Program-made: the position numbers and the translations under genes
Source of the DNA: Limnothrix sp. FACHB-406
GTDB taxonomy: Bacteria; Cyanobacteriota; Cyanobacteriia; CACIAM-69d
Assembly (NCBI RefSeq): GCF_014698235.1
Contig: NZ_JACJSP010000005.1
Coordinates: forward strand, 124,001 to 188,000
Direction: 5' to 3'
Length of the DNA stretch: 64,000 nucleotides
The notes under the pieces: generated by a model
Seen by the model: the letters and a program-made list of their open reading frames with translations, nothing else
Told to the model about the DNA's origin: nothing
Database searches by the model: none
Part shown: positions 1 to 64,000 of the stretch, piece after piece
Position numbering within the stretch: position 1 is the stretch's first letter
How the letters are laid out: each line of letters begins with the position of its first letter

Positions 1-1
1 T

Positions 2-610
2 CACCACAACCGCTGGGTCGATCGCGCCTTGCAGGTGATTAGCTACTTGGGGCAAGGCTTCCCCAGCTTTATCACGGCCCTGCTGTTGCTGTTTGTGGCC
101 CAAAATCTCTCGCCCCTGTTGCCCGTGGGGGGCATGACCAGCCTGAATTTCAGTGAACTGTCCCCAATCGAGCAACTCTTAGACATTGGTTGGCATTCCA
201 TCTTGCCCACCATTGCCCTCAGCATCACTGGCTTTGCCGGTTTGCAGCGGTTGATGCGCGGTCAGCTCCTGGATGTGTTGCGCCAAGACTATATCCGCAC
301 TGCCCGGGCCAAGGGATTGCCCGAAGACCGCGTGATCTATGTCCATGCGCTGCGCAATGCGGTGAACCCGTTGATTACGCTCTTGGGCTTTGAATTTTCC
401 AGCCTGCTGGGCGGTGCGTTCATCACGGAATATTTCTTCAACTGGCCGGGCTTGGGTCGGCTGATTTTGCAGGCGGTTCAAGTCCAAGACTTGTACTTAA
501 CGATGGCGAGTTTGATGATGGGTGCAGTGATGTTGATTTTGGGAAATTTGTTGGCGGATTTGTTGCTGAAATTTGTGGATCCACGGATCAATTTGCAATC
601 CATGCAATAG
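2..610 (+). CDS. Peptide/nickel ABC transporter permease, DppB type (5' end outside window)
   Basis: This is the C-terminal part of an inner-membrane permease of the dipeptide/oligopeptide/nickel importer family; the reading frame is open to the window's left edge. Several hydrophobic segments are visible, and the EAA loop that contacts the ATPase reads YIRTARAKGLPEDRV, followed by HALRNAVNPLIT, which is diagnostic of DppB/OppB-type subunits. The protein ends with the family-typical FVDPRINLQ. Neither the binding protein nor the ATPase follows it here; a fused DppD-DppF ATPase lies at 56.6-58.5 kb and could be its partner (inference). Substrate cannot be told from the sequence. Confidence 0.9.
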   Translation, partial: HHNRWVDRALQVISYLGQGFPSFITALLLLFVAQNLSPLLPVGGMTSLNFSELSPIEQLLDIGWHSILPTIALSITGFAGLQRLMRGQLLDVLRQDYIRTARAKGLPEDRVIYVHALRNAVNPLITLLGFEFSSLLGGAFITEYFFNWPGLGRLILQAVQVQDLYLTMASLMMGAVMLILGNLLADLLLKFVDPRINLQSMQ

Positions 611-648
611 GTTGGCAAACCATTGCCCAAAGCACGAATTGATTGCAG

Positions 649-1638
649 CTAGCTAAAAGCAAAATCAATGGCGGTGGTCTCCGGCCCGCCAGACCAAGGC
701 CGATCGCCCAATCGGGATTTCGACTCAATCTGTTTGGGCTTGGCGGTTATTAAGGATTGGGGGGTTGGGCTTTCGAGGGGGCGAAAAAACTGCTGCTGAG
801 AAAATTGCTGCTGAAAGAATTGAGAAATGGCCGTTGCCACCGCCGGCCCCTCCACATCCAAGGGCAACACATGGCCCGATCGATCAAACCATTGCAACTC
901 CACCGGGCCCGCCACCCGATCGCGCACCCACTCCGCCGCCTGGTAGGCAATGGTGCGATCGGCGTGGGAATGGGCCACAAACACCGGACAGGTGATCCGC
1001 TCCAGTCCCGCCTTGGCCCGTCGCGACAAGCGCCAGAGCACCCGCCCCGCCCGCGCATTTTCAAACTCATAGCAGGGGGCATAGAACCGGCGATTCAGAC
1101 GCTTGGGAATTGAAAAATTGAGCCAGCCCAAATATCGCGCCAAGACGGCTCCTCGGAAGGGCAGTTGCAGCGCCGGAGCCGTTACCGCACAGGCATCGAG
1201 CAAACCTTCCGCCGCCAGAATCAGGGCGATCGCGCCACCCATGGAATCACCGTACATGGCCACAAAGTCATATTGCTCCCGGGCCCGGCGCACTTCGTCT
1301 CGGGCCGCCGCCAACAGTCGATCGGGCGTGATTTTTGCAATTTCCCGTTCCTGAACGGGGCGATCGCGCCAGCCATGGCCCGGCAGCAAAGGCGCAACCA
1401 CATCCAACCCCTGCTGCGCGATCGCCCGGGCCACAGGCCCCACCCCGTAGGGCATGGCAGTGAACCCATGGAGACAAATCACCACCCCGCGCGATCGGCC
1501 CTTGGTCGTTTCCTTGGCCGTGGTTAACGCAGCCGTTAGCTGAAAAGGAACCGCATCCGGGTGCAATTGAGCGCGTTCTTGGGCCGACAGGGCCTCGAAA
1601 CCGGAGAGGTAAGGACGGGCAGACAGGGGGGTGGCCAT
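649..1638 (-). CDS. Alpha/beta hydrolase, lysophospholipase/carboxylesterase-like
   Basis: This is a serine hydrolase of the alpha/beta fold. The oxyanion region CLHGFTAMPYG comes first, then the nucleophile elbow YGDSMGG with the catalytic Ser, the Asp in HSHADRTI and the His in GHVLPLD, all in the expected order. The overall pattern resembles monoacylglycerol lipases and carboxylesterases; the true substrate is unknown. A start at GTG 1647 is possible, but ATG 1638 (MATPLSARPY) is preferred because it is the first ATG; no clear ribosome site decides. About 45 residues after the catalytic His are polar and poorly structured. No functional neighbour is evident. Confidence 0.8.
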   Translation of the reverse strand: MATPLSARPYLSGFEALSAQERAQLHPDAVPFQLTAALTTAKETTKGRSRGVVICLHGFTAMPYGVGPVARAIAQQGLDVVAPLLPGHGWRDRPVQEREIAKITPDRLLAAARDEVRRAREQYDFVAMYGDSMGGAIALILAAEGLLDACAVTAPALQLPFRGAVLARYLGWLNFSIPKRLNRRFYAPCYEFENARAGRVLWRLSRRAKAGLERITCPVFVAHSHADRTIAYQAAEWVRDRVAGPVELQWFDRSGHVLPLDVEGPAVATAISQFFQQQFSQQQFFRPLESPTPQSLITAKPKQIESKSRLGDRPWSGGPETTAIDFAFS

Positions 1639-2111
1639 GGCAGTCACGGGCGATCAACAGCGGTTGAAAAACAGAGGTCAGCCATTGCACCAGCGGCGGG
1701 CAAGCCACCTTCAGCAAATTCACTGACTCTGGGTTCAACCTATCCTGTCCCTGCTCCCCGGCTCAAACCCCCACCAACCGCTTTCTGAAGCGCCCCGATC
1801 GCCCTCAACCAATCTCCCCCGCGCGATCGGGCAAATCACCCAGAATTCCTTTATTCACGGGCCATGGGACGGCGAGCGGCTAGCCCCCGCAGGCAAATAC
1901 TCAAGGACAGTTTGGGAAATGGCACAGCTTCCTAGGATTGGGATCAGCCCAATTTTTCCAGTCCGATTATTGCCGCCTGCTACAAAAAACCGTTGCAAAC
2001 CCGGTTGTTTGGCTGCCTTGGAGTCCACTGCCCATGGCTTTGGTTGCAACCCGTGAATATTAGTGGTGTTTCGTGAAAATCATCAAATATCGTTGCGAGA
2101 TTGGGCAATTA

Positions 2112-2155
2112 GTGACTTTCTATACAGTTTCTAGGGGTTGGTCGCGCAATATGGT
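2112..2155 (+). promoter_or_regulatory. Candidate NtcA-activated promoter of the ammonium transporter
   Basis: GTG-N8-TAC at 2112-2125 is one base off the NtcA consensus GTA-N8-TAC. A -10 element TATGGT (TAN3T) follows at 2150-2155, 24 nt after the box. A start near 2161 would put the centre of the box close to -41.5, the spacing expected of class II NtcA promoters. The downstream gene is an Amt ammonium transporter, a common NtcA target in cyanobacteria. The match is seen in sequence; regulation is inferred. Confidence 0.6.
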
Positions 2156-2186
2156 TTGAACCTTAAATAACTTCCCATCCAAAAAA

Positions 2187-2216
2187 CGGATTCGAGGCCA
2201 TTTTTTCTCGAATCCG
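2187..2216 (+). promoter_or_regulatory. Perfect 10-bp hairpin in the ammonium-transporter leader
   Basis: CGGATTCGAG at 2187-2196 and CTCGAATCCG at 2207-2216 form a perfect 10-bp inverted repeat around a 10-nt loop containing six T. It lies between the predicted transcription start near 2161 and the coding region. It could be an mRNA-stability or attenuation element, or a protein-binding palindrome. No poly-U run follows the right arm, so it is not a plain terminator. Confidence 0.5.
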
Positions 2217-2296
2217 CAGCTCCGTTTATGGGTTTGTTGTGCATAAGGCGACGGCAACGAACAATAACGAACAATTCTGAATACCTTGCTATACCT

Positions 2297-3784
2297 ATGG
2301 CTGACTTGTACTCACCTCGATCGGACGCAGACAAATCCCCCCATTCCCACGCCTGGTTAGCCAAGATTGGACGGCTTTCGCCCCCGCCGCGCCCCCATGT
2401 GCAACGGGCAAGGCTGAAGTTGTTGGTGGCCTTTGGAATTCCTGTGTTGATGTCGATCGGGGCTGGCTTGTTGGTGGGCTGGTTTGCCGACCCGGCCGCG
2501 GCCCAAGGAGCCGCCGAAGCACCCAAAATCGACACGGGCGACACGGCTTGGATGCTGGTTTCCACGGCCTTGGTGCTGTTGATGACTCCGGGGCTAGCGT
2601 TTTTCTATGGGGGCTTGGTGCGATCGCGCAATGTGCTCAACACCATGATGATGAGCCTGATTGCGATGGCCGTGGTGGGCGTGACCTGGGTATTGTGGGG
2701 ATATAGCCTGAGTTTTGCACCCACGGTGATTAACCCCGGCGGGACACCTGCCTTTGAAGCCAATGCTTTGATTGGCAGCTTGAAATGGTTTGGCTTCCAA
2801 GGAGTGGGTCTCGATCCGGATCCGGTGGGCTACGGGGCAACGATTCCTCACCAGGTGTTTGCCCTCTATCAAATGATGTTCGCCATCATTACGGTGGCGC
2901 TGGTCTCTGGTTCGATCGCGGAGCGCTTGAGCTTCAAGGCCTATTTCTGGTTTGTGGTGTTGTGGTCAACGTTAATCTATTGCCCTTTGGCGCACTGGGT
3001 TTGGGGCAAAGGTTGGCTGGGCAACATGGGGGCCCTGGACTTCGCTGGGGGAACGGTGGTTCACATCAGCTCCGGTGTTTCCGCTCTGGTGGCGGCTTGG
3101 ATGCTGGGCCCGCGTAAGGATTGGCAAGTTAAGGCGATCGTGCCCCATAATGTGCCTTTTGTGCTGTTGGGAACAGGGTTGCTGTGGTTTGGTTGGTTTG
3201 GGTTTAATGCCGGCAGCGCCATTGCTGCTAACGGTCTCGCGGCGACGGCATTCACGGCCACCATGGTTTCCACGGCGGCGGCGGGGTTGACCTGGACGGT
3301 GGTGGAGTGGCTGTTGGGTCGCAAGCCAACGGCGATCGGGATTGCCAGTGGCTTTGTGGCAGGTTTGGTGGGTATTACGCCGGCTGCGGGTTTTGTTGAT
3401 CCCCTGTCTGCCATGGCGATCGGGGTGATTACGGCCCTGTGCTGTTTAGGAGCCGTCACCCTGAAGGTGCGGCTGGGATTTGATGATGCTTTGGACACCT
3501 TCCCGGTGCATGGTGTGGGTGGCACGGTTGGAGCAATTCTGACGGGGGTGCTTGCCTCAAAGTCCGTGAACTCAGCCATTGACAGCGGGCTGCTGTATGG
3601 CGGAACGAAAACCTTCACGGCTGGCGTGGTGGGAGTGCTGGCGGCCTATGCCACGGCTGCGATCGGGACATTTTTGATTCTGAAGGGCCTGTCTTTGGTG
3701 ATGGATTTGCGGGTGTCTCCAGAGGTGGAAGATCAGGGCTTGGATGTCCCTGAGCATGGCGAAGATGCCTACGGAGAGCCATAG
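2297..3784 (+). CDS. amt: Ammonium transporter, Amt family
   Basis: This is an ammonium channel of the Amt/MEP/Rh family in the cytoplasmic membrane. After a polar N-terminus and a hydrophobic signal-like segment ending near ADPAAAQG, the mature part starts with DTAWMLVSTALVLLMTPGLA, the family's first transmembrane helix. The pore histidines are expected in VVHISSGVSALVA and in FPVHGVGGTVG, both present. About 11 further helices fit the family. A longer frame opens at 2228, but ATG 2297 (MADLYSPRS) avoids the leader; a shorter form from ATG 2450 (MSIGAGLL) would begin at the signal segment. The NtcA-like promoter upstream suggests induction under nitrogen limitation. No glnB/glnK gene is adjacent. 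Confidence 0.95.
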   Translation: MADLYSPRSDADKSPHSHAWLAKIGRLSPPPRPHVQRARLKLLVAFGIPVLMSIGAGLLVGWFADPAAAQGAAEAPKIDTGDTAWMLVSTALVLLMTPGLAFFYGGLVRSRNVLNTMMMSLIAMAVVGVTWVLWGYSLSFAPTVINPGGTPAFEANALIGSLKWFGFQGVGLDPDPVGYGATIPHQVFALYQMMFAIITVALVSGSIAERLSFKAYFWFVVLWSTLIYCPLAHWVWGKGWLGNMGALDFAGGTVVHISSGVSALVAAWMLGPRKDWQVKAIVPHNVPFVLLGTGLLWFGWFGFNAGSAIAANGLAATAFTATMVSTAAAGLTWTVVEWLLGRKPTAIGIASGFVAGLVGITPAAGFVDPLSAMAIGVITALCCLGAVTLKVRLGFDDALDTFPVHGVGGTVGAILTGVLASKSVNSAIDSGLLYGGTKTFTAGVVGVLAAYATAAIGTFLILKGLSLVMDLRVSPEVEDQGLDVPEHGEDAYGEP

Positions 3785-3867
3785 GACGAGTGTTGAGCCA
3801 GTTCGACTGACATCCATTACCAATGGGCGATCGATCAGCATCGATCAGCGCAGAATCGATCAGCGCA

Positions 3868-3910
3868 GACAAGGGGCTTCAGCCCCTTGCCCCCGCGACG
3901 AGCTAGTAAT
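3868..3910. repeat. Dispersed palindromic repeat, copy A
   Basis: The core CAAGGGGCTTCAGCCCCTTG (3870-3889) is followed by CCCCCGCGACGAG. The same core occurs at 14396-14415 and 46054-46073, each between genes. Here it lies between the converging amt and penicillin-binding-protein genes and might act as a terminator, but it has no T-run. Just upstream, ATCGATCAGC occurs three times in slightly varied form (3838-3865). Confidence 0.7.
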
Positions 3911-3967
3911 GGGTGGAGGCTTCAAACCCCTTGGCAGATCCCCTCTCAAGTCTTGAGGTTCATTCAG

Positions 3968-6229
3968 TTATGGCAGCAGACGGCTGACGAAATTGCCCCA
4001 GACCGCTGCCGCTTGGCCGCTGTTGCCATCGGTGGGTTTGCGGGTGTCGTTGCCCAACCAAACCCCAGCCGTTAGGTTGCGGCCAGGCACATAGCCAATA
4101 AACCAAAGGTCGGCACTGTCATCCGTTGTGCCGGTTTTGCCCACGGCTCCGGGCACATTGGCGGCCGATCGCCCCGTTCCTTGCACCACAACCCCCCGCA
4201 GCAGATCCGTCATGGTCTGGGCCACTTGGGGCGAGAGCACCGGTTGGTTAGCACCGGGCTGATCTGCCTGGGCATCGTACATGACGCGGCAGGTTTGCAG
4301 GTTTTGCGGGTCGGTGCAATCGCTGGTGTCCAGAACGCGAGTGATCGCCTTAGCGTGGTTAAAACGGCCATTGTTGGCCACGGCCGCAAAGGCTCCGGTC
4401 ATTTGCAGCAAGGTGGCTTCGCTTTCCCCCAGCACGAGGCCGGGAGTTTTGCGCAGGGGGCTGGTGACTCCCAAGCGCTGGGCCAAGCCAATCACCTCAT
4501 CCAGCCCCACCGCTTCGGCCACCCGCAGGGCGATCGGGTTTTCGGACAGGGCCACGCCGCTGACCATGTTCAGGGAACCACTGCCCGATCGACAGCCTCG
4601 AAACCGTTGCCCCATCCAATTCACGGGGGCGCAACTGTAGGCGGTGTTGGGGCTGATGCCTTTTTCCAGGGCGGCCGCATAGGCAAATAGCTTGAAGGTG
4701 GAGCCGGGCTGGCGCAGGCCGTTGGCGGCGCGGTTAAATTGGCTGTCTTCAAAGCTGCGGCCGCCACTCATGGCCAGAATGGCCCCATCGGTGGGGTCGA
4801 TCGCCACGATCGCCCCTTGACTGACTCCGGCCCGGCCGCCCTGGGCATCAATGAACTGTTGCAGGGCCCGATCAGCTTCGGTCTGGGCTGCTAAGTTCAA
4901 GCGGGTTTCAATTAAGAAATTGCCTTCGCGGGCCACGCCGGAACCAAAAAGCTGCTCCAATTCCTCAAAAACGTAGTTGAAGAAGTAGGGCGCACGGGTC
5001 GATCGCAAAATTTCCCGTGCTCGGGGACTCACCTCCACGCGCGATCGCCGGGCCCGCTTGAACTCCTCCAGGGTGACAGCGCCCTGATCCAACATCCGCT
5101 GCAAGACCAGATCTCGCCGTTGCACCGCTGTTTTGTAATTGCGGGCCGGGTTCCAGCGATTGGGGGCCGGCAAAATGCCCACCAGCATCGCCGCTTCGCC
5201 CAGGTCTAGATCCCGTGCGGATTTTTCAAAATAAAATCGAGCGGCATCCTCAAAGCCGGCCAAGTTGCCACCCAAGAACACTTGGTTCATGTAGGCCAGC
5301 AGCAACCGATCTTTGCCATAGAAACTTTCCAGCTTCAGGGCCACAATCGCCTCTTTGATTTTGCGACCGGCGGAATTGTCTGACCCCACATAATCCCGGT
5401 AAAGGGTGCGGGCCAGTTGCTGGGAAAGGGTGCTGGCTCCCTGTTGCAATTCCCCTTCCCGCGCGTTCACCACCAAGGCCCGCAAAATCCCGATCGGGTC
5501 AACGCCAAAGTGCCAGTAGTAGCGTGCATCCTCCGAAGCCAGCAATGCTTTTTTGAGGTAGGGCGAAAATTCTCCCAGGTTCTTGGCTTCCTGGTGGGCC
5601 CGCCGCTCGATCGCCTGGAGCGGTTGCCCATCCCCCGCCACCACAATCACCGGGCCGCGCTGGGCCTGGGGCAGGGGCAAAATCTGAATGTCCTGCCATT
5701 GCCAAATCACCGCCAAACTCACCAGCCCGATCGCCCCGGCTAACCCCGACAGGCCATAGCGCAGGACTTGCACCAAGGGCGTTGGCGGATCCACATATTG
5801 CAGCCGCACCGAGTCCGCCAACTCCGGCGGCCCCAACACGACCATTTCCCGGTGGCGCAAAATTTGCCCATTGATCCGTTTCTTGCCGCTGAATGTGCCG
5901 TTGGTGGAATCGCGGTCTTCAATGGCAAAGGTGCTGCCCAAAAAACTGGGAACCCGCCGCAAGCCCGCGTGGGTGGTGCTGACCACGGGGCTGTTGAGGG
6001 GGATGTCGTTGGCCTTGCTCGATCGCCCCAAAAGGTAATAGTCCCCCAACAGGGGATAGTCTCGGGGTGCGCTGCCCGCCTCATAGATCACGATGCGGGG
6101 CGGGTTGGCATTAGCCGCCAATTTCAGCCGGGCCAATTGCACCCGCGAAAGCTGGGTCACCGTTTGGCGCAGGCGGCCCAGGATGGTTTTGGCGGGTTGA
6201 GGCGGAGGCGGCGTAGGATTTGGGCCCAT
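3968..6229 (-). CDS. Class A penicillin-binding protein (PBP1A type) with N-terminal FHA domain
   Basis: This bifunctional peptidoglycan synthase has 753 residues. Residues ~50-145 form an FHA phosphothreonine-binding domain (LGRSSKANDI, then DRDSTNGTFSG and INGQ). A membrane anchor lies at ~158-178. The GT51 glycosyltransferase follows, with catalytic Glu in SEDARYY (Glu233) and GASTLSQQLAR (~264-274). The transpeptidase has SxxK (Ser510-Lys513), SEN (562-564) and KTG (698-700), so both activities look intact. The FHA domain would sit in the cytoplasm, suggesting control by Ser/Thr kinases (inference); FHA-fused PBPs are known from cyanobacteria. The ATG start at 6229 fits. It is transcribed alone. 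Confidence 0.95.
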   Translation of the reverse strand: MGPNPTPPPPQPAKTILGRLRQTVTQLSRVQLARLKLAANANPPRIVIYEAGSAPRDYPLLGDYYLLGRSSKANDIPLNSPVVSTTHAGLRRVPSFLGSTFAIEDRDSTNGTFSGKKRINGQILRHREMVVLGPPELADSVRLQYVDPPTPLVQVLRYGLSGLAGAIGLVSLAVIWQWQDIQILPLPQAQRGPVIVVAGDGQPLQAIERRAHQEAKNLGEFSPYLKKALLASEDARYYWHFGVDPIGILRALVVNAREGELQQGASTLSQQLARTLYRDYVGSDNSAGRKIKEAIVALKLESFYGKDRLLLAYMNQVFLGGNLAGFEDAARFYFEKSARDLDLGEAAMLVGILPAPNRWNPARNYKTAVQRRDLVLQRMLDQGAVTLEEFKRARRSRVEVSPRAREILRSTRAPYFFNYVFEELEQLFGSGVAREGNFLIETRLNLAAQTEADRALQQFIDAQGGRAGVSQGAIVAIDPTDGAILAMSGGRSFEDSQFNRAANGLRQPGSTFKLFAYAAALEKGISPNTAYSCAPVNWMGQRFRGCRSGSGSLNMVSGVALSENPIALRVAEAVGLDEVIGLAQRLGVTSPLRKTPGLVLGESEATLLQMTGAFAAVANNGRFNHAKAITRVLDTSDCTDPQNLQTCRVMYDAQADQPGANQPVLSPQVAQTMTDLLRGVVVQGTGRSAANVPGAVGKTGTTDDSADLWFIGYVPGRNLTAGVWLGNDTRKPTDGNSGQAAAVWGNFVSRLLP

Positions 6230-6652
6230 AGGGCGATCGGGATCAAAACGACAGAATGGCCATCATTATTTCAACACGATCCTAGGAAAGCGCGTAGCGA
6301 TCGCCGGCCACTGTTCACCCATCCTCGGGTCGATCGAGATCATTCCCAGCACCAACGTCCTAACACCCGATCCCAAACGCCAGATCCCAAACGCCAGATC
6401 CCAAACATTTCGGAAACTCTCAAAAACTTCCAGAGTTTTCAGAACATTCGGAATTTTCAGCTTTTCGAGAAATTCAAGGTTTTTTAGAGTTGCCGAAATC
6501 TTGTCAAGAGAACTTGAGAAACGCAAGGATTTGAAACGAATTCGAGAAAAATTGTTGAGAAACATCGACAACTATGGACGCTCCGATTTAGCCCCCCTTA
6601 GGCTGGGGAGATAGTGTTCAATCTGGCAATCCGCAGGCCATCGAATCGAACC
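6230..6652. other. Intergenic region between divergent pbp and small membrane gene
   Basis: There is no convincing gene. It contains a 14-bp tandem array (6369-6410), then an AT-richer stretch (6411-6560) with loose inverted repeats, such as GAAACTCT near 6413 and AGAGTTTTC near 6433. Promoters for the two diverging genes should lie here but I could not assign them. Confidence 0.5.
6369..6410. repeat. 14-bp tandem repeat, three units
   Basis: Units GATCCCAAACGCCA (6369-6382), GATCCCAAACGCCA (6383-6396) and GATCCCAAACATTT (6397-6410). Two are identical and the third diverges in its last four bases. Other 14-bp arrays with unrelated sequence occur at 14653, 41939 and 54361. Confidence 0.9.
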
Positions 6653-6955
6653 ATGAACCCACAACGCTATCAGTTTCGCTGCACCCTGACCTTTGGGGAC
6701 ATCTACGGCCAAATCATGGCTTGGTTGATCGTGATTTTCCTGAGCCTGGCCAGCGCGCTCGCCCTGTTGGGAGCCAGCAAGCCCCTGTATGCCCTGTCCA
6801 TGGTTGGGTTGATTTTGGTGCTATCCTTGCCTTTCCTGTTGTTCGCCTTTGTCACCACCCTGCTGAACCACATTGAATTTGTGGCGGTGGACGCGGCGGC
6901 GGACTTGGCCACTGGTGGCGGCTACGAACCCACCCAACCGGCCCAGGCTCTTTAG
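6653..6955 (+). CDS. Small membrane protein, unknown function
   Basis: The 100-residue product has two strongly hydrophobic segments, about residues 20-43 and 48-70, between a short basic N-terminus (MNPQRYQFRC) and an acidic, Ala-rich tail. ATG 6653 is chosen over an upstream GTG at 6614, which would add 13 unremarkable residues. The gene lies 20 bp upstream of sdhA in the same direction, so co-transcription is likely. I do not recognise the family. A role as a membrane partner of succinate dehydrogenase is only a guess from position: it lacks the heme-binding histidine pattern of SdhC/SdhD. Confidence 0.65.
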   Translation: MNPQRYQFRCTLTFGDIYGQIMAWLIVIFLSLASALALLGASKPLYALSMVGLILVLSLPFLLFAFVTTLLNHIEFVAVDAAADLATGGGYEPTQPAQAL

Positions 6956-6975
6956 GACAATTTGGGGGCCTGCCC

Positions 6976-8724
6976 ATGAATGAGCCGCTAAACGAGTTAA
7001 TTCACGATGTTCTGATCGTGGGGGGCGGGCTGGCCGGCTGTCGGGCAGCCCTGGAAATTGCCCGCCAAAATCCCAAACTCAGCATCGGATTGGTGGCCAA
7101 AACCCACCCGATTCGATCGCACTCGGTGGCCGCCCAAGGGGGAATGGCCGCCGTGTTGAACAACGTGGATCCCGAAGACACCTGGCAAGCCCACGCCTTC
7201 GATACGGTAAAGGGATCCGACTACCTCGCGGATCAAGACGCGGTGGCCATCCTCACCCAAGAAGCCCCGGAAGTGGTGGTGGACTTGGAACGTTTGGGGG
7301 TGTTGTTCTCGCGCCTGGAAGATGGGCGCGTTGCCCAGCGGGCCTTCGGGGGCCATTCCCATCGGCGCACTTGCTACGCCGCCGACAAAACGGGCCATGC
7401 CATCTTGCATGAGCTGGTGATGAATCTGAAGCGAATGGGGGTCACGCTCTACGAAGAGTGGTATGTGATGCGCCTGATCGTGGAAGAGGGCGAGGCCAAG
7501 GGCCTGGTGATGTTTAATCTGCGGGATTCCCAGCCAGTGCTGGCCCGGGCCCGGGCTGTGATGTTGGCCACGGGGGGCTATGGCCGCGCTTTTAACACCA
7601 CCTCTAACGATTACGCCTCCACAGGAGACGGGCTGGCCATGGCGGCCCGGGCGGGCATTCCCCTGGAGGATATGGAGTTTGTGCAGTTTCACCCCACGGG
7701 GCTTTATCCGGTGGGGGTGTTGGTGTCGGAGGCGGTGCGGGGTGAGGGGGCTTACCTGCGCAATGCGGCGGGCGATCGATTCATGGCGGACTATGCCCCC
7801 AGCCGCATGGAGTTGGCTCCTCGGGATATCACTTCCCGGGCGATCGTCAAGGAACTGCTAGCGGGGCGAGGCATTCATCTTGATGGCAGCGCGGGCGGCC
7901 CCTTTGTGCATCTGGACTTGCGACATTTGGGCGAAGCAACGATCATGAGCCGCGTTCCCTTTTGTTGGGAAGAGGCCCATCGCCTGCTGGGGGTGAATGC
8001 GGTGGAGGAACCGATTCCGGTGCGCCCAACGATTCATTACTCCATGGGCGGCATTCCCACCGATCTGAATGGGCGGGTTCGCAGCAGTAGCATCGGGTTT
8101 GTGGAAGCTTGTTTTGCGGCGGGCGAGGCGGCCTGTGTGTCGGTGCATGGGGCCAATCGCCTGGGCAGTAATTCCCTATTGGAATGCATTGTGTTTGGCC
8201 GGCGCACGGGCCGGGCGATCGCCCAATATTTAGACAGCGGGCGCAAGTTGCCATCCTTGGACGGATCGCGCTACCTGGCGGAGGCCCGGGCCCAACTCCA
8301 GGCTCTGTTGGGGCATTCAGGGCCAGAGCGGATCGCCCAAGTGCGCCAAGATTTCCAAGACACCATGACCCAATATTGCGGGGTGTTTCGGACAGCGGAC
8401 TTGATGCAAACGGGGCTGGAAAAGCTGCGGGAAATTGCCCAGCGCATCGAAAATACGAGGCTGGACGATCGGGGAACCTGTTGGAATACGGAACTGATTG
8501 AGGCGCTGGAGCTGCGATCGCTCTTTACGGTGGGGCAAACTATTTTGACCGCTGCTGAACGTCGCCAAGAAAGTCGCGGGGCCCACTGCCGTGAGGACTA
8601 CCCCGATCGCAATGATCAGGACTATCTCAAACATACGCTGGCCTATTGGTCGCCCTCGGGCATTGACTTGCAATATATGCCGGTGACCTTAGGCCTGTTT
8701 GAACCCCAGGCTCGTCAGTATTAA
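6976..8724 (+). CDS. sdhA: Succinate dehydrogenase / fumarate reductase flavoprotein subunit
   Basis: This FAD-binding catalytic subunit oxidises succinate to fumarate and feeds electrons to plastoquinone in cyanobacterial membranes. The Rossmann dinucleotide motif VGGGLAGCRAA is at the N-terminus. The FAD-attachment region reads RSHSVAAQGGMAA, and the substrate-site motifs include FGGHSHRRTCYAADKTG, FVQFHPTGL and the C-terminal HGANRLGSNSLLE. Length (582 residues) is normal. Neither sdhB nor membrane anchors are nearby, as is common in cyanobacteria, where sdh genes are scattered. The preceding 100-residue membrane protein is only 20 bp away. Confidence 0.95.
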   Translation: MNEPLNELIHDVLIVGGGLAGCRAALEIARQNPKLSIGLVAKTHPIRSHSVAAQGGMAAVLNNVDPEDTWQAHAFDTVKGSDYLADQDAVAILTQEAPEVVVDLERLGVLFSRLEDGRVAQRAFGGHSHRRTCYAADKTGHAILHELVMNLKRMGVTLYEEWYVMRLIVEEGEAKGLVMFNLRDSQPVLARARAVMLATGGYGRAFNTTSNDYASTGDGLAMAARAGIPLEDMEFVQFHPTGLYPVGVLVSEAVRGEGAYLRNAAGDRFMADYAPSRMELAPRDITSRAIVKELLAGRGIHLDGSAGGPFVHLDLRHLGEATIMSRVPFCWEEAHRLLGVNAVEEPIPVRPTIHYSMGGIPTDLNGRVRSSSIGFVEACFAAGEAACVSVHGANRLGSNSLLECIVFGRRTGRAIAQYLDSGRKLPSLDGSRYLAEARAQLQALLGHSGPERIAQVRQDFQDTMTQYCGVFRTADLMQTGLEKLREIAQRIENTRLDDRGTCWNTELIEALELRSLFTVGQTILTAAERRQESRGAHCREDYPDRNDQDYLKHTLAYWSPSGIDLQYMPVTLGLFEPQARQY

Positions 8725-8804
8725 TCTCCCAATTCATCTCCCAAATCAACCCCTGCTGGGTTCAGTGGCCTTGAAATCATCTGGTTTTGGGTTGGAATTC
8801 GCCC

Positions 8805-11333
8805 CTAGGATTTACATTTGGCTCCTAGGTTGAGGGGAATTTGAATCAAAAACTCAGTTCCTTCACCCACCTGCGAAAAGCATTCCAGTCTGCCCTGGTG
8901 TTTTTCCACAACAATTTGGTAACTGATGGACATGCCCATCCCGGTTCCTTTCCCGATCGGCTTGGTGGTGAAAAAGGGGTCAAAAATGCGCCTTTGGATG
9001 TCTAGGGGAATGCCGGGGCCATTATCAGCAATGCCTACCACTAGCCATTTAGATCGGGTGCTGGATTTGCCATCACTCAGCGAAGATCCGGTGGAATTGG
9101 TAGAGGGCAGTTCTATTTCTTGAATTCGAGTCCGAATCCGAATCCACTGACGATGGACTTGCAAGTCTTGATAATCGCGGTTAGCGGTGGCTTCTTCAAG
9201 GGCATCAATGGCATTGCTCAGAATGTTCATGATCACTTGATTGAATTGGCCGGGATAGCACTCGATCGGGGGCAGGTTGCCATATTCGCGAAGGATATCG
9301 ATCGCGGGGCGATTGGCCTTGGCTTTTAAACGGTGCTTAAGGATTGTGATTGTGCTGTCAATGCCTTCGTGCAAATCTACGGCCTTTAATTCCGCCTCAT
9401 CCAACCGTGAAAAATTGCGCAGTGATAACACAATCTCTCGAATGCGATCGCTCCCTACCTTCATGGAAGCCAAAATTTTCGTCAAATCTTCCTCTAAAAA
9501 ATCCAGTTCGATCGCCTCTTGTTCCTCCTGAATTTCTGCGACTGGCTCGGGATAGTACTTCGCGTATAACTGCAATAGTCTCAACAAATCCTGAGCGTAG
9601 GTACGTACATGCTCCAGGTTGCCGTAGATAAAGTTCACCGGGTTATTAATTTCATGGGCAATCCCCGCCACTAATTGACCCAAACTGGACATTTTTTCGG
9701 ACTGCACCAGTTGCAATTGGGTTCTTTGTAATTCACTCAGAGTGCGTTCCAGTCGATCGCGGGCTTCTGTCATGGCGGCCATTTGGGACAGGCTCGTCCA
9801 ACAGGCGATCGCCACCCCCAAAAACGCCACCGTAATTAACACAATGCTGAACACGGCTCCGTGGCTGCCGAAGGAAAATCGATCCAACCCAGCCCGCGCG
9901 AACCAACCAATGCTGACCGCGCCACAAAGCAGCAGAATCAGCACCGTGACCTGAAACACCACCCAATCGCGTTGGATGTTGATGGGCCTTGGGCGGTAGC
10001 GGTGACTCCACCAGGCCGGCTGGCAGAGGGCGATCGGGCAATTTCCCACCCCCTGGGCCGCCACGCCGACCGCCATGGGCAACAGCAAGCCAATCAGCCA
10101 ATCTTGCCAGCCCCAAGCCAAGCCACCCACCACAAACACGATCGCCTCCATGACCAAAAACAGCAGCGACCATCGGGGCCAGAGCACTTCCGGGCGTTTC
10201 CGTTGCAGCCACAGCCCCAAATGGATGCCCATCATGGCGCTGAGGTAACCCGTCCCGGTAACCATCACCACCCGCGACACATTGCCCCAAGCCAAACAGA
10301 GCAAACTCACCCCCAAGGTGAACAACAGGCCCGGCTCCAAAACTCCGCGCGGCGAAACCACCGAAAACAGGGCCGGGAGATGGCGGTCTTGGGCTAACTG
10401 GTAAAGCACCCGGGGGCAGTTGGAAACGGCCGTGGCGGAACTGAGCAGGCAACCGGAAGCAATCAAAAACGTCACCAGCCCGGGCGTGAGGCTGCCCCAA
10501 AACGGCCCCGCCGCCGCCATTAGGTGCAAATAGGCGCTGTCACCTAGCCGGGGAGAAATAGCCAACCGCGCCAACAACCACGACCCCAGGACATAAACAA
10601 TGGGTAGCGCGATCGCAGCGGCCACCAAGCAATCCAGAGTGCGGCGCGGTTTGCGACTGTCAGCCACAAAAGAGGAAGCCGTTTCACAGCCATAGACCGC
10701 ATAAATGGCCACAAAAAACCACTTGGCCCAATCCGTGAAATCCAAGTTGAAAGGAATCGGTGCAAACAGCCCTGGACTTTGAGGCGAAAAGCTCAACCAA
10801 CTAAAGCCTTGAAGGCAAAAAACTAATAAGCAGCTAATAGCAGGAATGACAAAAAAGGCATGTAAAATTCCGACGGTTCGGGAGTTGCTGAAGGTGACAA
10901 TATAAGGCAGCAGGGTGAATAAAATGCGAAAAGCGGTGACTGGACAATCCACCCCCAGCGGTTCCAAGCTGACCTGAATTAGGTCAGTCAAAATGATGGC
11001 ATTCATGGGCGGAACCGAGACCCAACCCAACCAATAGCCGATCGCGCTGTAGCGGGCTAAAAATGGGAACTTATGGAGTAACTGAGTGGCATAGTTTGGC
11101 GTTCCGCCCGATCGATCTTGGTCATGGATCCCAAGCTGTCTGACCTGCAAATTCAGCAAAGTGCCAATCACGGCTCCCGGAATCCAAACCCACAGGGAGC
11201 CAAGACCCAAAGCCGCATTCATTGCCGGTGCGGTTCCCAGCCAAAGCAACAAACCGCTGAAACCAAAACTCCAAGTTTCAATGGAACCCAAAGTGCGGGG
11301 CAATTTAAATGCAAACCGGGAGGACTGAGACAT
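8805..11333 (-). CDS. APC-type amino acid permease fused to a histidine kinase
   Basis: This 842-residue fusion has an unusual sensor. Residues ~10-425 look like an amino-acid/polyamine permease of the APC superfamily: about 12 hydrophobic helices, GFSGLLLWLGTAPAMNAALG as the first, and YGCETASSFVADSRKPRRTL resembling the conserved helix-6 region. Two more helices follow (~455-478 and ~492-514), then a coiled linker (519-547). The kinase has its phospho-acceptor His560 in GIAHEINNPVN, an N-box (MNILSNAIDALEEA), G1 (ADNGPGIP) and G2 (GKGTGMGMS). The frame is continuous from ATG 11333, so this is a true fusion. It probably senses or transports an amino acid and signals to an unlinked response regulator (inference). 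The core closely resembles the kinase at 46.4 kb. Confidence 0.9.
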   Translation of the reverse strand: MSQSSRFAFKLPRTLGSIETWSFGFSGLLLWLGTAPAMNAALGLGSLWVWIPGAVIGTLLNLQVRQLGIHDQDRSGGTPNYATQLLHKFPFLARYSAIGYWLGWVSVPPMNAIILTDLIQVSLEPLGVDCPVTAFRILFTLLPYIVTFSNSRTVGILHAFFVIPAISCLLVFCLQGFSWLSFSPQSPGLFAPIPFNLDFTDWAKWFFVAIYAVYGCETASSFVADSRKPRRTLDCLVAAAIALPIVYVLGSWLLARLAISPRLGDSAYLHLMAAAGPFWGSLTPGLVTFLIASGCLLSSATAVSNCPRVLYQLAQDRHLPALFSVVSPRGVLEPGLLFTLGVSLLCLAWGNVSRVVMVTGTGYLSAMMGIHLGLWLQRKRPEVLWPRWSLLFLVMEAIVFVVGGLAWGWQDWLIGLLLPMAVGVAAQGVGNCPIALCQPAWWSHRYRPRPINIQRDWVVFQVTVLILLLCGAVSIGWFARAGLDRFSFGSHGAVFSIVLITVAFLGVAIACWTSLSQMAAMTEARDRLERTLSELQRTQLQLVQSEKMSSLGQLVAGIAHEINNPVNFIYGNLEHVRTYAQDLLRLLQLYAKYYPEPVAEIQEEQEAIELDFLEEDLTKILASMKVGSDRIREIVLSLRNFSRLDEAELKAVDLHEGIDSTITILKHRLKAKANRPAIDILREYGNLPPIECYPGQFNQVIMNILSNAIDALEEATANRDYQDLQVHRQWIRIRTRIQEIELPSTNSTGSSLSDGKSSTRSKWLVVGIADNGPGIPLDIQRRIFDPFFTTKPIGKGTGMGMSISYQIVVEKHQGRLECFSQVGEGTEFLIQIPLNLGAKCKS

Positions 11334-12580
11334 GGATCACAAAAATTCCGTAGACACTGAAAGTTTTCGCCATTGCAAAAACTGACAAAAGTGAATAAAA
11401 GGCGATTTTTAATGCCCTGAATGAAGAATAGTTTATGAACTAATGTGAGTCTTGTGATGTCCCTTTAATGGTGATTAAAAATTAAAAGTGGCTAAAAAAT
11501 TGTGACTATGGTAACCAAAAAGGTTTATCCAACAGTTCATAAAATAATTTAACTACTCCTTAGTTTAACGCTAATAGATGATTTACTGACAATCAAAGTT
11601 TAAACAAAGCTCCAAAATCAGGCCTTAAGTTGCCAGAATCAGGCCTTAAGTTGATTGAAATCCTCAGCCTTCAAGAGCTTGCTTTGAATCTCCGTATTTT
11701 TTGAGACCTGTTTGGTGGTAAAACGCACCCGAATCAGAGAACTGAATTTGAAATGAAGCATTGGTTGAAAGACTGATTAATGGTTCAGTGGTAGTGATGG
11801 ATAAATGCAAGGGCGCTAGATGTCAACATGAAAAAATGAGGATGAATATCAAAATCACCAATTCTCTACGTTGATGTTTTGGAGCTAATCGCAATCTGTA
11901 AAATCTCAATTATTTTAGATATAAATATGATTAGAAGTTGTTTTCTGAAAAATAATTAGTGAGCTAAACATGATCTTAAGATTAGTCAAAATTCATTTTG
12001 ATTGATGCTTAAGCTGATTGATGTCTTGAGACTCGCTATCAAAACAAAGATTGATTAAAGAAAGAGCTAAATGGGGGGGCAATTTGACTTGCCAAGGGAG
12101 TTAATCGGCTTAAGACCTCGTAATCAATCGAAAATTGATCACTAATTCGTGATTTGGATTGAATTGTCCTAAAAATCTCTGAATTTGTTGAGTTTTTGAT
12201 AAATTTTGAAAGTTTCTATGGATCAATCATCTTGAAAACTCAGTAGCCTTGACTGGGTAACGTCAAAATGATTGTCTGATCGAGGCCATTAGAAAATAAA
12301 TAGAAAATAAATATTGAGTATCAACCTGCTGGAGCGAGCTGTGCGGCTGAGATGTTGAAACTTTGATATGAGAAATAGAGCTGTGAAATTAGTTGATGGT
12401 GAAATAGGGTATTGAAAATCTGATCGGCCTGACCTTGTTTTGGGTATTTTCAAGTCAAGTTAACGTAGCGAGTGAATGGTGTTTGAGCCGCGACCAATTG
12501 CGTTGGCTAGGCTGTGAGAAAAATAGGCATGGAAAACCAAAAGGTTGCCGTGAAATTACTGGGTTATGGGGAGATGGTGA
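11334..12580. other. AT-rich gene-free region (1.25 kb)
   Basis: This region separates divergent genes and is much richer in A and T than its flanks. No frame has convincing coding character. It holds a 21-bp direct duplication (11616-11657, core AATCAGGCCTTAAGTTG), a 16-bp near-duplication (from 12000) and AGAAAATAAAT twice near 12300. It may be decayed sequence or a large regulatory region. Confidence 0.6.
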
Positions 12581-13618
12581 ATGCTGAATGAGCAAACCCC
12601 AAATACTGAGGTTCGGGCCGAGGGGCGCACAGAAGCAGGCGCGGAGGCACAACCGGTGACAGCAGGGCCGATCGACAATGGGACGGTCACGATCGTGTAC
12701 AGCGATGAGTTTTTGCTGCATGACACGGGCTGGGGCCACCCGGAACGGCCTGATCGCCTGAGGGCAATTGTGGCGGCCTTGCAAACGGCTCCCTTTGCCG
12801 ATCGGCTCCGTTGGCACAGTCCCCAGTTAGTGCCCGCCAGCGATGCTCCGATCGACCCGCTCACCCAAGCCCTGCGCCGGGCCCACGAACCGGACTATAT
12901 CAATCACGTGCGATTGCTGGCCAATCGGGGGGGTGGGCAACTGGAGGTTGACACGCCCATTTCTGCCCGGAGCTACGAGGTGGCTCGCTTGGCTGTGCAG
13001 GCTTGGTTGGACGGCATGGACGAGGCGATCGCAACGGGACAGCCCGTGTTTGTGGCGGCGCGACCACCGGGCCACCATGCCCTGCGCCATCGGGGGATGG
13101 GGTTTTGCTTGTTTGCGAATGCGGCGATCGCGGCCTTGACGGCCCTGGAGGCGGGCCAGGCACAGCGAGTGGCGATCGTGGATTGGGATGTGCATCACGG
13201 CAACGGCACTGAGGCGATCGTGCGGGATCATCCCCAAATTGCCTACTGTTCCATTCACCAATCACCGGCCTATCCGGGCACGGGTCGCCCCGGAGCTGCC
13301 GATCAAGATCATCAACTGTTGAATTTGCCCGTGCCTCCGGGAGCCGACGGCAGCACCTATCAGGCCTTGGTTGAGGCGCAATTGTTGCCGTTCTTGCGGA
13401 ACTTTGATCCCGATTTGTTGATCATTAGCGCGGGGTACGATGCCAATCGAGACGATCCGTTGGCACAAATTCATCTCCAACCGGAGGATTATGGATGGCT
13501 GACGCGATCGCTCCTGGGCATTAGCCGCCGAATGGTGCTGGGGTTGGAGGGTGGCTACGATCTCAACAGTCTGGCGCGATCGGTCTATGAAACGATCCTG
13601 GCCTGTCTCTCGTCCTAA
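12581..13618 (+). CDS. Histone deacetylase family protein (acetoin-utilisation / acetylpolyamine amidohydrolase type)
   Basis: This zinc hydrolase of the arginase/deacetylase fold probably removes acetyl groups from lysines or polyamines. Family motifs appear in order: TGWGHPERPDRL near the N-terminus, RPPGHHALRHRGMGFC (active-site histidines), DWDVHHGNGTEAI (zinc Asp and His), SAGYDANRDDPL (second zinc Asp) and LEGGYDL (the catalytic Tyr). The first ~35 residues are polar and not part of the fold, so a later start is possible; ATG 12581 is the first in frame. The true substrate in cyanobacteria is not known to me. It stands alone after a long gene-free region. Confidence 0.92.
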   Translation: MLNEQTPNTEVRAEGRTEAGAEAQPVTAGPIDNGTVTIVYSDEFLLHDTGWGHPERPDRLRAIVAALQTAPFADRLRWHSPQLVPASDAPIDPLTQALRRAHEPDYINHVRLLANRGGGQLEVDTPISARSYEVARLAVQAWLDGMDEAIATGQPVFVAARPPGHHALRHRGMGFCLFANAAIAALTALEAGQAQRVAIVDWDVHHGNGTEAIVRDHPQIAYCSIHQSPAYPGTGRPGAADQDHQLLNLPVPPGADGSTYQALVEAQLLPFLRNFDPDLLIISAGYDANRDDPLAQIHLQPEDYGWLTRSLLGISRRMVLGLEGGYDLNSLARSVYETILACLSS

Positions 13619-13949
13619 CGAACAGCCAAGCGCTAGGATATGGCGTAGGGATGCTTGGCCACCCGGAGCGCTGAAAGCTAACCCCGTAGCCTAGAATGGG
13701 GGAAGCAGTCGAGCAATCTTGACCCGCTTGCTCGATCGTCAGCCGACAACTCAAGCAAATTGCCATCATGGCCAGCATGGAAGTTGGATTGGGGATCGAC
13801 TGGGCCAAATTCCCCCGATCCTGTGGTTGTCATTAGCGCTGAATGGTTGCTTGGCAGCGCCAGTGAAGCCACTGCCCCCCAATCAAACTTTGAAACTGCA
13901 ACTCCACTCAATTGCAGGGGCCAGTTCACCACCTTAGAAGAGGCAAGCT
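13619..13949. other. Intergenic region with inverted repeats
   Basis: No gene is convincing here. TCGAGCAA (13709-13716) and TTGCTCGA (13728-13735) form an 8-bp inverted repeat with an 11-nt loop. An AGCCAAGC / GCTTGGC pair lies just after the preceding stop codon (about 13624-13661) and could form a weak terminator hairpin. Short frames exist but lack coding character. Confidence 0.4.
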
Positions 13950-14267
13950 ATGCTACACCGCAAGATTTATCAGCTCTGCTGTGACGGACAGGAAGTGTGC
14001 ATATTCCTGCGCGATCAGCAGCGCTGGATCGAGCGCGCACAAATCCTTGACATTGAAGGCGACCTCGTGACCCTGCGCTACGAAACCGAAGAGGACGACG
14101 AAACCTGTGCTTGGGAAGAAATGGTGCGCCTCGAAAGTATCGGTTCGGTGACGCGCAAGCTTGCTTCGGTGTCTCGGCGCAGTGTCTTAGATCTGCCCGT
14201 AGCGGAAGAATGCCCGGAAGCGGAGCAAATTCGCAATCACTCGGATAAGAAGGACGCGGATAAGTAG
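13950..14267 (+). CDS. Conserved cyanobacterial small protein, unknown function
   Basis: The product has 105 residues. The first ~80 form a compact-looking, beta-rich domain (YQLCCDGQEVCIFLRDQQRWIERAQ, then VTLRYETEEDDE, then WEEMVRLESIGSV), with alternating hydrophobic residues and an acidic turn. The tail is charged and probably flexible. I recognise it as a protein widely found in cyanobacteria, perhaps the DUF6679 family, but I am not certain of the name and know no function. An AGAGG-like site precedes ATG 13950. It is a single gene, with a strong terminator 270 bp downstream. Confidence 0.75.
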   Translation: MLHRKIYQLCCDGQEVCIFLRDQQRWIERAQILDIEGDLVTLRYETEEDDETCAWEEMVRLESIGSVTRKLASVSRRSVLDLPVAEECPEAEQIRNHSDKKDADK

Positions 14268-14395
14268 CAGGGCGAGGAGGGAATTTTCTGGGAATTTTCC
14301 CGGTTTTTCTGTCCACAGCTAGCCCTAGTAGCATGGCTGCCTTAATTCACTGGGTTAAATGACATGGCTGTTACCGTCACCTGATCGTTAAGCAG

Positions 14396-14415
14396 CAAGG
14401 GGCTTAAGCCCCTTG
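14396..14415. repeat. Dispersed palindromic repeat, copy B
   Basis: The perfect palindrome CAAGGGGCTTAAGCCCCTTG is identical to the core of copy C and one base off copy A. The flank is TTATCACGACTGG; an ACGAC element follows the core here and a similar GCGAC in copy A. It lies in the gap between the small conserved gene and the GTPase gene. Confidence 0.75.
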
Positions 14416-14536
14416 TTATCACGACTGGCTCCGCAACTTTGACCCAATATTTTAAGGATGTCGCGCTACTAGCAATGGGGTTCGATTCCGGTAATTGAAT
14501 CCAGCCCAATCAAGCTGAGTATCAAGCTGAATAACG

Positions 14537-14574
14537 AAATGGGAACGACTGCTAACCAGTCGTTCCCATTTTTT
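14537..14574 (+). terminator. Strong rho-independent terminator
   Basis: AAATGGGAACGACTG (14537-14551) pairs perfectly over 15 bp with CAGTCGTTCCCATTT around a 5-nt loop and runs into six T. It could end transcripts from the gene at 13950-14267 or a short RNA encoded in 14420-14540. Its A-run on the other side also makes it usable by the converging GTPase gene. Confidence 0.85.
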
Positions 14575-14652
14575 GGGCCTCATTTTTTGGGTCCCTCAAT
14601 TGGTCAGCAAATGGGGGCCTAGTGGGCCGGGCGGGTTTCAGCCGGTGTCTTT

Positions 14653-14694
14653 GAATGCTGATTTCTGAATGCTGGTTTCTGAGTGCTGGTTTCT
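14653..14694. repeat. 14-bp tandem repeat, three units
   Basis: Units GAATGCTGATTTCT, GAATGCTGGTTTCT and GAGTGCTGGTTTCT, each 14 bp and differing by one base from its neighbour. The array lies just beyond the 3' end of the GTPase gene. The sequence is unrelated to the other 14-bp arrays in the window. Confidence 0.9.
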
Positions 14695-14758
14695 GGTCTG
14701 CTCAGTTTCCGGGTCGTGCGCTCAAAAAGACTCTAAGCAAAGGCCATCAGCGTAGGTG

Positions 14759-16225
14759 TTAGTTGGGAGCAGCGCTGGTTGCAGCATTGGGAAACAGTCG
14801 ATCGCGCCCTTGGTCGATCAGGGTTTGGATGATGGTGCTTTGGCGGGTTTGCTCGAAGACGCGCCGCAGAATGGTGCTCAGGCGATCGGGACTGAGCCAG
14901 TTTTCGCCCTCCGGTTGGCCGGCCCATTCCGCTTCCACATGGGCTTGGAACAGTTCCACCAGGCTCAGACCCGCCACTCGGGTTAGGTAGGCCGCACTGA
15001 GACCCTGAATTGCGCCGCCGGCCAGGTAGGTGAGGGCGCTGGTTTTGAGGGCGGTGGCGATCGCCTGGCTGCCCAGTTCCACCAACCCGAGCTTGAGCAT
15101 GACTTCCCCGAGGGTTTGGGCGATCGCCTGGGCCCGATCGAGGGAAAACCGTTGCTGATAGATCTGGCCCAAGTCCATCACCAATTGACCATTAATCGCC
15201 GCCGTAGCCAGCAAGTCCAGGCCGGGCAACGGATTGGCAAAGGCCGTGGCAGCGGCAATCCATTGACTTTGCTCGATCGCTCCGATGGCGCGATCGCGTC
15301 GATCGGCTTTGAGGGTGGTTTGCCACTGCTGCGTCATTTGCTGAGTTCGCCGCAGGGTGGTGCGCCACCGCCAGCGATCTCCCTCTGCCATGAGCGTGTT
15401 TTGCAAGCCGGTGACCAAGGCTCCCAAGTCCGGCTCCGGCTGCTCCAAGAATTCTCGCACCGTGCCATCGGCCGCATGTTTCCGGACTTTGATCGCGGCT
15501 GGCGCGGCGGCGGTGGGGATGATGGCGGTGGGGGCTAGTTGCCCATGGAGCCGATGTTGAATCGTGGTTAACACGGTGTCGCGATCGGCGGGCAGGTAGC
15601 GATCGGCCTTGTTGAAGACCACGATTGGGGCCTGCTCGTGAGCCAACAGCCATTCCAAAGTTTCGTATTCCGTTTCGGTAATGTCGCCCGCTGTCACAAA
15701 CAGGGCCCGATCGGCCTGGAGGGCCAAGTCCAGCGTGATCGGATCTTGGGTTTCGCCCCCCACAAACAGGCTGGGCAGTTCTTGGTAGTCGATTGCCAGG
15801 GCCGCCGTGCCCAAGCTGTTGACCAACGCTGATTTACCAACGGCGGGGGCCCCCAAAATCGCCAGGGCCAGGCGCGATCGATCTAAATCTTGGGTCAGGC
15901 GATCGAGTTGGGTTTGCCAATCTTGAGCCGCAAAAGTGGGTAGTTCTGCCGCCACCAAATTCAGTAGGCCTTGGGCCCGCGTGATCGCCCGTTCCGCAGC
16001 AGCTCGATCGAGGGTGCTCGGCTCTGTCACCGGGGCCACCGGGAGCGATCGTCGTCGCGTTAACCACAGGCCCGCGCCCACGGCCACGGCTCCGGCCGGC
16101 AGCCAACTGCCCAGCCCATGGAGCGCTTGGTTCAGCACCTCCAGCGCCAACCACACCCCGGCAACCCCCGCACCCAGCAGCCAAAGGGGTTTATCAGTCA
16201 GGGATTTGGAGAGGGGCAGCGCCAT
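14759..16225 (-). CDS. Membrane-associated GTPase with DUF697-like C-terminal domain
   Basis: The product has 488 residues. Two hydrophobic segments at ~14-32 and ~41-55 anchor the N-terminus. The P-loop GAPAVGKS is at 125-132 and the guanine-specificity motif NKAD at 205-208. A canonical DxxG switch motif is not obvious. The C-terminal half (~320-440), with NPLPGLDLLATAAINGQLVMDLG and GSQAIATALKTSALTYLAGG, matches the DUF697 type, which often accompanies dynamin- or Era-like GTPases at membranes. Function is unknown; a role in membrane or envelope organisation is only a guess. The gene stands alone, with ComF 114 bp upstream on the same strand. Confidence 0.85.
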   Translation of the reverse strand: MALPLSKSLTDKPLWLLGAGVAGVWLALEVLNQALHGLGSWLPAGAVAVGAGLWLTRRRSLPVAPVTEPSTLDRAAAERAITRAQGLLNLVAAELPTFAAQDWQTQLDRLTQDLDRSRLALAILGAPAVGKSALVNSLGTAALAIDYQELPSLFVGGETQDPITLDLALQADRALFVTAGDITETEYETLEWLLAHEQAPIVVFNKADRYLPADRDTVLTTIQHRLHGQLAPTAIIPTAAAPAAIKVRKHAADGTVREFLEQPEPDLGALVTGLQNTLMAEGDRWRWRTTLRRTQQMTQQWQTTLKADRRDRAIGAIEQSQWIAAATAFANPLPGLDLLATAAINGQLVMDLGQIYQQRFSLDRAQAIAQTLGEVMLKLGLVELGSQAIATALKTSALTYLAGGAIQGLSAAYLTRVAGLSLVELFQAHVEAEWAGQPEGENWLSPDRLSTILRRVFEQTRQSTIIQTLIDQGRDRLFPNAATSAAPN

Positions 16226-16339
16226 GAATCTGGCTCCTTTGAAGAAGTAGGCAAGGGGGAAAGGACGGCGGCCATGGCGATCGCGCGGCGGCCGTGCAAC
16301 CGAATTTTAGCGGACGAGTTTTCCGGTCGTTGCGATCAA

Positions 16340-17146
16340 TTAAGAATCTCTACGTTTCGGGCGCGTTGGGGCCGATCGGGTCGGTGGGTGGGTTCCGGGA
16401 GCGGGACGCTGGGCCGATCGGGCCACCACCACCACCGCTGCCACCGTCCAGCCGCCCGCCCGCAGGCTGTTGCTGGCCGCTTGAACCGTGGCCCCGGAGG
16501 TGTAGATATCATCCAGCAAAATCACCGATCGGGGGCGTTGTTGCCCCAAACCCGGCCCCAAGGCAAAGGCCCCCTGCACATTGGCTGCCCGATCGCCCTG
16601 GCCTAAGCCAAATTGCGCTTGGGTATCCCGAATCCGTTGCAGGCCATTGGGGATCAGACGATGGCCGGTTACATCACAAAAGTGCTTGGCCAACAATTCC
16701 GCCTGATTAAAGCCGCGTTTTTGCAGTCGAGCTTCATGGAGCGGAATCGGGATCACCCAAGGGGCCGCTCGATCGAGCTGTTGCCAAGGGGTTGCCATTG
16801 CCCGATCGGTTCCTGGTTCCAACCACAGACGACCCAAATCCCGGCCCAAGGTTGCGGCCAGCTTGGGATGACCTTCGTATTTCAGGGCCGCGATCGCCCG
16901 TTTTAGGGAACCGTCATAAAGCCCCCAAGCCAAGAACAGGGGAGCCGACGAAACAAGGGCAGAGGGCAAGCGGCCCCACCGTTGCTCAAGGGGCAGTTGA
17001 CTGGCGAGCAGGCGACGATCGCAGGCGAGGCAGAGGCCTTGATGCTTGGCCGGGCGATCGCATAGCTCACAGGATCGCTGCCAAACCAAATCCGACAGGG
17101 CTTCGATTGATTGGCTCACCCAAGATTTCGCCACAGGCCACCCCAA
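16340..17146 (-). CDS. comF: ComF family phosphoribosyltransferase-like protein
   Basis: The N-terminal Cys cluster (CELCDRPAKHQGLCLACDRR) has four cysteines of the kind that bind zinc in ComF proteins. The C-terminal half has the PRPP-binding signature VILLDDIYTSGATV. The family is linked to DNA uptake in competent bacteria, and cyanobacterial homologues are required for natural transformation. The only start in this frame before the Cys cluster is TTG 17146 or GTG 17134; AAGGG lies upstream of the former, so the start remains open. The C-terminus is Pro/Arg-rich and probably unstructured. Confidence 0.88.
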   Translation of the reverse strand: MGWPVAKSWVSQSIEALSDLVWQRSCELCDRPAKHQGLCLACDRRLLASQLPLEQRWGRLPSALVSSAPLFLAWGLYDGSLKRAIAALKYEGHPKLAATLGRDLGRLWLEPGTDRAMATPWQQLDRAAPWVIPIPLHEARLQKRGFNQAELLAKHFCDVTGHRLIPNGLQRIRDTQAQFGLGQGDRAANVQGAFALGPGLGQQRPRSVILLDDIYTSGATVQAASNSLRAGGWTVAAVVVVARSAQRPAPGTHPPTRSAPTRPKRRDS

Positions 17147-17504
17147 ACGTTACCCTTGAAATCGATTTTGAAATCAGTTAATGAATCCATCATCTCGCAT
17201 AAACATGAAAAGCGTTAATTTCATGATGATCCCAGCCCCTGAATCGATAGCCATCCCGTAGCGATTTCGATCGTTTTCCAGAGCGCCGGACGGCCGTGAT
17301 ATGGTTTGGGCAACTTTTTCGATGGGTTCGATCGCTTGGCTTGGGTTCTGACCTCGAGCAAGATGCTCTCAAAATGTGCTCAACATCCGGGGCGACGGAA
17401 TTCGGGGCGGCAAAATTGAAGACAATTCAAGACGATCGAGCAGGGCCACAACAACCAGCCCAACCCAAGCACAGTAGACAAACGCATTGCACGAAGGGGT
17501 TTTG
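17147..17504. other. Intergenic region between divergent comF and caspase-like genes
   Basis: There is no credible gene in these ~360 bp. The sequence next to comF is AT-rich, and the part near the caspase-like gene contains a ribosome-binding site (GAAGGGG, just before ATG 17505). I see no clear promoter motif. Confidence 0.4.
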
Positions 17505-19832
17505 ATGGTGACGAGTTCCAGTGCAACCCAGGGCAAAACCCACTGGGCGATCGCGATCGGGATTGGTCAATATCCTCTGTTGCCGCCGCTGCCCGAAGCG
17601 GAGACCCGTGTGGTCACCGTGGCCCAGGCTTGGCAGAGCCAAACGAGCGGCTCGGCGGGAACCCAATATCGAACCGTGATCTTGAGCGATCGCTCCTTGC
17701 CCCTGCTCGATCGCCCCACCTATCCCAATCGCGAAAATCTGGAATATTGGCTGGATTTTGCCGCCACGGAATTGGTGAACCCCGGTGATACCCTTTGGTG
17801 TTTTTTCAGTGGCTATGGGGTGAGCCATCGCGATCGGGATTATTTGCTACCCATCGAAGCCAGCCTTGATCGGACGGCAACGGCGGGGATTCCCCTGCGG
17901 CGAGTTTGTGAATATTTGAAATTGGCCAGCGATCGGGTTGGCCCGGGTGGGCAAGTGCTGCTGGTTTTGGACTTGAGCCGGCCACCCACCGAAAACCTGG
18001 CTCCGGTGGGCGGTGAAATTCCCCTCTTGGCCCAAGAAATGGGGTTGTCGATTTTGTTGGCAGAGCCGGGGGCGGGTCGCCAAAGCAGCGGCCTGTTGGC
18101 TCCGGCCTTGGCGGCGGCCCTGGGCCAATCCCAGGGAATGAATCTCTATGCCCTCTCGCGGTTTTTGCGGGAAACGACCCGCGCCTTAGCCCAGGAGCAG
18201 GGCCAGGTTGCGCCCCAGGTGCAGGTGTTTGCCCATCCCCATGAGCGGCTCTATGAAACGGTGGTGGGGCGGATGGTGCCAGAGCCGCCGCTCCCGATCG
18301 AGTCCTTTGTGGTGTTTCCGGCTAGTGCGCCGGCCTTGGCTGTGGAACCCCCGATCGCCCCCTTGGGAAATGGGTTGCCCAGTGATCCACCGCTTGATCC
18401 CCAGCCCGATTACCCAGCCAATCAACCCAACTCACAGCCCAATTCGCAACCCAATTCACAACCTAATTCACAACCCGACCAACCGCCAGAACTGGGCGTG
18501 TTTGGGTCAGATCAGGTGCAAAGTCCGGCTTTGGATGATGAGGCGCTCGATCGATTCGCGTCCGCCGCCAATTTGCCCGATGCTTGGGCCACGGAACCCA
18601 GTGCCTTTGAGGCGCTGTTTGCCAATGATTGGGTTCCAACGGAAGAGGCACAACCGGGACTGGCCACGCCGAATCCCTTCACATCGGCTCTGCCCAACGG
18701 CGATCGCCCGGCGGAGTCGGCCAACTTGCGGCCCCCAAGTGCGATCGCGCCCGTGCTCCCGATCGAGACAACGCATTCCAACAGTTCCCCGCCGCCCAAC
18801 GCCCTGCCGCCAGAACCGATTCCCGAGTCCCAGCGAGATTTGGCCCTGGTGGGCCCGCTCACGGCTGGTCTCAGCGCCAGTGATTTGGCCTTTGCGCGCC
18901 AGTTGGTGACTTGGTTGGGAATTTTGGGAATTGTGCTGTTGGCGGCCGTGGTGGCCCGCAACTATGCAGCCCTGTTTGGAGCCAGCATCACGGCCCCAAC
19001 GCCCAGCCCGGCCGCCCCTTTTGGAGCGAATATACCCCCCGCTACCCCGCTGCCCGCGCCGGCCAATGGGGCATCGCCCCCCACCGGCTCCCGGACGTTG
19101 CCGCCGCCGGAACCTAGCCCTCTGGCGAGTCCCCAGCCCACTCCCGTTGTTCAGTCGGGGTTGCCTAGCCCAAAACCCAGCCCCCCAGTCAGTCCTAGCC
19201 CCAGTTCCGCGCCGCCGGCCGCCAGCCCCGCCAGGGTGAACCAATTGAACTTGGCACGGATCCCGATCGGGACGAATCAGGCTTCGGAATTTGGCAAAGC
19301 AATTTTGCGGGCCCGAGAAATCAAACCGGGAGATCCGGGCTACGGTCAAGCCCAGCAGGCGATCGACCGCTGGAGCCGGGTAATTTTGGATTTGGCCAAG
19401 GGGCGGGCCCTCAATGGCGACTTTGGCGGGGCGATCGCGGCGGCCAAAATTGTTGCGCCCGATCGGGGTGAGGTGTACCAAGAGGCGCGTAGCTCGATCG
19501 CCCAATGGCAAACCCTCCAGCAGCAACAGGCCAACAACCGCGCAATTTTGCAAAAAGCCGCCGGCCAAATTCAGCTTAATCAAGCCTCCAGCTATAACCG
19601 GGCGATCGACCTGGCCCGCAGCGTGCCCGTGAACCAACCGGGATATCCCGCCGCCCGCGACCAAATCAATCTTTGGAGCCAAGAAATTCTCAAAATTGCC
19701 CAAGGTCGCGCCAATGCCAACCAACTGGCCGCTGCCATCCAAACGGCCAGCCTAGTGCCGCCCAACACGGCGGCCTATGCCAGCGCCCAACAGGCGATCG
19801 CCCAATGGAAAAAACGCGCTCCCGCCCGCTAA
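17505..19832 (+). CDS. Caspase-family protein with Tyr-Ser in place of the His-Cys dyad (pseudo-orthocaspase)
   Basis: The product has 775 residues. Residues ~12-260 form a caspase-like p20 domain: HWAIAIGIGQYP, then FFSGYGVSHRDRDYLLP, where Tyr104 replaces the catalytic His of the usual SGHG, and LLVLDLSRP, where Ser158 occupies the Cys position. It is therefore probably not a cysteine protease. Such Tyr-Ser orthocaspase variants are known in cyanobacteria. A long Pro/Ser/Asn linker follows, including a 4-residue repeat NSQP, then one transmembrane helix (~466-490), a Pro-rich spacer and two ~95-residue repeats sharing PGYxxAxxxIxxWSxxIL. ATG 17505 is preferred to TTG 17487 because GAAGGGG precedes it. 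The likely topology is a cytoplasmic pseudo-enzyme with an extracytoplasmic repeat domain (inference). Confidence 0.85.
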   Translation: MVTSSSATQGKTHWAIAIGIGQYPLLPPLPEAETRVVTVAQAWQSQTSGSAGTQYRTVILSDRSLPLLDRPTYPNRENLEYWLDFAATELVNPGDTLWCFFSGYGVSHRDRDYLLPIEASLDRTATAGIPLRRVCEYLKLASDRVGPGGQVLLVLDLSRPPTENLAPVGGEIPLLAQEMGLSILLAEPGAGRQSSGLLAPALAAALGQSQGMNLYALSRFLRETTRALAQEQGQVAPQVQVFAHPHERLYETVVGRMVPEPPLPIESFVVFPASAPALAVEPPIAPLGNGLPSDPPLDPQPDYPANQPNSQPNSQPNSQPNSQPDQPPELGVFGSDQVQSPALDDEALDRFASAANLPDAWATEPSAFEALFANDWVPTEEAQPGLATPNPFTSALPNGDRPAESANLRPPSAIAPVLPIETTHSNSSPPPNALPPEPIPESQRDLALVGPLTAGLSASDLAFARQLVTWLGILGIVLLAAVVARNYAALFGASITAPTPSPAAPFGANIPPATPLPAPANGASPPTGSRTLPPPEPSPLASPQPTPVVQSGLPSPKPSPPVSPSPSSAPPAASPARVNQLNLARIPIGTNQASEFGKAILRAREIKPGDPGYGQAQQAIDRWSRVILDLAKGRALNGDFGGAIAAAKIVAPDRGEVYQEARSSIAQWQTLQQQQANNRAILQKAAGQIQLNQASSYNRAIDLARSVPVNQPGYPAARDQINLWSQEILKIAQGRANANQLAAAIQTASLVPPNTAAYASAQQAIAQWKKRAPAR

Positions 19833-19893
19833 CGGATGTTTGGAAGATGCCCTAAAAATATGCAATCGGGAAGGCAGCGATCGCGATACCCCC

Positions 19894-20673
19894 CTAAACA
19901 AATCGCGTGAGCTGCACCCGATAGCGATCTTTCTTGGTGGTGGCAATTTCCCCGATCGAGAGGCGGCCCTTGCCCGCCAACACCACCAAATCCCCCGATT
20001 TCAGCAAATGGCTGGGGCTGGTGATGTCTTTCCAGTTCACCCGCACATCGCCCCCGGAAATTGCTTCCGCCATTTTGCTGCGGGAGATGCCAAACCCGGC
20101 GGAGGCGATCGCGTCTAGGCGCAAAGAAGCCTCCACCGTCGTCATTTCCTTTTTCTTGGGTTCACGAACCTTCAGTTCACTGAGGGGAATGGCGCGGGTT
20201 TTCACCGGTACTGATCGCACTTGGGTGAGGTTCAGCTCCAAAAATTCCACCACCTCCGGCGCAACCAGGGCTTGGGCCCCGCGTTCCCCCTGCACCAACA
20301 AATCGCCCACCTTGTCGCGCACCAGCCCCGTCCCCAACAGGGCCCCCAAAAAGTCCCGATGGGTGGCCGGGTCAAACAAAAAATTCCCAGCAATTTCCAA
20401 GGCCGCCACCTCGATCGCGTCTGTGATCAGCGGCAGTTCCGATCGGGCAAAGGCCACCCGCTGCCGTTCCGCTTGGGGATAGCCCCCCCAAGGCATGAAC
20501 ACCACTTCCGCCAAGCCACTGAAGACGGTTTGGATATCGGCAATTTCCGGCGGCGACAGAAAATCGCTCACGGCCGGTTCCCAGGTTTTTAGGCTCTGGT
20601 CTGCCAGGTCGATCGCCCGGGCGATCGTTTCTCGGTGGGTTGCACGTTTCAGCAGGGTTTCGCGAGGTAGCAC
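19894..20673 (-). CDS. Photosystem II S4 domain protein
   Basis: This cyanobacterial/plastid protein ends in an S4 RNA-binding domain. The pattern LPRETLLKR, then DFLSPPEIADI, VVFMPWGGYPQAERQR and the C-terminal IASAGFGISRSKMAEAISGGDVRVNW (S4 motif, roughly residues 170-240) is typical of the family called photosystem II S4 domain protein; I know no precise biochemical role. GTG 20673 is chosen because the product then begins MLPRETLLKR like its relatives; the frame continues up to a TTG at 20715. It converges with the caspase-like gene at 17.5 kb. Confidence 0.85.
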   Translation of the reverse strand: MLPRETLLKRATHRETIARAIDLADQSLKTWEPAVSDFLSPPEIADIQTVFSGLAEVVFMPWGGYPQAERQRVAFARSELPLITDAIEVAALEIAGNFLFDPATHRDFLGALLGTGLVRDKVGDLLVQGERGAQALVAPEVVEFLELNLTQVRSVPVKTRAIPLSELKVREPKKKEMTTVEASLRLDAIASAGFGISRSKMAEAISGGDVRVNWKDITSPSHLLKSGDLVVLAGKGRLSIGEIATTKKDRYRVQLTRFV

Positions 20674-20850
20674 GGTCTTTTTGAAGTCAGCGTTGGAGTC
20701 AGCGGATGCGGCCAAAACAGCAAAAACAGCGAATCAAAACCAGCGCAGCCAAGACCGCCTGTTGATTAGCCCTAGCTGTTCAAGCCAATCTTGGGTTAAA
20801 AAATACGGTAGCGTTGTCCATACGATTATTAACCCCATCCCATTGCCGTG

Positions 20851-21369
20851 ATGCAAGCCGACGGATTGAACGGTCAAGCAGCCCCAGCGGAAATTGCCCG
20901 CTTGCGTGATGAACTGCAAATGCGCGATCGCTTGGTACAGCAGCTTTCGCAGGAACTGTTCCGCTTGGTGAAGGGCAATGCGGGCCTGGTGCCCACCTCC
21001 GACCAGCCAGAGCGCCATCAGGCGGAATTGCAGGCCCTGCGCGATCGGGTGCGGGAAGTGGAAGAACAGGTGGGTTTTTATCAAGATCAATTGGCCGATC
21101 GAGACGCGGAAATCTACCAATTACGCCAGTCAGTGCAAGAACTGGGCGATCGTAGCCGGATGCTGGAGCAAACGATTCAGGAATTGCCCAACGTCTATCG
21201 CTCCAAGTTTGAAGACCGTCTGAGCGCCATCAAAGAGCGCGTGAGCCAACTGCAACAGGAAAACCGCAACCTACAGGCAGAATTGCAAAGCGTCAGCTAT
21301 CGACTCGCGGTCAGCAGTCGTCGCCCCGGCAGTCTTGACCTCCCCGAATTTGCTGGCGAAACTCCATGA
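20851..21369 (+). CDS. Coiled-coil protein, conserved hypothetical
   Basis: Almost the entire 172-residue product is predicted helical coiled coil: ARLRDELQMRDRLVQQLSQE, then heptad-rich stretches to about residue 155. There is no signal peptide or membrane segment. I recognise no enzyme motif. ATG 20851 is preferred over the adjacent GTG 20848. Its stop overlaps the next gene's start as ATGA, so translation of the two is probably coupled and the products may work together. Function is unknown; a scaffold or structural role is a guess. Confidence 0.75.
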   Translation: MQADGLNGQAAPAEIARLRDELQMRDRLVQQLSQELFRLVKGNAGLVPTSDQPERHQAELQALRDRVREVEEQVGFYQDQLADRDAEIYQLRQSVQELGDRSRMLEQTIQELPNVYRSKFEDRLSAIKERVSQLQQENRNLQAELQSVSYRLAVSSRRPGSLDLPEFAGETP

Positions 21370-22061
21370 CCTGTCTAAGAGTTTGGATCGATCGGGCGGA
21401 TTCGCTGGCCGCTGGGGATTGGTTGTCGGTGGCGCTCGATCGATTGAAGTCCGTGGCGGTTGACCTGCGGCTTGACCCGCAGATCGTTGTGGTGGGTGAT
21501 GAAACTCCTTTGCCCGGCGGCCCGGGGGCGATCGACTGTCCCCTAACGTTACGAATCCTGGAGGACGATCGCTTTCCGACGGACTGGGTTCACCGTTCCA
21601 CCTGGGTGACCTGCGCGGCGGCCGAGAGCTTGCGATCGCGGGTGACGGCGGAATTAGATTGGCCCAACGGCGAGGGTCAGTTGTGGCTCCCCCTGATTGT
21701 GACCGCCAAGGGGCCTCTGTATGGTGAAGCGATCGCCCTCCATGCGGAATCTGGCTCAGCGGAATCTGGCTCAACGGGTCAGTTCCTTCAGCCCCATCAC
21801 CTGTCCGATCGCGATCGACAGGCGGCCTATCGGCTGGGCTTTGAGCTAATGAATTGGCTCCGGCTTCCGCCCGGTTTGTATTTGATGCAATTCGGGTTCG
21901 ATCGCCCGGACAAAGATCCAAATCCCGTCTATTTCGATCGGCTGTTGCCTTTCCCGGCGGCCCCCGCGATCGCCAGCATTGGAGTCCAAACGCCCGACCT
22001 GTTTGAGTGCCATCTCCGTTGTTTGCTGCATCAGCCGCTCCGGGAAGTCGCTATTCTATAG
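21366..22061 (+). CDS. Conserved hypothetical protein coupled to the coiled-coil gene
   Basis: This 231-residue soluble protein shows no signal peptide and no motif I can name. It has regular alternation of hydrophobic and charged segments, as in a folded alpha/beta protein; LWLPLIVTAKGPLYGEAI and GFELMNWLRLPPGLYLMQFGFD look like the conserved core. The middle holds a short in-frame duplication (ESGSAESGS). Its ATG overlaps the preceding stop (ATGA), so it is the second gene of a two-gene operon. Function is unknown. Confidence 0.7.
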   Translation: MTCLRVWIDRADSLAAGDWLSVALDRLKSVAVDLRLDPQIVVVGDETPLPGGPGAIDCPLTLRILEDDRFPTDWVHRSTWVTCAAAESLRSRVTAELDWPNGEGQLWLPLIVTAKGPLYGEAIALHAESGSAESGSTGQFLQPHHLSDRDRQAAYRLGFELMNWLRLPPGLYLMQFGFDRPDKDPNPVYFDRLLPFPAAPAIASIGVQTPDLFECHLRCLLHQPLREVAIL

Positions 22062-22076
22062 CCATTGTCTTTAGCT

Positions 22077-22152
22077 GATTGACGCTTGGGCTGATTGACG
22101 ATTGGTGCAATTCAGTTCAATTCAATGCAGCTCAATTCAACTCAATTCAACA
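22077..22152. repeat. Short degenerate repeats after the coiled-coil operon
   Basis: GATTGACGCTTGGGCT followed by GATTGACG forms a 16-bp near-duplication (22077-22100). This is followed by a TCAATTCA-rich tract (about 22107-22152). A similar 24-base pattern (GATTGATGCTTAAGCT then GATTGATG) occurs at 12000-12023, differing only by transitions. Confidence 0.6.
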
Positions 22153-22293
22153 AACTGCGTCCTAGCCCCGCGAACTGGGCGATCGAGTCCTTCCCAATTC
22201 TGGGCAATCGATCGCCAGGTTGAACCTGATCCCATGGCAATTCAACTTTGAACCGTTTTGAGCATCTGTAGCTGGGCTAAGTAGAAACAAATC

Positions 22294-23472
22294 ATGAACG
22301 CAGAGGGATTCGTACAACTGAGTTGGGCGATCGGCTCGATCGTCCTGGCCGAAATCGTGCGCGATTTTTATCATGTGGCCGGCCACTATTGGGAGCCGCT
22401 CCAACGGGCCCACAACATGCACCACAAGGTCTATCGCCGTGACCTAACCATCAGCAGCCTTGATGCCTATTACAAAGCTCAATTGGCCAACGATGCGCCC
22501 GAAGCGGCCACCATGGCTTCGGTGGTGGGACTGACGGCGGCGGTGTCGGGTCAGTGGGGAATGTGGCTGGGTTGCATCTATTCCCTGGGTTTTTTGGCCA
22601 CGGCGATCGCCCGATCGCGCGGCTACCTGATGGAAACCGACCTAACCCACAAGGCGGGCGACCTGGATAGCAACCCCTCCGTCTGGACGGTGAATCGCAC
22701 CTACCATTGGCGACACCATTTTGATTCGGGCAATGCCTATTACTGTGGGTCTTTGACGTTTGTGGATAAGCTGCTGGGCACAGCCCTGTCCCTGAAGGGC
22801 AAAACAATCGCCATTACCGGGGCATCGGGCAGCATGGGTCGGGCCCTGATTGCCGTGTTGCAAAGCCGAGGGGCGAGGTTGGTGGCCCTGACAACGCGCG
22901 AAGGAACCACCTTTGAGGGCAATGTGCGGGTGGTCACTTGGCGATCGGGCGAAGAGGCGGCCCTGCGCGAAACCCTGGCCAATGTGGATATTTTGATCAT
23001 CAACCATGGGGTGAATCAGGGCGATCGCTCGGCGGCGGCCGTGGCCCAAGCACTGGAGGTGAACACCCTGTCCGCTTGGCGGTTGATGGAACTATTTTTT
23101 GAGACGGTCACCAAGTCGGAACACCGGGCCCTGAAGGAAGTTTGGGTCAACACCTCCGAAGCGGAAGTGAACCCGGCGTTTAGCCCCCTATATGAGCTAT
23201 CGAAACGGGCGATCGGGGATTTGATCACCCTGCGGCGCTTGGATGCGCCCTGTGTGGTGCGGAAGCTGATTCTTGGCCCGTTCAAGAGCGATCTCAATCC
23301 GATCGGGATTATGTCGGCGGGGTGGGTTGCACGGGCGATCGTGGCCTTGGCGGAACGGGATGTGCGCAACATCATCGTGACGATCAATCCCTTGACCTAT
23401 CTGCTCTTTCCAATCAAAGAGTTGGCAAAATCGCTCTACTTCCGTGCCTTCGCCAAGCCCGATCGCGCCTAG
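22294..23472 (+). CDS. Sterol desaturase-like / short-chain dehydrogenase fusion
   Basis: The 392-residue product has two parts. Residues 1-~165 resemble a membrane fatty-acid-hydroxylase/sterol-desaturase fold: HVAGHYW, HNMHHK and WRHHFDSGNAYY supply His clusters that could bind a di-iron centre, among hydrophobic helices. Residues ~168-390 form a short-chain dehydrogenase with the nucleotide-binding motif GASGSMGRALIAV; the catalytic Tyr-x3-Lys appears as YELSKRA. This architecture is known from cyanobacteria, where it is annotated as bifunctional; the substrate (sterol, lipid or carotenoid) is not established from sequence. ATG 22294 starts directly before the first helix. Confidence 0.8.
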   Translation: MNAEGFVQLSWAIGSIVLAEIVRDFYHVAGHYWEPLQRAHNMHHKVYRRDLTISSLDAYYKAQLANDAPEAATMASVVGLTAAVSGQWGMWLGCIYSLGFLATAIARSRGYLMETDLTHKAGDLDSNPSVWTVNRTYHWRHHFDSGNAYYCGSLTFVDKLLGTALSLKGKTIAITGASGSMGRALIAVLQSRGARLVALTTREGTTFEGNVRVVTWRSGEEAALRETLANVDILIINHGVNQGDRSAAAVAQALEVNTLSAWRLMELFFETVTKSEHRALKEVWVNTSEAEVNPAFSPLYELSKRAIGDLITLRRLDAPCVVRKLILGPFKSDLNPIGIMSAGWVARAIVALAERDVRNIIVTINPLTYLLFPIKELAKSLYFRAFAKPDRA

Positions 23473-23571
23473 GTTGCTGCTTAAAAACCCCCATCCAGCC
23501 TGATCGCCAAATGCTGGCCGGGTCGATCGACCCCGTTCACCCGATCGGCATGATTGGGGCTAAAGGGTAAA

Positions 23572-25419
23572 TCAAGAAGCCGCTTTGGTGCATTGGTAGT
23601 GGCGTAAACGATAGCCTGTGGGTCGGCGGCGTTCCTTCGCTCGCTTGCACCCATAGGCTTCCAAGTCCAAGGCGGGCGACAGGTCAACTGTCCACAGGTC
23701 AAAGGGGCGGGCTTGCTGCCGAATCACTTGGGCTAAGGGAGCCTGGGCATCGGCCCGATCGCTCGCCTCTTGCAGCATTAAAAATTGCGGTGCGAATTGG
23801 GGCGAATTTGGGGACTGGGCCGGGCGCTGATGGGTTGGTGTCGCTTGTCGCCGTTGCCACTCGTAGGCGATCGCCACCGTGCCGCGAATTTCGGCATAGG
23901 TTTCAATGTGACTGACGAGCAAGGGGGTATCGGTCGATCGCCCTTCGATTTGATCCCACAGGCGGTCGACCTGCCGCGACTTCAAAAAGCCCCAATTGTT
24001 GGCCACCGCCAAGCTCCCCAACAGACTGACGACCAGAATCGCGACCATGGCCGATCGCCCCGACCCCTGCCACCGCCCGATCGAAAGGGGAGCGCGATCG
24101 GCCGATCGCTGACCCAGGGCCAACCCCACCCCCAAAACCACCAGCGGGAAATGCACAAACTGGTATCGGGGAGCAACGCTGAGGTCACCCCGATCGCTGT
24201 AAATCGACAGCAGCATGAGCACCAACGGCCCCACGATTCCAATGCTGATCGCCCACCACAGCGGCGCAGGACGGGCCAAACCCGATCGCCAAACGGGCCC
24301 AATCATCCGCAGCAGCAATCCCAAAACGGCCAACAGGGCGATCGCGCTGCCCAGGATTACCGGCAGGGGCTGCTGTTCCACTGGCAGTAATACCACCATG
24401 GTTGCCAACCAAGCCAGCAACCGCAGGGGCGGCAAGAACCATTCCGCCGGACTCAGATCCTCCCGAATCCAAGCGGTGAGTTCACTTTCGGAGGCTCCCG
24501 CCATGGCCGGCAACCAAGCGGCCGCCAGGGCGATTTGGGCCAGCGCAATCACCCCCATCACCCGCCAGGGCCGCCCCTGAAGGATTGACCACCCCTGTGA
24601 TCGCCCTTGGCTCCAAGCTAACCAGCCGATCGCCAGCCCCTGGGCCGCAATCCCCAACAGACAAAAATAGTGAGTGGCCAGGCTGAGGCCATTCCCCAGC
24701 ACCCAGGCAATTCCCAAGCCCCAACCGGGCGATCGCCCCTGCTGCAACCGATGAACGGCTCCGAAGGTGGCGGCCCAAGTGCCGATCGCCCACAGAATCG
24801 CTAGGGTGTAGTGCCGGGCTTCTTGGGCCATGGCCACTCCATAGGGCGACAGGGCCAACAGGGCCGCCACCCCGTGGGCCATCCAAAGGGCCGACACAGG
24901 CCGATCGGTGGGCTTTGGGGTTGCTGCGCCATCTTGGGGGGGAGCCAGGTGACCTGCCAGCCATTGGGCAAGCCAGAATCCGGCGGGAATTGCCAAACAA
25001 CCCAACAGGGCACTGAGCGATCGCGCCGTGGCCAAGTCCACCAACCCACCTGCCGGGGTGAGCGCCCTCAGCCAGCCATGCATCAACCCAAAAAAGAGGG
25101 GCGGATGGGTGCTTTGGGCCGCTAAACGGGCGATCGTTTCATCCAGCCCCACGGTGGGCTGCACTCGTAATGGTTCCAAGAGTTCCGCCAAGCTGACCAG
25201 CCGATCGAGCGGCAAATGATCAAACCCGTTGCCCAGCCCGAACCCGATCGAGGCCACTTCAATGCTGGATGGCGGTTTGCCCCCCAAATTCCAAAACCGC
25301 ACCAGGGCCCCCAGCAATGTCCATCCCAGGACGGCCCAACCTGATCGCCAAAAAGCAACCTGCCCGATCGCCCCGAGCCTGGTTGAGGAGCCTTGCGGGC
25401 CGCGCCATTTGCCAATCAT
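23572..25419 (-). CDS. Polytopic membrane protein, GT39/PMT-like glycosyltransferase family
   Basis: The 615-residue protein has about ten hydrophobic helices. The early loop GLDETIARLAAQSTHPPLFFGLMHGW, with an Asp-Glu pair, a His-Pro-Pro and a lumenal loop, is typical of dolichyl/undecaprenyl-phosphate-sugar glycosyltransferases (GT39, ArnT-like). The C-terminal ~130 residues lie outside the membrane. The frame is open far upstream, but the true start is ATG 25419, because it overlaps the preceding gene's stop as ATGA and the upstream part is a shadow of that gene. Sugar donor and acceptor are unknown. It probably acts with the adjacent membrane protein. Confidence 0.78.
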   Translation of the reverse strand: MIGKWRGPQGSSTRLGAIGQVAFWRSGWAVLGWTLLGALVRFWNLGGKPPSSIEVASIGFGLGNGFDHLPLDRLVSLAELLEPLRVQPTVGLDETIARLAAQSTHPPLFFGLMHGWLRALTPAGGLVDLATARSLSALLGCLAIPAGFWLAQWLAGHLAPPQDGAATPKPTDRPVSALWMAHGVAALLALSPYGVAMAQEARHYTLAILWAIGTWAATFGAVHRLQQGRSPGWGLGIAWVLGNGLSLATHYFCLLGIAAQGLAIGWLAWSQGRSQGWSILQGRPWRVMGVIALAQIALAAAWLPAMAGASESELTAWIREDLSPAEWFLPPLRLLAWLATMVVLLPVEQQPLPVILGSAIALLAVLGLLLRMIGPVWRSGLARPAPLWWAISIGIVGPLVLMLLSIYSDRGDLSVAPRYQFVHFPLVVLGVGLALGQRSADRAPLSIGRWQGSGRSAMVAILVVSLLGSLAVANNWGFLKSRQVDRLWDQIEGRSTDTPLLVSHIETYAEIRGTVAIAYEWQRRQATPTHQRPAQSPNSPQFAPQFLMLQEASDRADAQAPLAQVIRQQARPFDLWTVDLSPALDLEAYGCKRAKERRRPTGYRLRHYQCTKAAS

Positions 25420-26192
25420 GGCTGCTGAGGATCCTGGGGATCCCGTCGATCGCTCAAGTTTCGATCGCCCAAGTTTTGATCGCCCAGAGTTCGATCGCCC
25501 AAATCGAGCACCAAGGAAAATTTCCCCGACCAGGATCCCAAATGCACCAACAACGCCCACAAAAACAGGGTGGTTCCCAGCATTTCCGCCACCTCTTCCA
25601 CCACCGTCAGTAGGGCATAGGTCAGGTTTTGTTGCCCCTGATCGGCGGAATAGGCTCCGCCCACCATCTCCATCAGCAACGCCCCCGAAACATACAAACA
25701 GCCCGCCAACAGCGATCGACCGCGTAACTTGGGGGGGAGCTGTCGCCAAAAGGGCCAAAATCGCCAAGCCCCCCAACCCACGGCAATCGCCGCCGGAATC
25801 ACCCAAATTTGCTTCAAAAAGCCCGGTAACCCTGCCCATTTCGCCAAATCGGGCAAGATCAAAATTTCATGGATGCTGAACCACTCATCCAGGGCCAAAA
25901 AGGTGAAAATGCCACCCAACAGCCGCCAGGAGGGGGCCCAGCGATCGCCCAAGGCGGCCGCTCGCTGGCCGATCGCCCGGAGCAACAGGGCACAGCCCCC
26001 TAACAAACCCGTGGAAAACAACGAGGGCAGGTTGTATTCCCGATCGAGGTTAAACAGCCTTGTCCAGCCTTCGCGATAGCCAAAGGCATATTTCGCCACC
26101 TGCACCGCCGTTCCCGCCAGGGTCAACAGCACCACCGCGACCAACAACCAACCCAGCACCCGCCGCGCCGACAGGGCAACTTTCAACTCCAT
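25416..26192 (-). CDS. Polytopic membrane protein, unknown function
   Basis: The 258-residue product has about six hydrophobic helices. Notable features are FLALDEWFSIHEILILPDL (acidic and His residues close to a membrane) and EVAEMLGTTLFLWALL. It ends in a low-complexity tail with LGDRTLGDQNLGDRNLSDR, produced by a small in-frame repeat. The stop codon overlaps the start of the GT39-like gene (ATGA), so the two form an operon and may act on the same lipid-linked sugar; this is inference. I do not recognise the family. Confidence 0.75.
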   Translation of the reverse strand: MELKVALSARRVLGWLLVAVVLLTLAGTAVQVAKYAFGYREGWTRLFNLDREYNLPSLFSTGLLGGCALLLRAIGQRAAALGDRWAPSWRLLGGIFTFLALDEWFSIHEILILPDLAKWAGLPGFLKQIWVIPAAIAVGWGAWRFWPFWRQLPPKLRGRSLLAGCLYVSGALLMEMVGGAYSADQGQQNLTYALLTVVEEVAEMLGTTLFLWALLVHLGSWSGKFSLVLDLGDRTLGDQNLGDRNLSDRRDPQDPQQP

Positions 26193-26247
26193 GACTGCGC
26201 ATCGCCCGATCGCGACCAGAGAGGGCCCCCAATTATAGGCAAGTGCG

Positions 26248-27222
26248 CTAGGGTTGCGGCTCCAGGGTCATTTCTAAGTTACCGGTCATCAGGGCCGTGC
26301 CCACGCCGGGTAACCCTTCCATTTCCGATCGCACCTTCAGGGACAGATTCGATTGGGTGGGAACCACACGGTTGAAGTTCATCTGAATTTGACCCGAACC
26401 ATTGGCCTGATACGACCGTAGGGAAGGGGCTTGCTCCGGGGCCAGGCCGGGAATGGTGAGTTTTTGGGGTGGAGCCGTCTGCTCAGCGGTCACGTTCAAC
26501 ACCACCCGATCGGGCGTGATTTCCACCACCTGATAAACCGCTCGCTGCTGAATTCGCAGCCCCCCGGATTCAATTTCCGTGACACTTTGCCAGCGCCCTC
26601 CCACCCCGATCGGTTCGGCGGGAAATTCGATGTTGCTGTTGCGAATCGATTCGGTCATTTGGCCAAGGCTGGCCTGCAAAGGGGCCGAAAGCTCACCGTC
26701 CGCCAGCACATTCACCTTCGACAGTTTCCCCCGATCGTCCCCCTCCACCTGAATTTGAATTCGCTCCAGTTCTCGGGCGGTGCTATCCATGGCCGGCTGC
26801 ACGAAGGACATTTCCGGCGGTGCAATCATTTCGATCTTGGGATAGCGCAGGGTGTAGCTCACTTGGCCATCGCTGGCCGCCTGATTGATGGTGATTTCCG
26901 TCAGCAGGCGCATTTCCGGCACGGGCATCGGCATCGGCTGTTGGCCCGCCAGGGTCAGTTGCATTTGGCTTTTCATCACCAATAACGATCGCTGCTGATC
27001 GCCCTGTTGAAGGCGCAACCGCAAGGACTGCCGATCGCCCTGACCCGTTTCTAGCAGGGTGATTTGCGGTGGGGCAATTTGTGTTTGCAGCGTCATTTCC
27101 GAGCGAGCGGAGCCGGTGCTCTCTGGGGCGGTGGGGGTGTTTGCCCAGGCGGCGGGAGCGGTGATCGGCGCGATCGCCATCAACAATCCCAGCGCACGTC
27201 CTTGCCAGCGCGATCGAGCCAT
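26248..27222 (-). CDS. Secreted (periplasmic) protein, unknown function
   Basis: The 324-residue product has a signal peptide MARSRWQGRALGLLMAIAP followed by PAAWAN as a likely cleavage site. The mature part is all-beta in character (LLTEITINQAASDGQVSYTLRYPKI) with no cysteines and no enzyme motif. It recalls lipoprotein-like DUF6263-type proteins, but I am not sure of the assignment. ATG 27222 is chosen because AGGAAAA precedes it and the signal peptide begins there; an upstream extension to 27345 would mask the signal. It is transcribed toward the two membrane genes, 55 bp away, and may belong to the same unit. Confidence 0.75.
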   Translation of the reverse strand: MARSRWQGRALGLLMAIAPITAPAAWANTPTAPESTGSARSEMTLQTQIAPPQITLLETGQGDRQSLRLRLQQGDQQRSLLVMKSQMQLTLAGQQPMPMPVPEMRLLTEITINQAASDGQVSYTLRYPKIEMIAPPEMSFVQPAMDSTARELERIQIQVEGDDRGKLSKVNVLADGELSAPLQASLGQMTESIRNSNIEFPAEPIGVGGRWQSVTEIESGGLRIQQRAVYQVVEITPDRVVLNVTAEQTAPPQKLTIPGLAPEQAPSLRSYQANGSGQIQMNFNRVVPTQSNLSLKVRSEMEGLPGVGTALMTGNLEMTLEPQP

Positions 27223-27434
27223 GGTGTTTTTCCTGGTGTGAAATTTTGATTGGAATGATTTGAAGTCAGGGCGCGAGATTTCGATCTCAACGGCGGGGAT
27301 GGGCACGACTCTGAAACCCGTTTCCACCATAGCAACCGACTTCAAGGAACGGTCGGCGGTTCCGGTGGCTTGCTATTCCCTACTCATTCGTGTTGTTGAT
27401 TCTCTTTTTGATTCTTGTTGGAGGATCGAGGCGA

Positions 27435-28511
27435 TCAAGGGGACTCTTTGGACGACACCTCGATCGGGATGGGAGCCAACTTGGGATGAATCGATCGCAA
27501 CTTCTGGGCAATCACCGCCCGCTGATTCACCAGGTAAATGCTAACCAGCGTCAGCAAAACACTCGCCGTTTGCACCGTGCTGAGCACTTCCCCCAAAAAC
27601 CAATTGCCAAACAGGAGGGCAAACACCGGCGTGAGAAAGGTCAAAGCGCTGAGGCTGGTGAGGTTGCCCTTGGAGGCAAAAAAGAAAAAGACCCCATAGG
27701 AAACCGCGCTGCCAAAGAGGGTGGAATAGCTGATCGACCCCCAATCGGCCAGGGTCAAGCCTTGCCATTGGTTCACCTCAAATGCTGCCGACAGCCCAAA
27801 CAGGGGCATTCCGCCAAAGACCATGTGCCAACCCGTGGCCACCACCGGATCCACATACTGGCTCATCGGCCGCACCATCACCGTCCCGATCGCCATGGAC
27901 AGGGCCGCCAACAGCATCCACCAAAAGCCACTGCCCCAGAGGTTATTCAGCAAGGCCGCTAGCCCCTGCCCGATCGCCCCGGAATCCCAGCCGATCGCCC
28001 CGTTTTGCCAGAGCGCTTGCCAGGCCGTGCCGTTCAACAACTGCAAAATCCATTCATCGGGCAGCCCCACACCGGCAATGCCCACCACCCCCAACAGCAG
28101 TCCCAACCAACCGAGGGGCCCGATCTGCTCCCGATAGAGCCAGCGGGCCATTAGGGCCACCGCCAGGGGCTGTGAGTCAATGGTCACGGAGCCTAGCCCA
28201 GCTCCCGTGCGGGCCAGCCCTTGGGCCAAAAAGCCTTGGAACAGGGCCCCATCCACCAGGGCAAAGGCCGTCACCCAGGCCCACCCGACCCAACTGATCG
28301 GCTTGAGGCGATCGGTCAGGGCCGCCACCCCCAAAATCAACAACCCCGCTGGTACCAGCCGCAACCCCGCCAGGAAGAAGGGTGTGGTGTGGTCAAGGGT
28401 GCCTTTCATGGCCACCATGGCTGTGCCCCAAAAGAAAAAGGGCGAAATCAGCAGCAGCCACCCCCACCAGGATTGCAGCGATGATTGGGGATTGACGGGT
28501 TGGGCGGTCAT
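27435..28511 (-). CDS. EamA-family (drug/metabolite transporter superfamily) exporter
   Basis: This membrane transporter has ten predicted helices in two homologous halves, each an EamA domain. The first helix, WWGWLLLISPFFFWGTAMVAMKG, and the half-site sequence GSVTIDSQPLAVALMARWLYREQ followed by GLLLGVVGIAGVGL are typical. The second half repeats the pattern (LTFLTPVFALLFGNWFLGE). The family exports amino acids, metabolites or drugs; the substrate is not visible. ATG 28511 is preferred over TTG 28523. It diverges from sppA. Confidence 0.88.
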   Translation of the reverse strand: MTAQPVNPQSSLQSWWGWLLLISPFFFWGTAMVAMKGTLDHTTPFFLAGLRLVPAGLLILGVAALTDRLKPISWVGWAWVTAFALVDGALFQGFLAQGLARTGAGLGSVTIDSQPLAVALMARWLYREQIGPLGWLGLLLGVVGIAGVGLPDEWILQLLNGTAWQALWQNGAIGWDSGAIGQGLAALLNNLWGSGFWWMLLAALSMAIGTVMVRPMSQYVDPVVATGWHMVFGGMPLFGLSAAFEVNQWQGLTLADWGSISYSTLFGSAVSYGVFFFFASKGNLTSLSALTFLTPVFALLFGNWFLGEVLSTVQTASVLLTLVSIYLVNQRAVIAQKLRSIHPKLAPIPIEVSSKESP

Positions 28512-28604
28512 GGCTGGGATCAATCACTTGATCAATAACTTTAAGAAATATTAACTAAACCCTAGAATTGTATCCACTCCTTTGGTGTCGAGACGGCAAT
28601 TCCC

Positions 28605-29447
28605 ATGTGGCCTTTCAAGCCCAATACTCGTAAACAACTCGCGCGCATTGAAATCTCCGGGGCGATCGCCGGGGGCACTCGTCAACGGGTGCTGAAGGCT
28701 CTGAAGGTGGTGAAAGAGCGCAAATATCCCGGTTTGCTGCTGCGAATCGATAGCCCTGGCGGTACGGTGGGAGATTCTCAGGAAATCTACAGCGCTCTGA
28801 AAGAATTGGGCGAAACCACCAAGATTGTGGCCAGTTTTGGCAATATTTCCGCGTCCGGTGGGGTCTACATCGGCATGGGGGCGCACCAGATTGTGGCGAA
28901 CCCCGGCACTATCACCGGCAGCATCGGCGTAATTATCCGAGGCAACAACATTGAATCCTTGCTGGATAAGGTGGGGGTTTCCTTCAAGGTGATTAAGTCC
29001 GGGCCCTATAAGGACATCCTGGCGTTCGATCGCCCCATGAGCGACGAAGAACGCCAAATCCTGCAATCCCTGATTGACAGCAGCTATCACCAGTTTGTGC
29101 AGACCGTGGCCCAATCGCGAAATTTGCCGCCGGAAACGGTGCGCAGCTTTGCCGATGGGCGAATTTTTACCGGAGAGCAGGCGAAGGAATTGGGCTTAAT
29201 TGATCGCCTGGGCACGGAAGAGGATGCCCGCCGCTGGTTGGCAGACTTGACCAAGCTGGATCCGGAGAAGGTGGCGGTGCAAACGATCGAGGAGCGCAAA
29301 CCCCCCTTAGCCCGGTTGCTGAATTCCGATGGCCGGGCCCAGGGGCCGATCGGCCCTTGGACGGGGCCTCAGGTCGATCGGGCCCTCAGCACCCTGGACT
29401 TTGAGCTGGCCACGAACGGTGTTCCCCTCTGGCTCTATCGCCCCTAG
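28605..29447 (+). CDS. sppA: Signal peptide peptidase SppA (short form)
   Basis: This ClpP-fold serine peptidase degrades cleaved signal peptides in or near the membrane. The catalytic Ser84 lies in SASGGVYIG and the general-base Lys136 in SGPYKDIL, at the spacing of the single-domain SppA type. RIDSPGGTVGDSQEIY forms the conserved core before them. The product has 280 residues and lacks an N-terminal membrane helix, so it may be cytosolic or membrane-associated. Cyanobacteria have SppA forms linked to thylakoid protein turnover; I cannot tell which this is. The gene converges with dxr. Confidence 0.9.
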   Translation: MWPFKPNTRKQLARIEISGAIAGGTRQRVLKALKVVKERKYPGLLLRIDSPGGTVGDSQEIYSALKELGETTKIVASFGNISASGGVYIGMGAHQIVANPGTITGSIGVIIRGNNIESLLDKVGVSFKVIKSGPYKDILAFDRPMSDEERQILQSLIDSSYHQFVQTVAQSRNLPPETVRSFADGRIFTGEQAKELGLIDRLGTEEDARRWLADLTKLDPEKVAVQTIEERKPPLARLLNSDGRAQGPIGPWTGPQVDRALSTLDFELATNGVPLWLYRP

Positions 29448-29588
29448 ACGCACGGCATCCTGGGCGCACAATCGTGCATCCTCCATGCCAAATCGCAATC
29501 CGGGTGTGGGCGCACCGCCTTGCGCCCTCCGGTTACGTCCCAATTACGCCCCAAGTCATTACCGAAAGTCATTACCGAAAAAAGCGGG

Positions 29589-30806
29589 TTAGGCGATCGC
29601 CGCCGTTTGCAAATCCAACACCGTTTGGCGGGCCCAGCGATCGGCCTCCAGGATGTCTTCCAAGGTCGGCTGGGTTCGATTGTCCGCCCGGTGGCGATCG
29701 CAAGCCTTTTCAATCAGCTTCGGAATATCCAGGAAATGCACCTTTTCCTCCAGGAACAGGGCCACCGCCTGCTCATTGGCCGCATTCAACACCGCTGGCA
29801 TGGATCCCCCGGCTCGACCCGCCGCATAGGCCAAATCCATGCAGGGATATTTCGCGCGATCGGGCGCACGGAACGTTAAATCGCCCGCCTTCACCAAATC
29901 CAACGTTTCCCAATTCGTATAAATCCGCTCCGGGTAGGACAAGGCATAGAGCAACGGCAGCCGCATATCTGGCCAACCCAACTGAGCCAACACCGATGTA
30001 TCTTGCAGCTCAATCAGCGAGTGAATAATGCTTTGGGGATGAATCACGATATCAATGCCGTCATAGTCCATCCCAAACAGGAAATGGGCCTCAATCACCT
30101 CCAAGCCCTTGTTCATCAGGGTGGCTGAATCCACCGTGATCTTGCGGCCCATCGACCAGTTGGGATGCTTCAGCGCATCGGCCACCGTCACTTGCGCCAG
30201 CCGCTCCACCGGCCAATCCCGGAAGGCCCCACCCGAAGCCGTCAGCAAAATGCGACGGAGGCCCCCCTGAGGTACGCCTTGCAGGCATTGGAAAATGGCG
30301 GAATGCTCAGAATCGGCCGGCAACAACTTCACCCCGTGCTTTTGCACCAGGGGCAACACCACCGGGCCACCCGCAATCAGGGTTTCCTTATTCGCCAAGG
30401 CGATATCTTTCCCCGCTTCGATCGCCGCGATCGTGGGCAACAGCCCGGCACAGCCCACAATCCCCGTGACCACCACCTCCGAATCCCCGTAGCCTGCCAC
30501 CTCCACGATGCCCGCTTCTCCGGTCACCAGTTGGGGTTGGGGATCTAAATCCGCGATCGCCCCTTGCAGTTCCGCCAACTTGCTCCCATCCCGCAACGCC
30601 ACAATTTCGGGCCGAAACTGTCGCACCTGTTCCGCCAATAGGGTCACATTGCTGCCCGCCGCCAGACCCACCACCCGGAATCGATCGGGATATTGGGACA
30701 CAATATCCAGGGTTTGGGTTCCAATCGAGCCGGTGGAACCCAGAAGAGTAATTGCTTTCACGGTTTCTAAACCCATTTCTTTGAAACTCATTTCTTTGAA
30801 ACTCAT
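29589..30806 (-). CDS. dxr: 1-deoxy-D-xylulose 5-phosphate reductoisomerase
   Basis: This is the second enzyme of the MEP isoprenoid pathway, converting DXP to MEP with NADPH; it supplies carotenoid, phytol and quinone side chains. The NADPH site [16 protein letters not shown], the metal-site core [17 protein letters not shown], and the loop and C-terminal motifs ([23 protein letters not shown]) are all present. The family normally begins MKAITLLG-like, which corresponds to GTG 30761 here. Upstream, the frame continues through a tandem duplication encoding MSFKE twice, giving ATG starts at 30806, 30791 and 30776; I report the longest, but any may be right. Confidence 0.95.
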
Positions 30807-31175
30807 TGATTTTGGAATGGCCCGTTGCGGTGGATGGCTGTTATTTTGAATGGCTGCGGGTGGGTTACTGTGGGGGCTGCTGTGGCGTTGAGCAGATTCC
30901 TCCCAATATTAGGATGGTGTGCGCCAGGGGCGATCGCTCGTGTTCTCACGCTCGATAGATGTCCCCGATCTATGTCAAAAAAGGGGGGAATCGATCGCAA
31001 AATTCATCCCTCTGTGATCCATCCTCAACGGCGCGAGAGGCTCGGCAATATGCCACGCTTTAGGGGCAAGCCCAACCCGTGACCTCGATGCTGGGCCTTG
31101 CTGTTTTTGTGCCATTGCCCGCCTTGCCGATCGTTTTATCAAACTCCGCATCTTCACAACCCTGCCCTTGTTGCC

Positions 31176-31787
31176 ATGTTGAGCCGTCCCGATTCCAACC
31201 CCACGCCCCCACCCCCACCATTTAAAAAGAAAAATGGGGGGCCGCGGCCATCCCTCCAGCGCATTGCCGCCACCCTGCAACTGGGCGGTTGGATTGGGTT
31301 TTGGGTGCAATTAGCCCTCGGGTTAGCCGCCATTTTGTTGTTGCTGATTGCCGTGCCGGGGCTGGCGGGCCAAGGGGCGGCCCAAGGGGTCAGCATCGGC
31401 ATTTTTTGGGCCACCTGCGGCGTAATTGTGGCGGCATTCAACACGGTTTTATCCTTTCGATATACCCGAATTGCCAAGGGATTAATTCATAAAACCAACG
31501 AACCGCAACCCCGCAAAACCGAAACCGTTCAATTGTTGAGAATGGGCATTTATGCGGGCATGATCGGGGTGGTTTTAACCCTGATTGGCTCCGGTGTGGC
31601 AGTCTATGTTTTGGTCTCGAAGGCAGTATCCCAGCCGGCCGGGGTAGCCATTACCGACCCCACTAAAATTGTCCGGCCCTTGGATGTGTTTGTGGTGGTA
31701 GCTAATTTGGCGGGAATTTCTGCCAACTTTATGGGCATGGTGATTTCCCTGTGGCTCTATGACCGAATTGATCGCCCTTCCAGTTAA
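31176..31787 (+). CDS. DUF3611 family membrane protein
   Basis: The 203-residue product has a Pro/Lys-rich cytosolic N-terminus (TPPPPPFKKKNGG) and four hydrophobic segments. The pattern GGWIGFWVQLALG, then FNTVLSFRYTRIAKGLI, then VVANLAGISANFMGMVISLWLYDR matches DUF3611, a family of cyanobacteria and chloroplasts of unknown function. ATG 31176 is chosen because upstream residues are unstructured. It is followed 56 bp later by a very small possible membrane gene in the same direction. Confidence 0.85.
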   Translation: MLSRPDSNPTPPPPPFKKKNGGPRPSLQRIAATLQLGGWIGFWVQLALGLAAILLLLIAVPGLAGQGAAQGVSIGIFWATCGVIVAAFNTVLSFRYTRIAKGLIHKTNEPQPRKTETVQLLRMGIYAGMIGVVLTLIGSGVAVYVLVSKAVSQPAGVAITDPTKIVRPLDVFVVVANLAGISANFMGMVISLWLYDRIDRPSS

Positions 31788-31843
31788 GAAACTGATGCAT
31801 CGATTAGACGGACAAAAACACTGATCTCATTGAGAAGATTTTT

Positions 31844-31972
31844 ATGGAAAGTGGCATGAATTTGGATTGGCTGTTGGGTGCTTTGGCCGGTGGAATTGTT
31901 TTGGGTGGGCTTTGGATGTTGGCCAGTGGAATGCAAGCGATGAATGATGAGCAAAATAAAAAATCCAAATAA
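31844..31972 (+). CDS. Possible 42-residue single-helix membrane protein
   Basis: ATG 31844 follows TGAGAAG at a workable distance. The product has a short N-terminus, one hydrophobic helix (about 8-25: WLLGALAGGIVLGGLWML), and a polar, Lys-rich C-terminus ending NKKSK. The Gly-x3-Gly spacing inside the helix would suit helix packing. Small single-helix proteins of this size are common partners of photosynthetic complexes, but it does not match any such subunit I know. It may be real or chance; the gene is not supported by a family match. Confidence 0.45.
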   Translation: MESGMNLDWLLGALAGGIVLGGLWMLASGMQAMNDEQNKKSK

Positions 31973-32121
31973 TCAAAAAGAGTGATCAAGAAGAGTGATT
32001 AAGAGGAACGGTTGAGAACAGCAATTCTGAGAAATTGCTGAAAAGTATCCATTTCAATCAATCATTCACTCTAGTCATCAATCTCAGTAAAATTAACACT
32101 GACAATCAACAACCCAAAACC

Positions 32122-33534
32122 ATGAGCAACGCTGACAACTTTCGGATTGAGAAGGATTCGATGGGGGAATGGCAAATCCCCGATACGGTCTATTACGGGA
32201 TTCAAACTTGCCGGGCGATCGAGAATTTCCCCATTAGCGGCCTTAAACCGTTACCCACCTATGTTGATGCCTGTTTGCTGATCAAAAAAGCCACCGCGAT
32301 CGCCAATGCAGAGTTGGGCTGTATTTCGGAAGAATTAGGCCAAGCGATCGTGCAAGCGGCCGATGAAATTTTGCAAGGTCAATTGCGCGATCAATTTGTG
32401 GTGGATGTTTACCAAGCGGGGGCCGGCACTTCCCATCACATGAATGTGAATGAAGTTTTGGCTAATCGAGCCTTGGAACTGTTGGGCGATCGCAAGGGCA
32501 ACTATGGCCGCGTCAGTCCTAATGATCACGTGAATTATGGACAGTCAACCAATGATGTGATTCCAACAGCCATTCGGATTGGGGGGCTGTTGGCGCTCGA
32601 TCGCACCTTGTTTCCAGCCCTCAAAAAGGCGATCGCTGCCATGGAAGCCAAGGCGATCGCTTTCCAAGAAATTGTTAAATCTGGTCGCACTCACTTGCAG
32701 GACGCAGTGCCCGTGCGATTGGGCGAAAGCTTCCGGGCTTGGGCTTATATTTTGCGCGATCATGAGCGGCGAATTACCACAGCGGCGGAAGATTTGCGTG
32801 TCTTGGGATTGGGCGGCAGCGCTGCGGGAACCGGGATGAACACCCATCCGCAATATCGCTTCCGAGTCACTGAATTACTCTCAGAATTGATTGGGCAACC
32901 CTTGCGATCGGCTCCCCATTTGATGGCGGCCATGCAAAGTATGGCTCCTTTTGTGAATGTGTCCGGTTCGATTCGGAATTTGGCTCAGGATTTGGCCAAG
33001 ATTTCCCATGATTTGCGCTTGATGGATTCGGGGCCCAAAACCGGATTTAAGGAAATTCAATTGCCGCCTGTGCAGCCAGGATCGTCAATCATGCCGGGTA
33101 AATATAATCCGGTGATGGCGGAGATGACTTCAATGGTTTGTTTCCAAGTGATGGGCTATGACCAGGCGATCGCCCTGGCAGCCCAGGCGGGGCAACTGGA
33201 ATTGAATGTGATGATGCCGTTGATTGCCTACAATCTGATTCAAAGTATTGAGATTTTGGGCAACACGATCGCCGCCTTGAGCGATCGCTGTTTGGTGGGC
33301 ATTGAAGCCAATCCCGATCGCTGTTTGCACTATGCCGAGGGGAGCTTGGCCCTGGTGACGGCGCTGAATACGCACATTGGCTATTTGAATGCCGCTGCGA
33401 TCGCCAAAGAATCCCTAGAAACGGGTAAATTTCTGCGCCAATTGGTTTTGGAAAAAGGGCTGATGGATGAGGCCCAGTTGGCAGAAGTATTGGATTTGGA
33501 AACCATGAGCCAAATGCCGAATCCAACGGCCTAG
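32122..33534 (+). CDS. aspA: Aspartate ammonia-lyase (fumarase/aspartase superfamily)
   Basis: The enzyme interconverts aspartate with fumarate and ammonia. The N-terminal YYGIQTCRAIENFPISG, the TSHHMNVNEVLANRALE and NYGQSTNDVIPTA motifs, and the signature loop GSSIMPGKYNP (residues 320-330) belong to this superfamily; the preceding QLPPVQP fits aspartase rather than class II fumarase. The tetrameric enzyme's normal length is about 470 residues, which matches ATG 32122. An in-frame start at 32035 would add 29 residues with no homology. The loop has Tyr where Val is commoner (KYNP rather than KVNP). It stands alone. Confidence 0.88.
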   Translation: MSNADNFRIEKDSMGEWQIPDTVYYGIQTCRAIENFPISGLKPLPTYVDACLLIKKATAIANAELGCISEELGQAIVQAADEILQGQLRDQFVVDVYQAGAGTSHHMNVNEVLANRALELLGDRKGNYGRVSPNDHVNYGQSTNDVIPTAIRIGGLLALDRTLFPALKKAIAAMEAKAIAFQEIVKSGRTHLQDAVPVRLGESFRAWAYILRDHERRITTAAEDLRVLGLGGSAAGTGMNTHPQYRFRVTELLSELIGQPLRSAPHLMAAMQSMAPFVNVSGSIRNLAQDLAKISHDLRLMDSGPKTGFKEIQLPPVQPGSSIMPGKYNPVMAEMTSMVCFQVMGYDQAIALAAQAGQLELNVMMPLIAYNLIQSIEILGNTIAALSDRCLVGIEANPDRCLHYAEGSLALVTALNTHIGYLNAAAIAKESLETGKFLRQLVLEKGLMDEAQLAEVLDLETMSQMPNPTA

Positions 33535-33778
33535 GGTTTGAACGGCTCGATCGCCCGAATTGTGCTAATTGTGCTTTGGGTGGTGCAGTTGGCAGCCCAG
33601 TTTTGAGCGAAGTTGCTAACGGTGCGATCGAGCCGTTTAGATGATTATCCTGGATGATTACTAAGGCTAAGTTACCTCGGCCCTGATTGACAAATTCTGG
33701 TGATTCCGGTGATCAACCTCGGTGATCAATGTAGGTCTTGAGTCATACTTCTAGTTTCTAAAATTAGGTAGATTAACC

Positions 33779-34855
33779 GTGGATCCAAAGGCGATCGAGA
33801 TTTATTTTCCCTGCCGACAATTTACAAAACCAACCGGCGGCGTACAGATGATCTATCGCCAGGTGGATTTGTTGAATCAGTCGGGATTTTCCGCAGCAGT
33901 TTTGCACAGAGAAGCGGAATTTCGTTGTCAGTGGTTTCCCAACAAAACACGCATCCTCGGGGGAATTTTGACCATTAACCCCGATCGCAGCATTGTGGTT
34001 GTGCCCGAGGTCTATGAACAGGCGGAATATGCCAAGCTGCCCAAAGATATTCCCTTTGTGATTTTTAATCAAAATGTCTATTACACATTTGATAAATTCT
34101 CAGTGAATTTTGAAGAAGAATATTTGCCCTATGCTGATCCGAATTTATTAGGCGTGATTGTTGTTTCTGAAGACAGCAAAAACTATATTCAAACGGCCTT
34201 CCCGCAAGTTAAGGTTCACCGGGTTCGGTGTAGCGTTGATCCGGAGCTGTTTTATTTTCCTGAGCGAAAGACCAATCAAATTTGCTTCCTGGCGCGCAAA
34301 AATTTCATGGATGTTCAGCAAGTTTGCCAAATCTTGCGCCATCGCGATCGGCTCCAGGGATTTCAATTGGTGCGAGTGTTGGATTTGCCGCAGGCGAAAT
34401 TAGCAGAAATGATGCGAAATTCGGCAATTTTTATGAGTTTTGGTGATCCAGAAGGGTTTGGCTTACCGGCGGCGGAAGCGATGGCGGCGGGCTGTCTCAC
34501 GGTGGGTTATCACGGCCGCGGCGGGCGGGAATTTTTCAAGCCGGAGTTTTCTTACCCGATCGAGCGGGGCGATATTTTAGGATTTGTCCAGGCGGTTGAA
34601 CAGGCGATCGATGATTGGGTTAACCGTCCCGAAGCCACGATCGCCAAGGTCAAACAAGCATCGGCCTATATTCGCAACACCTATTCTTTGGCTAATCAAA
34701 CGGAGGATGTGGTGGCAGCTTGGTCAGCCATCCTAGGGCGTTTTCCGGGGCAATCTTTACCCAAGCCCCATGATTTCAGTCAATCAACCCAGGATTCAAA
34801 TCAACCAACCTATGATTTAAATCAGGCGATTGCTCCGCCCTCGATTATTTTCTAA
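33779..34855 (+). CDS. GT4-like glycosyltransferase
   Basis: This is a GT-B fold glycosyltransferase. The C-terminal half carries the retaining-enzyme pattern FGDPEGFGLPAAEAMAAGCLTVGY, with the E-x7-E motif that holds the donor phosphate. The N-terminal half begins IEIYFPCRQFTKPTGGVQMIYRQVDLLNQSG, a donor/acceptor-binding loop typical of the family. It starts with GTG at 33779. The final ~40 residues are low-complexity (repeated DxNQ-type motifs) and do not belong to the fold. The role, probably in cell-surface or exopolysaccharide synthesis, cannot be named. Confidence 0.8.
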   Translation: MDPKAIEIYFPCRQFTKPTGGVQMIYRQVDLLNQSGFSAAVLHREAEFRCQWFPNKTRILGGILTINPDRSIVVVPEVYEQAEYAKLPKDIPFVIFNQNVYYTFDKFSVNFEEEYLPYADPNLLGVIVVSEDSKNYIQTAFPQVKVHRVRCSVDPELFYFPERKTNQICFLARKNFMDVQQVCQILRHRDRLQGFQLVRVLDLPQAKLAEMMRNSAIFMSFGDPEGFGLPAAEAMAAGCLTVGYHGRGGREFFKPEFSYPIERGDILGFVQAVEQAIDDWVNRPEATIAKVKQASAYIRNTYSLANQTEDVVAAWSAILGRFPGQSLPKPHDFSQSTQDSNQPTYDLNQAIAPPSIIF

Positions 34856-34934
34856 CCCCATTTCGACCCTTAATTTCGATCATTTCGATCCCTCCTTTCG
34901 ACCATTGCCCCCCAAAACACCAGGAGAAACGCCG

Positions 34935-35903
34935 ATGGTTCCCGTTAGCTTGCTCAGTGCCACTAGCTATGATTTGGATCTGTTGCGCGAAAAAGTTGTG
35001 GCCCTGTTGGAACCCTTGGGCGGAATGGCGGCCTTTGTACAGCCGGGCGATCGGGTGCTGTTGAAACCCAACCTCCTGACCGGATCGCGACCCGCCAAGG
35101 AATGCACGACCCGCCCCGAGCTGGTGCAGGTGGTGGCGGAGTTGGTGTTGGCGGCCGGTGGGCAACCCTTTTTGGGCGACAGTCCCGCCTTTGGCAGCGC
35201 GGCCGGCGTGGCCAAGGCCAATGGCCTGGCCCCGATCGCCCAACGCTTGAACATCCCGATCGTGGAATTTCGGGGCCAGCGCTACGACAGCCTCAGCGGC
35301 GAATTTGGTCACTTGCGCTTGAGCAAGGAAGCGATGGATGCAGATGTGGTGATTAATTTGCCCAAGGTGAAATCCCACTGCCAATTGACGATTACGCTGG
35401 GGGTGAAGAATCTGTTTGGCTGCGTGCCGGGCAAGCTGAAGGCCTGGTGGCATTTGGACGCGGGAAAAGACGTGGCTCGGTTTGGGCGCATGTTGGTGGA
35501 AACGGCGCGGACGATCGACCCCGACTTGACGATCGTGGATGGAATTATTGGCCATGAGGGCGACGGCCCCAGCAACGGTGAACCGCGCCTGTTGGGGGTG
35601 TTGGGTGCATCAGCTAATGTGTTTGCGCTTGATCGATCCTTGGCGGACATCTTGCAGGTGGATCCGGCAACTGTGCCCACCTTGGCGGCGGCGGGAGCCT
35701 TGGGCGTTTGTCCGGCCCCGGAACAGGTGACCTATCCTTTGCAGCGGCCGGCGGACTTGGCGATCGAAGATTGGCGCTTATCCAGCTTCCTGATGCCGAT
35801 CGATTTTGGGTTGCCTCGGGTGATTCGTTCTACCTTCAAGCACCTTTACATCAAGCTGTTTAAGGAACGCTTTGCCCCGGCGGAAACTTCAGTGCGATCT
35901 TGA
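34935..35903 (+). CDS. DUF362 domain protein
   Basis: The 322-residue product has the DUF362 pattern: RVLLKPNLLTGSRPAKECTTRPELVQ, DSPAFGSAAGVAKANGL, and VINLPKVKSHCQLTITLGVKNLFGCVPG. The family, often with ferredoxin domains elsewhere, is poorly characterised; no [4Fe-4S] cluster motif is seen here. ATG 34935 has CAGGAGA at a good distance. An upstream frame overlaps the previous gene and is not used. Function is unknown; the sequences around KVKSH and LKAWWHLD suggest a folded metal- or phosphate-binding core, which is only inference. Confidence 0.85.
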   Translation: MVPVSLLSATSYDLDLLREKVVALLEPLGGMAAFVQPGDRVLLKPNLLTGSRPAKECTTRPELVQVVAELVLAAGGQPFLGDSPAFGSAAGVAKANGLAPIAQRLNIPIVEFRGQRYDSLSGEFGHLRLSKEAMDADVVINLPKVKSHCQLTITLGVKNLFGCVPGKLKAWWHLDAGKDVARFGRMLVETARTIDPDLTIVDGIIGHEGDGPSNGEPRLLGVLGASANVFALDRSLADILQVDPATVPTLAAAGALGVCPAPEQVTYPLQRPADLAIEDWRLSSFLMPIDFGLPRVIRSTFKHLYIKLFKERFAPAETSVRS

Positions 35904-36003
35904 GCTATTCCTAGCTGCTCCTTAACTGCCGCTAGTTTTTGGTTATTTTCCGGTTGCTTTCCAGTTGTTTTCTGGTTTTTCTCTGGTCTTTGCCAGTTGT
36001 TGC

Positions 36004-37659
36004 ATGGCTCCTTTTGCTGACGAAACCCTGCTGTTTGAACCCGCTGAACCGTTGCCCCAGGCCCTGCCCACGGTGTTTGCCTTTCCGAACACCTATTCCG
36101 TCGGCATCACCAGCTTGGGCTATCAGGTGGTCTGGGCGATGTTGGCGGCGCGGCCGGAGTTGGCCGTGGCACGGTTGTTTACGGATGCACGGGAGCCATT
36201 GCCCCGATCGCCCGCCCTGGTGGGGTTTTCCATGTCCTGGGAACTGGATTACGTCAATGTGATGGCGTTGCTGGAGGATTTGGACTTGCCGCTCCATGCG
36301 GTCGATCGCACCGACGAGCACCCGATCGTGTTTGGGGGCGGGCCGGTGCTGACGGCGAATCCCGAACCCTTCGCGGCCTATTTTGACGTGGTGCTGTTGG
36401 GTGATGGGGAAATTTTGATCGATGCCCTGGTGAATAAGCTGCTAGAACAGCGCGATCGCCCCCGGGCCGATCGATTGGAAGCCCTGGCCCAAGTGCCGGG
36501 TCTGTATGTGCCGCAACTGTACGCCGTGGAGTATCACGACCCCACGGGCCCGATCGCCGCCATTCGCCCCCTGAGCGATCGGATTCCCGCCACCGTCAGC
36601 AAGCAAACCTATCGTGGCAACGCCCTTTCGGTGTCCACGGTGGTGACTCCGCGCGCCGCCTGGGAAAACATCTTCATGGTGGAAACGGTGCGCAGTTGCC
36701 CGGAACTGTGCCGGTTTTGCTTAGCCAGCTATCTCACCCTGCCCTTTCGGACGGCGGACTTGGAAGGCTCCTTGCTGCCGGCCATCGATCGGGGACTGCA
36801 AGCCACTAACCGAATCGGCCTGCTCGGCGCTTCGGTGACCCAACATCCTGAATTTGACAGTCTGCTCGATCGCCTGGCCGGAACCGCCTACGAACAGGTG
36901 CGGCTCAGTGTGGCTTCGGTGCGCACCAACACGGTCACGGAAAAGCTGGCCCGCGTTTTGGCCAGCCGCGATTGCAAATCGATCACCGTGGCCGTGGAAA
37001 GCGGTTCGGAAACGGTGCGACAAATCATCAACAAAAAGTTGGCCACCGAAGCGATCGAACAGGCCGCCGTGAACGCCAAAGCGGGCGGCCTCAGCGCCCT
37101 CAAGCTTTATGGCATGGCCGGCATTCCCGGAGAAACCCCCGACGACATCGAAGCCACCGCGGCCATGATGCTGCGGCTCAAAAAAGCTGCCCCGGGCCTG
37201 AAATTAACCCTTGGTTGCAGTACCTTTGTGCCCAAAGCCCACACTCCCTTTCAGTGGTTTGGGGTGAATCGGGATGCGGAAAAGCGATTGAAATTGCTGC
37301 AAAAGCGCCTGCGTTCCAATGGCATTGACTTCCGCCCCGAGAGCTATAACTGGTCAATTATTCAGACGCTGATTTCCCGGGGCGATCGCCGGTTAACCCC
37401 CCTGTTGGAACTGGTGCGAGCCTATGGGGCGGGCGACACGGACAACCCCGATCGGGTATCCCTGGGCAGTTACCGGCGAGCCTTCAAGGAACTGCGCGAT
37501 CGAGTGCCCCCGCTGGATCATTATGTGTTTCGCAACTGGGATTTAGGGGAAGTGCTGCCCTGGGAACATCTCCATGGGCCCTTGCCTGCCGCCACCCTGA
37601 AAAAACACCGAGCGGAAGCCGTGGCCCTAATGCCCGATGCTGCCGTGATTTCGCCGTGA
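36004..37659 (+). CDS. Radical SAM protein with B12-binding-like N-terminal domain
   Basis: The 551-residue product has the N-terminal region YSVGITSLGYQVVWAMLAARPE, where related enzymes place a cobalamin-binding-like domain, then FGGGPVLTANPEPFAAYFDVVLLGDGE. The [4Fe-4S] cluster motif CxxxCxxC is at Cys232, Cys236 and Cys239 (CPELCRFC). Radical SAM core motifs follow, with GLSALKLYGMAGIPGET. This family of uncharacterised Fe-S oxidoreductases is widespread in cyanobacteria; the reaction is unknown. ATG 36004 is the natural start. The stop codon sits inside a GCCGTGATTTC tandem repeat (37642-37685). Confidence 0.87.
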   Translation: MAPFADETLLFEPAEPLPQALPTVFAFPNTYSVGITSLGYQVVWAMLAARPELAVARLFTDAREPLPRSPALVGFSMSWELDYVNVMALLEDLDLPLHAVDRTDEHPIVFGGGPVLTANPEPFAAYFDVVLLGDGEILIDALVNKLLEQRDRPRADRLEALAQVPGLYVPQLYAVEYHDPTGPIAAIRPLSDRIPATVSKQTYRGNALSVSTVVTPRAAWENIFMVETVRSCPELCRFCLASYLTLPFRTADLEGSLLPAIDRGLQATNRIGLLGASVTQHPEFDSLLDRLAGTAYEQVRLSVASVRTNTVTEKLARVLASRDCKSITVAVESGSETVRQIINKKLATEAIEQAAVNAKAGGLSALKLYGMAGIPGETPDDIEATAAMMLRLKKAAPGLKLTLGCSTFVPKAHTPFQWFGVNRDAEKRLKLLQKRLRSNGIDFRPESYNWSIIQTLISRGDRRLTPLLELVRAYGAGDTDNPDRVSLGSYRRAFKELRDRVPPLDHYVFRNWDLGEVLPWEHLHGPLPAATLKKHRAEAVALMPDAAVISP

Positions 37660-37685
37660 TTTCGCCGTGATTTCGCCGTGATCGT
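37642..37685. repeat. 11-bp tandem repeat spanning a stop codon
   Basis: GCCGTGATTTC is repeated three times exactly (37642-37674), then GCCGTGATCGT. The first copy encodes the C-terminal Ala-Val-Ile-Ser of the radical SAM protein and the second supplies its TGA. Slippage here could alter the protein's tail. Confidence 0.9.
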
Positions 37686-37850
37686 CCTTGCCTGGATTTT
37701 GTTTGGACTAGCGATCAATCAGCGATGGGATCACGACTCCCTTGCTGCTTCGTTGCCGAACATTGCGGGTTGTTGATTTTCCGTTACCGGGAGCGATCGC
37801 CCATGAAACAATAAAAACCGCACGTCAATGCTCAACGCCCGCCTGTTGCC

Positions 37851-39074
37851 ATGACCCTCGCCTCATCACCCTCCGAATCCGGTCAAGCACCCCTCGGCCA
37901 CAAAAAAGCTCGCGCCCTCAAGCCCGGTAGCCGTCGCCCCGCCAAGGATTTGTGCAGTGAATGCGGTCTGTGCGACACCTACTATGTGCATTACGTCAAA
38001 GAGGCCTGCGCCTTCATTAATCAACAGATTGCCGAGCTGGAAACCCAGGCCCACGGCCGCAGCCGCAATCTGGAAGTCGAAGATGACATCTACTTCGGCG
38101 TGCATCAGGAAATGATGGCCGCGCGCAAAACCGAGCCGATCGAGGGGGCCCAATGGACCGGCATCGTTAGCTCGATCGCGATCGCCATGCTCACCAGCGG
38201 CAAAGTGGAAGGGGTCGTCTGTGTGCAAAACACCCCGGAAGACCGCTTCCAACCCCAACCGGTGATTGCCACCACCCCCGAAGAAATCTTGGCTGCCCGG
38301 GTGAACAAACCCACCCTTTCGCCCAACCTGTCTGTTTTGGAACAGATTGAACAATCGGGCATGAAGCGGTTGTTGGTGATTGGGGTGGGCTGCCAAATCC
38401 AAGCCCTGCGAGCTGTCCAAGACAAGCTAGGCCTCGAAAAGCTCTATGTGCTCGGCACGCCCTGCGTGGACAACGTGACCCGGGCCGGCCTGCAAAAATT
38501 CCTCGACACCACCAGCCGATCGCCCGACACCGTGGTCTATTACGAGTTCATGCAGGATTTCCGGGTGCATTTCAAGCACGAAGACGGTTCCACGGAAACA
38601 GTGCCCTTTTTTGGCCTGAAAACCGATCAATTAAAGGACGTGTTTGCCCCCTCCTGCATGACCTGTTTTGATTACGTCAACTCCCTCGCGGATTTGGTGG
38701 TGGGCTATATGGGTGCGCCCTTTGGTTGGCAGTGGCTGGTGGTGCGCAATGAAACGGGCCGCGAACTGTTGGAAATGGTGCGCGACCAAATCGAAACCCA
38801 ACCGGTGATGTCCCAAGGGGAGCGTCGAGCCGCCGTCCAAAACAGCATTCCCGCCTACGACAAAGGGGTCACGATTCCCATGTGGGCGGCTAAGTTGATG
38901 GGTTTGGTGATCGAGCGGGTGGGGCCCAAGGGTCTGGAATATGCTCGTTTCTCGATCGACTCCCACTTCACGCGCAACTATCTCTATGTCAAGCGCCACT
39001 ACCCTGAAAAGCTAGCGGAGCATGTGCCCGCCTATGCCCAAAAAATTGTGGAGCAATACCAATTACCGGACTAG
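37851..39074 (+). CDS. bciB: Ferredoxin-type 3,8-divinyl chlorophyllide reductase, BciB
   Basis: This enzyme reduces the 8-vinyl group of divinyl chlorophyllide in chlorophyll synthesis, using ferredoxin. The Fe-S cysteines start with Cys35, Cys38 and Cys41 (DLCSECGLC), then GVGCQIQALRAV, LGTPCVDNVTRAGL and PSCMTCFDYVNSLADLVVGYMG, as in the F420-hydrogenase beta-subunit superfamily. The 407-residue length fits. Cyanobacterial homologues of Slr1923 carry out this step; the related 7-hydroxymethyl chlorophyll a reductase is of plants. ATG 37851 begins a short flexible leader. Confidence 0.92.
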   Translation: MTLASSPSESGQAPLGHKKARALKPGSRRPAKDLCSECGLCDTYYVHYVKEACAFINQQIAELETQAHGRSRNLEVEDDIYFGVHQEMMAARKTEPIEGAQWTGIVSSIAIAMLTSGKVEGVVCVQNTPEDRFQPQPVIATTPEEILAARVNKPTLSPNLSVLEQIEQSGMKRLLVIGVGCQIQALRAVQDKLGLEKLYVLGTPCVDNVTRAGLQKFLDTTSRSPDTVVYYEFMQDFRVHFKHEDGSTETVPFFGLKTDQLKDVFAPSCMTCFDYVNSLADLVVGYMGAPFGWQWLVVRNETGRELLEMVRDQIETQPVMSQGERRAAVQNSIPAYDKGVTIPMWAAKLMGLVIERVGPKGLEYARFSIDSHFTRNYLYVKRHYPEKLAEHVPAYAQKIVEQYQLPD

Positions 39075-39137
39075 AACCGATCGTCGGATAGTTTGAAATC
39101 CTGATTCCACCCTGACACGATCGCGAGAACAAGGAAC

Positions 39138-39641
39138 CTAAGAGCCGGTGCGCAAATTTTTATCCAACTTGGGGGATGGAGACGGCGAACCCGTGGGTTT
39201 CTGGGTTGTGGGTAGTTCTGCTTCGATGCGGTGGATCGATCGCCTGAACCAGCGCCACTTGGGAGCCACCAACACCCGATAGCGATTGCCCACCTTCAGC
39301 CGATCGAACGGGGTTTCGAGCGGTAGCCAATCCCCACGCTTGGGCCCCTCAACCCAAAGCTTTTCGCCCGTCTCGATCGTCACCCGATATCGATATCGGT
39401 ATTCAGTCACCCGGCGCGATCGCTTCACGGTTTTGCCGTTTTCTTCAACGGTTTCCTGCTTCGAGGTGCGATACCGCTTCAGTAAGCGTTCTTTGGCCAC
39501 CACGGCGATCGGGATGGTTTCCCCGGCCAGCGTGAAATAGCTGAACTGCAACCCCCCCAGCAGCACACTGAGCAGGATAAGCGCGATCATGCCGCGCCCA
39601 TATTTGCGAATGAAGGGATGGTCGGTCAGCCAGGCAATCAT
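39138..39641 (-). CDS. Membrane-anchored hypothetical protein, DUF3592-like
   Basis: The 167-residue product has one transmembrane helix (~17-38, GMIALILLSVLLGGLQFSYF) and a soluble part of short beta strands (REYRYRYRVTIETGEKLWVEGPKRGDW, in a slightly different order), of the kind seen in DUF3592 proteins. The tail (PTTQKPTGSPSPSPK) is unstructured. Function is unknown; it is unlikely to be an enzyme. ATG 39641 is the first in frame. It is 29 bp downstream of the sugar permease on the same strand and may be co-transcribed. Confidence 0.7.
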   Translation of the reverse strand: MIAWLTDHPFIRKYGRGMIALILLSVLLGGLQFSYFTLAGETIPIAVVAKERLLKRYRTSKQETVEENGKTVKRSRRVTEYRYRYRVTIETGEKLWVEGPKRGDWLPLETPFDRLKVGNRYRVLVAPKWRWFRRSIHRIEAELPTTQKPTGSPSPSPKLDKNLRTGS

Positions 39642-39669
39642 GGTTAATCCCAGAGTGAGGGGGACTGGC

Positions 39670-40578
39670 TCAGGGGTTGGTGGGTGCTTGGTTCGGAATC
39701 AACAGCCGCAGGGTTGAAAAGCCCAAAACCAGCAGGAATAACACTAGCCCGATCGCGCAGGCATAGCTCATTTCTAGGTTTTCAAAGGCCTGTTCATAGA
39801 GGTAATAGACCACGGTTTTGGAGCTGCTGCGGGGGCCGCCTTGGGTCATGATGAACACTTCTTCAAAGACCTTGGTGGCGGAAATGGCGGAAATGGTGGC
39901 CACCAACAGCCAGTAAGGGCGCATCAACGGAACCGTAATATCCCAATGTTTGCGCCAACCATCGGAGCCATCGAGGGCGGCAGCTTCGTAAAGGTCGGCG
40001 GGAATGGCTTGCAGTCCGGCTAAATAAACCACCATGTAATAGCCGAGGCCTTTCCAGACCGTGACGGCCATCACGCTCCAAAGGGCCCATTGGGGACTGG
40101 TCAGCCAGGGAATGGGACGAGAAACAAGGCCAAGTCCGGTGAGCAGTTGGTTCAGCAGGCCATTTTCCGCATACATCCAATTCCAGGCAATGCCGGCCAC
40201 CACGCTCGACACAATCACGGGCACATAATAGGCGGCGCGAAACCAACGGATCCCCGCTAGTTTTTGGTTCACCAAAATCGCCAAACCCAAGGGGGCGATC
40301 GTCAGGATGGGGACGACGGTTAATAGGTAAACGATCGTTTGGCCCAGGGTTTTCCAAAACAGCCGATCGCCCCACAGGCGCAGGAAGTTGGCCCCGCCCA
40401 CCCAGCGCGGCGCTTCGGTCAGGTCGTAGTCATAGCGCGTGAAGCTGAGGTAAAAGGCTTGCAGGGCCGGGTAGAAGGTGGTGATGGTCAAGACGACCAA
40501 GGCCGGCAGCAGGAATAGATAGGGCGTGAGCAGGGCCCATTGGCGATCGTTCAGGGATTTTCGGGGTAACTGGAACAT
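39670..40578 (-). CDS. Sugar ABC transporter permease (MalF/UgpA type)
   Basis: This inner-membrane subunit of a carbohydrate importer has six transmembrane segments and the EAA motif EAAALDGSDGWRKHWDITVPLMRPYW near the C-terminus, together with FYPALQAFYLSFTRYDYD near the N-terminus. A second permease, a binding protein and an ATPase would be needed, but none is next to it; their genes are presumably elsewhere. ATG 40578 is preferred to a TTG at 40584. In cyanobacteria such permeases serve glucosylglycerol, trehalose or sucrose uptake; which one applies cannot be said. Confidence 0.88.
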   Translation of the reverse strand: MFQLPRKSLNDRQWALLTPYLFLLPALVVLTITTFYPALQAFYLSFTRYDYDLTEAPRWVGGANFLRLWGDRLFWKTLGQTIVYLLTVVPILTIAPLGLAILVNQKLAGIRWFRAAYYVPVIVSSVVAGIAWNWMYAENGLLNQLLTGLGLVSRPIPWLTSPQWALWSVMAVTVWKGLGYYMVVYLAGLQAIPADLYEAAALDGSDGWRKHWDITVPLMRPYWLLVATISAISATKVFEEVFIMTQGGPRSSSKTVVYYLYEQAFENLEMSYACAIGLVLFLLVLGFSTLRLLIPNQAPTNP

Positions 40579-40719
40579 GGGCAAGGTTCCCAGTGTGTGG
40601 ACTGTTGAATTGAACTGAATTGAACTTCTAACTTTTCGTTTCTGCCAACTGCTTGCCTTTTGCTTTTTACCTTTTACCCTTTGCTTTTTACTTTTTACCT
40701 TGTGTTCTTCGCTTGTTAA

Positions 40720-41865
40720 CTAACGCACCAAAGGCGATCGCTTCCGTTTCAAAATTTCCCCATAGAGGGCTTCGAGTTGGTTGAGGTTGCGATCGAGGGT
40801 GTAGCGTTCCAAAACACGCTCCCGGGCCCGCTGGCCCAGCAAGGCGGTGATTTCCTCATGTTCTGCCAGCATGGGCAGCAAGGTTCGCAATTGTCCATAG
40901 ACTTTTTGCGGATTGAGGCGAATTCCGGCTCCCTGTTCGATCGCCTCGCCATCGGCCCCCACCTCCGTGGCCAGGCAAGCAACCCCGCAGGCCATCGCCT
41001 CCAACAACGAGAGGGACAACCCTTCCACTAACGAGGGCAGCACAAACACATCGGCGGCCCGCAAGATGTCGATCCGGCGACTTTCGTTAGCCACATAGCC
41101 CATCCATTCCACCCCATGCTCGGGGCCGTAGAACGTTTGGAGGGAGGCTTTCAGGGGGCCGCTGCCAACGATCGCCAGTTTGCAATGGCTGGGCATTTTC
41201 GCTTTTTTCCAAGCCTTCAGCAGGGGTTCAACGTTTTTCTCTTGCGCCAGACGGCCCACATAAACAAACAGGCGATCGCACCCCAATTCCCGTTTCACAG
41301 GCGAGGGTCCGGGGGCATATTTGAGCACATCAACCCCGTTGGGAATCACCGCCACTCGATCGCCCTCAACCCCCAGCTTAATCAGCATGTCGCGCTGAAT
41401 TTGGGAGAAAACGATCGTGCAGTCATAACTGGCTAAAAAGGGTGCATAGAGTTGATAGGTTAATTGCTGAGTGCCGGAGGTGAAATTACGCAGTTTTTGA
41501 TCGAAAGCAGGATGAAAGGTGGAAATTAGCGGCAACTGTAATTCGTCGCAAATTTCTGGCAACACAAAATCCAACGGCGAAAGGGTCAAGGATGCATGGA
41601 GCAAATGGGGACGCAACCGGCTGAGAGATTGCGTCAAAACTTTGCTGGCCCCAAAGGTGGGCAACGTATAAATTTGGGATTTATAGAGATAGGGAAGCGG
41701 GACTTCTTTCACATCCCGCTGCGCTTCGTCTTCGGTTTCTTCTTCTTGGGCAAAGTGTAAAAAGCTCACCTCATGGCCCCGATCGCGTAATGCGTTCGTG
41801 ATCTCTCGGCTGTAGGTGACGTTGCCGCAAAATGGAGATCGTTTACCCAACCAAGCGACGTGCAT
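40720..41865 (-). CDS. GT4 glycosyltransferase
   Basis: This retaining glycosyltransferase has the N-terminal pattern WLGKRSPFCGNVTYSREITNALRDRGHEV and the C-terminal GT4 motif PSLVEGLSLSLLEAMACGVACLATEVG, including E-x7-E. VAVIPNGVDVLKYAPG is the typical inter-domain linker. The 381 residues span a complete two-domain enzyme. Substrates are unknown; cell-surface or sulfolipid/glucolipid-like roles would be speculation. The upstream gap holds a long 14-bp repeat array, so its promoter lies beside or inside the array. Confidence 0.88.
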   Translation of the reverse strand: MHVAWLGKRSPFCGNVTYSREITNALRDRGHEVSFLHFAQEEETEDEAQRDVKEVPLPYLYKSQIYTLPTFGASKVLTQSLSRLRPHLLHASLTLSPLDFVLPEICDELQLPLISTFHPAFDQKLRNFTSGTQQLTYQLYAPFLASYDCTIVFSQIQRDMLIKLGVEGDRVAVIPNGVDVLKYAPGPSPVKRELGCDRLFVYVGRLAQEKNVEPLLKAWKKAKMPSHCKLAIVGSGPLKASLQTFYGPEHGVEWMGYVANESRRIDILRAADVFVLPSLVEGLSLSLLEAMACGVACLATEVGADGEAIEQGAGIRLNPQKVYGQLRTLLPMLAEHEEITALLGQRARERVLERYTLDRNLNQLEALYGEILKRKRSPLVR

Positions 41866-41938
41866 GGAATCCGAAAACCTGAATTAGCGAGAATGATTGG
41901 GCTAATGAATTGGTGAATTCACCCAATCAAGAGGAACT

Positions 41939-42148
41939 CAACAACGGAAATTTAACAGCAGAGATTTAAAAACAAGAATTCAACAACAAGAATTCAGTAA
42001 CACAAGTTCAACAACACAAACTCGGCAGCAGAAATTCAGCAACGGAAATTTAACAACGCAAACTCAGCAACACAAACTCAGCAACACAAACTCAGCAACA
42101 CAAACTCAGCAACACAAACTCAGCAACACAAATTCAAAAACAAGATGC
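41939..42148. repeat. 14-bp tandem array, 15 units
   Basis: Fifteen consecutive 14-bp units run from 41939 to 42148 without a break in phase. Units at 42065-42120 are identical (CAGCAACACAAACT) and those toward 41939 are progressively diverged (CAACAACGGAAATT, TAACAGCAGAGATT, CAACAACAAGAATT). The gradient suggests growth at the right end. The period is not a multiple of three and it lies between the 3' end of the MFS gene and the 5' end of the glycosyltransferase gene, so it is non-coding. Confidence 0.95.
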
Positions 42149-42163
42149 ATACCGGGAGAATGC

Positions 42164-43672
42164 TTAGGTCGATCGCGGCAAACTCGTAACGGAAATATAC
42201 CAGGTTGCTACGCCGCCTGCGATTGCCAAAACGGCCAACAACAGCAGCACCGCAGGCAACCCCCAATAGGCTTCGGCCACGCTGGAGAGGGCTAGGGGCA
42301 AACTGAGGGCCACGTTCACGGCGTTGTTTTGTAAGCCAAAGACTTTGCCGCGCATTTCTTCGGGGGTTTCGTGCTGGATGGTGGTTTGCATGGGGATGCC
42401 CACGAAGGCGGCGGCGGCTCCCAAACAGACGATCGCGGTCACTGCGCCCCAGAGGTGGGTGGTGGTGCTGGCGAGGGCCACGAGGGCCGCTCCCATGCCA
42501 AAGGAACCAAAGAGGGCCGATCGGGTGTAGGGCCAGCGGCTGCCAAATTGACCCAGCAGCAAGGCTCCCACCCCCAAGCCCGCACTCCCAGCCGCCAACA
42601 GCAACCCAAATTGGGAGGCTTTGATGTTGGGGATCACTTCCGCCATCCGCACGGCCAAAACCGCCAGGGCCGCGAAGATCGAAAACAGGATCGTGAGTTG
42701 AATCAGGGCGTTGCGGATCACGGGGCGATCGAGCAGATAGCGAAACCCGTCGCGCAAATCTTCCAGGACGTGGGGACGTTCGATCGTGTGGTCTTCGGGA
42801 GCTTCGCCGGTTTTCATCCACAGCAGCAGAGCGCCCGCGATCGCGTAGCTGCCACCGATCAACAGTTCTTGGCCTAGGTTTTCCCCCAGCCCCCAACGGG
42901 CAACCAGATGATTGGCCAGAGCCAGCAGCGGTTCCCCCACGGCAAACCCGACGATCGTGGAGGCCATCATGGTGGTGGTGTAGAGGGAGTTGGCCGACAG
43001 CAGGTGTTGCGGCGGCACGATCAGGGGAATGGTGGCTTGCTCGGCGGGGGCAAAGTATTGGGTGAGGGTGGAAACGCAAAAGGTCATGGCCAACAGGGCC
43101 CCAAAGCCGATCGGGATGCCCATCACCTCCGGGCCGTCAGCCGTCAGGGCCAACACCACCGGCAAGGCCAACACCAACAGCCCGCGCACCACATTGGTGA
43201 CCACCAGCACGGTTTGTTTTTGCCATCGATCGACATAAATTCCCGCCAGGGAACCGAACAACACCGCCGGAATGGTGAAGGCGATCGTGATGGCGGAAAC
43301 CCAGCCGCTGATGGTTTGGCCGGGTTCTTGGAACCGGGCAGCCACGATCGCGATCGCCATGATCAGATAAACCTTATCCGCCAGTTGCGAAAACACCTGC
43401 CCACTCCACAGGGCCAGGAAGTTGCGGTTTTTCAGCACCGGCAAGAATCCCGTTTCTTCGGGATCGGCGGGGGCGGGTTCGAGTCCTTTTTCCTTGGCCA
43501 GGCGAGCTGCCTCGATCGCTGCCTGGTCATGGCCCGCCCCATGCAGCACCAGTTCAGCCAACTCGTCCACCTCTTCCGTAAGCCGTTTTTTCAGGGGCAA
43601 CGGTTGGGGGGCCGGCTGGCTCTTGTGCAGTTCCGCTGGGGGCGTGTCGGGTTGGGACGAAGTGGGGGACAT
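42164..43672 (-). CDS. Major facilitator superfamily transporter
   Basis: This 502-residue, 12-helix secondary transporter has a ~75-residue cytosolic N-terminal extension (MSPTSSQPDTPPAELHK, then a charged helix with LTEEVDELAELVLHG). The first helix starts at NRNFLALWSGQVFSQLADKVYLIMA, followed by the loop-2/3 motif YVDRWQKQTVLVVTN. It resembles MFS_3-type exporters (MefE/enterobactin-exporter-like); the substrate is unknown. ATG 43672 is chosen; a longer in-frame form to 43717 adds low-complexity residues. It is close to recO on the same strand, but with a 74-bp gap. Confidence 0.88.
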   Translation of the reverse strand: MSPTSSQPDTPPAELHKSQPAPQPLPLKKRLTEEVDELAELVLHGAGHDQAAIEAARLAKEKGLEPAPADPEETGFLPVLKNRNFLALWSGQVFSQLADKVYLIMAIAIVAARFQEPGQTISGWVSAITIAFTIPAVLFGSLAGIYVDRWQKQTVLVVTNVVRGLLVLALPVVLALTADGPEVMGIPIGFGALLAMTFCVSTLTQYFAPAEQATIPLIVPPQHLLSANSLYTTTMMASTIVGFAVGEPLLALANHLVARWGLGENLGQELLIGGSYAIAGALLLWMKTGEAPEDHTIERPHVLEDLRDGFRYLLDRPVIRNALIQLTILFSIFAALAVLAVRMAEVIPNIKASQFGLLLAAGSAGLGVGALLLGQFGSRWPYTRSALFGSFGMGAALVALASTTTHLWGAVTAIVCLGAAAAFVGIPMQTTIQHETPEEMRGKVFGLQNNAVNVALSLPLALSSVAEAYWGLPAVLLLLAVLAIAGGVATWYISVTSLPRST

Positions 43673-43746
43673 GGGCGATCGGGGAAAAGATGGCAAGCGA
43701 TGGAATCGAGTCGGCAACGGGCCCTAAACCGGTGGTTTGTGGAGAG

Positions 43747-44649
43747 TTACACCAAAGCAGGCGGGGCCAGGGCCGTGTTCAGGTAGGTTTCCAGGGATTT
43801 GGCCGATCGAATCCCCTGTCCAAAATGATATTGGGCATAGTGCCGTAACAGACGCTCCAGCCGCTGCCAATGGCGCAGGGGATCGGCCAAGGTTACCCGA
43901 TCGCCCGGTGGTGACGCTGCAAATAAATCATTCAGGCTTTGCCACTCGGTGGCCGTTAAGCGCAAGGGCGAAAACTTGACCGAGACTCCCGAACTGGGCA
44001 GCACTCGTGTGGGTTGCCGCGCCGCCAACCAGGCCATCGCCTCGGGATTGTCCAGGGCTGCCAGGTCGATCGCCCCGCCCGCAGCGGCACTGAATCCCAC
44101 CCGCCAATGGGGATCTGTCCAATCGGGGGCGATCGGGCGTTCCGTTAGATTGCATTGACCCAACTGCGGAGCCACCCCCGCCACCGCCAACAGGCGACCA
44201 ATCCCGGCGCAGAGGATTGGCAACAACTGACCCAAGGCCACCACCCGATCGCTCGGTAAAGGCAGCGCCTCCAATGCATGAAGATCCTCATTCAGGGTGG
44301 TGAACAGATCCGGTTGGGGATGGCCATCCAATGCCTGAGCCAAGGCCAACTCGGCCCAATATTGAGCCGTCATCAGCTTCCCCAAATCCCTTGTTAGGCC
44401 CGCATAGGCCGTGATCGATTGGGCCTGGGTAATGCGATCGAGATTGCGCCCTCGGCCCACCAACAGCTCATTCACCACAAACAAATTACTGCGGCCCCCA
44501 ATTTTCGATTTTGGCTTGCGTGCGCCGGGGGCCACCGCCCGAATTAACCCAAATTCCAAGGTCAAAATTGTGAGCAACAGATCCGACTCCCCCAAAGGCA
44601 CGCCCTTGAGGTTAATGCCCGTCGCCTGGTAGGTGCGGGAATGGTTCAT
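43747..44649 (-). CDS. recO: DNA repair protein RecO
   Basis: RecO helps load RecA at single-strand gaps in the RecFOR pathway. The N-terminal OB-fold ([25 protein letters not shown], then [19 protein letters not shown]) and the following helical domain, including [17 protein letters not shown], are typical. The Cys zinc-finger seen in some RecO proteins is not obvious; a single Cys lies at GQCNLTERP. Length (300 residues) is normal for cyanobacteria. Its ATG overlaps the deoC stop (ATGA), so the two are translationally coupled. Confidence 0.9.
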
Positions 44650-45383
44650 GCGGTGGGCGGCTCCTCCGTTTCAGCAGCCCAACCGGCCGAGCGATCGCGT
44701 CGCAAGAACTCCACCCCGCGTGATGTGCCCAAACGAGTGGCCCCGGCTTCAATCAGGGCGATCGCCTGATCCGTGGTGTGGATGCCGCCGGCCGCCTTGA
44801 TCCCAATCCGGCCCCGGGTCCAATCCTTCAGCAACCGCACATCCTCGATCGACACGCCCCCATTCCAGCCCGTGTGGGTTTTCAGGAATGCCGCCCCCGC
44901 ATCCATGGCAATTTCCACCGCCAATTGTCGCTCTGCCGACTCCAGCAGCGACCACTCCAAAATTACCTTCACCAACGCGCTGGCGCTGGCCATCTCCACA
45001 ATTTCCGCAATTTCCCGATGCACCGCGTCGGCCGCACCGGCCTTCAGCCAACCCAAATTCAGCATCACCTCCAACTCCCGCGCCCCCTGCTCCAGGGCTT
45101 CTTCCGCCTCTGTGCATTTGGTTCGGGTGGTGGTGGCTCCGGATGGAAACCCGATCGGGCAAATCACCACCGGTCGCCGATTGTGCAACAACGACACCGC
45201 CTGGCGCACGTGGGTGGGCATCACACAAACGCCCGCAAAACCGAAGCGATCGGCCTCTGCGCACCACTGCTCCACATGCTGCGGCCCCGCCGCCGGGTGC
45301 AACAGCGCATGGTCAATGTGTTGGGCCAGGTCAATGGTTTCAGCCAGACGCTGATTCGTCTGTTCGTCAAAAGCGAGGGTCAT
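44646..45383 (-). CDS. deoC: Deoxyribose-phosphate aldolase
   Basis: The aldolase splits 2-deoxyribose 5-phosphate into glyceraldehyde 3-phosphate and acetaldehyde. The Schiff-base Lys region reads [13 protein letters not shown] and the second key Lys lies in IGIKAAGGI; both are present. The usual acidic residue in the VDVVIN-like strand is Glu here (ELEVMLN) rather than Asp. ATG 45383 is chosen; TTG 45386 is also possible. The 245-residue length is normal. It overlaps recO by the ATGA arrangement, a salvage/repair pairing found in other cyanobacteria. Confidence 0.88.
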
Positions 45384-45386
45384 CAA

Positions 45387-46405
45387 GGTTAATCCACGTT
45401 AATCCACTGGATCCACCGATCCAAAGGCAGGGCCACAACGGTCAGGATTTCCCTATTTTGTCGCAGATTTGGTGCGATCGGGCCGCCCCAGCCCCATCAC
45501 CCGCTGGTCTCATCCCGATCGGGCGATCATTCAATCCACATTTCGGATTCAGTTGGTTTGCTCCTCAGGAAGGGGTTAAATCCCAATCGATAAGGTCACA
45601 ATTCCTAGTGATCTCGATCAATATCCCAAGCGGTCGCAATTCCCTATACTTCTCAGACCTCATTAAAACTCTATGTTGAAGTTTTAATCGGCACTCAAAA
45701 ACATCTGCACTGACAATGACTTGACCGTTCACTAATCAGCCTTTTCAACTGCCCGATCGCGCTTATCCTCTTGACCAGATCAGCCCAAAATTGACTGATC
45801 AACCATTCACAGATCAGCAACTCACGGATCAATCGCCACGGATCATCCTGAATTCTCATGCTAGCTGATGAACAACCAAGAAACCCAAGGTAGCTTTCGA
45901 TCACAGCCCTGGCTGGCTGCTGAATGATCACTCAAGTTATCGTTGCCAAAAAATAATTTGAACCCAGAATTCAAATCATTAACAACAGCAATTCTAAGAG
46001 AATGTCTGAAAAGCCAAAATTGCTACTCCGTACGCTCCAGTGATCGATGGAAACAAGGGGCTTAAGCCCCTTGCCCCCACAACTATTGGTGTTTGGTACG
46101 GGTCAAAAGATACTTTTCAAATATCCTCTAATGATTGCCAAAATGATTAGCCTAGGTTTAATTCGAGATAAATATTTTAAAAATTTTCTTGTAGATTTTT
46201 ATTGCTTCGCTTTTTGTGCAAGAAGGTCGATTTTTATACATTGTCCGTGTATTCTTGTATATTGAGTATGTTTCTATGTGCAGTTTGTGATCTGCATCTC
46301 TTCTCGTTTTGGATATTGACTGACAAATTTTTGCTGCCTGTTGAAGTGAATTGGCTACGGACGTTGATTGTTTAAGCCCCTACCGACAGAATCAAGCCCC
46401 TAACC
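45387..46405. other. Gene-free region (1.0 kb) with hairpin and dispersed repeat
   Basis: No frame is convincing. A 9-bp perfect inverted repeat ATTAAAACT / AGTTTTAAT (45662-45688) and the dispersed palindrome copy C (46054-46073) are the main structures. The rest is AT-rich, especially 46100-46350. GATCA-like words recur in 45740-45860. Promoters for deoC and the kinase gene should lie at the two ends. Confidence 0.5.
46054..46073. repeat. Dispersed palindromic repeat, copy C
   Basis: The perfect palindrome CAAGGGGCTTAAGCCCCTTG is followed by CCCCCACAACTATTGG, which matches the C5 tract after copy A. GATCGAT precedes both copies A and C within 25 bp. It lies between deoC and the GAF-PAS kinase gene. 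Confidence 0.75.
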
Positions 46406-48169
46406 ATGATTCATCTGTCAACGCTTTTTCGAGTTTCCCAGGCGATCGCTCGTACCATTGAAATCAACGAGCTGCTACAAGTGTTATCCAGCCATGTTCT
46501 GGAATATTCAGGAGCAGAAAAATGCGCCCTGCTTCTATTGCAAGACGGCGAGTGGGAACTGCGAGCCTTGGCAGATTCTCGAGGGGTGCAGCTAACAACG
46601 CTGCCTCTTGCATATAGCCAAGATGTGCCCAGTAAGCTCATTCAATACGCAGAAACGCACCTAAAACCAATTGCCATTGAAAACCTTTGCACTGATTTGC
46701 CTGTAATTGGCAATTATTTAAAAATTCATCGCCCTCAAAGTTTGCTTTGCTTGCCATTGCTGAACCAAGAGACTCTGTTGGGCATTTTATATCTGGAACA
46801 TCGATCGGCTCAGGGACTCTTTACGGACGATCGGCTCATGGTTTTGGATTGCTTGGCGAACCAAGCCGCGATCGCCCTAGATCATGCAAGGCTTTACCAA
46901 ACCGTGCAACGCAATGAATCTCGTTTGCGTGCCGTGTATGAGTCTAATAATGATGCGATTATGCTCCTGAGCGAAAAGTGCTTTGTGGATTGTAATTCGG
47001 CAACATTGGCTATCTTTAAGTGCCCAGCAAAATCAGAATTTTGTGGTAAGCATCCTTCGCAAATTTCTCCGGAATATCAACCCAACGGGCGCTTATCGAG
47101 CGAGGCTGCGACTGATCATATTGTGACGGCACTCACCCGGGGCTATGACCGTTTTGAGTGGCAACATTGCCGCTGGGATGGCTCGGAATTTATTGCCGAA
47201 GTGCAGCTCTGCCGAATGGAAATAGATGATCAGGCAATTTTGCAGGCGATCGTTCGGGATATTAGCGATCGAAAGGCCGTGGAGGCGGCCATTCGCCAAA
47301 AATCTGCAGAACTGGAACAGGCACTCTTGCAACTGCAAAAGACACAATTGCAACTGGTGCAAATTGAAAAAATGTCGGTTTTGGGAAACTTGGTGGCAGG
47401 GGTAGCCCACGAAATTAATAACCCGATCGGGTGCATTGTGGGCAATGTTAGCGTTATGCAGAATTACGTCATCGACTTGATGGAAACCTTGGATCTCTAT
47501 CAAGCGAATTTCCCTGAGCCGGGCATCACCATTGAACAGCAATTAGATGCGATCGACCTGGACTATTTGCGGCAAGATGTGCCGGATGTGATGCAAGCCA
47601 TTAAGGATTCAGGCGATCGAATTGCCGCCATTAGCCAGAGTCTGAGAACATTTTCGCGAACAGATGGGGCTGAAAAGCAACTCTTTAATGTGTGTGATGG
47701 GCTTGATAGTACGGTTTTGATCTTGCGACATCGGCTCAAAGCCAATGAGCAACGACCGAAAATTGAAGTGGTGACCCACTATGACCAACTGCCGGAAATT
47801 AACTGTTTTCCGGGGCAACTCAACCAGGTTTTCATGAATATTTTGGCCAACGCGATCGACGCGATCGATGAATTGAGCGAAGGCAAAAGTTTTCAAGAAC
47901 TAGCCCAATCGCCGCACCAAATTACGATCAGCACAAGGGCGATCGAGTCGGGAATTCAAATTACGATTGCGGATGATGGGCCGGGGATGCCCCCTGAGGT
48001 GCAGCGGCGAATTTTTGACTATATGTTCACCACCAAAGAAGTGGGCAAAGGAACCGGCTTAGGGTTGGCCATTGCCCATCAAATTGTGGTGGAAACCCAT
48101 GGCGGGACGATCGATTTGCAATCCCAAGTGGGCGAAGGCAGCACATTCACGCTCACTTTGCCCTGTTGA
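46406..48169 (+). CDS. Histidine kinase with GAF and PAS sensor domains
   Basis: The 587-residue soluble kinase has a GAF domain at ~5-165 (SQAIARTIEINELLQVLSSH start, LGILYLEHRSAQGLF), a PAS domain at ~172-295 (AVYESNNDAIMLLSE, ending IVRDISDRKAVEAAI), a coiled linker, and the kinase core with phospho-acceptor His335 (GVAHEINNPIG), N-box (MNILANAIDAIDE), G1 (ADDGPGMP) and G2 (GKGTGLGLA). GAF domains of this type can bind a chromophore, but no conserved Cys-His is evident here. It could be a shortened form of the large Ser/Thr-kinase-AAA-GAF-HK proteins of cyanobacteria. No response regulator is adjacent. Confidence 0.9.
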   Translation: MIHLSTLFRVSQAIARTIEINELLQVLSSHVLEYSGAEKCALLLLQDGEWELRALADSRGVQLTTLPLAYSQDVPSKLIQYAETHLKPIAIENLCTDLPVIGNYLKIHRPQSLLCLPLLNQETLLGILYLEHRSAQGLFTDDRLMVLDCLANQAAIALDHARLYQTVQRNESRLRAVYESNNDAIMLLSEKCFVDCNSATLAIFKCPAKSEFCGKHPSQISPEYQPNGRLSSEAATDHIVTALTRGYDRFEWQHCRWDGSEFIAEVQLCRMEIDDQAILQAIVRDISDRKAVEAAIRQKSAELEQALLQLQKTQLQLVQIEKMSVLGNLVAGVAHEINNPIGCIVGNVSVMQNYVIDLMETLDLYQANFPEPGITIEQQLDAIDLDYLRQDVPDVMQAIKDSGDRIAAISQSLRTFSRTDGAEKQLFNVCDGLDSTVLILRHRLKANEQRPKIEVVTHYDQLPEINCFPGQLNQVFMNILANAIDAIDELSEGKSFQELAQSPHQITISTRAIESGIQITIADDGPGMPPEVQRRIFDYMFTTKEVGKGTGLGLAIAHQIVVETHGGTIDLQSQVGEGSTFTLTLPC

Positions 48170-48245
48170 AGGCCGGGCGAAAGGCTCGATCGAGAACCGG
48201 AGAGGATGTCTGAGTGGGTCTGAGCTTTGGGGCGATCGGCAGAGG

Positions 48246-48881
48246 CTACGCCGCAGGGGTGGGCGTGAGTTGCCCTTGCTGAAGCTGCCAACAGCGATCG
48301 GCCACATCCAAAAGATCACTGGGATCATGGGTGACCACCAACAAAGTCCAGTGAGCCTTCAATCGCGACAGCAAACCGGCTAACTGTTGCCGCATGGACC
48401 AATCCAACCCGGCGGTGGGTTCGTCCAACAGCAAAATGCTGGGTTGGCGAATCAGTTGCACTGCCAGAGCCAAGCGCCGTTGCTGGCCACCGCTGAGGGT
48501 GTAGGGCGAAATATTCAGGGCTAACTGTTCCAACCCCACAGCGGCCAGAGCCTCGTGAATTTGCTCTGAACTAATTTCCGGGTGGCCCAGCCGCAACTCT
48601 TCGAGCACGGTGGAGCCGCAAAAATGCCGCTCAGGAAATTGAAACACCAACCCCGCTAACTGTTGCAGGGACTCGGGAAATAGGGGGCGATCGCGCCACA
48701 GCACTTGTCCGCTGGTTTGGCTGGCCAAGCCGGCCAAGATTTCCAACAGGGTGCTTTTACCGGAACCGCTGGGGCCAATCACCAAGGTCAGTTGTTGGGG
48801 AACCAATTCCAGATTCACTTGGTGCAAAATGGCCTTGGCGGCGGCGGCGGGGTGATAGCTAACGGAGTCCAAACGCAGCAT
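48246..48881 (-). CDS. ABC transporter ATP-binding protein, CbiO/EcfA-like
   Basis: The 211-residue ATPase has Walker A GPSGSGKST, the Q-loop FQFPERHF typical of cobalt/energy-coupling-factor ATPases (CbiO/EcfA), the signature LSGGQQRRLALA, and Walker B ILLLDEPTAGLD. Its partner (EcfT or permease) is not nearby, as is often the case for cyanobacterial ECF-like ATPases. The substrate is unknown. It diverges from the TPR-protein gene. Confidence 0.88.
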   Translation of the reverse strand: MLRLDSVSYHPAAAAKAILHQVNLELVPQQLTLVIGPSGSGKSTLLEILAGLASQTSGQVLWRDRPLFPESLQQLAGLVFQFPERHFCGSTVLEELRLGHPEISSEQIHEALAAVGLEQLALNISPYTLSGGQQRRLALAVQLIRQPSILLLDEPTAGLDWSMRQQLAGLLSRLKAHWTLLVVTHDPSDLLDVADRCWQLQQGQLTPTPAA

Positions 48882-49007
48882 GGAAGAAAGGGGGCGCGGA
48901 GGTGGATCGGGCCCTATTGTAGGGGGCTACTCAACGGCTCGAATGAATGATTCAACGCATGTTCGATTGTTCGATCCGATATTTCGATACGTTCAGGAGT
49001 GATGGTT

Positions 49008-50000
49008 ATGGATCTCGGCCGCTTTGTTGCTCAAGGGCGATCTCCTGTGGTGGCCGATCGCGCTCGAAAGCGATCGACTCGGCCCCGCCTGTCCCGATCA
49101 AGGTCAAGATCAGTGGCCTGGCTGGCTGGGGCGATCGGGCTGTTCTGGGGCTGGGGGGCTTGGCCGGCCGGGGCGGATCCGTTCCGATCCCAGAATCCTC
49201 GCCCCGTGGGCGATCGGGCTGAGGCGGCCTTCGTCATGCTGTTCAAAAATGGCAATTATCCCGTCGCTCGCCGTTTAGCCCAAGAGGCGATCGCCCAAGA
49301 ACCCCAAGAGCCTTTGGGCTATGCCTTAGCCGGTGCATTGGCCTATCTCGATGGTCAGTGGGATCAGGTGCAAACCGCCGCCAATCAGACCCTTACCGCT
49401 GCCAACACCCTCAAAACCACTGATGCCCTGCGCGGTAATCTCTACATCGGCGTGGGACATTTCTTGGAAGGGGCGTTTATTGTGTCCGAAGGTGGTCGCG
49501 GCCCCCTTCAGGGTGCACCAGAAGCCTTGGCCAAACTGTCCCAGGTTAACGAAGCCTTGGATGCAGCGGCGGCCATCAGTCCCAACGATCCGGAACTGAA
49601 CTTGATTCGGGGATCGCTGGATGTGTTGTTGGCGGATAATTTGCCCTTTGGCAATGTGGATGGGGCTGTGAACTCCCTCCAGCGGGGCAGCCCCGACTAT
49701 GTGGTCGATCGCCTGTTGGCGGCCATTTACCGCCGGCGCAAAAACTTTTCCCAGGCGATCGCCTCAGTCGATCGCGCCTTGGCCAAGAGTCCCCAAAATC
49801 CCGACCTTTGGCATTTAAAAGGGCAAATTCTCTACGAACAAGGACGCAGCAGCCAAAATCTTGATTTGCTGAAGCAATCGGAAGCCCTGTTTTTGCAGGT
49901 GTTGGCCCAGCGGGAGCAAATGCCCCGCGCTGTGATTCGGCACTTGGAAAAAAATGAGTTGCGGCGAGTGCAGCGGGAAATTCGCAACCTGCGCGGCTAA
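49008..50000 (+). CDS. TPR-repeat protein with N-terminal signal segment
   Basis: The 330-residue product has a basic N-terminus (RKRSTRPRLSRSRSRSVA), one hydrophobic helix (~40-57) that may act as signal or anchor, and tetratricopeptide-like repeats throughout the rest (AFVMLFKNGNYPVARRLAQEAIAQEP, then AIASVDRALAKSPQNPDLWHLKGQ). This resembles the Sll0314-type periplasmic proteins of cyanobacteria, which have no assigned function. ATG 49008 is chosen because AGGAG (48995-48999) sits at the right distance; GTG 48999 and ATG 49002 are too close to it. It probably acts as a periplasmic scaffold (inference). Confidence 0.78.
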   Translation: MDLGRFVAQGRSPVVADRARKRSTRPRLSRSRSRSVAWLAGAIGLFWGWGAWPAGADPFRSQNPRPVGDRAEAAFVMLFKNGNYPVARRLAQEAIAQEPQEPLGYALAGALAYLDGQWDQVQTAANQTLTAANTLKTTDALRGNLYIGVGHFLEGAFIVSEGGRGPLQGAPEALAKLSQVNEALDAAAAISPNDPELNLIRGSLDVLLADNLPFGNVDGAVNSLQRGSPDYVVDRLLAAIYRRRKNFSQAIASVDRALAKSPQNPDLWHLKGQILYEQGRSSQNLDLLKQSEALFLQVLAQREQMPRAVIRHLEKNELRRVQREIRNLRG

Positions 50001-50089
50001 TTTAGACCCCTGATTGGAATCCGTATGTCGCCGATATAAAACCGGTACAAAATCGGCACGCCATCAGCACGCGATTGACCAAACCTGAC

Positions 50090-50115
50090 AAAAAAAGAAG
50101 GGGCCGAAGCCCCCT
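50090..50115 (-). terminator. Rho-independent terminator on the minus strand
   Basis: Read on the minus strand, GGGGC-TTCG-GCCCC forms a UUCG-capped stem and is followed by TTCTTTTTTT. It lies about 107 bp downstream of the Ala/Pro-rich gene's stop and would end that transcript. An 11-bp GAAATCTTGCT duplication (50147-50168) lies between the stop and the terminator. Confidence 0.8.
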
Positions 50116-50221
50116 GCTGAATGGGTACTGAAGCCTGAATCTTGCTGAAATCTTGCTGAAATCTTGCTGAATTGGTGATTTGCACCAGATCGATCGACCT
50201 GTTTGGGCGATCGAATCAGCC

Positions 50222-50620
50222 TTAGCGGCGACCCATATCCCTGGCCATATCTTTGAAGCCATTCAGGCTGGGGCCCGGACGACGACGCGGCGTGTTGCTG
50301 GGCACAAACTTCGATGCAAAAGCCGTTTCCGGCGGCAGGGTCACCGGGGCCGGAGCGGGCTTAGGTGGCTCGGGCGGCTTGGCCGGGGCTGCGGGGGCTG
50401 CGGCCTTGGCTGCTTTAATGCTGGTTTTGGTGCTCTTGGGAGCTGGGGCCGGAGCTTCCGGAGCGGCGGCCACGGGGGCTGCCGGTTCCGCAACCACAGC
50501 GGGGGCTTGGGGAGCCGGGGCGGCCGGGGTGCTGTCTCCCGTACCTTGTGCATCACCAATTTCCAAGAAGAAAGCGTCTTTTTGGGAACCGAAGAGGTTC
50601 TTCAGGGGGCCGATCGGCAT
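50222..50620 (-). CDS. Ala/Pro-rich hypothetical protein
   Basis: The 132-residue product starts MPIGPLKNLFGSQKDAFFLEIGDAQG, a segment that looks like a short conserved motif, followed by ~75 residues of Ala/Pro/Lys low complexity (PAAPAPQAPAVVAEPAA; KSTKTSIKAAKAAAPAAPAKP) and a basic tail (PRRRPGPSLNGFKDMARDMGRR). There is no signal peptide. The disordered, basic middle resembles nucleoid- or ribosome-associated tails, but no function is known. ATG 50620 is chosen because upstream residues lack the motif pattern. The frame extends back to 50761 without support. Confidence 0.65.
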   Translation of the reverse strand: MPIGPLKNLFGSQKDAFFLEIGDAQGTGDSTPAAPAPQAPAVVAEPAAPVAAAPEAPAPAPKSTKTSIKAAKAAAPAAPAKPPEPPKPAPAPVTLPPETAFASKFVPSNTPRRRPGPSLNGFKDMARDMGRR

Positions 50621-51006
50621 GGTTTCGTCGTCAGGTGAGTGGTGGGGTTTTAGCCGTTGCGAGAACCGTTGCGGGATTGATGAGGCGATCGCAAGTGAGA
50701 CCTCGCCCTGACGCTCCACACAGGAAGTGGCTCTGGGGTAAGGTTTGGGGTCGATCGCCAAGACAGCAATTGGGCCGGCTGCTCATTCACCGGTAAAGGC
50801 GGTCTTTACAGACTAGGTACAATTGCTTACAAAATGCAATGTTTCGCAACACTTGTTCTCAGCATTGTATCTGTCCTCGGTTCGATCGACGAGGGGCCGT
50901 GGATGATTATCTGGAATTGATGTTTTGATCGCTGGTGTTTTTAGTTTTGATCGCTGGTGTTTTTACGTTTCGGATCTTTCGGATCTCGACGTTCACGGAG
51001 CGATCG
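50621..51006. other. Intergenic region with a 22-bp exact duplication
   Basis: GTTTTGATCGCTGGTGTTTT-TA is repeated exactly in tandem at 50922-50943 and 50944-50965. The rest holds no gene. A shorter CGGATCTTT/CGGATCTC pair follows. The duplicated block lies downstream of the PPK2 gene. Confidence 0.7.
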
Positions 51007-52494
51007 CTAGCGAGTGAGGCGACGTTCGATCGCGTCGGCCACCGCCGTAGCCACCGCAACCCGCGCAAAGTACTTATCCTCTGCGGCAATCAAAGTCCAA
51101 GGGGCCAAGGGCGTGTGGGTTCGTTGCACCATTTGGTTCACTGCCACCGAATACAGGGGCCACCGCTCCCGATTGCGCCAATCCTCGTCAGTGAGTTTGT
51201 ATTGCTTGAAGGGATTGTCTTTGCGTTCCTGGAACCGGCGCAGTTGTTCTTCTGGGCTGATGTGCAACCAAACTTTCACCAACACCATGCCACTGGACAT
51301 TAGTTGGCTTTCAAATTCATTAATTTCCTGATAGGCCCGTCGCCATTCCGTTTCGGTGGCAAATCCTTCAATTCGTTCCACCAAAACCCGCCCATACCAC
51401 GATCGATCAAAAATCCCGATCGTGCCCGCCGCCGGTAACCAGCGCCAAAATCGCCATAGGTAGTGGTGCGCGCGTTCCTCCGCCGTGGGGGCCGCAAAGG
51501 CATGAACCCCATAGCTGCGGGGATCCAACATGCCCGTTAACCGCGAGATGGCTCCCCCCTTGCCCGCCGCGTCCCAACCTTCAAACAACACCAACACGGG
51601 TAACCGTTGGCGATGGATTTGCATTTGCAGCGATCGCAGCCGGGCCTGCTGTTCCGCCAGTTTCCGTTCATATTTACTGCGAGACAGGGCTTGACTGAGG
51701 TTCACCCGTGCCAGCAAGTCCGGTTCACCGGGATGCAACTCCGCTTGGGCCGGCAGGGCGGGCGGGGGAGAAGCCTGGCTGCGTTGGCGATCGAGTGCTC
51801 CGGCAATGGTGGCAATGGTTTCGCTCAACACTTTGATCACCGCCCAGCGGCGGCTGTTGCCTTCCACCAAAGTCCAAGGAGCCGCTCCTGTGCTGGTTTC
51901 CGCCAGCATCGCTTCCGCCAAGTCCCGATATTGGCGATAGTGCTTGGCCTGTTGCCAATCTTCCGGTCGCACCCGCCATGCCTGAAAAGGATCCGCTTGG
52001 TATTTTTTCAGGCGCTTTTTCAGCTCATCACGGCCGAGATGAATAAAAAATTTGGCGATCGCCGCGCCTTCATCCGCCAACTGTCGCTCAAAGGCATTCA
52101 CTTCCCGGGTGGCTTCGGGAAACTGTTGATCCGGCAGCCGGCCAAACAGGCGATCTTCCAGCAGGTGGCTATACCAACTGTGATAGAACAGCCCGATCGT
52201 GCCCGCTTCCGGCAACCGCAACCAAAAACGCCGTAACCAGGGAAATCCCAGCTCATGGGGTTCTGGCGGAAAAATTGGATGTACTTGAAAGCCGCGTGGA
52301 TCCAAGGAGTCGCGCAATTCCTTGACGATCGCCCCCTTGCCCGCCGCCGCCCAGCCTTCCAGGGCAATGATCACCGGTAATTGGGCTTCCCGACAGTCCG
52401 CTTGGAGCGATCGCAACTGAAGAGCCAAGCGATCGCGCTCTGCGACATAGGTGGCCTTATCCAGCTTCAGGCTGAGATCCAACATGTCCAGCAT
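51007..52494 (-). CDS. pap: Two-domain PPK2, polyphosphate:AMP phosphotransferase type
   Basis: The 495-residue protein is a tandem of two PPK2 domains. PPK2 enzymes use polyphosphate to phosphorylate nucleotides; fused forms characteristically make ADP from AMP. The C-terminal domain has an intact Walker A (EGWDAAGKGGAI) and a later DRSWYGRV motif. In the N-terminal domain the Asp of that Walker A is replaced by Ala (EGWAAAGKGAIV), so this half is probably structural. ATG 52494 has GGAGG at a good distance; a longer frame to 52578 is rejected because its residues are Cys-rich and unlike the family. Confidence 0.92.
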   Translation of the reverse strand: MLDMLDLSLKLDKATYVAERDRLALQLRSLQADCREAQLPVIIALEGWAAAGKGAIVKELRDSLDPRGFQVHPIFPPEPHELGFPWLRRFWLRLPEAGTIGLFYHSWYSHLLEDRLFGRLPDQQFPEATREVNAFERQLADEGAAIAKFFIHLGRDELKKRLKKYQADPFQAWRVRPEDWQQAKHYRQYRDLAEAMLAETSTGAAPWTLVEGNSRRWAVIKVLSETIATIAGALDRQRSQASPPPALPAQAELHPGEPDLLARVNLSQALSRSKYERKLAEQQARLRSLQMQIHRQRLPVLVLFEGWDAAGKGGAISRLTGMLDPRSYGVHAFAAPTAEERAHHYLWRFWRWLPAAGTIGIFDRSWYGRVLVERIEGFATETEWRRAYQEINEFESQLMSSGMVLVKVWLHISPEEQLRRFQERKDNPFKQYKLTDEDWRNRERWPLYSVAVNQMVQRTHTPLAPWTLIAAEDKYFARVAVATAVADAIERRLTR

Positions 52495-53206
52495 GGCTTG
52501 TCCTCCAGGCGAGCAGTGGCACGAAGCAACGGCAGCAATCACAGTGCATGGCGGGCAGTGACGGAGCCTGATGCACAATCACCGTCATCGCCAACCACCG
52601 CAGCGCGGCCTTGCGCTTACGGCCATCAATTGCCACAACCTTAGCGATTGCTGTTCCGGTCTGCTGCAAAACGTAAAGAAGACTTTAGTCGAGCAACTCC
52701 TCAGCCCGATTGTCATCCATCCAAATTGCCGCGAAAACGGCCGCAATTTGCTGAAAACAGCCCGATCGACAAGAGTTCGATCGGGCCACTTGGCAGGGTG
52801 TGATTGACGAAACTTGGAGGTCTTGCCCGCAAGTTCCATTAAGTTTCAATCAAGTTTCAAAGGAGTTTCGTTGAGTTGCGATTCAAAAATTATTAAATCT
52901 TGATCAATGTTTTTGATTGTTAGGAATCTGATCATTTTCGATTTCGGTTTTGATCAATGTCCTATGAATGCTTGATGTTGATTAGGGTTCAATAGTTTTG
53001 CCTGTAATCTATGCTCTATCTACGCCTTGAAACCTTGATTGGAATTTCTTAGCCGGACAACTCAGACCATCCAACTCATTCCTAGCTAATTGAATCAAAG
53101 TCGCTGCCTTTGGTTATTCATTGCTTGGACTTGAGGTCAAGGATTTCCAAATCGAAATTCAGGGCTAGGGGGGTGCTCATTGCGATTATTACTCCCTGAG
53201 TTGGTA
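52495..53206. other. AT-rich intergenic region
   Basis: No gene is convincing in ~700 bp between the divergent PPK2 and glutamine-tetrad genes. The segment 52830-53060 is distinctly AT-rich, and the word TCAAGTTTC or similar recurs near 52850. Promoters are expected but not assigned. No hairpin stands out. Confidence 0.45.
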
Positions 53207-54169
53207 ATGGGTATGACTGATTCTTGGCGCGATCAGATGCAATCGGTGGTTTTGGAGCTAGGGCAGATCTCGCTAAGGACGGCAGAAGCGGTTCAATGCC
53301 TCTCCAGTCAGCTCGATCGGCTGAGTCAATGCTTGGAACAGCAGGGTGAATTTTTGCAAAAAACTTTGCAGCAACAGGGACAACAAATCGAAGAAAAGAT
53401 CGAGCGCCAGATCGAACAACAACTTGAATTGCAAAGTTGGCAAATTCAGCAACAATCGAAAGAGATTCATCAACAGGTGAATCAGCAAGTTAATCAGCAA
53501 GTTAATCAGCAAATTGGAAAACAAATCGAACAGCAGATTAGCCAGCAGATTGAGCGACAAATTCAGCAGCAAATTGTGCTGCAAAATCAGCAAATGCAGC
53601 AAATTCAGCAAATTCAGCAACAGGGACAACAATTGCAACAGGTTCTAGAGCAATTCTGCCAACGCAATCTTGAACAGCAGGCCCAACATTGGGAACAGCA
53701 GGGGCAGTTATTGGCCCAACAGAATCAACATTTGCAACAGCAAGGACAGCAAATTAAACAGCAGGAATATCAGGTGTTTGCCCTTTGCGATGTGTTGCAA
53801 GCTCTGGTGAGTCAGCAAACGGCTACGCATCAAGCGATGGCTCAACTGATCGACCGGTGGGCGATCGACCTGCCATCGCCCGCACCGACTGAGCCATTGC
53901 GTACCCTGTCGCCCTGGGTAACGGCCGGAACAACGGGGGGTGATGGATTGGCCCAGGTCGATCGCGCCGATCGGCTGGACAACGCCCAAGCAGCCACGAA
54001 CGCCGGTCACCCTGGGGAATCCGATCACCCCTTCGCCCTTGCGGCTCCGCCAAGTCTTTGGCCAAGTTCGGAGTCGATCGCCCCTCAGACCTTTGGGGAC
54101 AGTCCGCCTTTAGGGCCAATCCTCCCCTATGAAGATGTATCCTTTGCTACTGGCTACTCGGTTGGATAG
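53207..54169 (+). CDS. Glutamine-rich coiled-coil protein with nine four-residue repeats
   Basis: The 320-residue product is dominated by a glutamine-rich helical region (~40-190). Residues 88-123 form nine exact-phase tetrads of the pattern x-[Q/K/R]-Q-[V/I] (HQQV, NQQV x2, NQQI, GKQI, EQQI, SQQI, ERQI, QQQI), a hydrophobic residue every fourth position. The C-terminal ~130 residues are Pro/Ser-rich and disordered. There is no membrane segment. I do not recognise the family. ATG 53207 is chosen; TTG 53180 and ATG 53213 are alternatives. It lies upstream of, and in the same direction as, the PilB-like gene, but 460 bp apart. Confidence 0.7.
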   Translation: MGMTDSWRDQMQSVVLELGQISLRTAEAVQCLSSQLDRLSQCLEQQGEFLQKTLQQQGQQIEEKIERQIEQQLELQSWQIQQQSKEIHQQVNQQVNQQVNQQIGKQIEQQISQQIERQIQQQIVLQNQQMQQIQQIQQQGQQLQQVLEQFCQRNLEQQAQHWEQQGQLLAQQNQHLQQQGQQIKQQEYQVFALCDVLQALVSQQTATHQAMAQLIDRWAIDLPSPAPTEPLRTLSPWVTAGTTGGDGLAQVDRADRLDNAQAATNAGHPGESDHPFALAAPPSLWPSSESIAPQTFGDSPPLGPILPYEDVSFATGYSVG

Positions 54170-54360
54170 TTCGCTGCGATATGATGGGGCCCAAAACCGC
54201 TTAAGGTGTTCTTAATTCGACGTTTGAACCGGATATTTCCCGGATTGTTCACTGCCTTGGGGAATAGTGGATTTTACGGTGGGCTTTTGTGGATGGGGGC
54301 CGATCGCGCCTGAAGACCCTCGCGCCTGACGATCACGGCCATGGCCTGAGAAGTGGAATT

Positions 54361-54402
54361 CAGACGCTGCGATCCAGACGCTGTGATCCAGACGTTACGA
54401 TT
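54361..54402. repeat. 14-bp tandem repeat, three units
   Basis: Units CAGACGCTGCGATC, CAGACGCTGTGATC and CAGACGTTACGATT, followed by a partial CAGACGGTCAGAAG. It lies upstream of the PilB-like gene and is unrelated in sequence to the arrays at 6369, 14653 and 41939. Confidence 0.85.
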
Positions 54403-54495
54403 CAGACGGTCAGAAGTACGGTATCCCTAACCTCCTGGCAGAGCGATCGCGCCATGTGTTCTGAAGTTGCTGCCGTAGTTGCCGCCGTACAATGG

Positions 54496-54519
54496 CCATG
54501 GGGTTTTTCGGCCCCATGG
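54496..54519. promoter_or_regulatory. Inverted repeat upstream of the PilB-like gene
   Basis: CCATGGGG (54496-54503) and CCCCATGG (54512-54519) form an 8-bp hairpin with an 8-nt loop containing TTTTT. It lies about 110 bp before the likely start of the PilB-like gene, presumably in its leader. No terminator tail follows. Confidence 0.45.
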
Positions 54520-54631
54520 GGTTCATCCAAGGCGATCGACATCCTGCGCCATTCGGTGGCAGGCCGTTGATCCATGTCAATGGTTGTCGTGAAATATCGA
54601 TGTTTTGTATTGCCTGAGGTTAGCACCGCCG

Positions 54632-56521
54632 GTGTCTGCCCAAGAGTCGTTACCATCCCCGATCGATCCCCTCGTTCAACCCGACCCTGAGCGAGTCTTT
54701 GCGCTGATCGATCGCATCTTGCCGTTTGAAGTTTGCCTCTATCACCAAGTCTTGCCCCTAGACCGGCAAGACAATCAAATCATTTTGGGCGTGGTGAATC
54801 GCGACGCGGACTTGAGCTATGTCCAGCGGATGCTCGCTCACCTGAATGATCAGTTGGTCTACCGCCCGATCGCCCTGGAAACCCAACAGGAGCTACTTTC
54901 CGCATTTTTGAGCTACGACTGTCAGCGAAAGTCTGAGGGTTATGTAGAACCCAGCCATTCTGAATCTTGGCAACCCTCCTTGGGCAACTCCCAATCGAAC
55001 GCCGCTCCAGATTCGCCAGCGGCCTCGTTGGGCCATGGCACCTTGGGCGCGGGAACGGATTCCGGGCCGTTGGATCCGGAGCTGCGTCCCCTGGTGGAAG
55101 TCAGCGATTGTCTGTCGGATTTACAACCGGCCTTGCCACCGATCGAGCATGGTTTTGTTGTGGATGATTTGATGGACGATTGGGACGATGAGGAGCTAGA
55201 TGAGTTGGGAGAAACCATCAGCGCTCCCGCAGACTTTGCGCACTGGAATCAGCTTGGTGCTCTGTCGCCCCCAGGCGAGCTAGATCCAGGCGAAGACATG
55301 GAAACCCAACCGGTTGGTCGGTTTCAAAACCATGACAACCCCGAACCATTTGACCCTTGGGCCAGTCCCCAGAATTGGTTAAGCGCTGGCAGTTCCGAGG
55401 AACATCAGTTGCATCACCTGGCGGCACATCCCTCGCTGCTGGATCCTGGGTCATTGGATCCCGGATCAATGGATTTGGGAGCGGTGGATTTGGGAGCGGT
55501 GGATGTGACCGAAACCTTGGTGACGGCGGCCCAAAGTACCCCAGATCCTGATTGGCAACAATTGCACCGGAAGGGGGAGTTAGCGGAAGCCTGCGGCTCC
55601 CCTTCGCTGACACCGGATGATATTCCGGATCTACCTATGGATACCCTTACAAACCATGCAGTGGTGACTGCCAGTGACCGAGGCACAGGACAGGGCGCGG
55701 CCCCTTCCCTGTTGCCCGTCGATTTATCAACTGAGCGACCGACCAATGGCCCCGTAGATTTACCGGCGGAGTTGGCGGAGTTGGAGCAAGCTTTGGTGCA
55801 GGCGTTGGAGCGATCGACTCCGCCGGCCCAAACCGCTGTTCCGAGTGCTTCGGAGGTGGAGGCCGCTTGGATTCATCCCACGGTGTCCGTCCCGATCGAG
55901 TGGGCCGACTTAAATCCCAGTCCTCTGGTGTTGCACACTCGCTATGCCGATCGCCCGCTGTCGGAATTGGGAGATTTGCCGCCTCGGGCCCTGATGCAGG
56001 AGTTGTTGCAACGGGCGATTGAAGGAGGGATTGGCCGGCTATATTTTGATCGCCCTGAGATCGATCGCACCCGAATTCTCTGTAGCCGCGATGGGATTAT
56101 GCAAGCGGCCCTGGATCCGTTGCTCCCTTCCACCTTTCAAGGGGTGATCGATGAGCTAAAGTTACTCGCTAATTTGCCCCTGTTGCCTCCCGTGGGGAAA
56201 CCGCGCCAGGTCGAGATCGAGCGCATCTATCGCAGTGAGTTGTTGCTCCTGCGGTTGCGAATTGCGCCGGGCCGGTTGGGCGAAGAAGCCACGTTGCAGG
56301 TTTTGCGGGGAGCGGCCTTGAAGTTTCATCAGCGCCAACAGCTCTCGAAACTGAGCCAAGACGCGATCGACCTGACCCGCCAACTGCAAAAGAAGCTGGC
56401 GGAGATGCAGGTGCGGGCTTCCCTGTCTCAAGATTTCAACCCCCGATCGCAGGAGTTGACGCAACTGATGGGAGTGGTGCAGCGGTTAATTGAGCGGCTG
56501 GGCAACTGGCGATCGATCTAG
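54632..56521 (+). CDS. PilB/GspE-like protein lacking the ATPase motor
   Basis: The 629-residue product has an N-terminal domain (~15-96; FEVCLYHQVLPLDRQDNQIILGVVNRDADLSYVQ) resembling the GspE/PilB N-terminal fold. A ~330-residue acidic, Pro/Asp-rich linker follows. The last ~190 residues (LPPRALMQELLQRAIEGGIGRLYFDRPE; LLANLPLLPPVGKPRQVEIERIY; LRIAPGRLGEEATLQVLRG) correspond to the PilB region just before the ATPase core. No Walker A, Asp box or Walker B follows. It may be a regulator or adapter of the type IV pilus machinery. GTG 54632 is chosen over TTG 54605. Confidence 0.65.
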   Translation: MSAQESLPSPIDPLVQPDPERVFALIDRILPFEVCLYHQVLPLDRQDNQIILGVVNRDADLSYVQRMLAHLNDQLVYRPIALETQQELLSAFLSYDCQRKSEGYVEPSHSESWQPSLGNSQSNAAPDSPAASLGHGTLGAGTDSGPLDPELRPLVEVSDCLSDLQPALPPIEHGFVVDDLMDDWDDEELDELGETISAPADFAHWNQLGALSPPGELDPGEDMETQPVGRFQNHDNPEPFDPWASPQNWLSAGSSEEHQLHHLAAHPSLLDPGSLDPGSMDLGAVDLGAVDVTETLVTAAQSTPDPDWQQLHRKGELAEACGSPSLTPDDIPDLPMDTLTNHAVVTASDRGTGQGAAPSLLPVDLSTERPTNGPVDLPAELAELEQALVQALERSTPPAQTAVPSASEVEAAWIHPTVSVPIEWADLNPSPLVLHTRYADRPLSELGDLPPRALMQELLQRAIEGGIGRLYFDRPEIDRTRILCSRDGIMQAALDPLLPSTFQGVIDELKLLANLPLLPPVGKPRQVEIERIYRSELLLLRLRIAPGRLGEEATLQVLRGAALKFHQRQQLSKLSQDAIDLTRQLQKKLAEMQVRASLSQDFNPRSQELTQLMGVVQRLIERLGNWRSI

Positions 56522-56582
56522 CGGCTTGTTAGGCGCTGGCCGCCTTGTTGGTCTTTTCAGACTGGTCTTGTTTGGCATCGGC

Positions 56583-58514
56583 TCAAGAAGCCTGGCGATC
56601 GGGTTGGGGTTGCGCCATGGCGCGATCGAACCGGCCCTTGGGAATGGCCGCGATCAGTTGGCGCGTGTAATCTTCCCGAGGGTGGTCATAGACCTGATCA
56701 GCGGGGCCCAATTCCTCAAACCGGCCTTGGTTCATTACGGCGATGCGATCGCTCATGAACTTCACCACGCCCAAGTCGTGGGAGATGAAAATGTAAGTCA
56801 AACTAAATTCGCTCTGCAATTCCTTCAGCAAATTCAGCACCTGCGCTTGCACCGACACATCCAACGCCGACACGGACTCATCACAGATGAGAAACTTGGG
56901 ATTCAAGGCCAGCGCCCGGGCAATGCAAATCCGTTGGCGCTGACCGCCAGAGAACTCGTGGGGATAGCGGTTCATCCAGTCGGGCTTGAGACCCACCCGC
57001 TCCAGGAGGTAGGCCGCCTGCTCGCGATACATTTTGCGGGCGGGTAGGGGGTGGTTGGTTTTGCCTTGGGCATGGATCAGCATCGGTTCCATGACTGCGG
57101 CCCCGATGGTCATTCGCGGATTCAGGGAACTGAAGGGATCTTGGAAAATAATTTGCATTTCGCGCCGCAGGGCCCGTAGCGCCTTGCCCTTGAGCTGCAA
57201 AATATCTTGGTCATCAAAGCGAATTTGGCCACCCATGGGTTCAATCAACCGCAGGAGCGATCGCGCCAGGGTGCTTTTGCCGCAACCACTTTCACCCACC
57301 AGGCCCAAGGTCTCCCCAGGAAACACCTCAAAGGACACACCATTCACAGCCAAGGCGTGCCGTTGGGCCATGCTCAGCCAGCCCTTGACCGCGTAGGCCA
57401 CGCGCAAATCCCGCACGGACAGCAGGGGCGGCAATGCTTGGAGTTTGGTGAGTCGATCGCGCGTTTCGTCCGGTGGAATGGCCAGGGCGATCGGGGTCTG
57501 GGGCGCAAGGGATGTGGCAGATGAGCCGGCAGATGAACCCGGTTCGATCGGGGCTGAATCCCGCGCTGCTGCACTCAAAAAGTCCGCCACCGTGGGCAAA
57601 TAGCGCAGCCGCAATTCTGGGCGCGGCCGGCAGGCCAGCAGCCCTTGGGTATAGGGATGTTGGGGGGCGGTAAAAATTTGTTCCACGGATCCCTGCTCCA
57701 CCAACTGCCCCTGGTACATGACCGCCACATCGTCCGCCAGTTCGGCAATTAGCCCCAAATCGTGGGTGATGAACAGGATGGACATGGCGCGGTGGCGTTG
57801 CAACTCCCGCAGCAGTTCTAAGATCCGCGCCTGCACGGTCACATCCAAGGCGGTGGTGGGTTCGTCGGCAATCAAAATCGCCGGGTCGCCGGCCAGGGCG
57901 ATCGCGATCGTCACCCGCTGGAGCTGACCACCGGACATTTGGTGGGGGTAGCGATCGAGCATGGCCTGTTGGCGTTGGGTCACGGCCTGTTGCAATTCCC
58001 GATCGCTGGGGTTGCCGTTGCGCCACTGATCGCGAATTTGGGCCCGCAGTTCCAACTCCGGCGGCAATAACTTCACCTCCTGCAACAGGGCGATCGCCTG
58101 TTGTCGGGCCGCTGCCTCCGACAGGCCCCGGTGCAATCGAATCGCCTCAATAATCTGAAACCCACAGGTATAGACCGGATTCAGGGCGCTCATGGGTTCC
58201 TGAAAAATCATGCCAATCCGTCGCCCTCGGTAACGCCGCAGAGCTTCCGGTGAAAGCTTCAGCAAATTCACCGCTTCTTCGGCATTGGGTTCTCGATACC
58301 AAATGCCATCCCCCCTGACGCGACCCAATTCGGGCAGCAACCCCGCGATCGCCAAGGCCGTGACGGATTTTCCCGAGCCAGATTCCCCCACCAGTCCCAA
58401 GGTTTGACCGGGCTGTAACTGCAAGGACAACCCATCCACCGCTCGCATGGCCGACTCACCGGCACCAAATTCCACTTGCAAATTGCGAATGTCAAGGACG
58501 GGGGAGAGGGTCAT
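56583..58514 (-). CDS. Dipeptide/oligopeptide ABC transporter ATPase, DppD-DppF fusion
   Basis: The 643-residue protein contains two ABC ATPase domains. The first (~1-280) has Walker A GESGSGKS, signature MSGGQLQRV and Walker [13 protein letters not shown]; the second (~345-630) has [18 protein letters not shown] and [13 protein letters not shown]-terminal extensions of the oligopeptide type ([21 protein letters not shown]) follow each. This fused architecture is known for peptide and glutathione importers. The DppB-like permease at the window's left edge might be a partner, though the genes are 56 kb apart. It converges with the PilB-like gene. Confidence 0.92.
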
Positions 58515-58648
58515 AGGTTGCCAAAGGGTGCGTTGCCAAAGGGTGCGATCGAGCGGGCGACAGTGAAACTATCCACCCAGGAAATTTGCCCTGATTCTAC
58601 CAACTGAATTTCTGAATCTCTTTCCGAACGATTGATCGGCTGATCGGC

Positions 58649-59749
58649 CTAGCGCCAGCCAAACCAACGCCACCCGTAGCGCAAGCCCTGTTGGAAGTGG
58701 GTCAAGGTGGTGAGCACGGCCAACAGGAGATAAAAACCCCGCACGCCCCAAGTGCAACCTTCCAACAGTTGCTCAATGGATTTGGTTTGCCAGCGCAGCA
58801 AATTGGCCAGGGTGGCTTTCACCTGTCGATCGATGGTGGGAATTTCCCGCATGGCATCCGGAGCCAAGGGCAATTCCGGATAGCGAGCTGAGTAGGTATA
58901 AAACCCCCAAAGGCCGCTTTGTCCCACCTGCTTGCTCAAAAAGCGCTCAACTTGAATTTTGGCTTGCTCGGGCGTGATCCGTTGATGGTCGGCGGCGCGG
59001 TTAATCCAGGCCTGTTGCCGCACGGCCGGAGCAATGGCAAACAGACCGGGCACGGCCACGGCCAACACGAGTGCGGTGAGTTGTTGGCCCCGAGGAGGCG
59101 GCAACACACCGGCCGCGATGCCTGCGCCCATGCCCAACACGGCAAACACCAACAGATTCAGCAGTTCCAAAATTTCCAAACTGCGGAGGAAATGGCCCAC
59201 GTAGGCCACTTCGTAAATGTTGGTTTCTCCGAGCCAAGCGATGGCCCAGCGGGCCGCCGCCGTGGCCCCGATCGCCAGGGCTAGAATGCTCACCCAGCCG
59301 ATGACCCGTGGTGTGGACAGGGTGGCATCCGTGGCGGCCACGGTATGAACAACCGATCGCTCCGAGGGTTGCCCAGAACGTGCCCCTCCGGCCCGGCGTG
59401 ATCGACTCGAAGGCTGGGTCACCAATGGGCGAGGCGCGATCGTCCCGGCTCCTTGCAGATCAATGCCCATTTGCCAACTGGGAGCCGCCGCTCCGGGCGC
59501 ATAGCCCTGCACCACCACCCGCCGCACCACGGGCGCAGCCAGCCCCAGCATTCCCCGCCGCACAAAATCCACCAAAAAGTCCTGATCCGGCGGCCCCAAC
59601 TCGCCCGCCGCCATCACCGTCAGGCAATCCTGGATCAGATCCGTGCGGACTTGTACCCCGGCAGGCTCAAGGGATTGATTCATCAACCGGGCGATCGCCA
59701 TGGGATCTCCCTGGCGAGCAAGATCAAGAACCGAAGATTGCGCCGTCAT
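58649..59749 (-). CDS. Membrane protein, unknown function
   Basis: The 366-residue product starts with a helical segment of ~75 soluble residues (VLDLARQGDPMAIARLMNQSLEPAGVQV) of a type seen repeatedly in cyanobacterial proteins with Walker-like or WD domains. A linker and three or four hydrophobic helices at ~160-260 follow, with more near the C-terminus. No enzyme motif is visible. ATG 59749 is chosen as a start with a normal distance to the soluble domain; the longer frame to 59788 adds residues of no clear origin. The function is unknown. It lies 134 bp downstream of nothing on the same strand and is transcribed toward the fused ATPase gene. Confidence 0.68.
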   Translation of the reverse strand: MTAQSSVLDLARQGDPMAIARLMNQSLEPAGVQVRTDLIQDCLTVMAAGELGPPDQDFLVDFVRRGMLGLAAPVVRRVVVQGYAPGAAAPSWQMGIDLQGAGTIAPRPLVTQPSSRSRRAGGARSGQPSERSVVHTVAATDATLSTPRVIGWVSILALAIGATAAARWAIAWLGETNIYEVAYVGHFLRSLEILELLNLLVFAVLGMGAGIAAGVLPPPRGQQLTALVLAVAVPGLFAIAPAVRQQAWINRAADHQRITPEQAKIQVERFLSKQVGQSGLWGFYTYSARYPELPLAPDAMREIPTIDRQVKATLANLLRWQTKSIEQLLEGCTWGVRGFYLLLAVLTTLTHFQQGLRYGWRWFGWR

Positions 59750-60129
59750 AGGCCCTGGTGCAGCAGTACCAAAAAAGAGCAATAGCAATCGTCCTGGTTT
59801 GGCATTTCCCCCCTCCCAGCGACGATGCGAACCAAAGTTCTAAACCGAAAGCGAACTCACGGGAAAGCGATCGAAACCGGACTCTGAATCCATGGTTCAG
59901 AATCCGGCCCATTGATTTTCGTTTCCGTCACTTTCAACCAGAACCGTCTCTATTTTGCTTCAGCGGTGTAGGTTTGCCGTAGGCTGCTGCTCCCTCAACC
60001 GAGGATCCTTGGGAATGACCAACAGTTGGGGCAGTGGATGGGACAGTGAATAGGGCAGTGATGAGAACAGCGAAAATGCCCACATGGCCTCGCCATAGCC
60101 CCGCTATCGTCCCGATCGGGTCATCTCGC
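59750..60129. other. Intergenic region upstream of the membrane-protein gene
   Basis: About 380 bp separate the Crp/Fnr gene's stop from the next gene's start, both on the minus strand. No gene, no terminator hairpin and no clear promoter is evident. CATGGATTCAGAGTC-like and GAATCC-containing inverted motifs near 59880-59905 are weak. Confidence 0.4.
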
Positions 60130-60897
60130 CTACACAGCCGCAGCCAGGGGCAGAGACTCGGTAATTAGGGTTGCTTTGGGGCTGACATCTCGCAAGGATT
60201 TACCCATCACTTCCGCTGGTAGGCAAATTAGACCATCGCCGTGGGTGCTAATCAGACCGCGCTTCCGCAGTTTCCCCATCAGGCGGGTCACGGTCACTCG
60301 CGTTGAGCCGATCGCACTGCCAATTTGGGCATGGGTTAGCGTCCAGGGCAAGTAATAGCCATCGTCACAGGTTTGACCAAACTCCTCAATCAGGAGGGTC
60401 AGATAACCCAACAGGCGATCGATCGTGCGGCGTTGGCCCAAGGTGCTCAACCAAAGCAGCTTCCGTTGGTGCTGTTGACGGAACGCATCCAGCACTTCGC
60501 GGCGGAAGTGGGGCCAGTTTTCCAAGTCGTTCCAATACATCCACAGCACACTGGTGCGATCCACATGGGCGTAGCTTTGGAGCGCGAAGGGCGACTGGGC
60601 AATGATTTCAAAGGGCTGCCCAGGCCCCACAAACCCCAGAAAAGCCTCATCCATTGCGGGATCGAGTCCGTCCTCGTCTTCATCTTGATCCTGAATGGCA
60701 GCCGTGGCAGTCATGACCGACGAGCCAACCAGTCGCACCGCACCGCGCTCTACGAGATACAAGAGGCCCGGGCGAGTGGGAATCTTTTCATCTTTGCCGA
60801 AAGTGCGGCAGCGGTAGTGATCCTGGGCCCAATCCAGCACACGCTGCCAAGTCAGGAAGGGGCGATCAAATTCGGACTGCGTCAGAGGCGAATACAT
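60130..60897 (-). CDS. Crp/Fnr family transcriptional regulator
   Basis: The 255-residue regulator has an N-terminal cNMP-binding-like beta-roll and a C-terminal winged helix. The helix-turn-helix lies at ~187-213 (LTHAQIGSAIGSTRVTVTRLMGKLRKRG). The sensor domain is divergent: an acidic insertion (~66-86, DQDEDEDGLD) breaks the usual barrel, and the cAMP-binding Arg-Glu signature is not recognisable, so it may sense something else or nothing. Its operator and targets are unknown. ATG 60897 is the first in frame. It is transcribed away from the 1.5-kb gene-free region. Confidence 0.88.
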   Translation of the reverse strand: MYSPLTQSEFDRPFLTWQRVLDWAQDHYRCRTFGKDEKIPTRPGLLYLVERGAVRLVGSSVMTATAAIQDQDEDEDGLDPAMDEAFLGFVGPGQPFEIIAQSPFALQSYAHVDRTSVLWMYWNDLENWPHFRREVLDAFRQQHQRKLLWLSTLGQRRTIDRLLGYLTLLIEEFGQTCDDGYYLPWTLTHAQIGSAIGSTRVTVTRLMGKLRKRGLISTHGDGLICLPAEVMGKSLRDVSPKATLITESLPLAAAV

Positions 60898-61570
60898 GAC
60901 AGGAAACCCAGTGCAAAAGGGACAGCGATCGAACGTAGATAGCCCAAGGGATCACCCGTATCATAACCGTGAAAATACGGAGGCCCCATTCCTGAAACAG
61001 CTCGTTTACATTGCACCCAAAATCTCATGGGTTCTAGTTTCGGGCTGCTGGTTTCGATTTGGGATGGAGGATGTATCAAAGTTCCATTGCTGCCCAGTAT
61101 ATTCAAAACTCGGGAAAAACTCGGGTAGATATCTGCCCAATTTTTTCACAGTTTTCCTGGGCTTAGTCAAACAAGCCACAATCCCTGATCTGGGTGGCAT
61201 GAACTGCTCGATCGGCCGGTTGGGTTTGCTGATTTGACATTGACTTGGCCAATTTGATCTCGATTTATTTCATCGGTTTATATCGATGAGTAGATATTTT
61301 GGGTAATATTTTGAGAAAACCGCCTTAGTTCAGTTGGTTCCTTTGGTTCCTTGGATCGATACAACGCGATCGGGGGGCGATCCACAGGATTTGCGCCGAC
61401 TCAGCCCCAAAATCATGACGCGCGAAAAAATTTCTCAAGTGCCCCAACCCTTGATGGGGACGGGTTTCCATGACAAGGACGTGAATTTCTGATGGATTTT
61501 GGGTGGCGATGGGGTGACAGATTCAAATTCCTCGGCTATCATTCTGGTGGTGTGTGAGGAGCGAACCAGT

Positions 61571-61611
61571 AAGAGTGCCGAGACGAAACACGGACAGTCG
61601 TCGGCACTCTT
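61571..61611. other. Strong hairpin, possible terminator or structured RNA
   Basis: AAGAGTGCCGA (61571-61581) and TCGGCACTCTT (61601-61611) pair perfectly over 11 bp; the stem can be extended inward by GAC/GTC. A short T-rich tail (TTTCT) follows on the plus strand. On the minus strand the hairpin is followed by GCTCCTCACACACC (61550-61563), close to the conserved CUCCUCACAC core of the small RNA Yfr1, but no 3' terminator follows that motif. Confidence 0.5.
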
Positions 61612-61809
61612 TCTGATCAAGGGGTATATTCAACCCATCGAAGCCGGCCACCAAAACCGATCGAGATGCAGTCGATCGAGACAAAATTAATCGAGAAAAA
61701 TCAATAATGCTGATTTTGTCGTCCCAGCCTTCAGCACTTCAAGAAAAAGGCGGTTTGCGACAAAGCACTTTGACGGCTGGTTCATCGTGATTCAGCCTCT
61801 GAAGATTGA

Positions 61810-61860
61810 TTTCCTGAAAATCATTTTCCTGAGCGTACTTTTCCTGCGAATAATTTCCTG
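61810..61860. repeat. 15-bp degenerate tandem array with TTTCCTG core
   Basis: TTTCCTG occurs at 61810, 61825, 61840 and 61854, spaced 15, 15 and 14 bp, with variable 7-8-bp spacers. It is in the gene-free region and non-coding. Confidence 0.75.
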
Positions 61861-62139
61861 AAAACGCTGAATGCCTGGAGGCTTCGGCGATTTTCTGTGG
61901 CGATCTTTCAACGGGGCGATCAGCTTAATCAGGCAATTGGTTTAGATCACTATAACCCTTGCTGTTGTTGGGTTTCGCGCCTCAATCCAACCTACAAGAT
62001 GATCGTTGATCAGTCGATCTGGAGGAAAGGGGTTTTCGTGAACGAGGTCTGGTGAATTCAATTAGGCAATTGGTCTAGCGATTAGCTGATCTTGACTATT
62101 CGATTAGTTGATCAAATTAAGCAATGGGTTGAGGACGTG

Positions 62140-62300
62140 GAGTTGAGCCACAGAATGAGAAACCGGCCCGTGCAAAATGACCGCGGCCCCTGGCAACAGG
62201 TTAACGATCCCCCGAGGACTTGGTGGGGGTGAGGTTCCGGATCGGAAACCCACACCCGAAGCACGGGAAATGGGGCGATCGGCCCGCACTGTGGGTCATA
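62140..62300. ncRNA. Candidate structured RNA, family not recognised
   Basis: The region is strongly self-complementary. GAGCCACAG (62145-62153) pairs with CTGTGGGTC (62289-62297) with one mismatch; CCCGTGC (62167-62173) with GCACGGG (62261-62267) perfectly; inside lie CCTG-GCAA-CAGG (62189-62200), a GNRA-type hairpin, and GGTTCCG / CGGAAACC (62233-62250). The nesting gives a closed multibranched structure, likelier than chance. It lies 130 bp upstream of a small conserved gene. It does not fit tmRNA, SRP RNA or RNase P RNA landmarks I know; a 6S-like RNA or riboswitch is possible. The strand is undetermined. Confidence 0.4.
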
Positions 62301-62433
62301 GAGTCTCGATCGGGGTCTGTCTCAGACGGGGTTAATTCGTAACGAGGGGTGGACAATTGTAAACTTCGCGTTAGAATTGCGCCAAAATACTTGCTTCAAA
62401 CCACCACGATCTTCATTTTTCTTCAATAAACCT

Positions 62434-62595
62434 ATGGCTAGTGCGTCTTCTGTGGTAAGTAAACCGGCGGCGGCAGAGGCAGTGCAGTTGCCCTTCGATG
62501 TCAAGCAACAAATTGAGTTCCTGCACCTGCAAGCGGATATCGAGTCCCTGTTGCAACAGTTGCAAGCCCTTTCGCGGCAGCGTCTCGACTCCTAA
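62434..62595 (+). CDS. Small conserved helical protein, unknown function
   Basis: The 53-residue product starts MASASSVVSKPAAAEAVQLP and ends with an amphipathic helix FDVKQQIEFLHLQADIESLLQQLQAL. This helix pattern is common in a short protein of cyanobacteria that I recognise but cannot name. ATG 62434 is chosen because the helix is preceded by a flexible start; an upstream frame to 62377 adds no conserved residues. It probably acts as a small binding partner (inference). The structured block lies just upstream. Confidence 0.72.
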   Translation: MASASSVVSKPAAAEAVQLPFDVKQQIEFLHLQADIESLLQQLQALSRQRLDS

Positions 62596-62781
62596 GGTTC
62601 TTTGCTCCGTTAGGTTGGTTATCCGCCTAGTTCAGTCCATCCTGCGATCGCGGCTTTGGTTCGTTCAATACCCAACTGTGGGTCTGCCATGCCTGCTCAA
62701 CACTTGAGCGATCGCCCTGGAATACTGTGCTGGGCGGTTTATTTTTTCACCTACGCAAATTGGAGTCCACCTCCAAACAGC

Positions 62782-62829
62782 AAATCCGAAAGATCCGGCG
62801 GAGCAGCTCGGAATCCTTCGGATTTTGGG
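62782..62829. terminator. Possible bidirectional terminator
   Basis: AAATCCGAA (62782-62790) and TTCGGATTT (62817-62825) pair perfectly over 9 bp, followed by TTTT-like sequence on the plus strand. The hairpin lies between two converging genes (the small helical protein and TerC) and may end both transcripts. Confidence 0.45.
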
Positions 62830-62838
62830 AATGATTTT

Positions 62839-62896
62839 GGATCTGTTTAGATCTCTATTTGGATCTATTTGGATCCATTTAGATCTGTCTAGATTT
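62839..62896. repeat. 10-bp array of RGATCY motifs
   Basis: GGATCT, AGATCT, GGATCT, GGATCC, AGATCT and AGATTT occur at 62839, 62849, 62861, 62871, 62881 and 62891, spaced 10, 12, 10, 10 and 10 bp. The spacing matches one helical turn. It lies just beyond the terC stop codon. Confidence 0.75.
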
Positions 62897-62931
62897 GCCT
62901 GGCTCTACTGAGAATTTCTGAGCCAGAAGCC

Positions 62932-63720
62932 CTAGCGCTGGTCGATCGGCTCTGGCGCTGGTTGGTCTTGGGCTTCGGAGTTGGGGTTGGGGGCGATCGA
63001 CTCTGCGGTAACCGTTTCCGTTTGCACGGACTCCTTGCGCACCGAGAATCCCCAAATGAAGGTGATGGCGATGAAACTGATCGTCATCCAATCGGGCGGA
63101 ACCCAAAGATCGACCCCCAAGGCTCCCTCGATCGCCTTCAAAAACAGACGCGCACCGACAAACCCAACGGTGACGTAGCCAGCGGCCGCCAGGTTTTCAT
63201 ACTCATCCAACCAACGGATAAACAGCCCTGCCATGAAGCGCAGGGTGATGATTCCCAGGGTTCCCCCCGTCAGCACCAGCCAGGTGTGGTCAGAAATGGC
63301 GATCGCGGTGGTGACGCTATCCAGGGAAAAGGCCAGGTCGGTGAAGGCAATGGTGGGAACGGCTTGCCAAAGATTTTGGAACCGAAATGCCTTGTGGCCC
63401 TCGCCATCGTCGTCATTTTCCCCCGTGAAAAACTTGAAGCTGAGCCACAGGAGATAGAGGGCCCCCACCATTTCAATTTGCCAATAGCGGATCACCCAAG
63501 TGGCGAGCAAAATCAGGGCAATGCGCAGAATGAAAGCTGCCACTAGCCCAAAATTTAAGGCCCGGGTGCGTTGTTGGGGATCCTGCAATCCTTGGGCGAT
63601 CGCAGCGAGGGCGATTGCGTTGTCTGCCGAGAGCACGGCCTCCAACGCCACCAACACCAATAACAACAGCGCGGTGTCAACGCCAAAGCTGGGGTAAAAG
63701 TCGAGGAACTGATCGAGCAT
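62932..63720 (-). CDS. TerC family membrane protein
   Basis: The 262-residue product has seven to eight hydrophobic helices and the TerC core DTALLLLVLVALEAVLSADNAIALAAIAQ, followed by FSLDSVTTAIAIS, where Asp residues are conserved. TerC-family proteins are proposed metal (Mn/Ca) exporters; plant and cyanobacterial relatives are involved in thylakoid biogenesis. ATG 63720 is chosen because MLDQFLDFYPSFGVDTALLL fits the family's usual N-terminus; a TTG at 63753 is possible. It diverges from psaM. The C-terminus is acidic and variable. Confidence 0.88.
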   Translation of the reverse strand: MLDQFLDFYPSFGVDTALLLLVLVALEAVLSADNAIALAAIAQGLQDPQQRTRALNFGLVAAFILRIALILLATWVIRYWQIEMVGALYLLWLSFKFFTGENDDDGEGHKAFRFQNLWQAVPTIAFTDLAFSLDSVTTAIAISDHTWLVLTGGTLGIITLRFMAGLFIRWLDEYENLAAAGYVTVGFVGARLFLKAIEGALGVDLWVPPDWMTISFIAITFIWGFSVRKESVQTETVTAESIAPNPNSEAQDQPAPEPIDQR

Positions 63721-63866
63721 TTCGGGCCAATGGTCTGATGGCAAATTTTGCAACTCCTACTAGCCTAACGCTGTTATTACGCCTTGTAACGAACCTATTC
63801 CTGAATTGAGCCGGGTGGTTGAAAGTAGTGAAGTCAGTCCCTTTAACATCTGGAGTCTTTAGAGCG

Positions 63867-63959
63867 ATGCTTTCGGATACGCAAGTTTACGTCGCCCTAG
63901 TTATTGCCATCATCCCCGGCATTCTGGCTTTCCGCCTTTCGACCGAACTGTACAAGTAA
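63867..63959 (+). CDS. psaM: Photosystem I reaction centre subunit XII
   Basis: The 30-residue protein is a single transmembrane helix of photosystem I. Residues TQVYVALVIAIIPGILAFRL and the ending STELYK match PsaM, which has the conserved D-T-Q-V-Y start and the A-F-R-L-S-T-E-L-Y-K end. ATG 63867 is preceded by GGAGTC. It helps stabilise PSI trimers. Its promoter lies in the 146 bp shared with TerC. Confidence 0.97.
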   Translation: MLSDTQVYVALVIAIIPGILAFRLSTELYK

Positions 63960-64000
63960 GTTCGAGTCCGTTCGAGTCCGTTGATCGGCAGCTAATCAAC

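Follow-up and report, generated by a model that had tools for sequence, protein, structure and literature searches.

A cyanobacterial membrane module with an APC permease fold, fused to histidine kinases and other signaling outputs, as a probable sensory domain

We analyzed a 64,000-nucleotide stretch of the Limnothrix sp. FACHB-406 genome (contig NZ_JACJSP010000005.1, positions 124,001 to 188,000; hereafter, the window), in which a single open reading frame joins an APC-type permease domain to a histidine kinase (HK). The protein probably acts as a receptor kinase in the membrane. Its input domain would have descended from a permease of the APC (amino-acid/polyamine/organocation; TC 2.A.3) family and would relay the presence of a solute through two additional helices, TM13 and TM14, to the phospho-acceptor His560. 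Its 14-helix module is a conserved cyanobacterial family and not an isolated fusion, and the members of this family carry several kinds of signaling output behind the same membrane part.

RESULTS AND DISCUSSION

Domain architecture and predicted fold

The features of the gene are listed in Table 1. Pfam profiles matched AA_permease at residues 26–349 (E = 4.9e-9, over the cut-off), HisKA at residues 551–578, and HATPase_c at residues 696–835, and in a search of the whole genome with the AA_permease_2-type profile PF13520, the window protein scored 71 bits, also over the cut-off. Pfam detected no SSF (SSS/SLC5) or Ammonium_transp match in the open reading frame, and the stretch from TM14 to the DHp domain is free of PAS and GAF domains. 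All the kinase boxes (H, N, G1, F, and G2) are present, with the conserved residues H560, N703, N707, D770, G772, G774, F787, G796, G798, and G800. Within its own genome, the permease part is unique to this protein, and dozens of paralogues of the kinase core are encoded there. One of the many paralogues sharing this cyanobacterial kinase core, a GAF-PAS HK, is encoded in the window itself (46406–48169, + strand). Two other multidomain proteins in the window are a class A penicillin-binding protein (transglycosylase plus transpeptidase) that carries a fused FHA domain (3968–6229, − strand), and a protein in which a fatty-acid-hydroxylase-like region occurs together with an NAD-binding region of the short-chain-dehydrogenase type (22294–23472, + strand).

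Table 1. Coordinates of the APC-module HK gene, its domains, and its upstream region in the window
Feature	Position	Strand	Remarks
APC-module histidine kinase, whole ORF with stop	8805..11333	-	842 aa, ATG start
APC-fold permease domain, residues 9-447, 12 TM	9993..11309	-	Pfam AA_permease; VIA-align Z ~34
TM13-TM14, two extra helices, residues 457-517	9783..9965	-	AF2 helices 456-484 and 492 on; conserved residues
Helical linker, residues 518-548	9690..9782	-	Full-length AF2 model
DHp/HisKA domain, residues 549-644	9402..9689	-	Phospho-acceptor His560 at 9654-9656
CA/HATPase_c domain, residues 690-836	8826..9266	-	N, G1, F, and G2 boxes
AT-rich intergenic region, 1.25 kb, upstream of ORF	11334..12580	.	

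An AF2 model of residues 1–525, built on 42 homologues (mean pLDDT 86), matched APC transporters over residues ~9–447, with VIA Z scores of 34.7 for KimA, 34.7 for y+LAT1, 34.0 for AdiC, and 33.2 for ApcT, and the only solved relative recovered by sequence profile was the lysine permease LysP (E = 1.4e-5). An APC permease fold is thus confidently predicted for this region. Behind this fold, the model places the two extra helices at residues 457–484 (TM13) and 492–517 (TM14). The AF2 helices fit 14 TM segments, and on this assignment, itself derived from the AF2 helices, lysine and arginine residues in the loops number 22 inside versus 2 outside, so that both ends are predicted to be cytoplasmic, as the kinase requires. 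The N-in/C-in, 14-TM topology is therefore also predicted with confidence. The sequence-only reading of this DNA had proposed an APC-type permease of about 12 helices, two additional helices, a linker, and a complete kinase core; Pfam, the AF2 models, and the conserved boxes bear out this composition.

In the full-length AF2 model, which also rests on 42 sequences, TM14, the linker, and the first DHp helix form one continuous helix (residues 492–593), although the pLDDT of the linker is only ~50–70 and is low around residues 547–553. Approximately 40 residues separate TM14 from His560 in the model, with no bundle between them. TM14 ends in the conserved motif A-C-W-T-x-L-P-Q (ACWTSLSQ in the window protein), and the W512-T513...Q517 residues of this junction are kept before every output type; a later tally of the motif is biased because the rows had been chosen by that motif.

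Conservation of the permease module and its closest free relative

Across 42 members, approximately 100 residues of the TM helices are nearly invariant. The invariant positions include E19, W104, P229, W279-G280, T301, R308, Y311-Q312, and D316, together with Q461, W477, W512-T513, and Q517 in the two extra helices, and W31, P36, E217, D225-S226, H371, and R378 are nearly invariant. The TM6 motif YxCETA...DSRxP (Y-A-C-E-T) and the R-x-L-Y-Q-x-x-x-D loop after TM8 both align with APC transporters. The usual TM1 motif G-x-G-I (G-[AST]-G-I), which in APC transporters goes with an unwound TM1 that receives the substrate carboxylate, is absent from the module, in which W31 appears to match the first glycine, the TM1 register being uncertain. 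AF2 predicts an unbroken TM1.

The nearest free relative of the module that we saw (L250:583-2937) adjoins a creatininase-like gene and scored 600 bits against the NCBIfam trimethylamine N-oxide permease model, below the cut-off of 690. Methylamines are therefore a candidate ligand class for the module. Like the module, the free relative has YAxETA in TM6 and is devoid of the GxG of TM1 and of the TM5 lysine. We considered the loss of the TM1 glycine motif or of the TM5 lysine as proof that the module does not transport, and rejected it because this free relative lacks both.

A conserved cyanobacterial family

A second genome of the genus, assembled independently (G001), carries a copy with the same architecture and 98% identity. 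The permease part was found in 46 of 194 relatives at 44–98% identity, at full length in most, and in 73 of the 390 cyanobacterial genomes of a class scan. When 84,980 species genomes were scanned with family-specific patterns, 228 relatives were recovered, of which the best 80 were all cyanobacterial. The module is present in dozens of genera. No plasmid copies were found. The sequence-only reading had treated the protein as one odd fusion; it belongs instead to a family of cyanobacterial proteins whose outputs are of five or more kinds, and some relatives have linked regulators. That two genes had been joined by an assembly or sequencing error, the possibility which that reading had left open, is ruled out for practical purposes by the copy in a separate assembly and by the recurrence of the architecture in dozens of genera; nothing was found in its favor. 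One genome carries three tandem family copies within 8 kb (G276:C1:1184756-1192660; L253), and decayed copies with several in-frame stops were seen at two places (L086, G172:C1:557178-558194; and G376:C3:4044089-4044592).

Constant fusion and exchange of outputs

In the class scan of 390 genomes, every full-length copy of the module lay in an open frame of at least 738 aa, and no free-standing full-length module was found; shorter matches were contig-end fragments, degenerate copies interrupted by stops, or weak hits to part of other permeases. The outputs behind the 14 TM helices are direct HK (the window type), PAS-HK, hybrid HK-REC, HisKA_2-type HK, PAS-GGDEF-EAL, and PAS-SpoIIE phosphatase, and PAS or GAF domains follow TM14 in most relatives. 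When 116 distinct members were typed with custom domain profiles, Pfam-checked on samples, 51 were PAS-HK, about 25 direct HK, 21 PAS-GGDEF-EAL, and about eight hybrid HK with REC, the remainder comprising two PAS-SpoIIE proteins, one HisKA_2-type HK, a few PAS-GAF-HK, and some truncated or unclassified members; these counts are inflated by the many Nostoc genomes. Further loci yielded the same output types.

A tree of the permease part, thinned to 67 members, requires at least 14 changes of output label, as against a least possible 6 for seven labels and a mean of 31 after shuffling. The GGDEF-EAL group forms one clade, and SpoIIE outputs occur in two places; rooting on free permeases is unreliable because the outgroup branches are very long. 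At one of the SpoIIE loci (L127:7986-11869), the APC-PAS-SpoIIE phosphatase gene is followed by genes for a DUF6272 protein and a STAS-domain protein, likely a partner-switching module fed by the permease-like domain.

Gene neighborhoods

The window gene is flanked downstream by a convergent sdhA-like gene 80 bp away and upstream by a divergent histone-deacetylase-family gene 1.25 kb away, and it is probably transcribed alone. No sigma-70-like site was found in the 1.25-kb upstream region, and no response regulator adjoins the gene, as had been noted from the sequence at the outset. Direct-HK or short copies of the family have no shared neighbor. Regulators do accompany some relatives: a CheY-like gene lies −4 to 12 bp behind four PAS-HK copies (L126, L132, L133, and L135), followed in three of these four by a gene for a protein of 445–463 aa that starts with receiver sequence and clusters with kinases, and a similar receiver-kinase-like gene follows the hybrids L059, L060, L061, and L070.

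Twelve loci seemed to carry a linked HNOBA-HK gene, but most of these links arose only because shared kinase cores had been clustered together. The sole confirmed case is L055:10062-12045, where H-NOX and HNOBA-HK genes lie directly downstream of an APC-PAS-HK gene; the genes at the other loci start with receiver-like sequence. Among the 21 Nostocales APC-PAS-GGDEF-EAL copies, most (L065, L123, L149, and others) have a convergent histidine decarboxylase gene downstream (PRK02769, checked in L065), and 17 have a ParA-like ATPase gene upstream. Histidine as the ligand was set aside as a weak lead, since the decarboxylase gene, 55–308 bp downstream, reflects synteny in Nostocales and does not form an operon with the sensor gene.

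Receptor, transporter, or anchor

Because the module never occurs free and its outputs are exchanged, it is best read as a sensor; tightly conserved and driving kinases, c-di-GMP enzymes, and phosphatases, it would most simply be an input domain. The case for this role is indirect but strong. The initial suggestion of a sensor for the passage or binding of an amino acid is supported as regards the sensor, by the constant fusion and the exchange of outputs; an amino acid, or its passage, would be a candidate signal only. The TM1 glycine motif is absent, as it is in the closest free permease. In the receptor model, a small solute, outside or in a membrane-facing cavity, would bind the old substrate site between TM1, TM3, TM6, and TM8; the APC core would rock on binding and pass the motion to the TM13-TM14 pair. 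With TM14 and the start of the DHp domain forming a single helix in the model, a tilt or rotation of TM14 would change the autophosphorylation of His560, from which the phosphate would pass to a response regulator encoded elsewhere. In relatives, the same signal would reach c-di-GMP enzymes, a SpoIIE-type phosphatase, or a phosphorelay. The constant fusion, the conservation, and the exchange of outputs on which this model builds are observed, and the fold and topology are predicted; we infer ligand binding, the direction of control, helix coupling, the loss of transport, and the response regulator.

A less probable reading is a true transceptor, in which the APC domain has remained a working transporter of an organic solute, and transport flux or occupancy modulates the kinase. 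The full 12-TM APC fold, the conserved TM6 and TM8 loop motifs, and the precedent of CbrA (PMC7096432, PMC13022988) are consistent with such activity, as is the closest free permease, which shares the TM6 motif and likewise lacks the TM1 and TM5 features. It would, however, be unusual for a working transporter never to occur free, and the tryptophan that apparently corresponds to the first TM1 glycine and the predicted unbroken TM1 would also argue against transport, subject to the uncertain register noted above. It is improbable that the APC domain serves solely to hold the protein in the membrane, or that it is a transporter under the control of the attached kinase, with the signal being cytoplasmic (PAS or DHp). 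The PAS or GAF domain after TM14 in most relatives fits this reading, and the PAS of most members might be the true sensor, a consideration that also counts against the receptor model; CbrA without its SLC5 domain, moreover, still signals (PMC7096432). However, the window type has neither PAS nor GAF between TM14 and DHp, and so many nearly invariant TM residues would be surprising in a mere anchor. On balance, with somewhat less assurance than for the receptor kinase itself, we favor the view that the 14-TM module is an integral-membrane sensory domain, so far without a name, which arose a single time, in cyanobacteria, from an APC permease, with transport lost or subordinated. It would then have been adopted as a general-purpose receptor for kinases, c-di-GMP enzymes, and partner-switching phosphatases, and would represent a class of prokaryotic receptors built on the LeuT/APC fold.

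Comparison with known transporter-derived sensors

The early comparison with CbrA, as a transporter-kinase fusion with another transporter domain, was apt: the window protein matches AA_permease and not SSF. The APC permease fold is also used for sensing by yeast Ssy1 and Gap1 and by E. coli LysP-CadC, as proposed here; unlike the window protein, these are not fused to kinases, and signal via cytosolic tails or a separate one-component partner. Gap1 is cited in PMC11109136.

The SLC5/STAC kinases CbrA and CrbS/MxtR resemble the window protein in that a LeuT-fold transporter domain precedes a histidine kinase within a single polypeptide (PMC7096432, PMC13022988, PMC7918813), and in the variety of outputs among their relatives, which include PAS, REC, diguanylate cyclase, or PP2C; SLC5 domains occur with diguanylate cyclase (PMC7096432) and PP2C (PMC7918813) outputs. 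They differ in that their transporter is SSS/SLC5 with 13 TM, rather than APC proper with 12+2 TM; in the STAC four-helix domain between membrane and kinase, which the window protein lacks as judged from the anatomy of the model and not from a STAC profile; and in a usually associated response regulator, which does not adjoin the window gene but accompanies some of its relatives. CbrA, the nearest analogue, transports histidine, and its kinase activity is not measurably altered by histidine (PMC7096432); the latter counts by analogy against the receptor model. The ammonium sensor histidine kinase Ks-Amt5 is likewise a transporter domain turned receptor, with transport lost, fused directly to a kinase without HAMP and with no known regulator, but it has the trimeric Amt/Rh fold and senses ammonium (PMC5764959). 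The 5TMR sensor kinases are also prokaryotic receptors sharing a fold with transporters (PMC11109136), in their case the ECF S-component fold; that relation comes from predicted structures, whereas a sequence profile suffices to detect the APC relation described here. In a 2024 study, the S-component fold was put forward as the first prokaryotic transceptor case under a strict definition that excludes CbrA (PMC11109136). We found no description of an APC-kinase fusion family in the literature searched, which is weak evidence of absence, as most subscription journals lay outside it.

Receptors derived from transporters are described as rare in prokaryotes, the known cases being built on the SLC5, Amt, or S-component fold. 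A large APC-derived family recognizable by sequence offers many natural variants with which to ask how transporter conformations drive signaling helices. The family also hints at what many cyanobacterial kinases that lack a known signal might do, and it flags proteins that are likely annotated as amino-acid transporters but may not transport.

Follow-up and report, generated by a model that had tools for sequence, protein, structure and literature searches.

The gene at positions 17505 to 19832 of the window, the whole stretch of 64,000 nucleotides from Limnothrix sp. FACHB-406, encodes a caspase-fold protein in which both catalytic residues are replaced. Judged from alignments and phylogeny, the protein is a member of a clade with a specific membrane helix and repeats, which originated next to His-Cys orthocaspases. 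The function we favor, at somewhat better than an even chance, is that of a membrane-anchored, non-catalytic pseudo-orthocaspase serving in signalling or as a scaffold, with the pseudo-caspase domain in the cytoplasm and the repeats outside. The gene and its parts are as follows.

17505..19832, + strand: pseudo-orthocaspase gene, ATG at 17505 and stop ending at 19832; 775 residues plus stop
17538..18272, + strand: caspase-fold (p20) domain, residues ~12-256, from an alignment of 92 p20 domains, an AlphaFold model and metacaspase/caspase matches
17607..17609, + strand: Arg35 codon, in the alignment column of TbMCA2 Asp95 (second S1-pocket Asp)
17814..17816, + strand: Tyr104 codon (motif SGYG), at the place of the catalytic His by alignment
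17976..17978, + strand: Ser158 codon (motif LDLS), at the place of the catalytic Cys by alignment
18273..18899, + strand: linker 1, Pro/Asn/Gln-rich, residues 257-465, weakly conserved
18900..18956, + strand: transmembrane helix, residues 466-484, by hydropathy
18957..19244, + strand: linker 2, Pro/Ser-rich, residues 485-580
19245..19511, + strand: helical repeat 1, residues 581-669, by family profile and structure model
19548..19811, + strand: helical repeat 2, residues 682-769, by family profile and structure model

An in-frame TTG at 17487 is a possible alternative start. The N-terminus, read by eye, is MVTSSSATQGKTHWAIA; its first residues, MVTSSSATQGK, hold no visible signal ahead of the p20 domain, and by eye a twin-Arg extension is absent. 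The nearest named relative is from Limnothrix sp. CACIAM 69d (91% identity). When searched alone, the protein had no match in Pfam even at E 10, none among the sequences of solved structures and none in PHROGs, and its best NCBIfam match was a caspase model at E 0.056. A match to a PADLOC caspase model (E 0.0023, 15.2 bits) was taken as similarity of fold and not as a sign of a defence system. Homology to caspases was concluded from relatives and from the predicted fold, not from a Pfam match of the protein itself: clade member L010 matched Peptidase_C14 (PF00656) at E 1.3e-20, and a profile of 7 sequences found Trypanosoma brucei metacaspase 2 at 1.2e-7. An AlphaFold model of the domain made from three sequences was of middling confidence (mean pLDDT 65.2, pTM 0.72), with pLDDT below 50 around the former active site (residues 106-126 and 160-167). 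Searched against the PDB, this model matched metacaspases and caspases (best Foldseek E 9.8e-7), and its best VIA match was metacaspase 4 (Z 16.9, rmsd 3.9 A, 214 residues). The domain is thus predicted to adopt the Peptidase C14/orthocaspase p20 fold. The similarity is not due to chance, because p20 matches were present in 83 of 145 relative genomes (E<=0.001) and other clade members have p20, helix and repeat in this same order.

The alignment of 92 p20 domains placed Tyr104 in the column of the caspase His and Ser158 in that of the caspase Cys, so that an earlier reading made from the letters alone (the sequence-only reading) was correct in calling both catalytic residues replaced. No intact pair sits elsewhere in the domain, since relatives hold their His and Cys in these same two columns: all 6 sister rows have the dyad, and of the 18 rows outside both pseudo-enzyme clades and their sisters, 17 have the His and all 18 the Cys. 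Within the 50-row clade that includes our protein, the His site is Tyr in 47 rows and His in 3, and the Cys site is Asn in 40, Ser in 7, Lys in 2, His in 1 and Cys in none. In three rows (L044, L051 and L054) His persists while the Cys column holds Asn or Ser, which would fit either an earlier loss of Cys or a return of His. All 3 genus sequences share Ser158.

The S1 pocket is altered as well. The aspartate of the CCND motif in metacaspase 2, Asp95 in the TbMCA2 numbering given in PMC6426788, aligned with residue 35 in a profile alignment; 47 of the 50 clade rows have Asp in this column, whereas our protein has Arg and L034 and L035 have Asn. Asp156, two residues before the Cys site, is invariant in the 50 clade rows, and its position with respect to the Cys leads us to take it for the equivalent of TbMCA2 Asp211. 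By alignment, then, the acidic pair of the S1 pocket has lost one member in this genus. Active orthocaspases, which cleave after basic residues, are recognized by a His-Cys dyad and two acidic S1-pocket residues, and our protein has neither the dyad nor the full acidic pair; protease activity is presumed absent. The p20 domain and the repeats are under purifying selection: dN/dS against L034 and L035 was 0.10 and 0.17 for the p20 domain and 0.08 and 0.17 for the repeats. The two linkers gave 0.20 to 0.34, with synonymous change to L035 near saturation there.

Phylogeny was inferred with both dyad columns blanked; the root was not inferred, and the His-Cys rows served to give the direction of change. 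The clade's 50 rows comprised our protein, its best p20 matches obtained as loci, L034 and L035, and 20 further p20 matches, with weaker matches lying outside the counts, and all were picked by p20 similarity and not by their C-termini. Before alignment, L003 (a CHAT protein) and L004 to L006 (copies of our protein, L034 and L035) were left out. The tree contained two separate pseudo-enzyme clades, each adjoining its own His-Cys proteins. The clade of TAT-signal proteins with Tyr-Ser or Tyr-Gly dyads had 18 rows (support 100/96, or 100/99 together with its His-Cys relatives). The clade of our protein had 50 rows, 38 of them Tyr-Asn (100/98, and again 100/98 with its six His-Cys sisters). The bootstrap was not fully settled, with a correlation of 0.985, and the long rows of the tree (L002, L067, L097, L064 and L081) all fell outside this clade. 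Our protein lay within a six-row set (100/100) together with two Tyr-Asn rows and also a Tyr-His neighbor. An AU test rejected a single clade of all 14 Tyr-Ser rows (p-AU 2.25e-51). Trp98, shortly before the Tyr, was present in 50 of 50 clade rows compared to 0 of 18 TAT rows. The same genome encodes a separate TAT-signal protein (L001), whose dyad is Tyr-Gly; this one does fall in the canonical clade and has a twin-Arg start, RRDFLGRSG.

Because the two clades stand beside different His-Cys rows, the change from His to Tyr most likely arose at least twice, in two caspase lineages. By the tree and the AU test, Ser158 is convergent with the Ser of the TAT clade, a local change within an Asn clade. 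The sequence-only reading had assigned the protein to the known cyanobacterial Tyr-Ser class, and here it did not hold: the dyad is indeed Tyr-Ser, but the protein is not a member of the TAT Tyr-Ser/Gly clade and groups phylogenetically with proteins that are usually Tyr-Asn. On the tree we file it as a Ser-bearing member of the Tyr-Asn-type clade and not as a Tyr-Asn protein. The 50-row clade was equated with the published YN clade by dyad and Trp, not by published accessions, so the identity of the two is a probable one.

Membrane helix and repeats followed the same division. The helix at residues 466-484 has a mean Kyte-Doolittle hydropathy of 2.33, and its family motif is F-W-R-x-L-x-W-G-G ... 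G-V-x-x-R-N. Using a profile seeded by the two copies in our protein, the repeat was detected in 50 of 50 clade rows and in none of the 6 His-Cys sisters or 18 TAT-clade rows, in whose full-length frames the best chance match was E 0.033 over 19 residues. At a threshold of mean hydropathy >=1.7, a helix preceded the repeats in 48 of 50 clade rows, the other two (L051 and L032) scoring 1.68 and 1.67. No sister or TAT row had a helix >=1.7 after residue 250, the highest being L091 and L082 at 1.67. The two sisters that were scanned against Pfam carry an FGE-sulfatase domain (L065) and a GUN4 domain (L068). As far as these comparisons go, a helix and one or two repeats, predicted to be TPR-like, stand in this clade where the sisters have FGE-sulfatase or GUN4 domains.

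The two repeats of our protein match the family profile at E 1.2e-32 and 2.6e-32 and are 40% identical to each other. The order of a membrane helix followed by paired repeats was thus as first described, although the repeats are 89 and 88 residues long with a spacing of 101, not about 95 residues. The sequence-only reading could not name the repeat, and residues 587-775 matched no Pfam family; it can, however, be placed as a putatively TPR-like repeat found in a set of cyanobacterial membrane proteins, kinases included. No fitting family was found in NCBIfam, and a TPR_19 match in ortholog L035 (E 0.047, 14.5 bits) was below the cut-off of 25. A structure model of the two repeats was all-helical (pLDDT 88). 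In the PDB it resembled, weakly (E 0.012 or worse), designed helical repeats as well as BamD, YfgM and TPR proteins, and its best VIA Z, 10.7, is of a size often seen among helical repeats. When the repeat profile was searched against solved structures, the best match (E 0.02) was a designed helical repeat protein, and no natural family was found. An all-helical fold is predicted, and it may be TPR-like.

The repeat is not confined to pseudo-caspases. A profile search (E<=1e-5) found it in 50 of 59 relative genomes, and 20 second-tier loci were taken from the better-scoring second-tier matches, not at random, with 6 of the 20 scanned against Pfam. Neither these 20 loci nor L036 and L039 contained a p20 domain (best E 0.032). 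Repeats began by residue 217 in 17 of the 20, and in 15 of those 17 a helix lay ahead. In three of the loci the protein opens with a Ser/Thr kinase domain (PF00069; L124 at E 1.6e-30, L128 at 2.6e-36 and L142 at 5.2e-31), and a helix passed the 1.7 threshold ahead of the repeats in L128 and L142. The repeat-bearing kinases and a repeat-only protein are located as follows.

L124, 709-2769: Ser/Thr kinase with the repeat at the C-terminal side
L128, 793-2754: Ser/Thr kinase with the repeat at the C-terminal side
L142, 699-2726: Ser/Thr kinase with the repeat at the C-terminal side
L039, 148-2025, - strand (own genome, contig 4): repeat-only membrane protein of 626 residues, a helix and many repeat copies, no caspase domain

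A homolog of the repeat-only protein was observed at L036 5638-7710. Because the repeat is found in kinases and in repeat-only proteins, we regard it as a module that can pass between proteins and be joined to domains of signalling. Genome G023, which has no p20 match (E<=0.001), encodes a helix and a repeat pair without p20 at L123:6862-8118, a protein that may have lost its pseudo-caspase half naturally. Since G023 keeps this helix-plus-repeat protein, the two halves may also work apart.

The gene context points to no pathway, because the neighbors are not conserved outside the genus: a comparison of 15 window genes against 22 loci showed conservation within the genus and not in the 20 distant loci. 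Only one of these genes (8805-11333, - strand), a transporter-like sensor kinase made of an amino-acid permease fused to a histidine kinase (AA_permease E 4.9e-9, HisKA 8e-7, HATPase_c 5.7e-19), had matches beyond the genus, in 7 of the 20 distant loci, which we judged to reflect a promiscuous kinase family and not synteny. Another gene of the window (22294-23472, + strand) joins a fatty-acid-hydroxylase-like half to an NAD-binding half of the epimerase/short-chain dehydrogenase kind.

Limnothrix is filamentous. No nifH match over the cut-off was found in its genome or in G001-G005. Of 38 Tyr-Asn genomes, 2 were outside the nifH search, and among the 36 Tyr-Asn genes in the genomes searched, 26 were without a match over the cut-off, 8 had one and 2 had a partial one. 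PMC6426788 describes Tyr-Asn proteins as limited to multicellular nitrogen fixers; this restriction is removed in our sample.

The lost dyad, the helix and the paired repeats best support a role in signalling or as a scaffold rather than as a protease, as the sequence-only reading had suggested. A binding module is preferred to an enzyme because Cys is lost in 50 of 50 clade rows while fold, helix and repeat are upheld. In the cytoplasm, the pseudo-caspase would serve signalling by binding peptides or proteins. On the other side, in the periplasm or in the lumen of the thylakoid, the helical repeats with the Pro-rich linker would bind a partner or sense the state of the envelope, and a signal would cross the helix, probably by clustering, by analogy with repeat-bearing transmembrane Ser/Thr kinases. 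The kinase relatives suggest that the pseudo-caspase is inside and the repeats are outside, because the N-terminal part of those kinases should be cytoplasmic. The sequence does not settle the orientation, because Lys and Arg counts beside the helix are even (means 1.8 and 1.9 on the two sides) and the positive-inside rule is therefore uninformative. This charge balance is compatible with the opposite orientation, in which the pseudo-p20 would lie outside the cytoplasm and the repeats would form a cytoplasmic TPR-like scaffold, and TPR-like domains are common in the cytoplasm. We consider that arrangement unlikely, as some 465 residues, with no N-terminal signal visible, would need to pass through the membrane before the helix, which comes late, and kinases of the same domain order need a cytoplasmic N-terminal part. 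In addition, a 2012 survey predicted the caspase side to be inside for cyanobacterial caspase-helix proteins (PMC3501461). A decoy or allosteric regulator that pairs with or shields the active p20 of a His-Cys orthocaspase at the membrane, in the manner of cFLIP-L and caspase-8, is fairly unlikely. The genome does encode one His-Cys orthocaspase (L002) besides our protein, and with the S1-pocket Asp156 kept, basic peptides might still be bound, although the second S1 Asp is lost in this genus. However, the same-genus genome G002 keeps an ortholog of our gene, and the p20 proteins that were found in it are all pseudo-enzymes. The His-Cys protein of our genome had no match in G002, and a Pfam caspase search at E<=10 gave a TAT Tyr-Gly protein and an unrelated tRNA-synthetase-like match, a result that depends on the threshold, as the stricter search was empty and the laxer one found the TAT protein. 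An active His-Cys partner seems, from G002, not to be needed.

For Tyr-Ser pseudo-orthocaspases, a housekeeping role under the control of light, in photosynthesis or in thylakoids, has been proposed in print (PMC6426788). The argument was built on the Tyr-Ser proteins with a TAT signal, another clade than that of our protein, and no gene neighbors are conserved outside the genus; we hold this role to be quite unlikely here. Ser and Tyr are chemically usable residues, and the fixation of Ser158 in the genus could be read as that of a nucleophile in a hydrolase with an altered active site. The loss of one S1 Asp in the genus speaks against this, and the site does not behave as a catalytic one, because it varies among Asn, Ser, Lys and His in the clade, with Asn and His even within the same family, while the architecture is unchanged. 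A Ser158 hydrolase is accordingly very improbable. That the gene is simply decaying without function, as the loss of catalytic and pocket residues might imply, is hardly credible: the open frame is conserved, the dN/dS values given above already contradict it, and the clade is spread over many families. The membrane-anchored signalling or scaffold protein remains our preferred reading.

Pseudo-orthocaspases and caspase-helix proteins have already been published. The sections of PMC6426788 (Klemencic et al. 2019) on these proteins define the Tyr-Ser and Tyr-Asn clades and note a Trp before the Tyr in Tyr-Asn proteins, which are described there as without an identifiable C-terminal domain; PMC8283722 counts helices in 37 of 133 pseudo-orthocaspases and gives 123 of 133 as without another domain. 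In the open literature on cyanobacterial caspase homologs, a scope that leaves subscription papers and supplements outside, we found no description of the repeat, of its coupling to one clade or of the link to kinases. Surveys have used the pair of letters at the dyad to sort these pseudo-enzymes, and they describe nearly all of them as without further domains. The letters mislead, as Tyr-Ser occurs in two clades, and architecture tracks ancestry, separating helix-repeat membrane proteins from those that are not. Two proteins now discussed as one class are thereby separated, and one of them becomes tied to a kinase-associated membrane repeat; this gives testable predictions, namely the topology and repeat partners shared with kinases. 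Tentatively, and with doubts that outweigh our confidence, we propose phylum-wide receptor pseudo-caspases, in which a non-catalytic caspase fold would replace the kinase domain of a modular cyanobacterial receptor system. The extracytoplasmic part of that system would be one repeat family common to pseudo-caspases, Ser/Thr kinases and repeat-only membrane proteins, and by way of this repeat the three may recognize or assemble with one another at the envelope.

Among known systems, our protein is most like the YN pseudo-orthocaspases as characterized in the passages of PMC6426788 on that clade. Both have a Tyr at the His site with a Trp a few positions ahead of it, a caspase fold and no C-terminal domain that Pfam recognizes. 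It differs in having Ser instead of Asn and Arg for the second S1 Asp, in a host without nifH over the cut-off, and in the helix and repeat that are recognized here. It shares the Tyr at the His site with the canonical TAT Tyr-Ser/Tyr-Gly proteins, of which 10 of 18 rows also have Ser at the Cys site. In contrast to our protein, those proteins form a separate clade with their own His-Cys relatives and have a TAT-like N-terminus, no Trp at that place and no helix-repeat module. SyOC of Synechocystis, a Tyr-Gly protein whose knockout is more tolerant of H2O2 (PMC7889975), lies outside our alignment and by its published dyad probably belongs to the canonical TAT clade. Because that dyad would place SyOC with the other clade, its phenotype should not be carried over to our protein without a test. 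The nearest His-Cys relatives are the orthocaspases L065 and L068 and the further sister rows L069, L070, L077 and L078, which share the Trp and the Asp before a DYLMP-like stretch but have an intact dyad and, in place of helix and repeats, FGE-sulfatase (L065) or GUN4 (L068). The pseudo-metacaspase TbMC4 of Trypanosoma, by its description in PMC6426788, likewise has Tyr-Ser for His-Cys; it is a eukaryotic metacaspase and an independent loss. The kinases L124, L128 and L142 have the same order of signalling domain, linker, membrane helix and repeat, with a kinase domain where our protein has the pseudo-caspase. PknB/PASTA kinases offer an analogy for this kinase-helix-repeat build.
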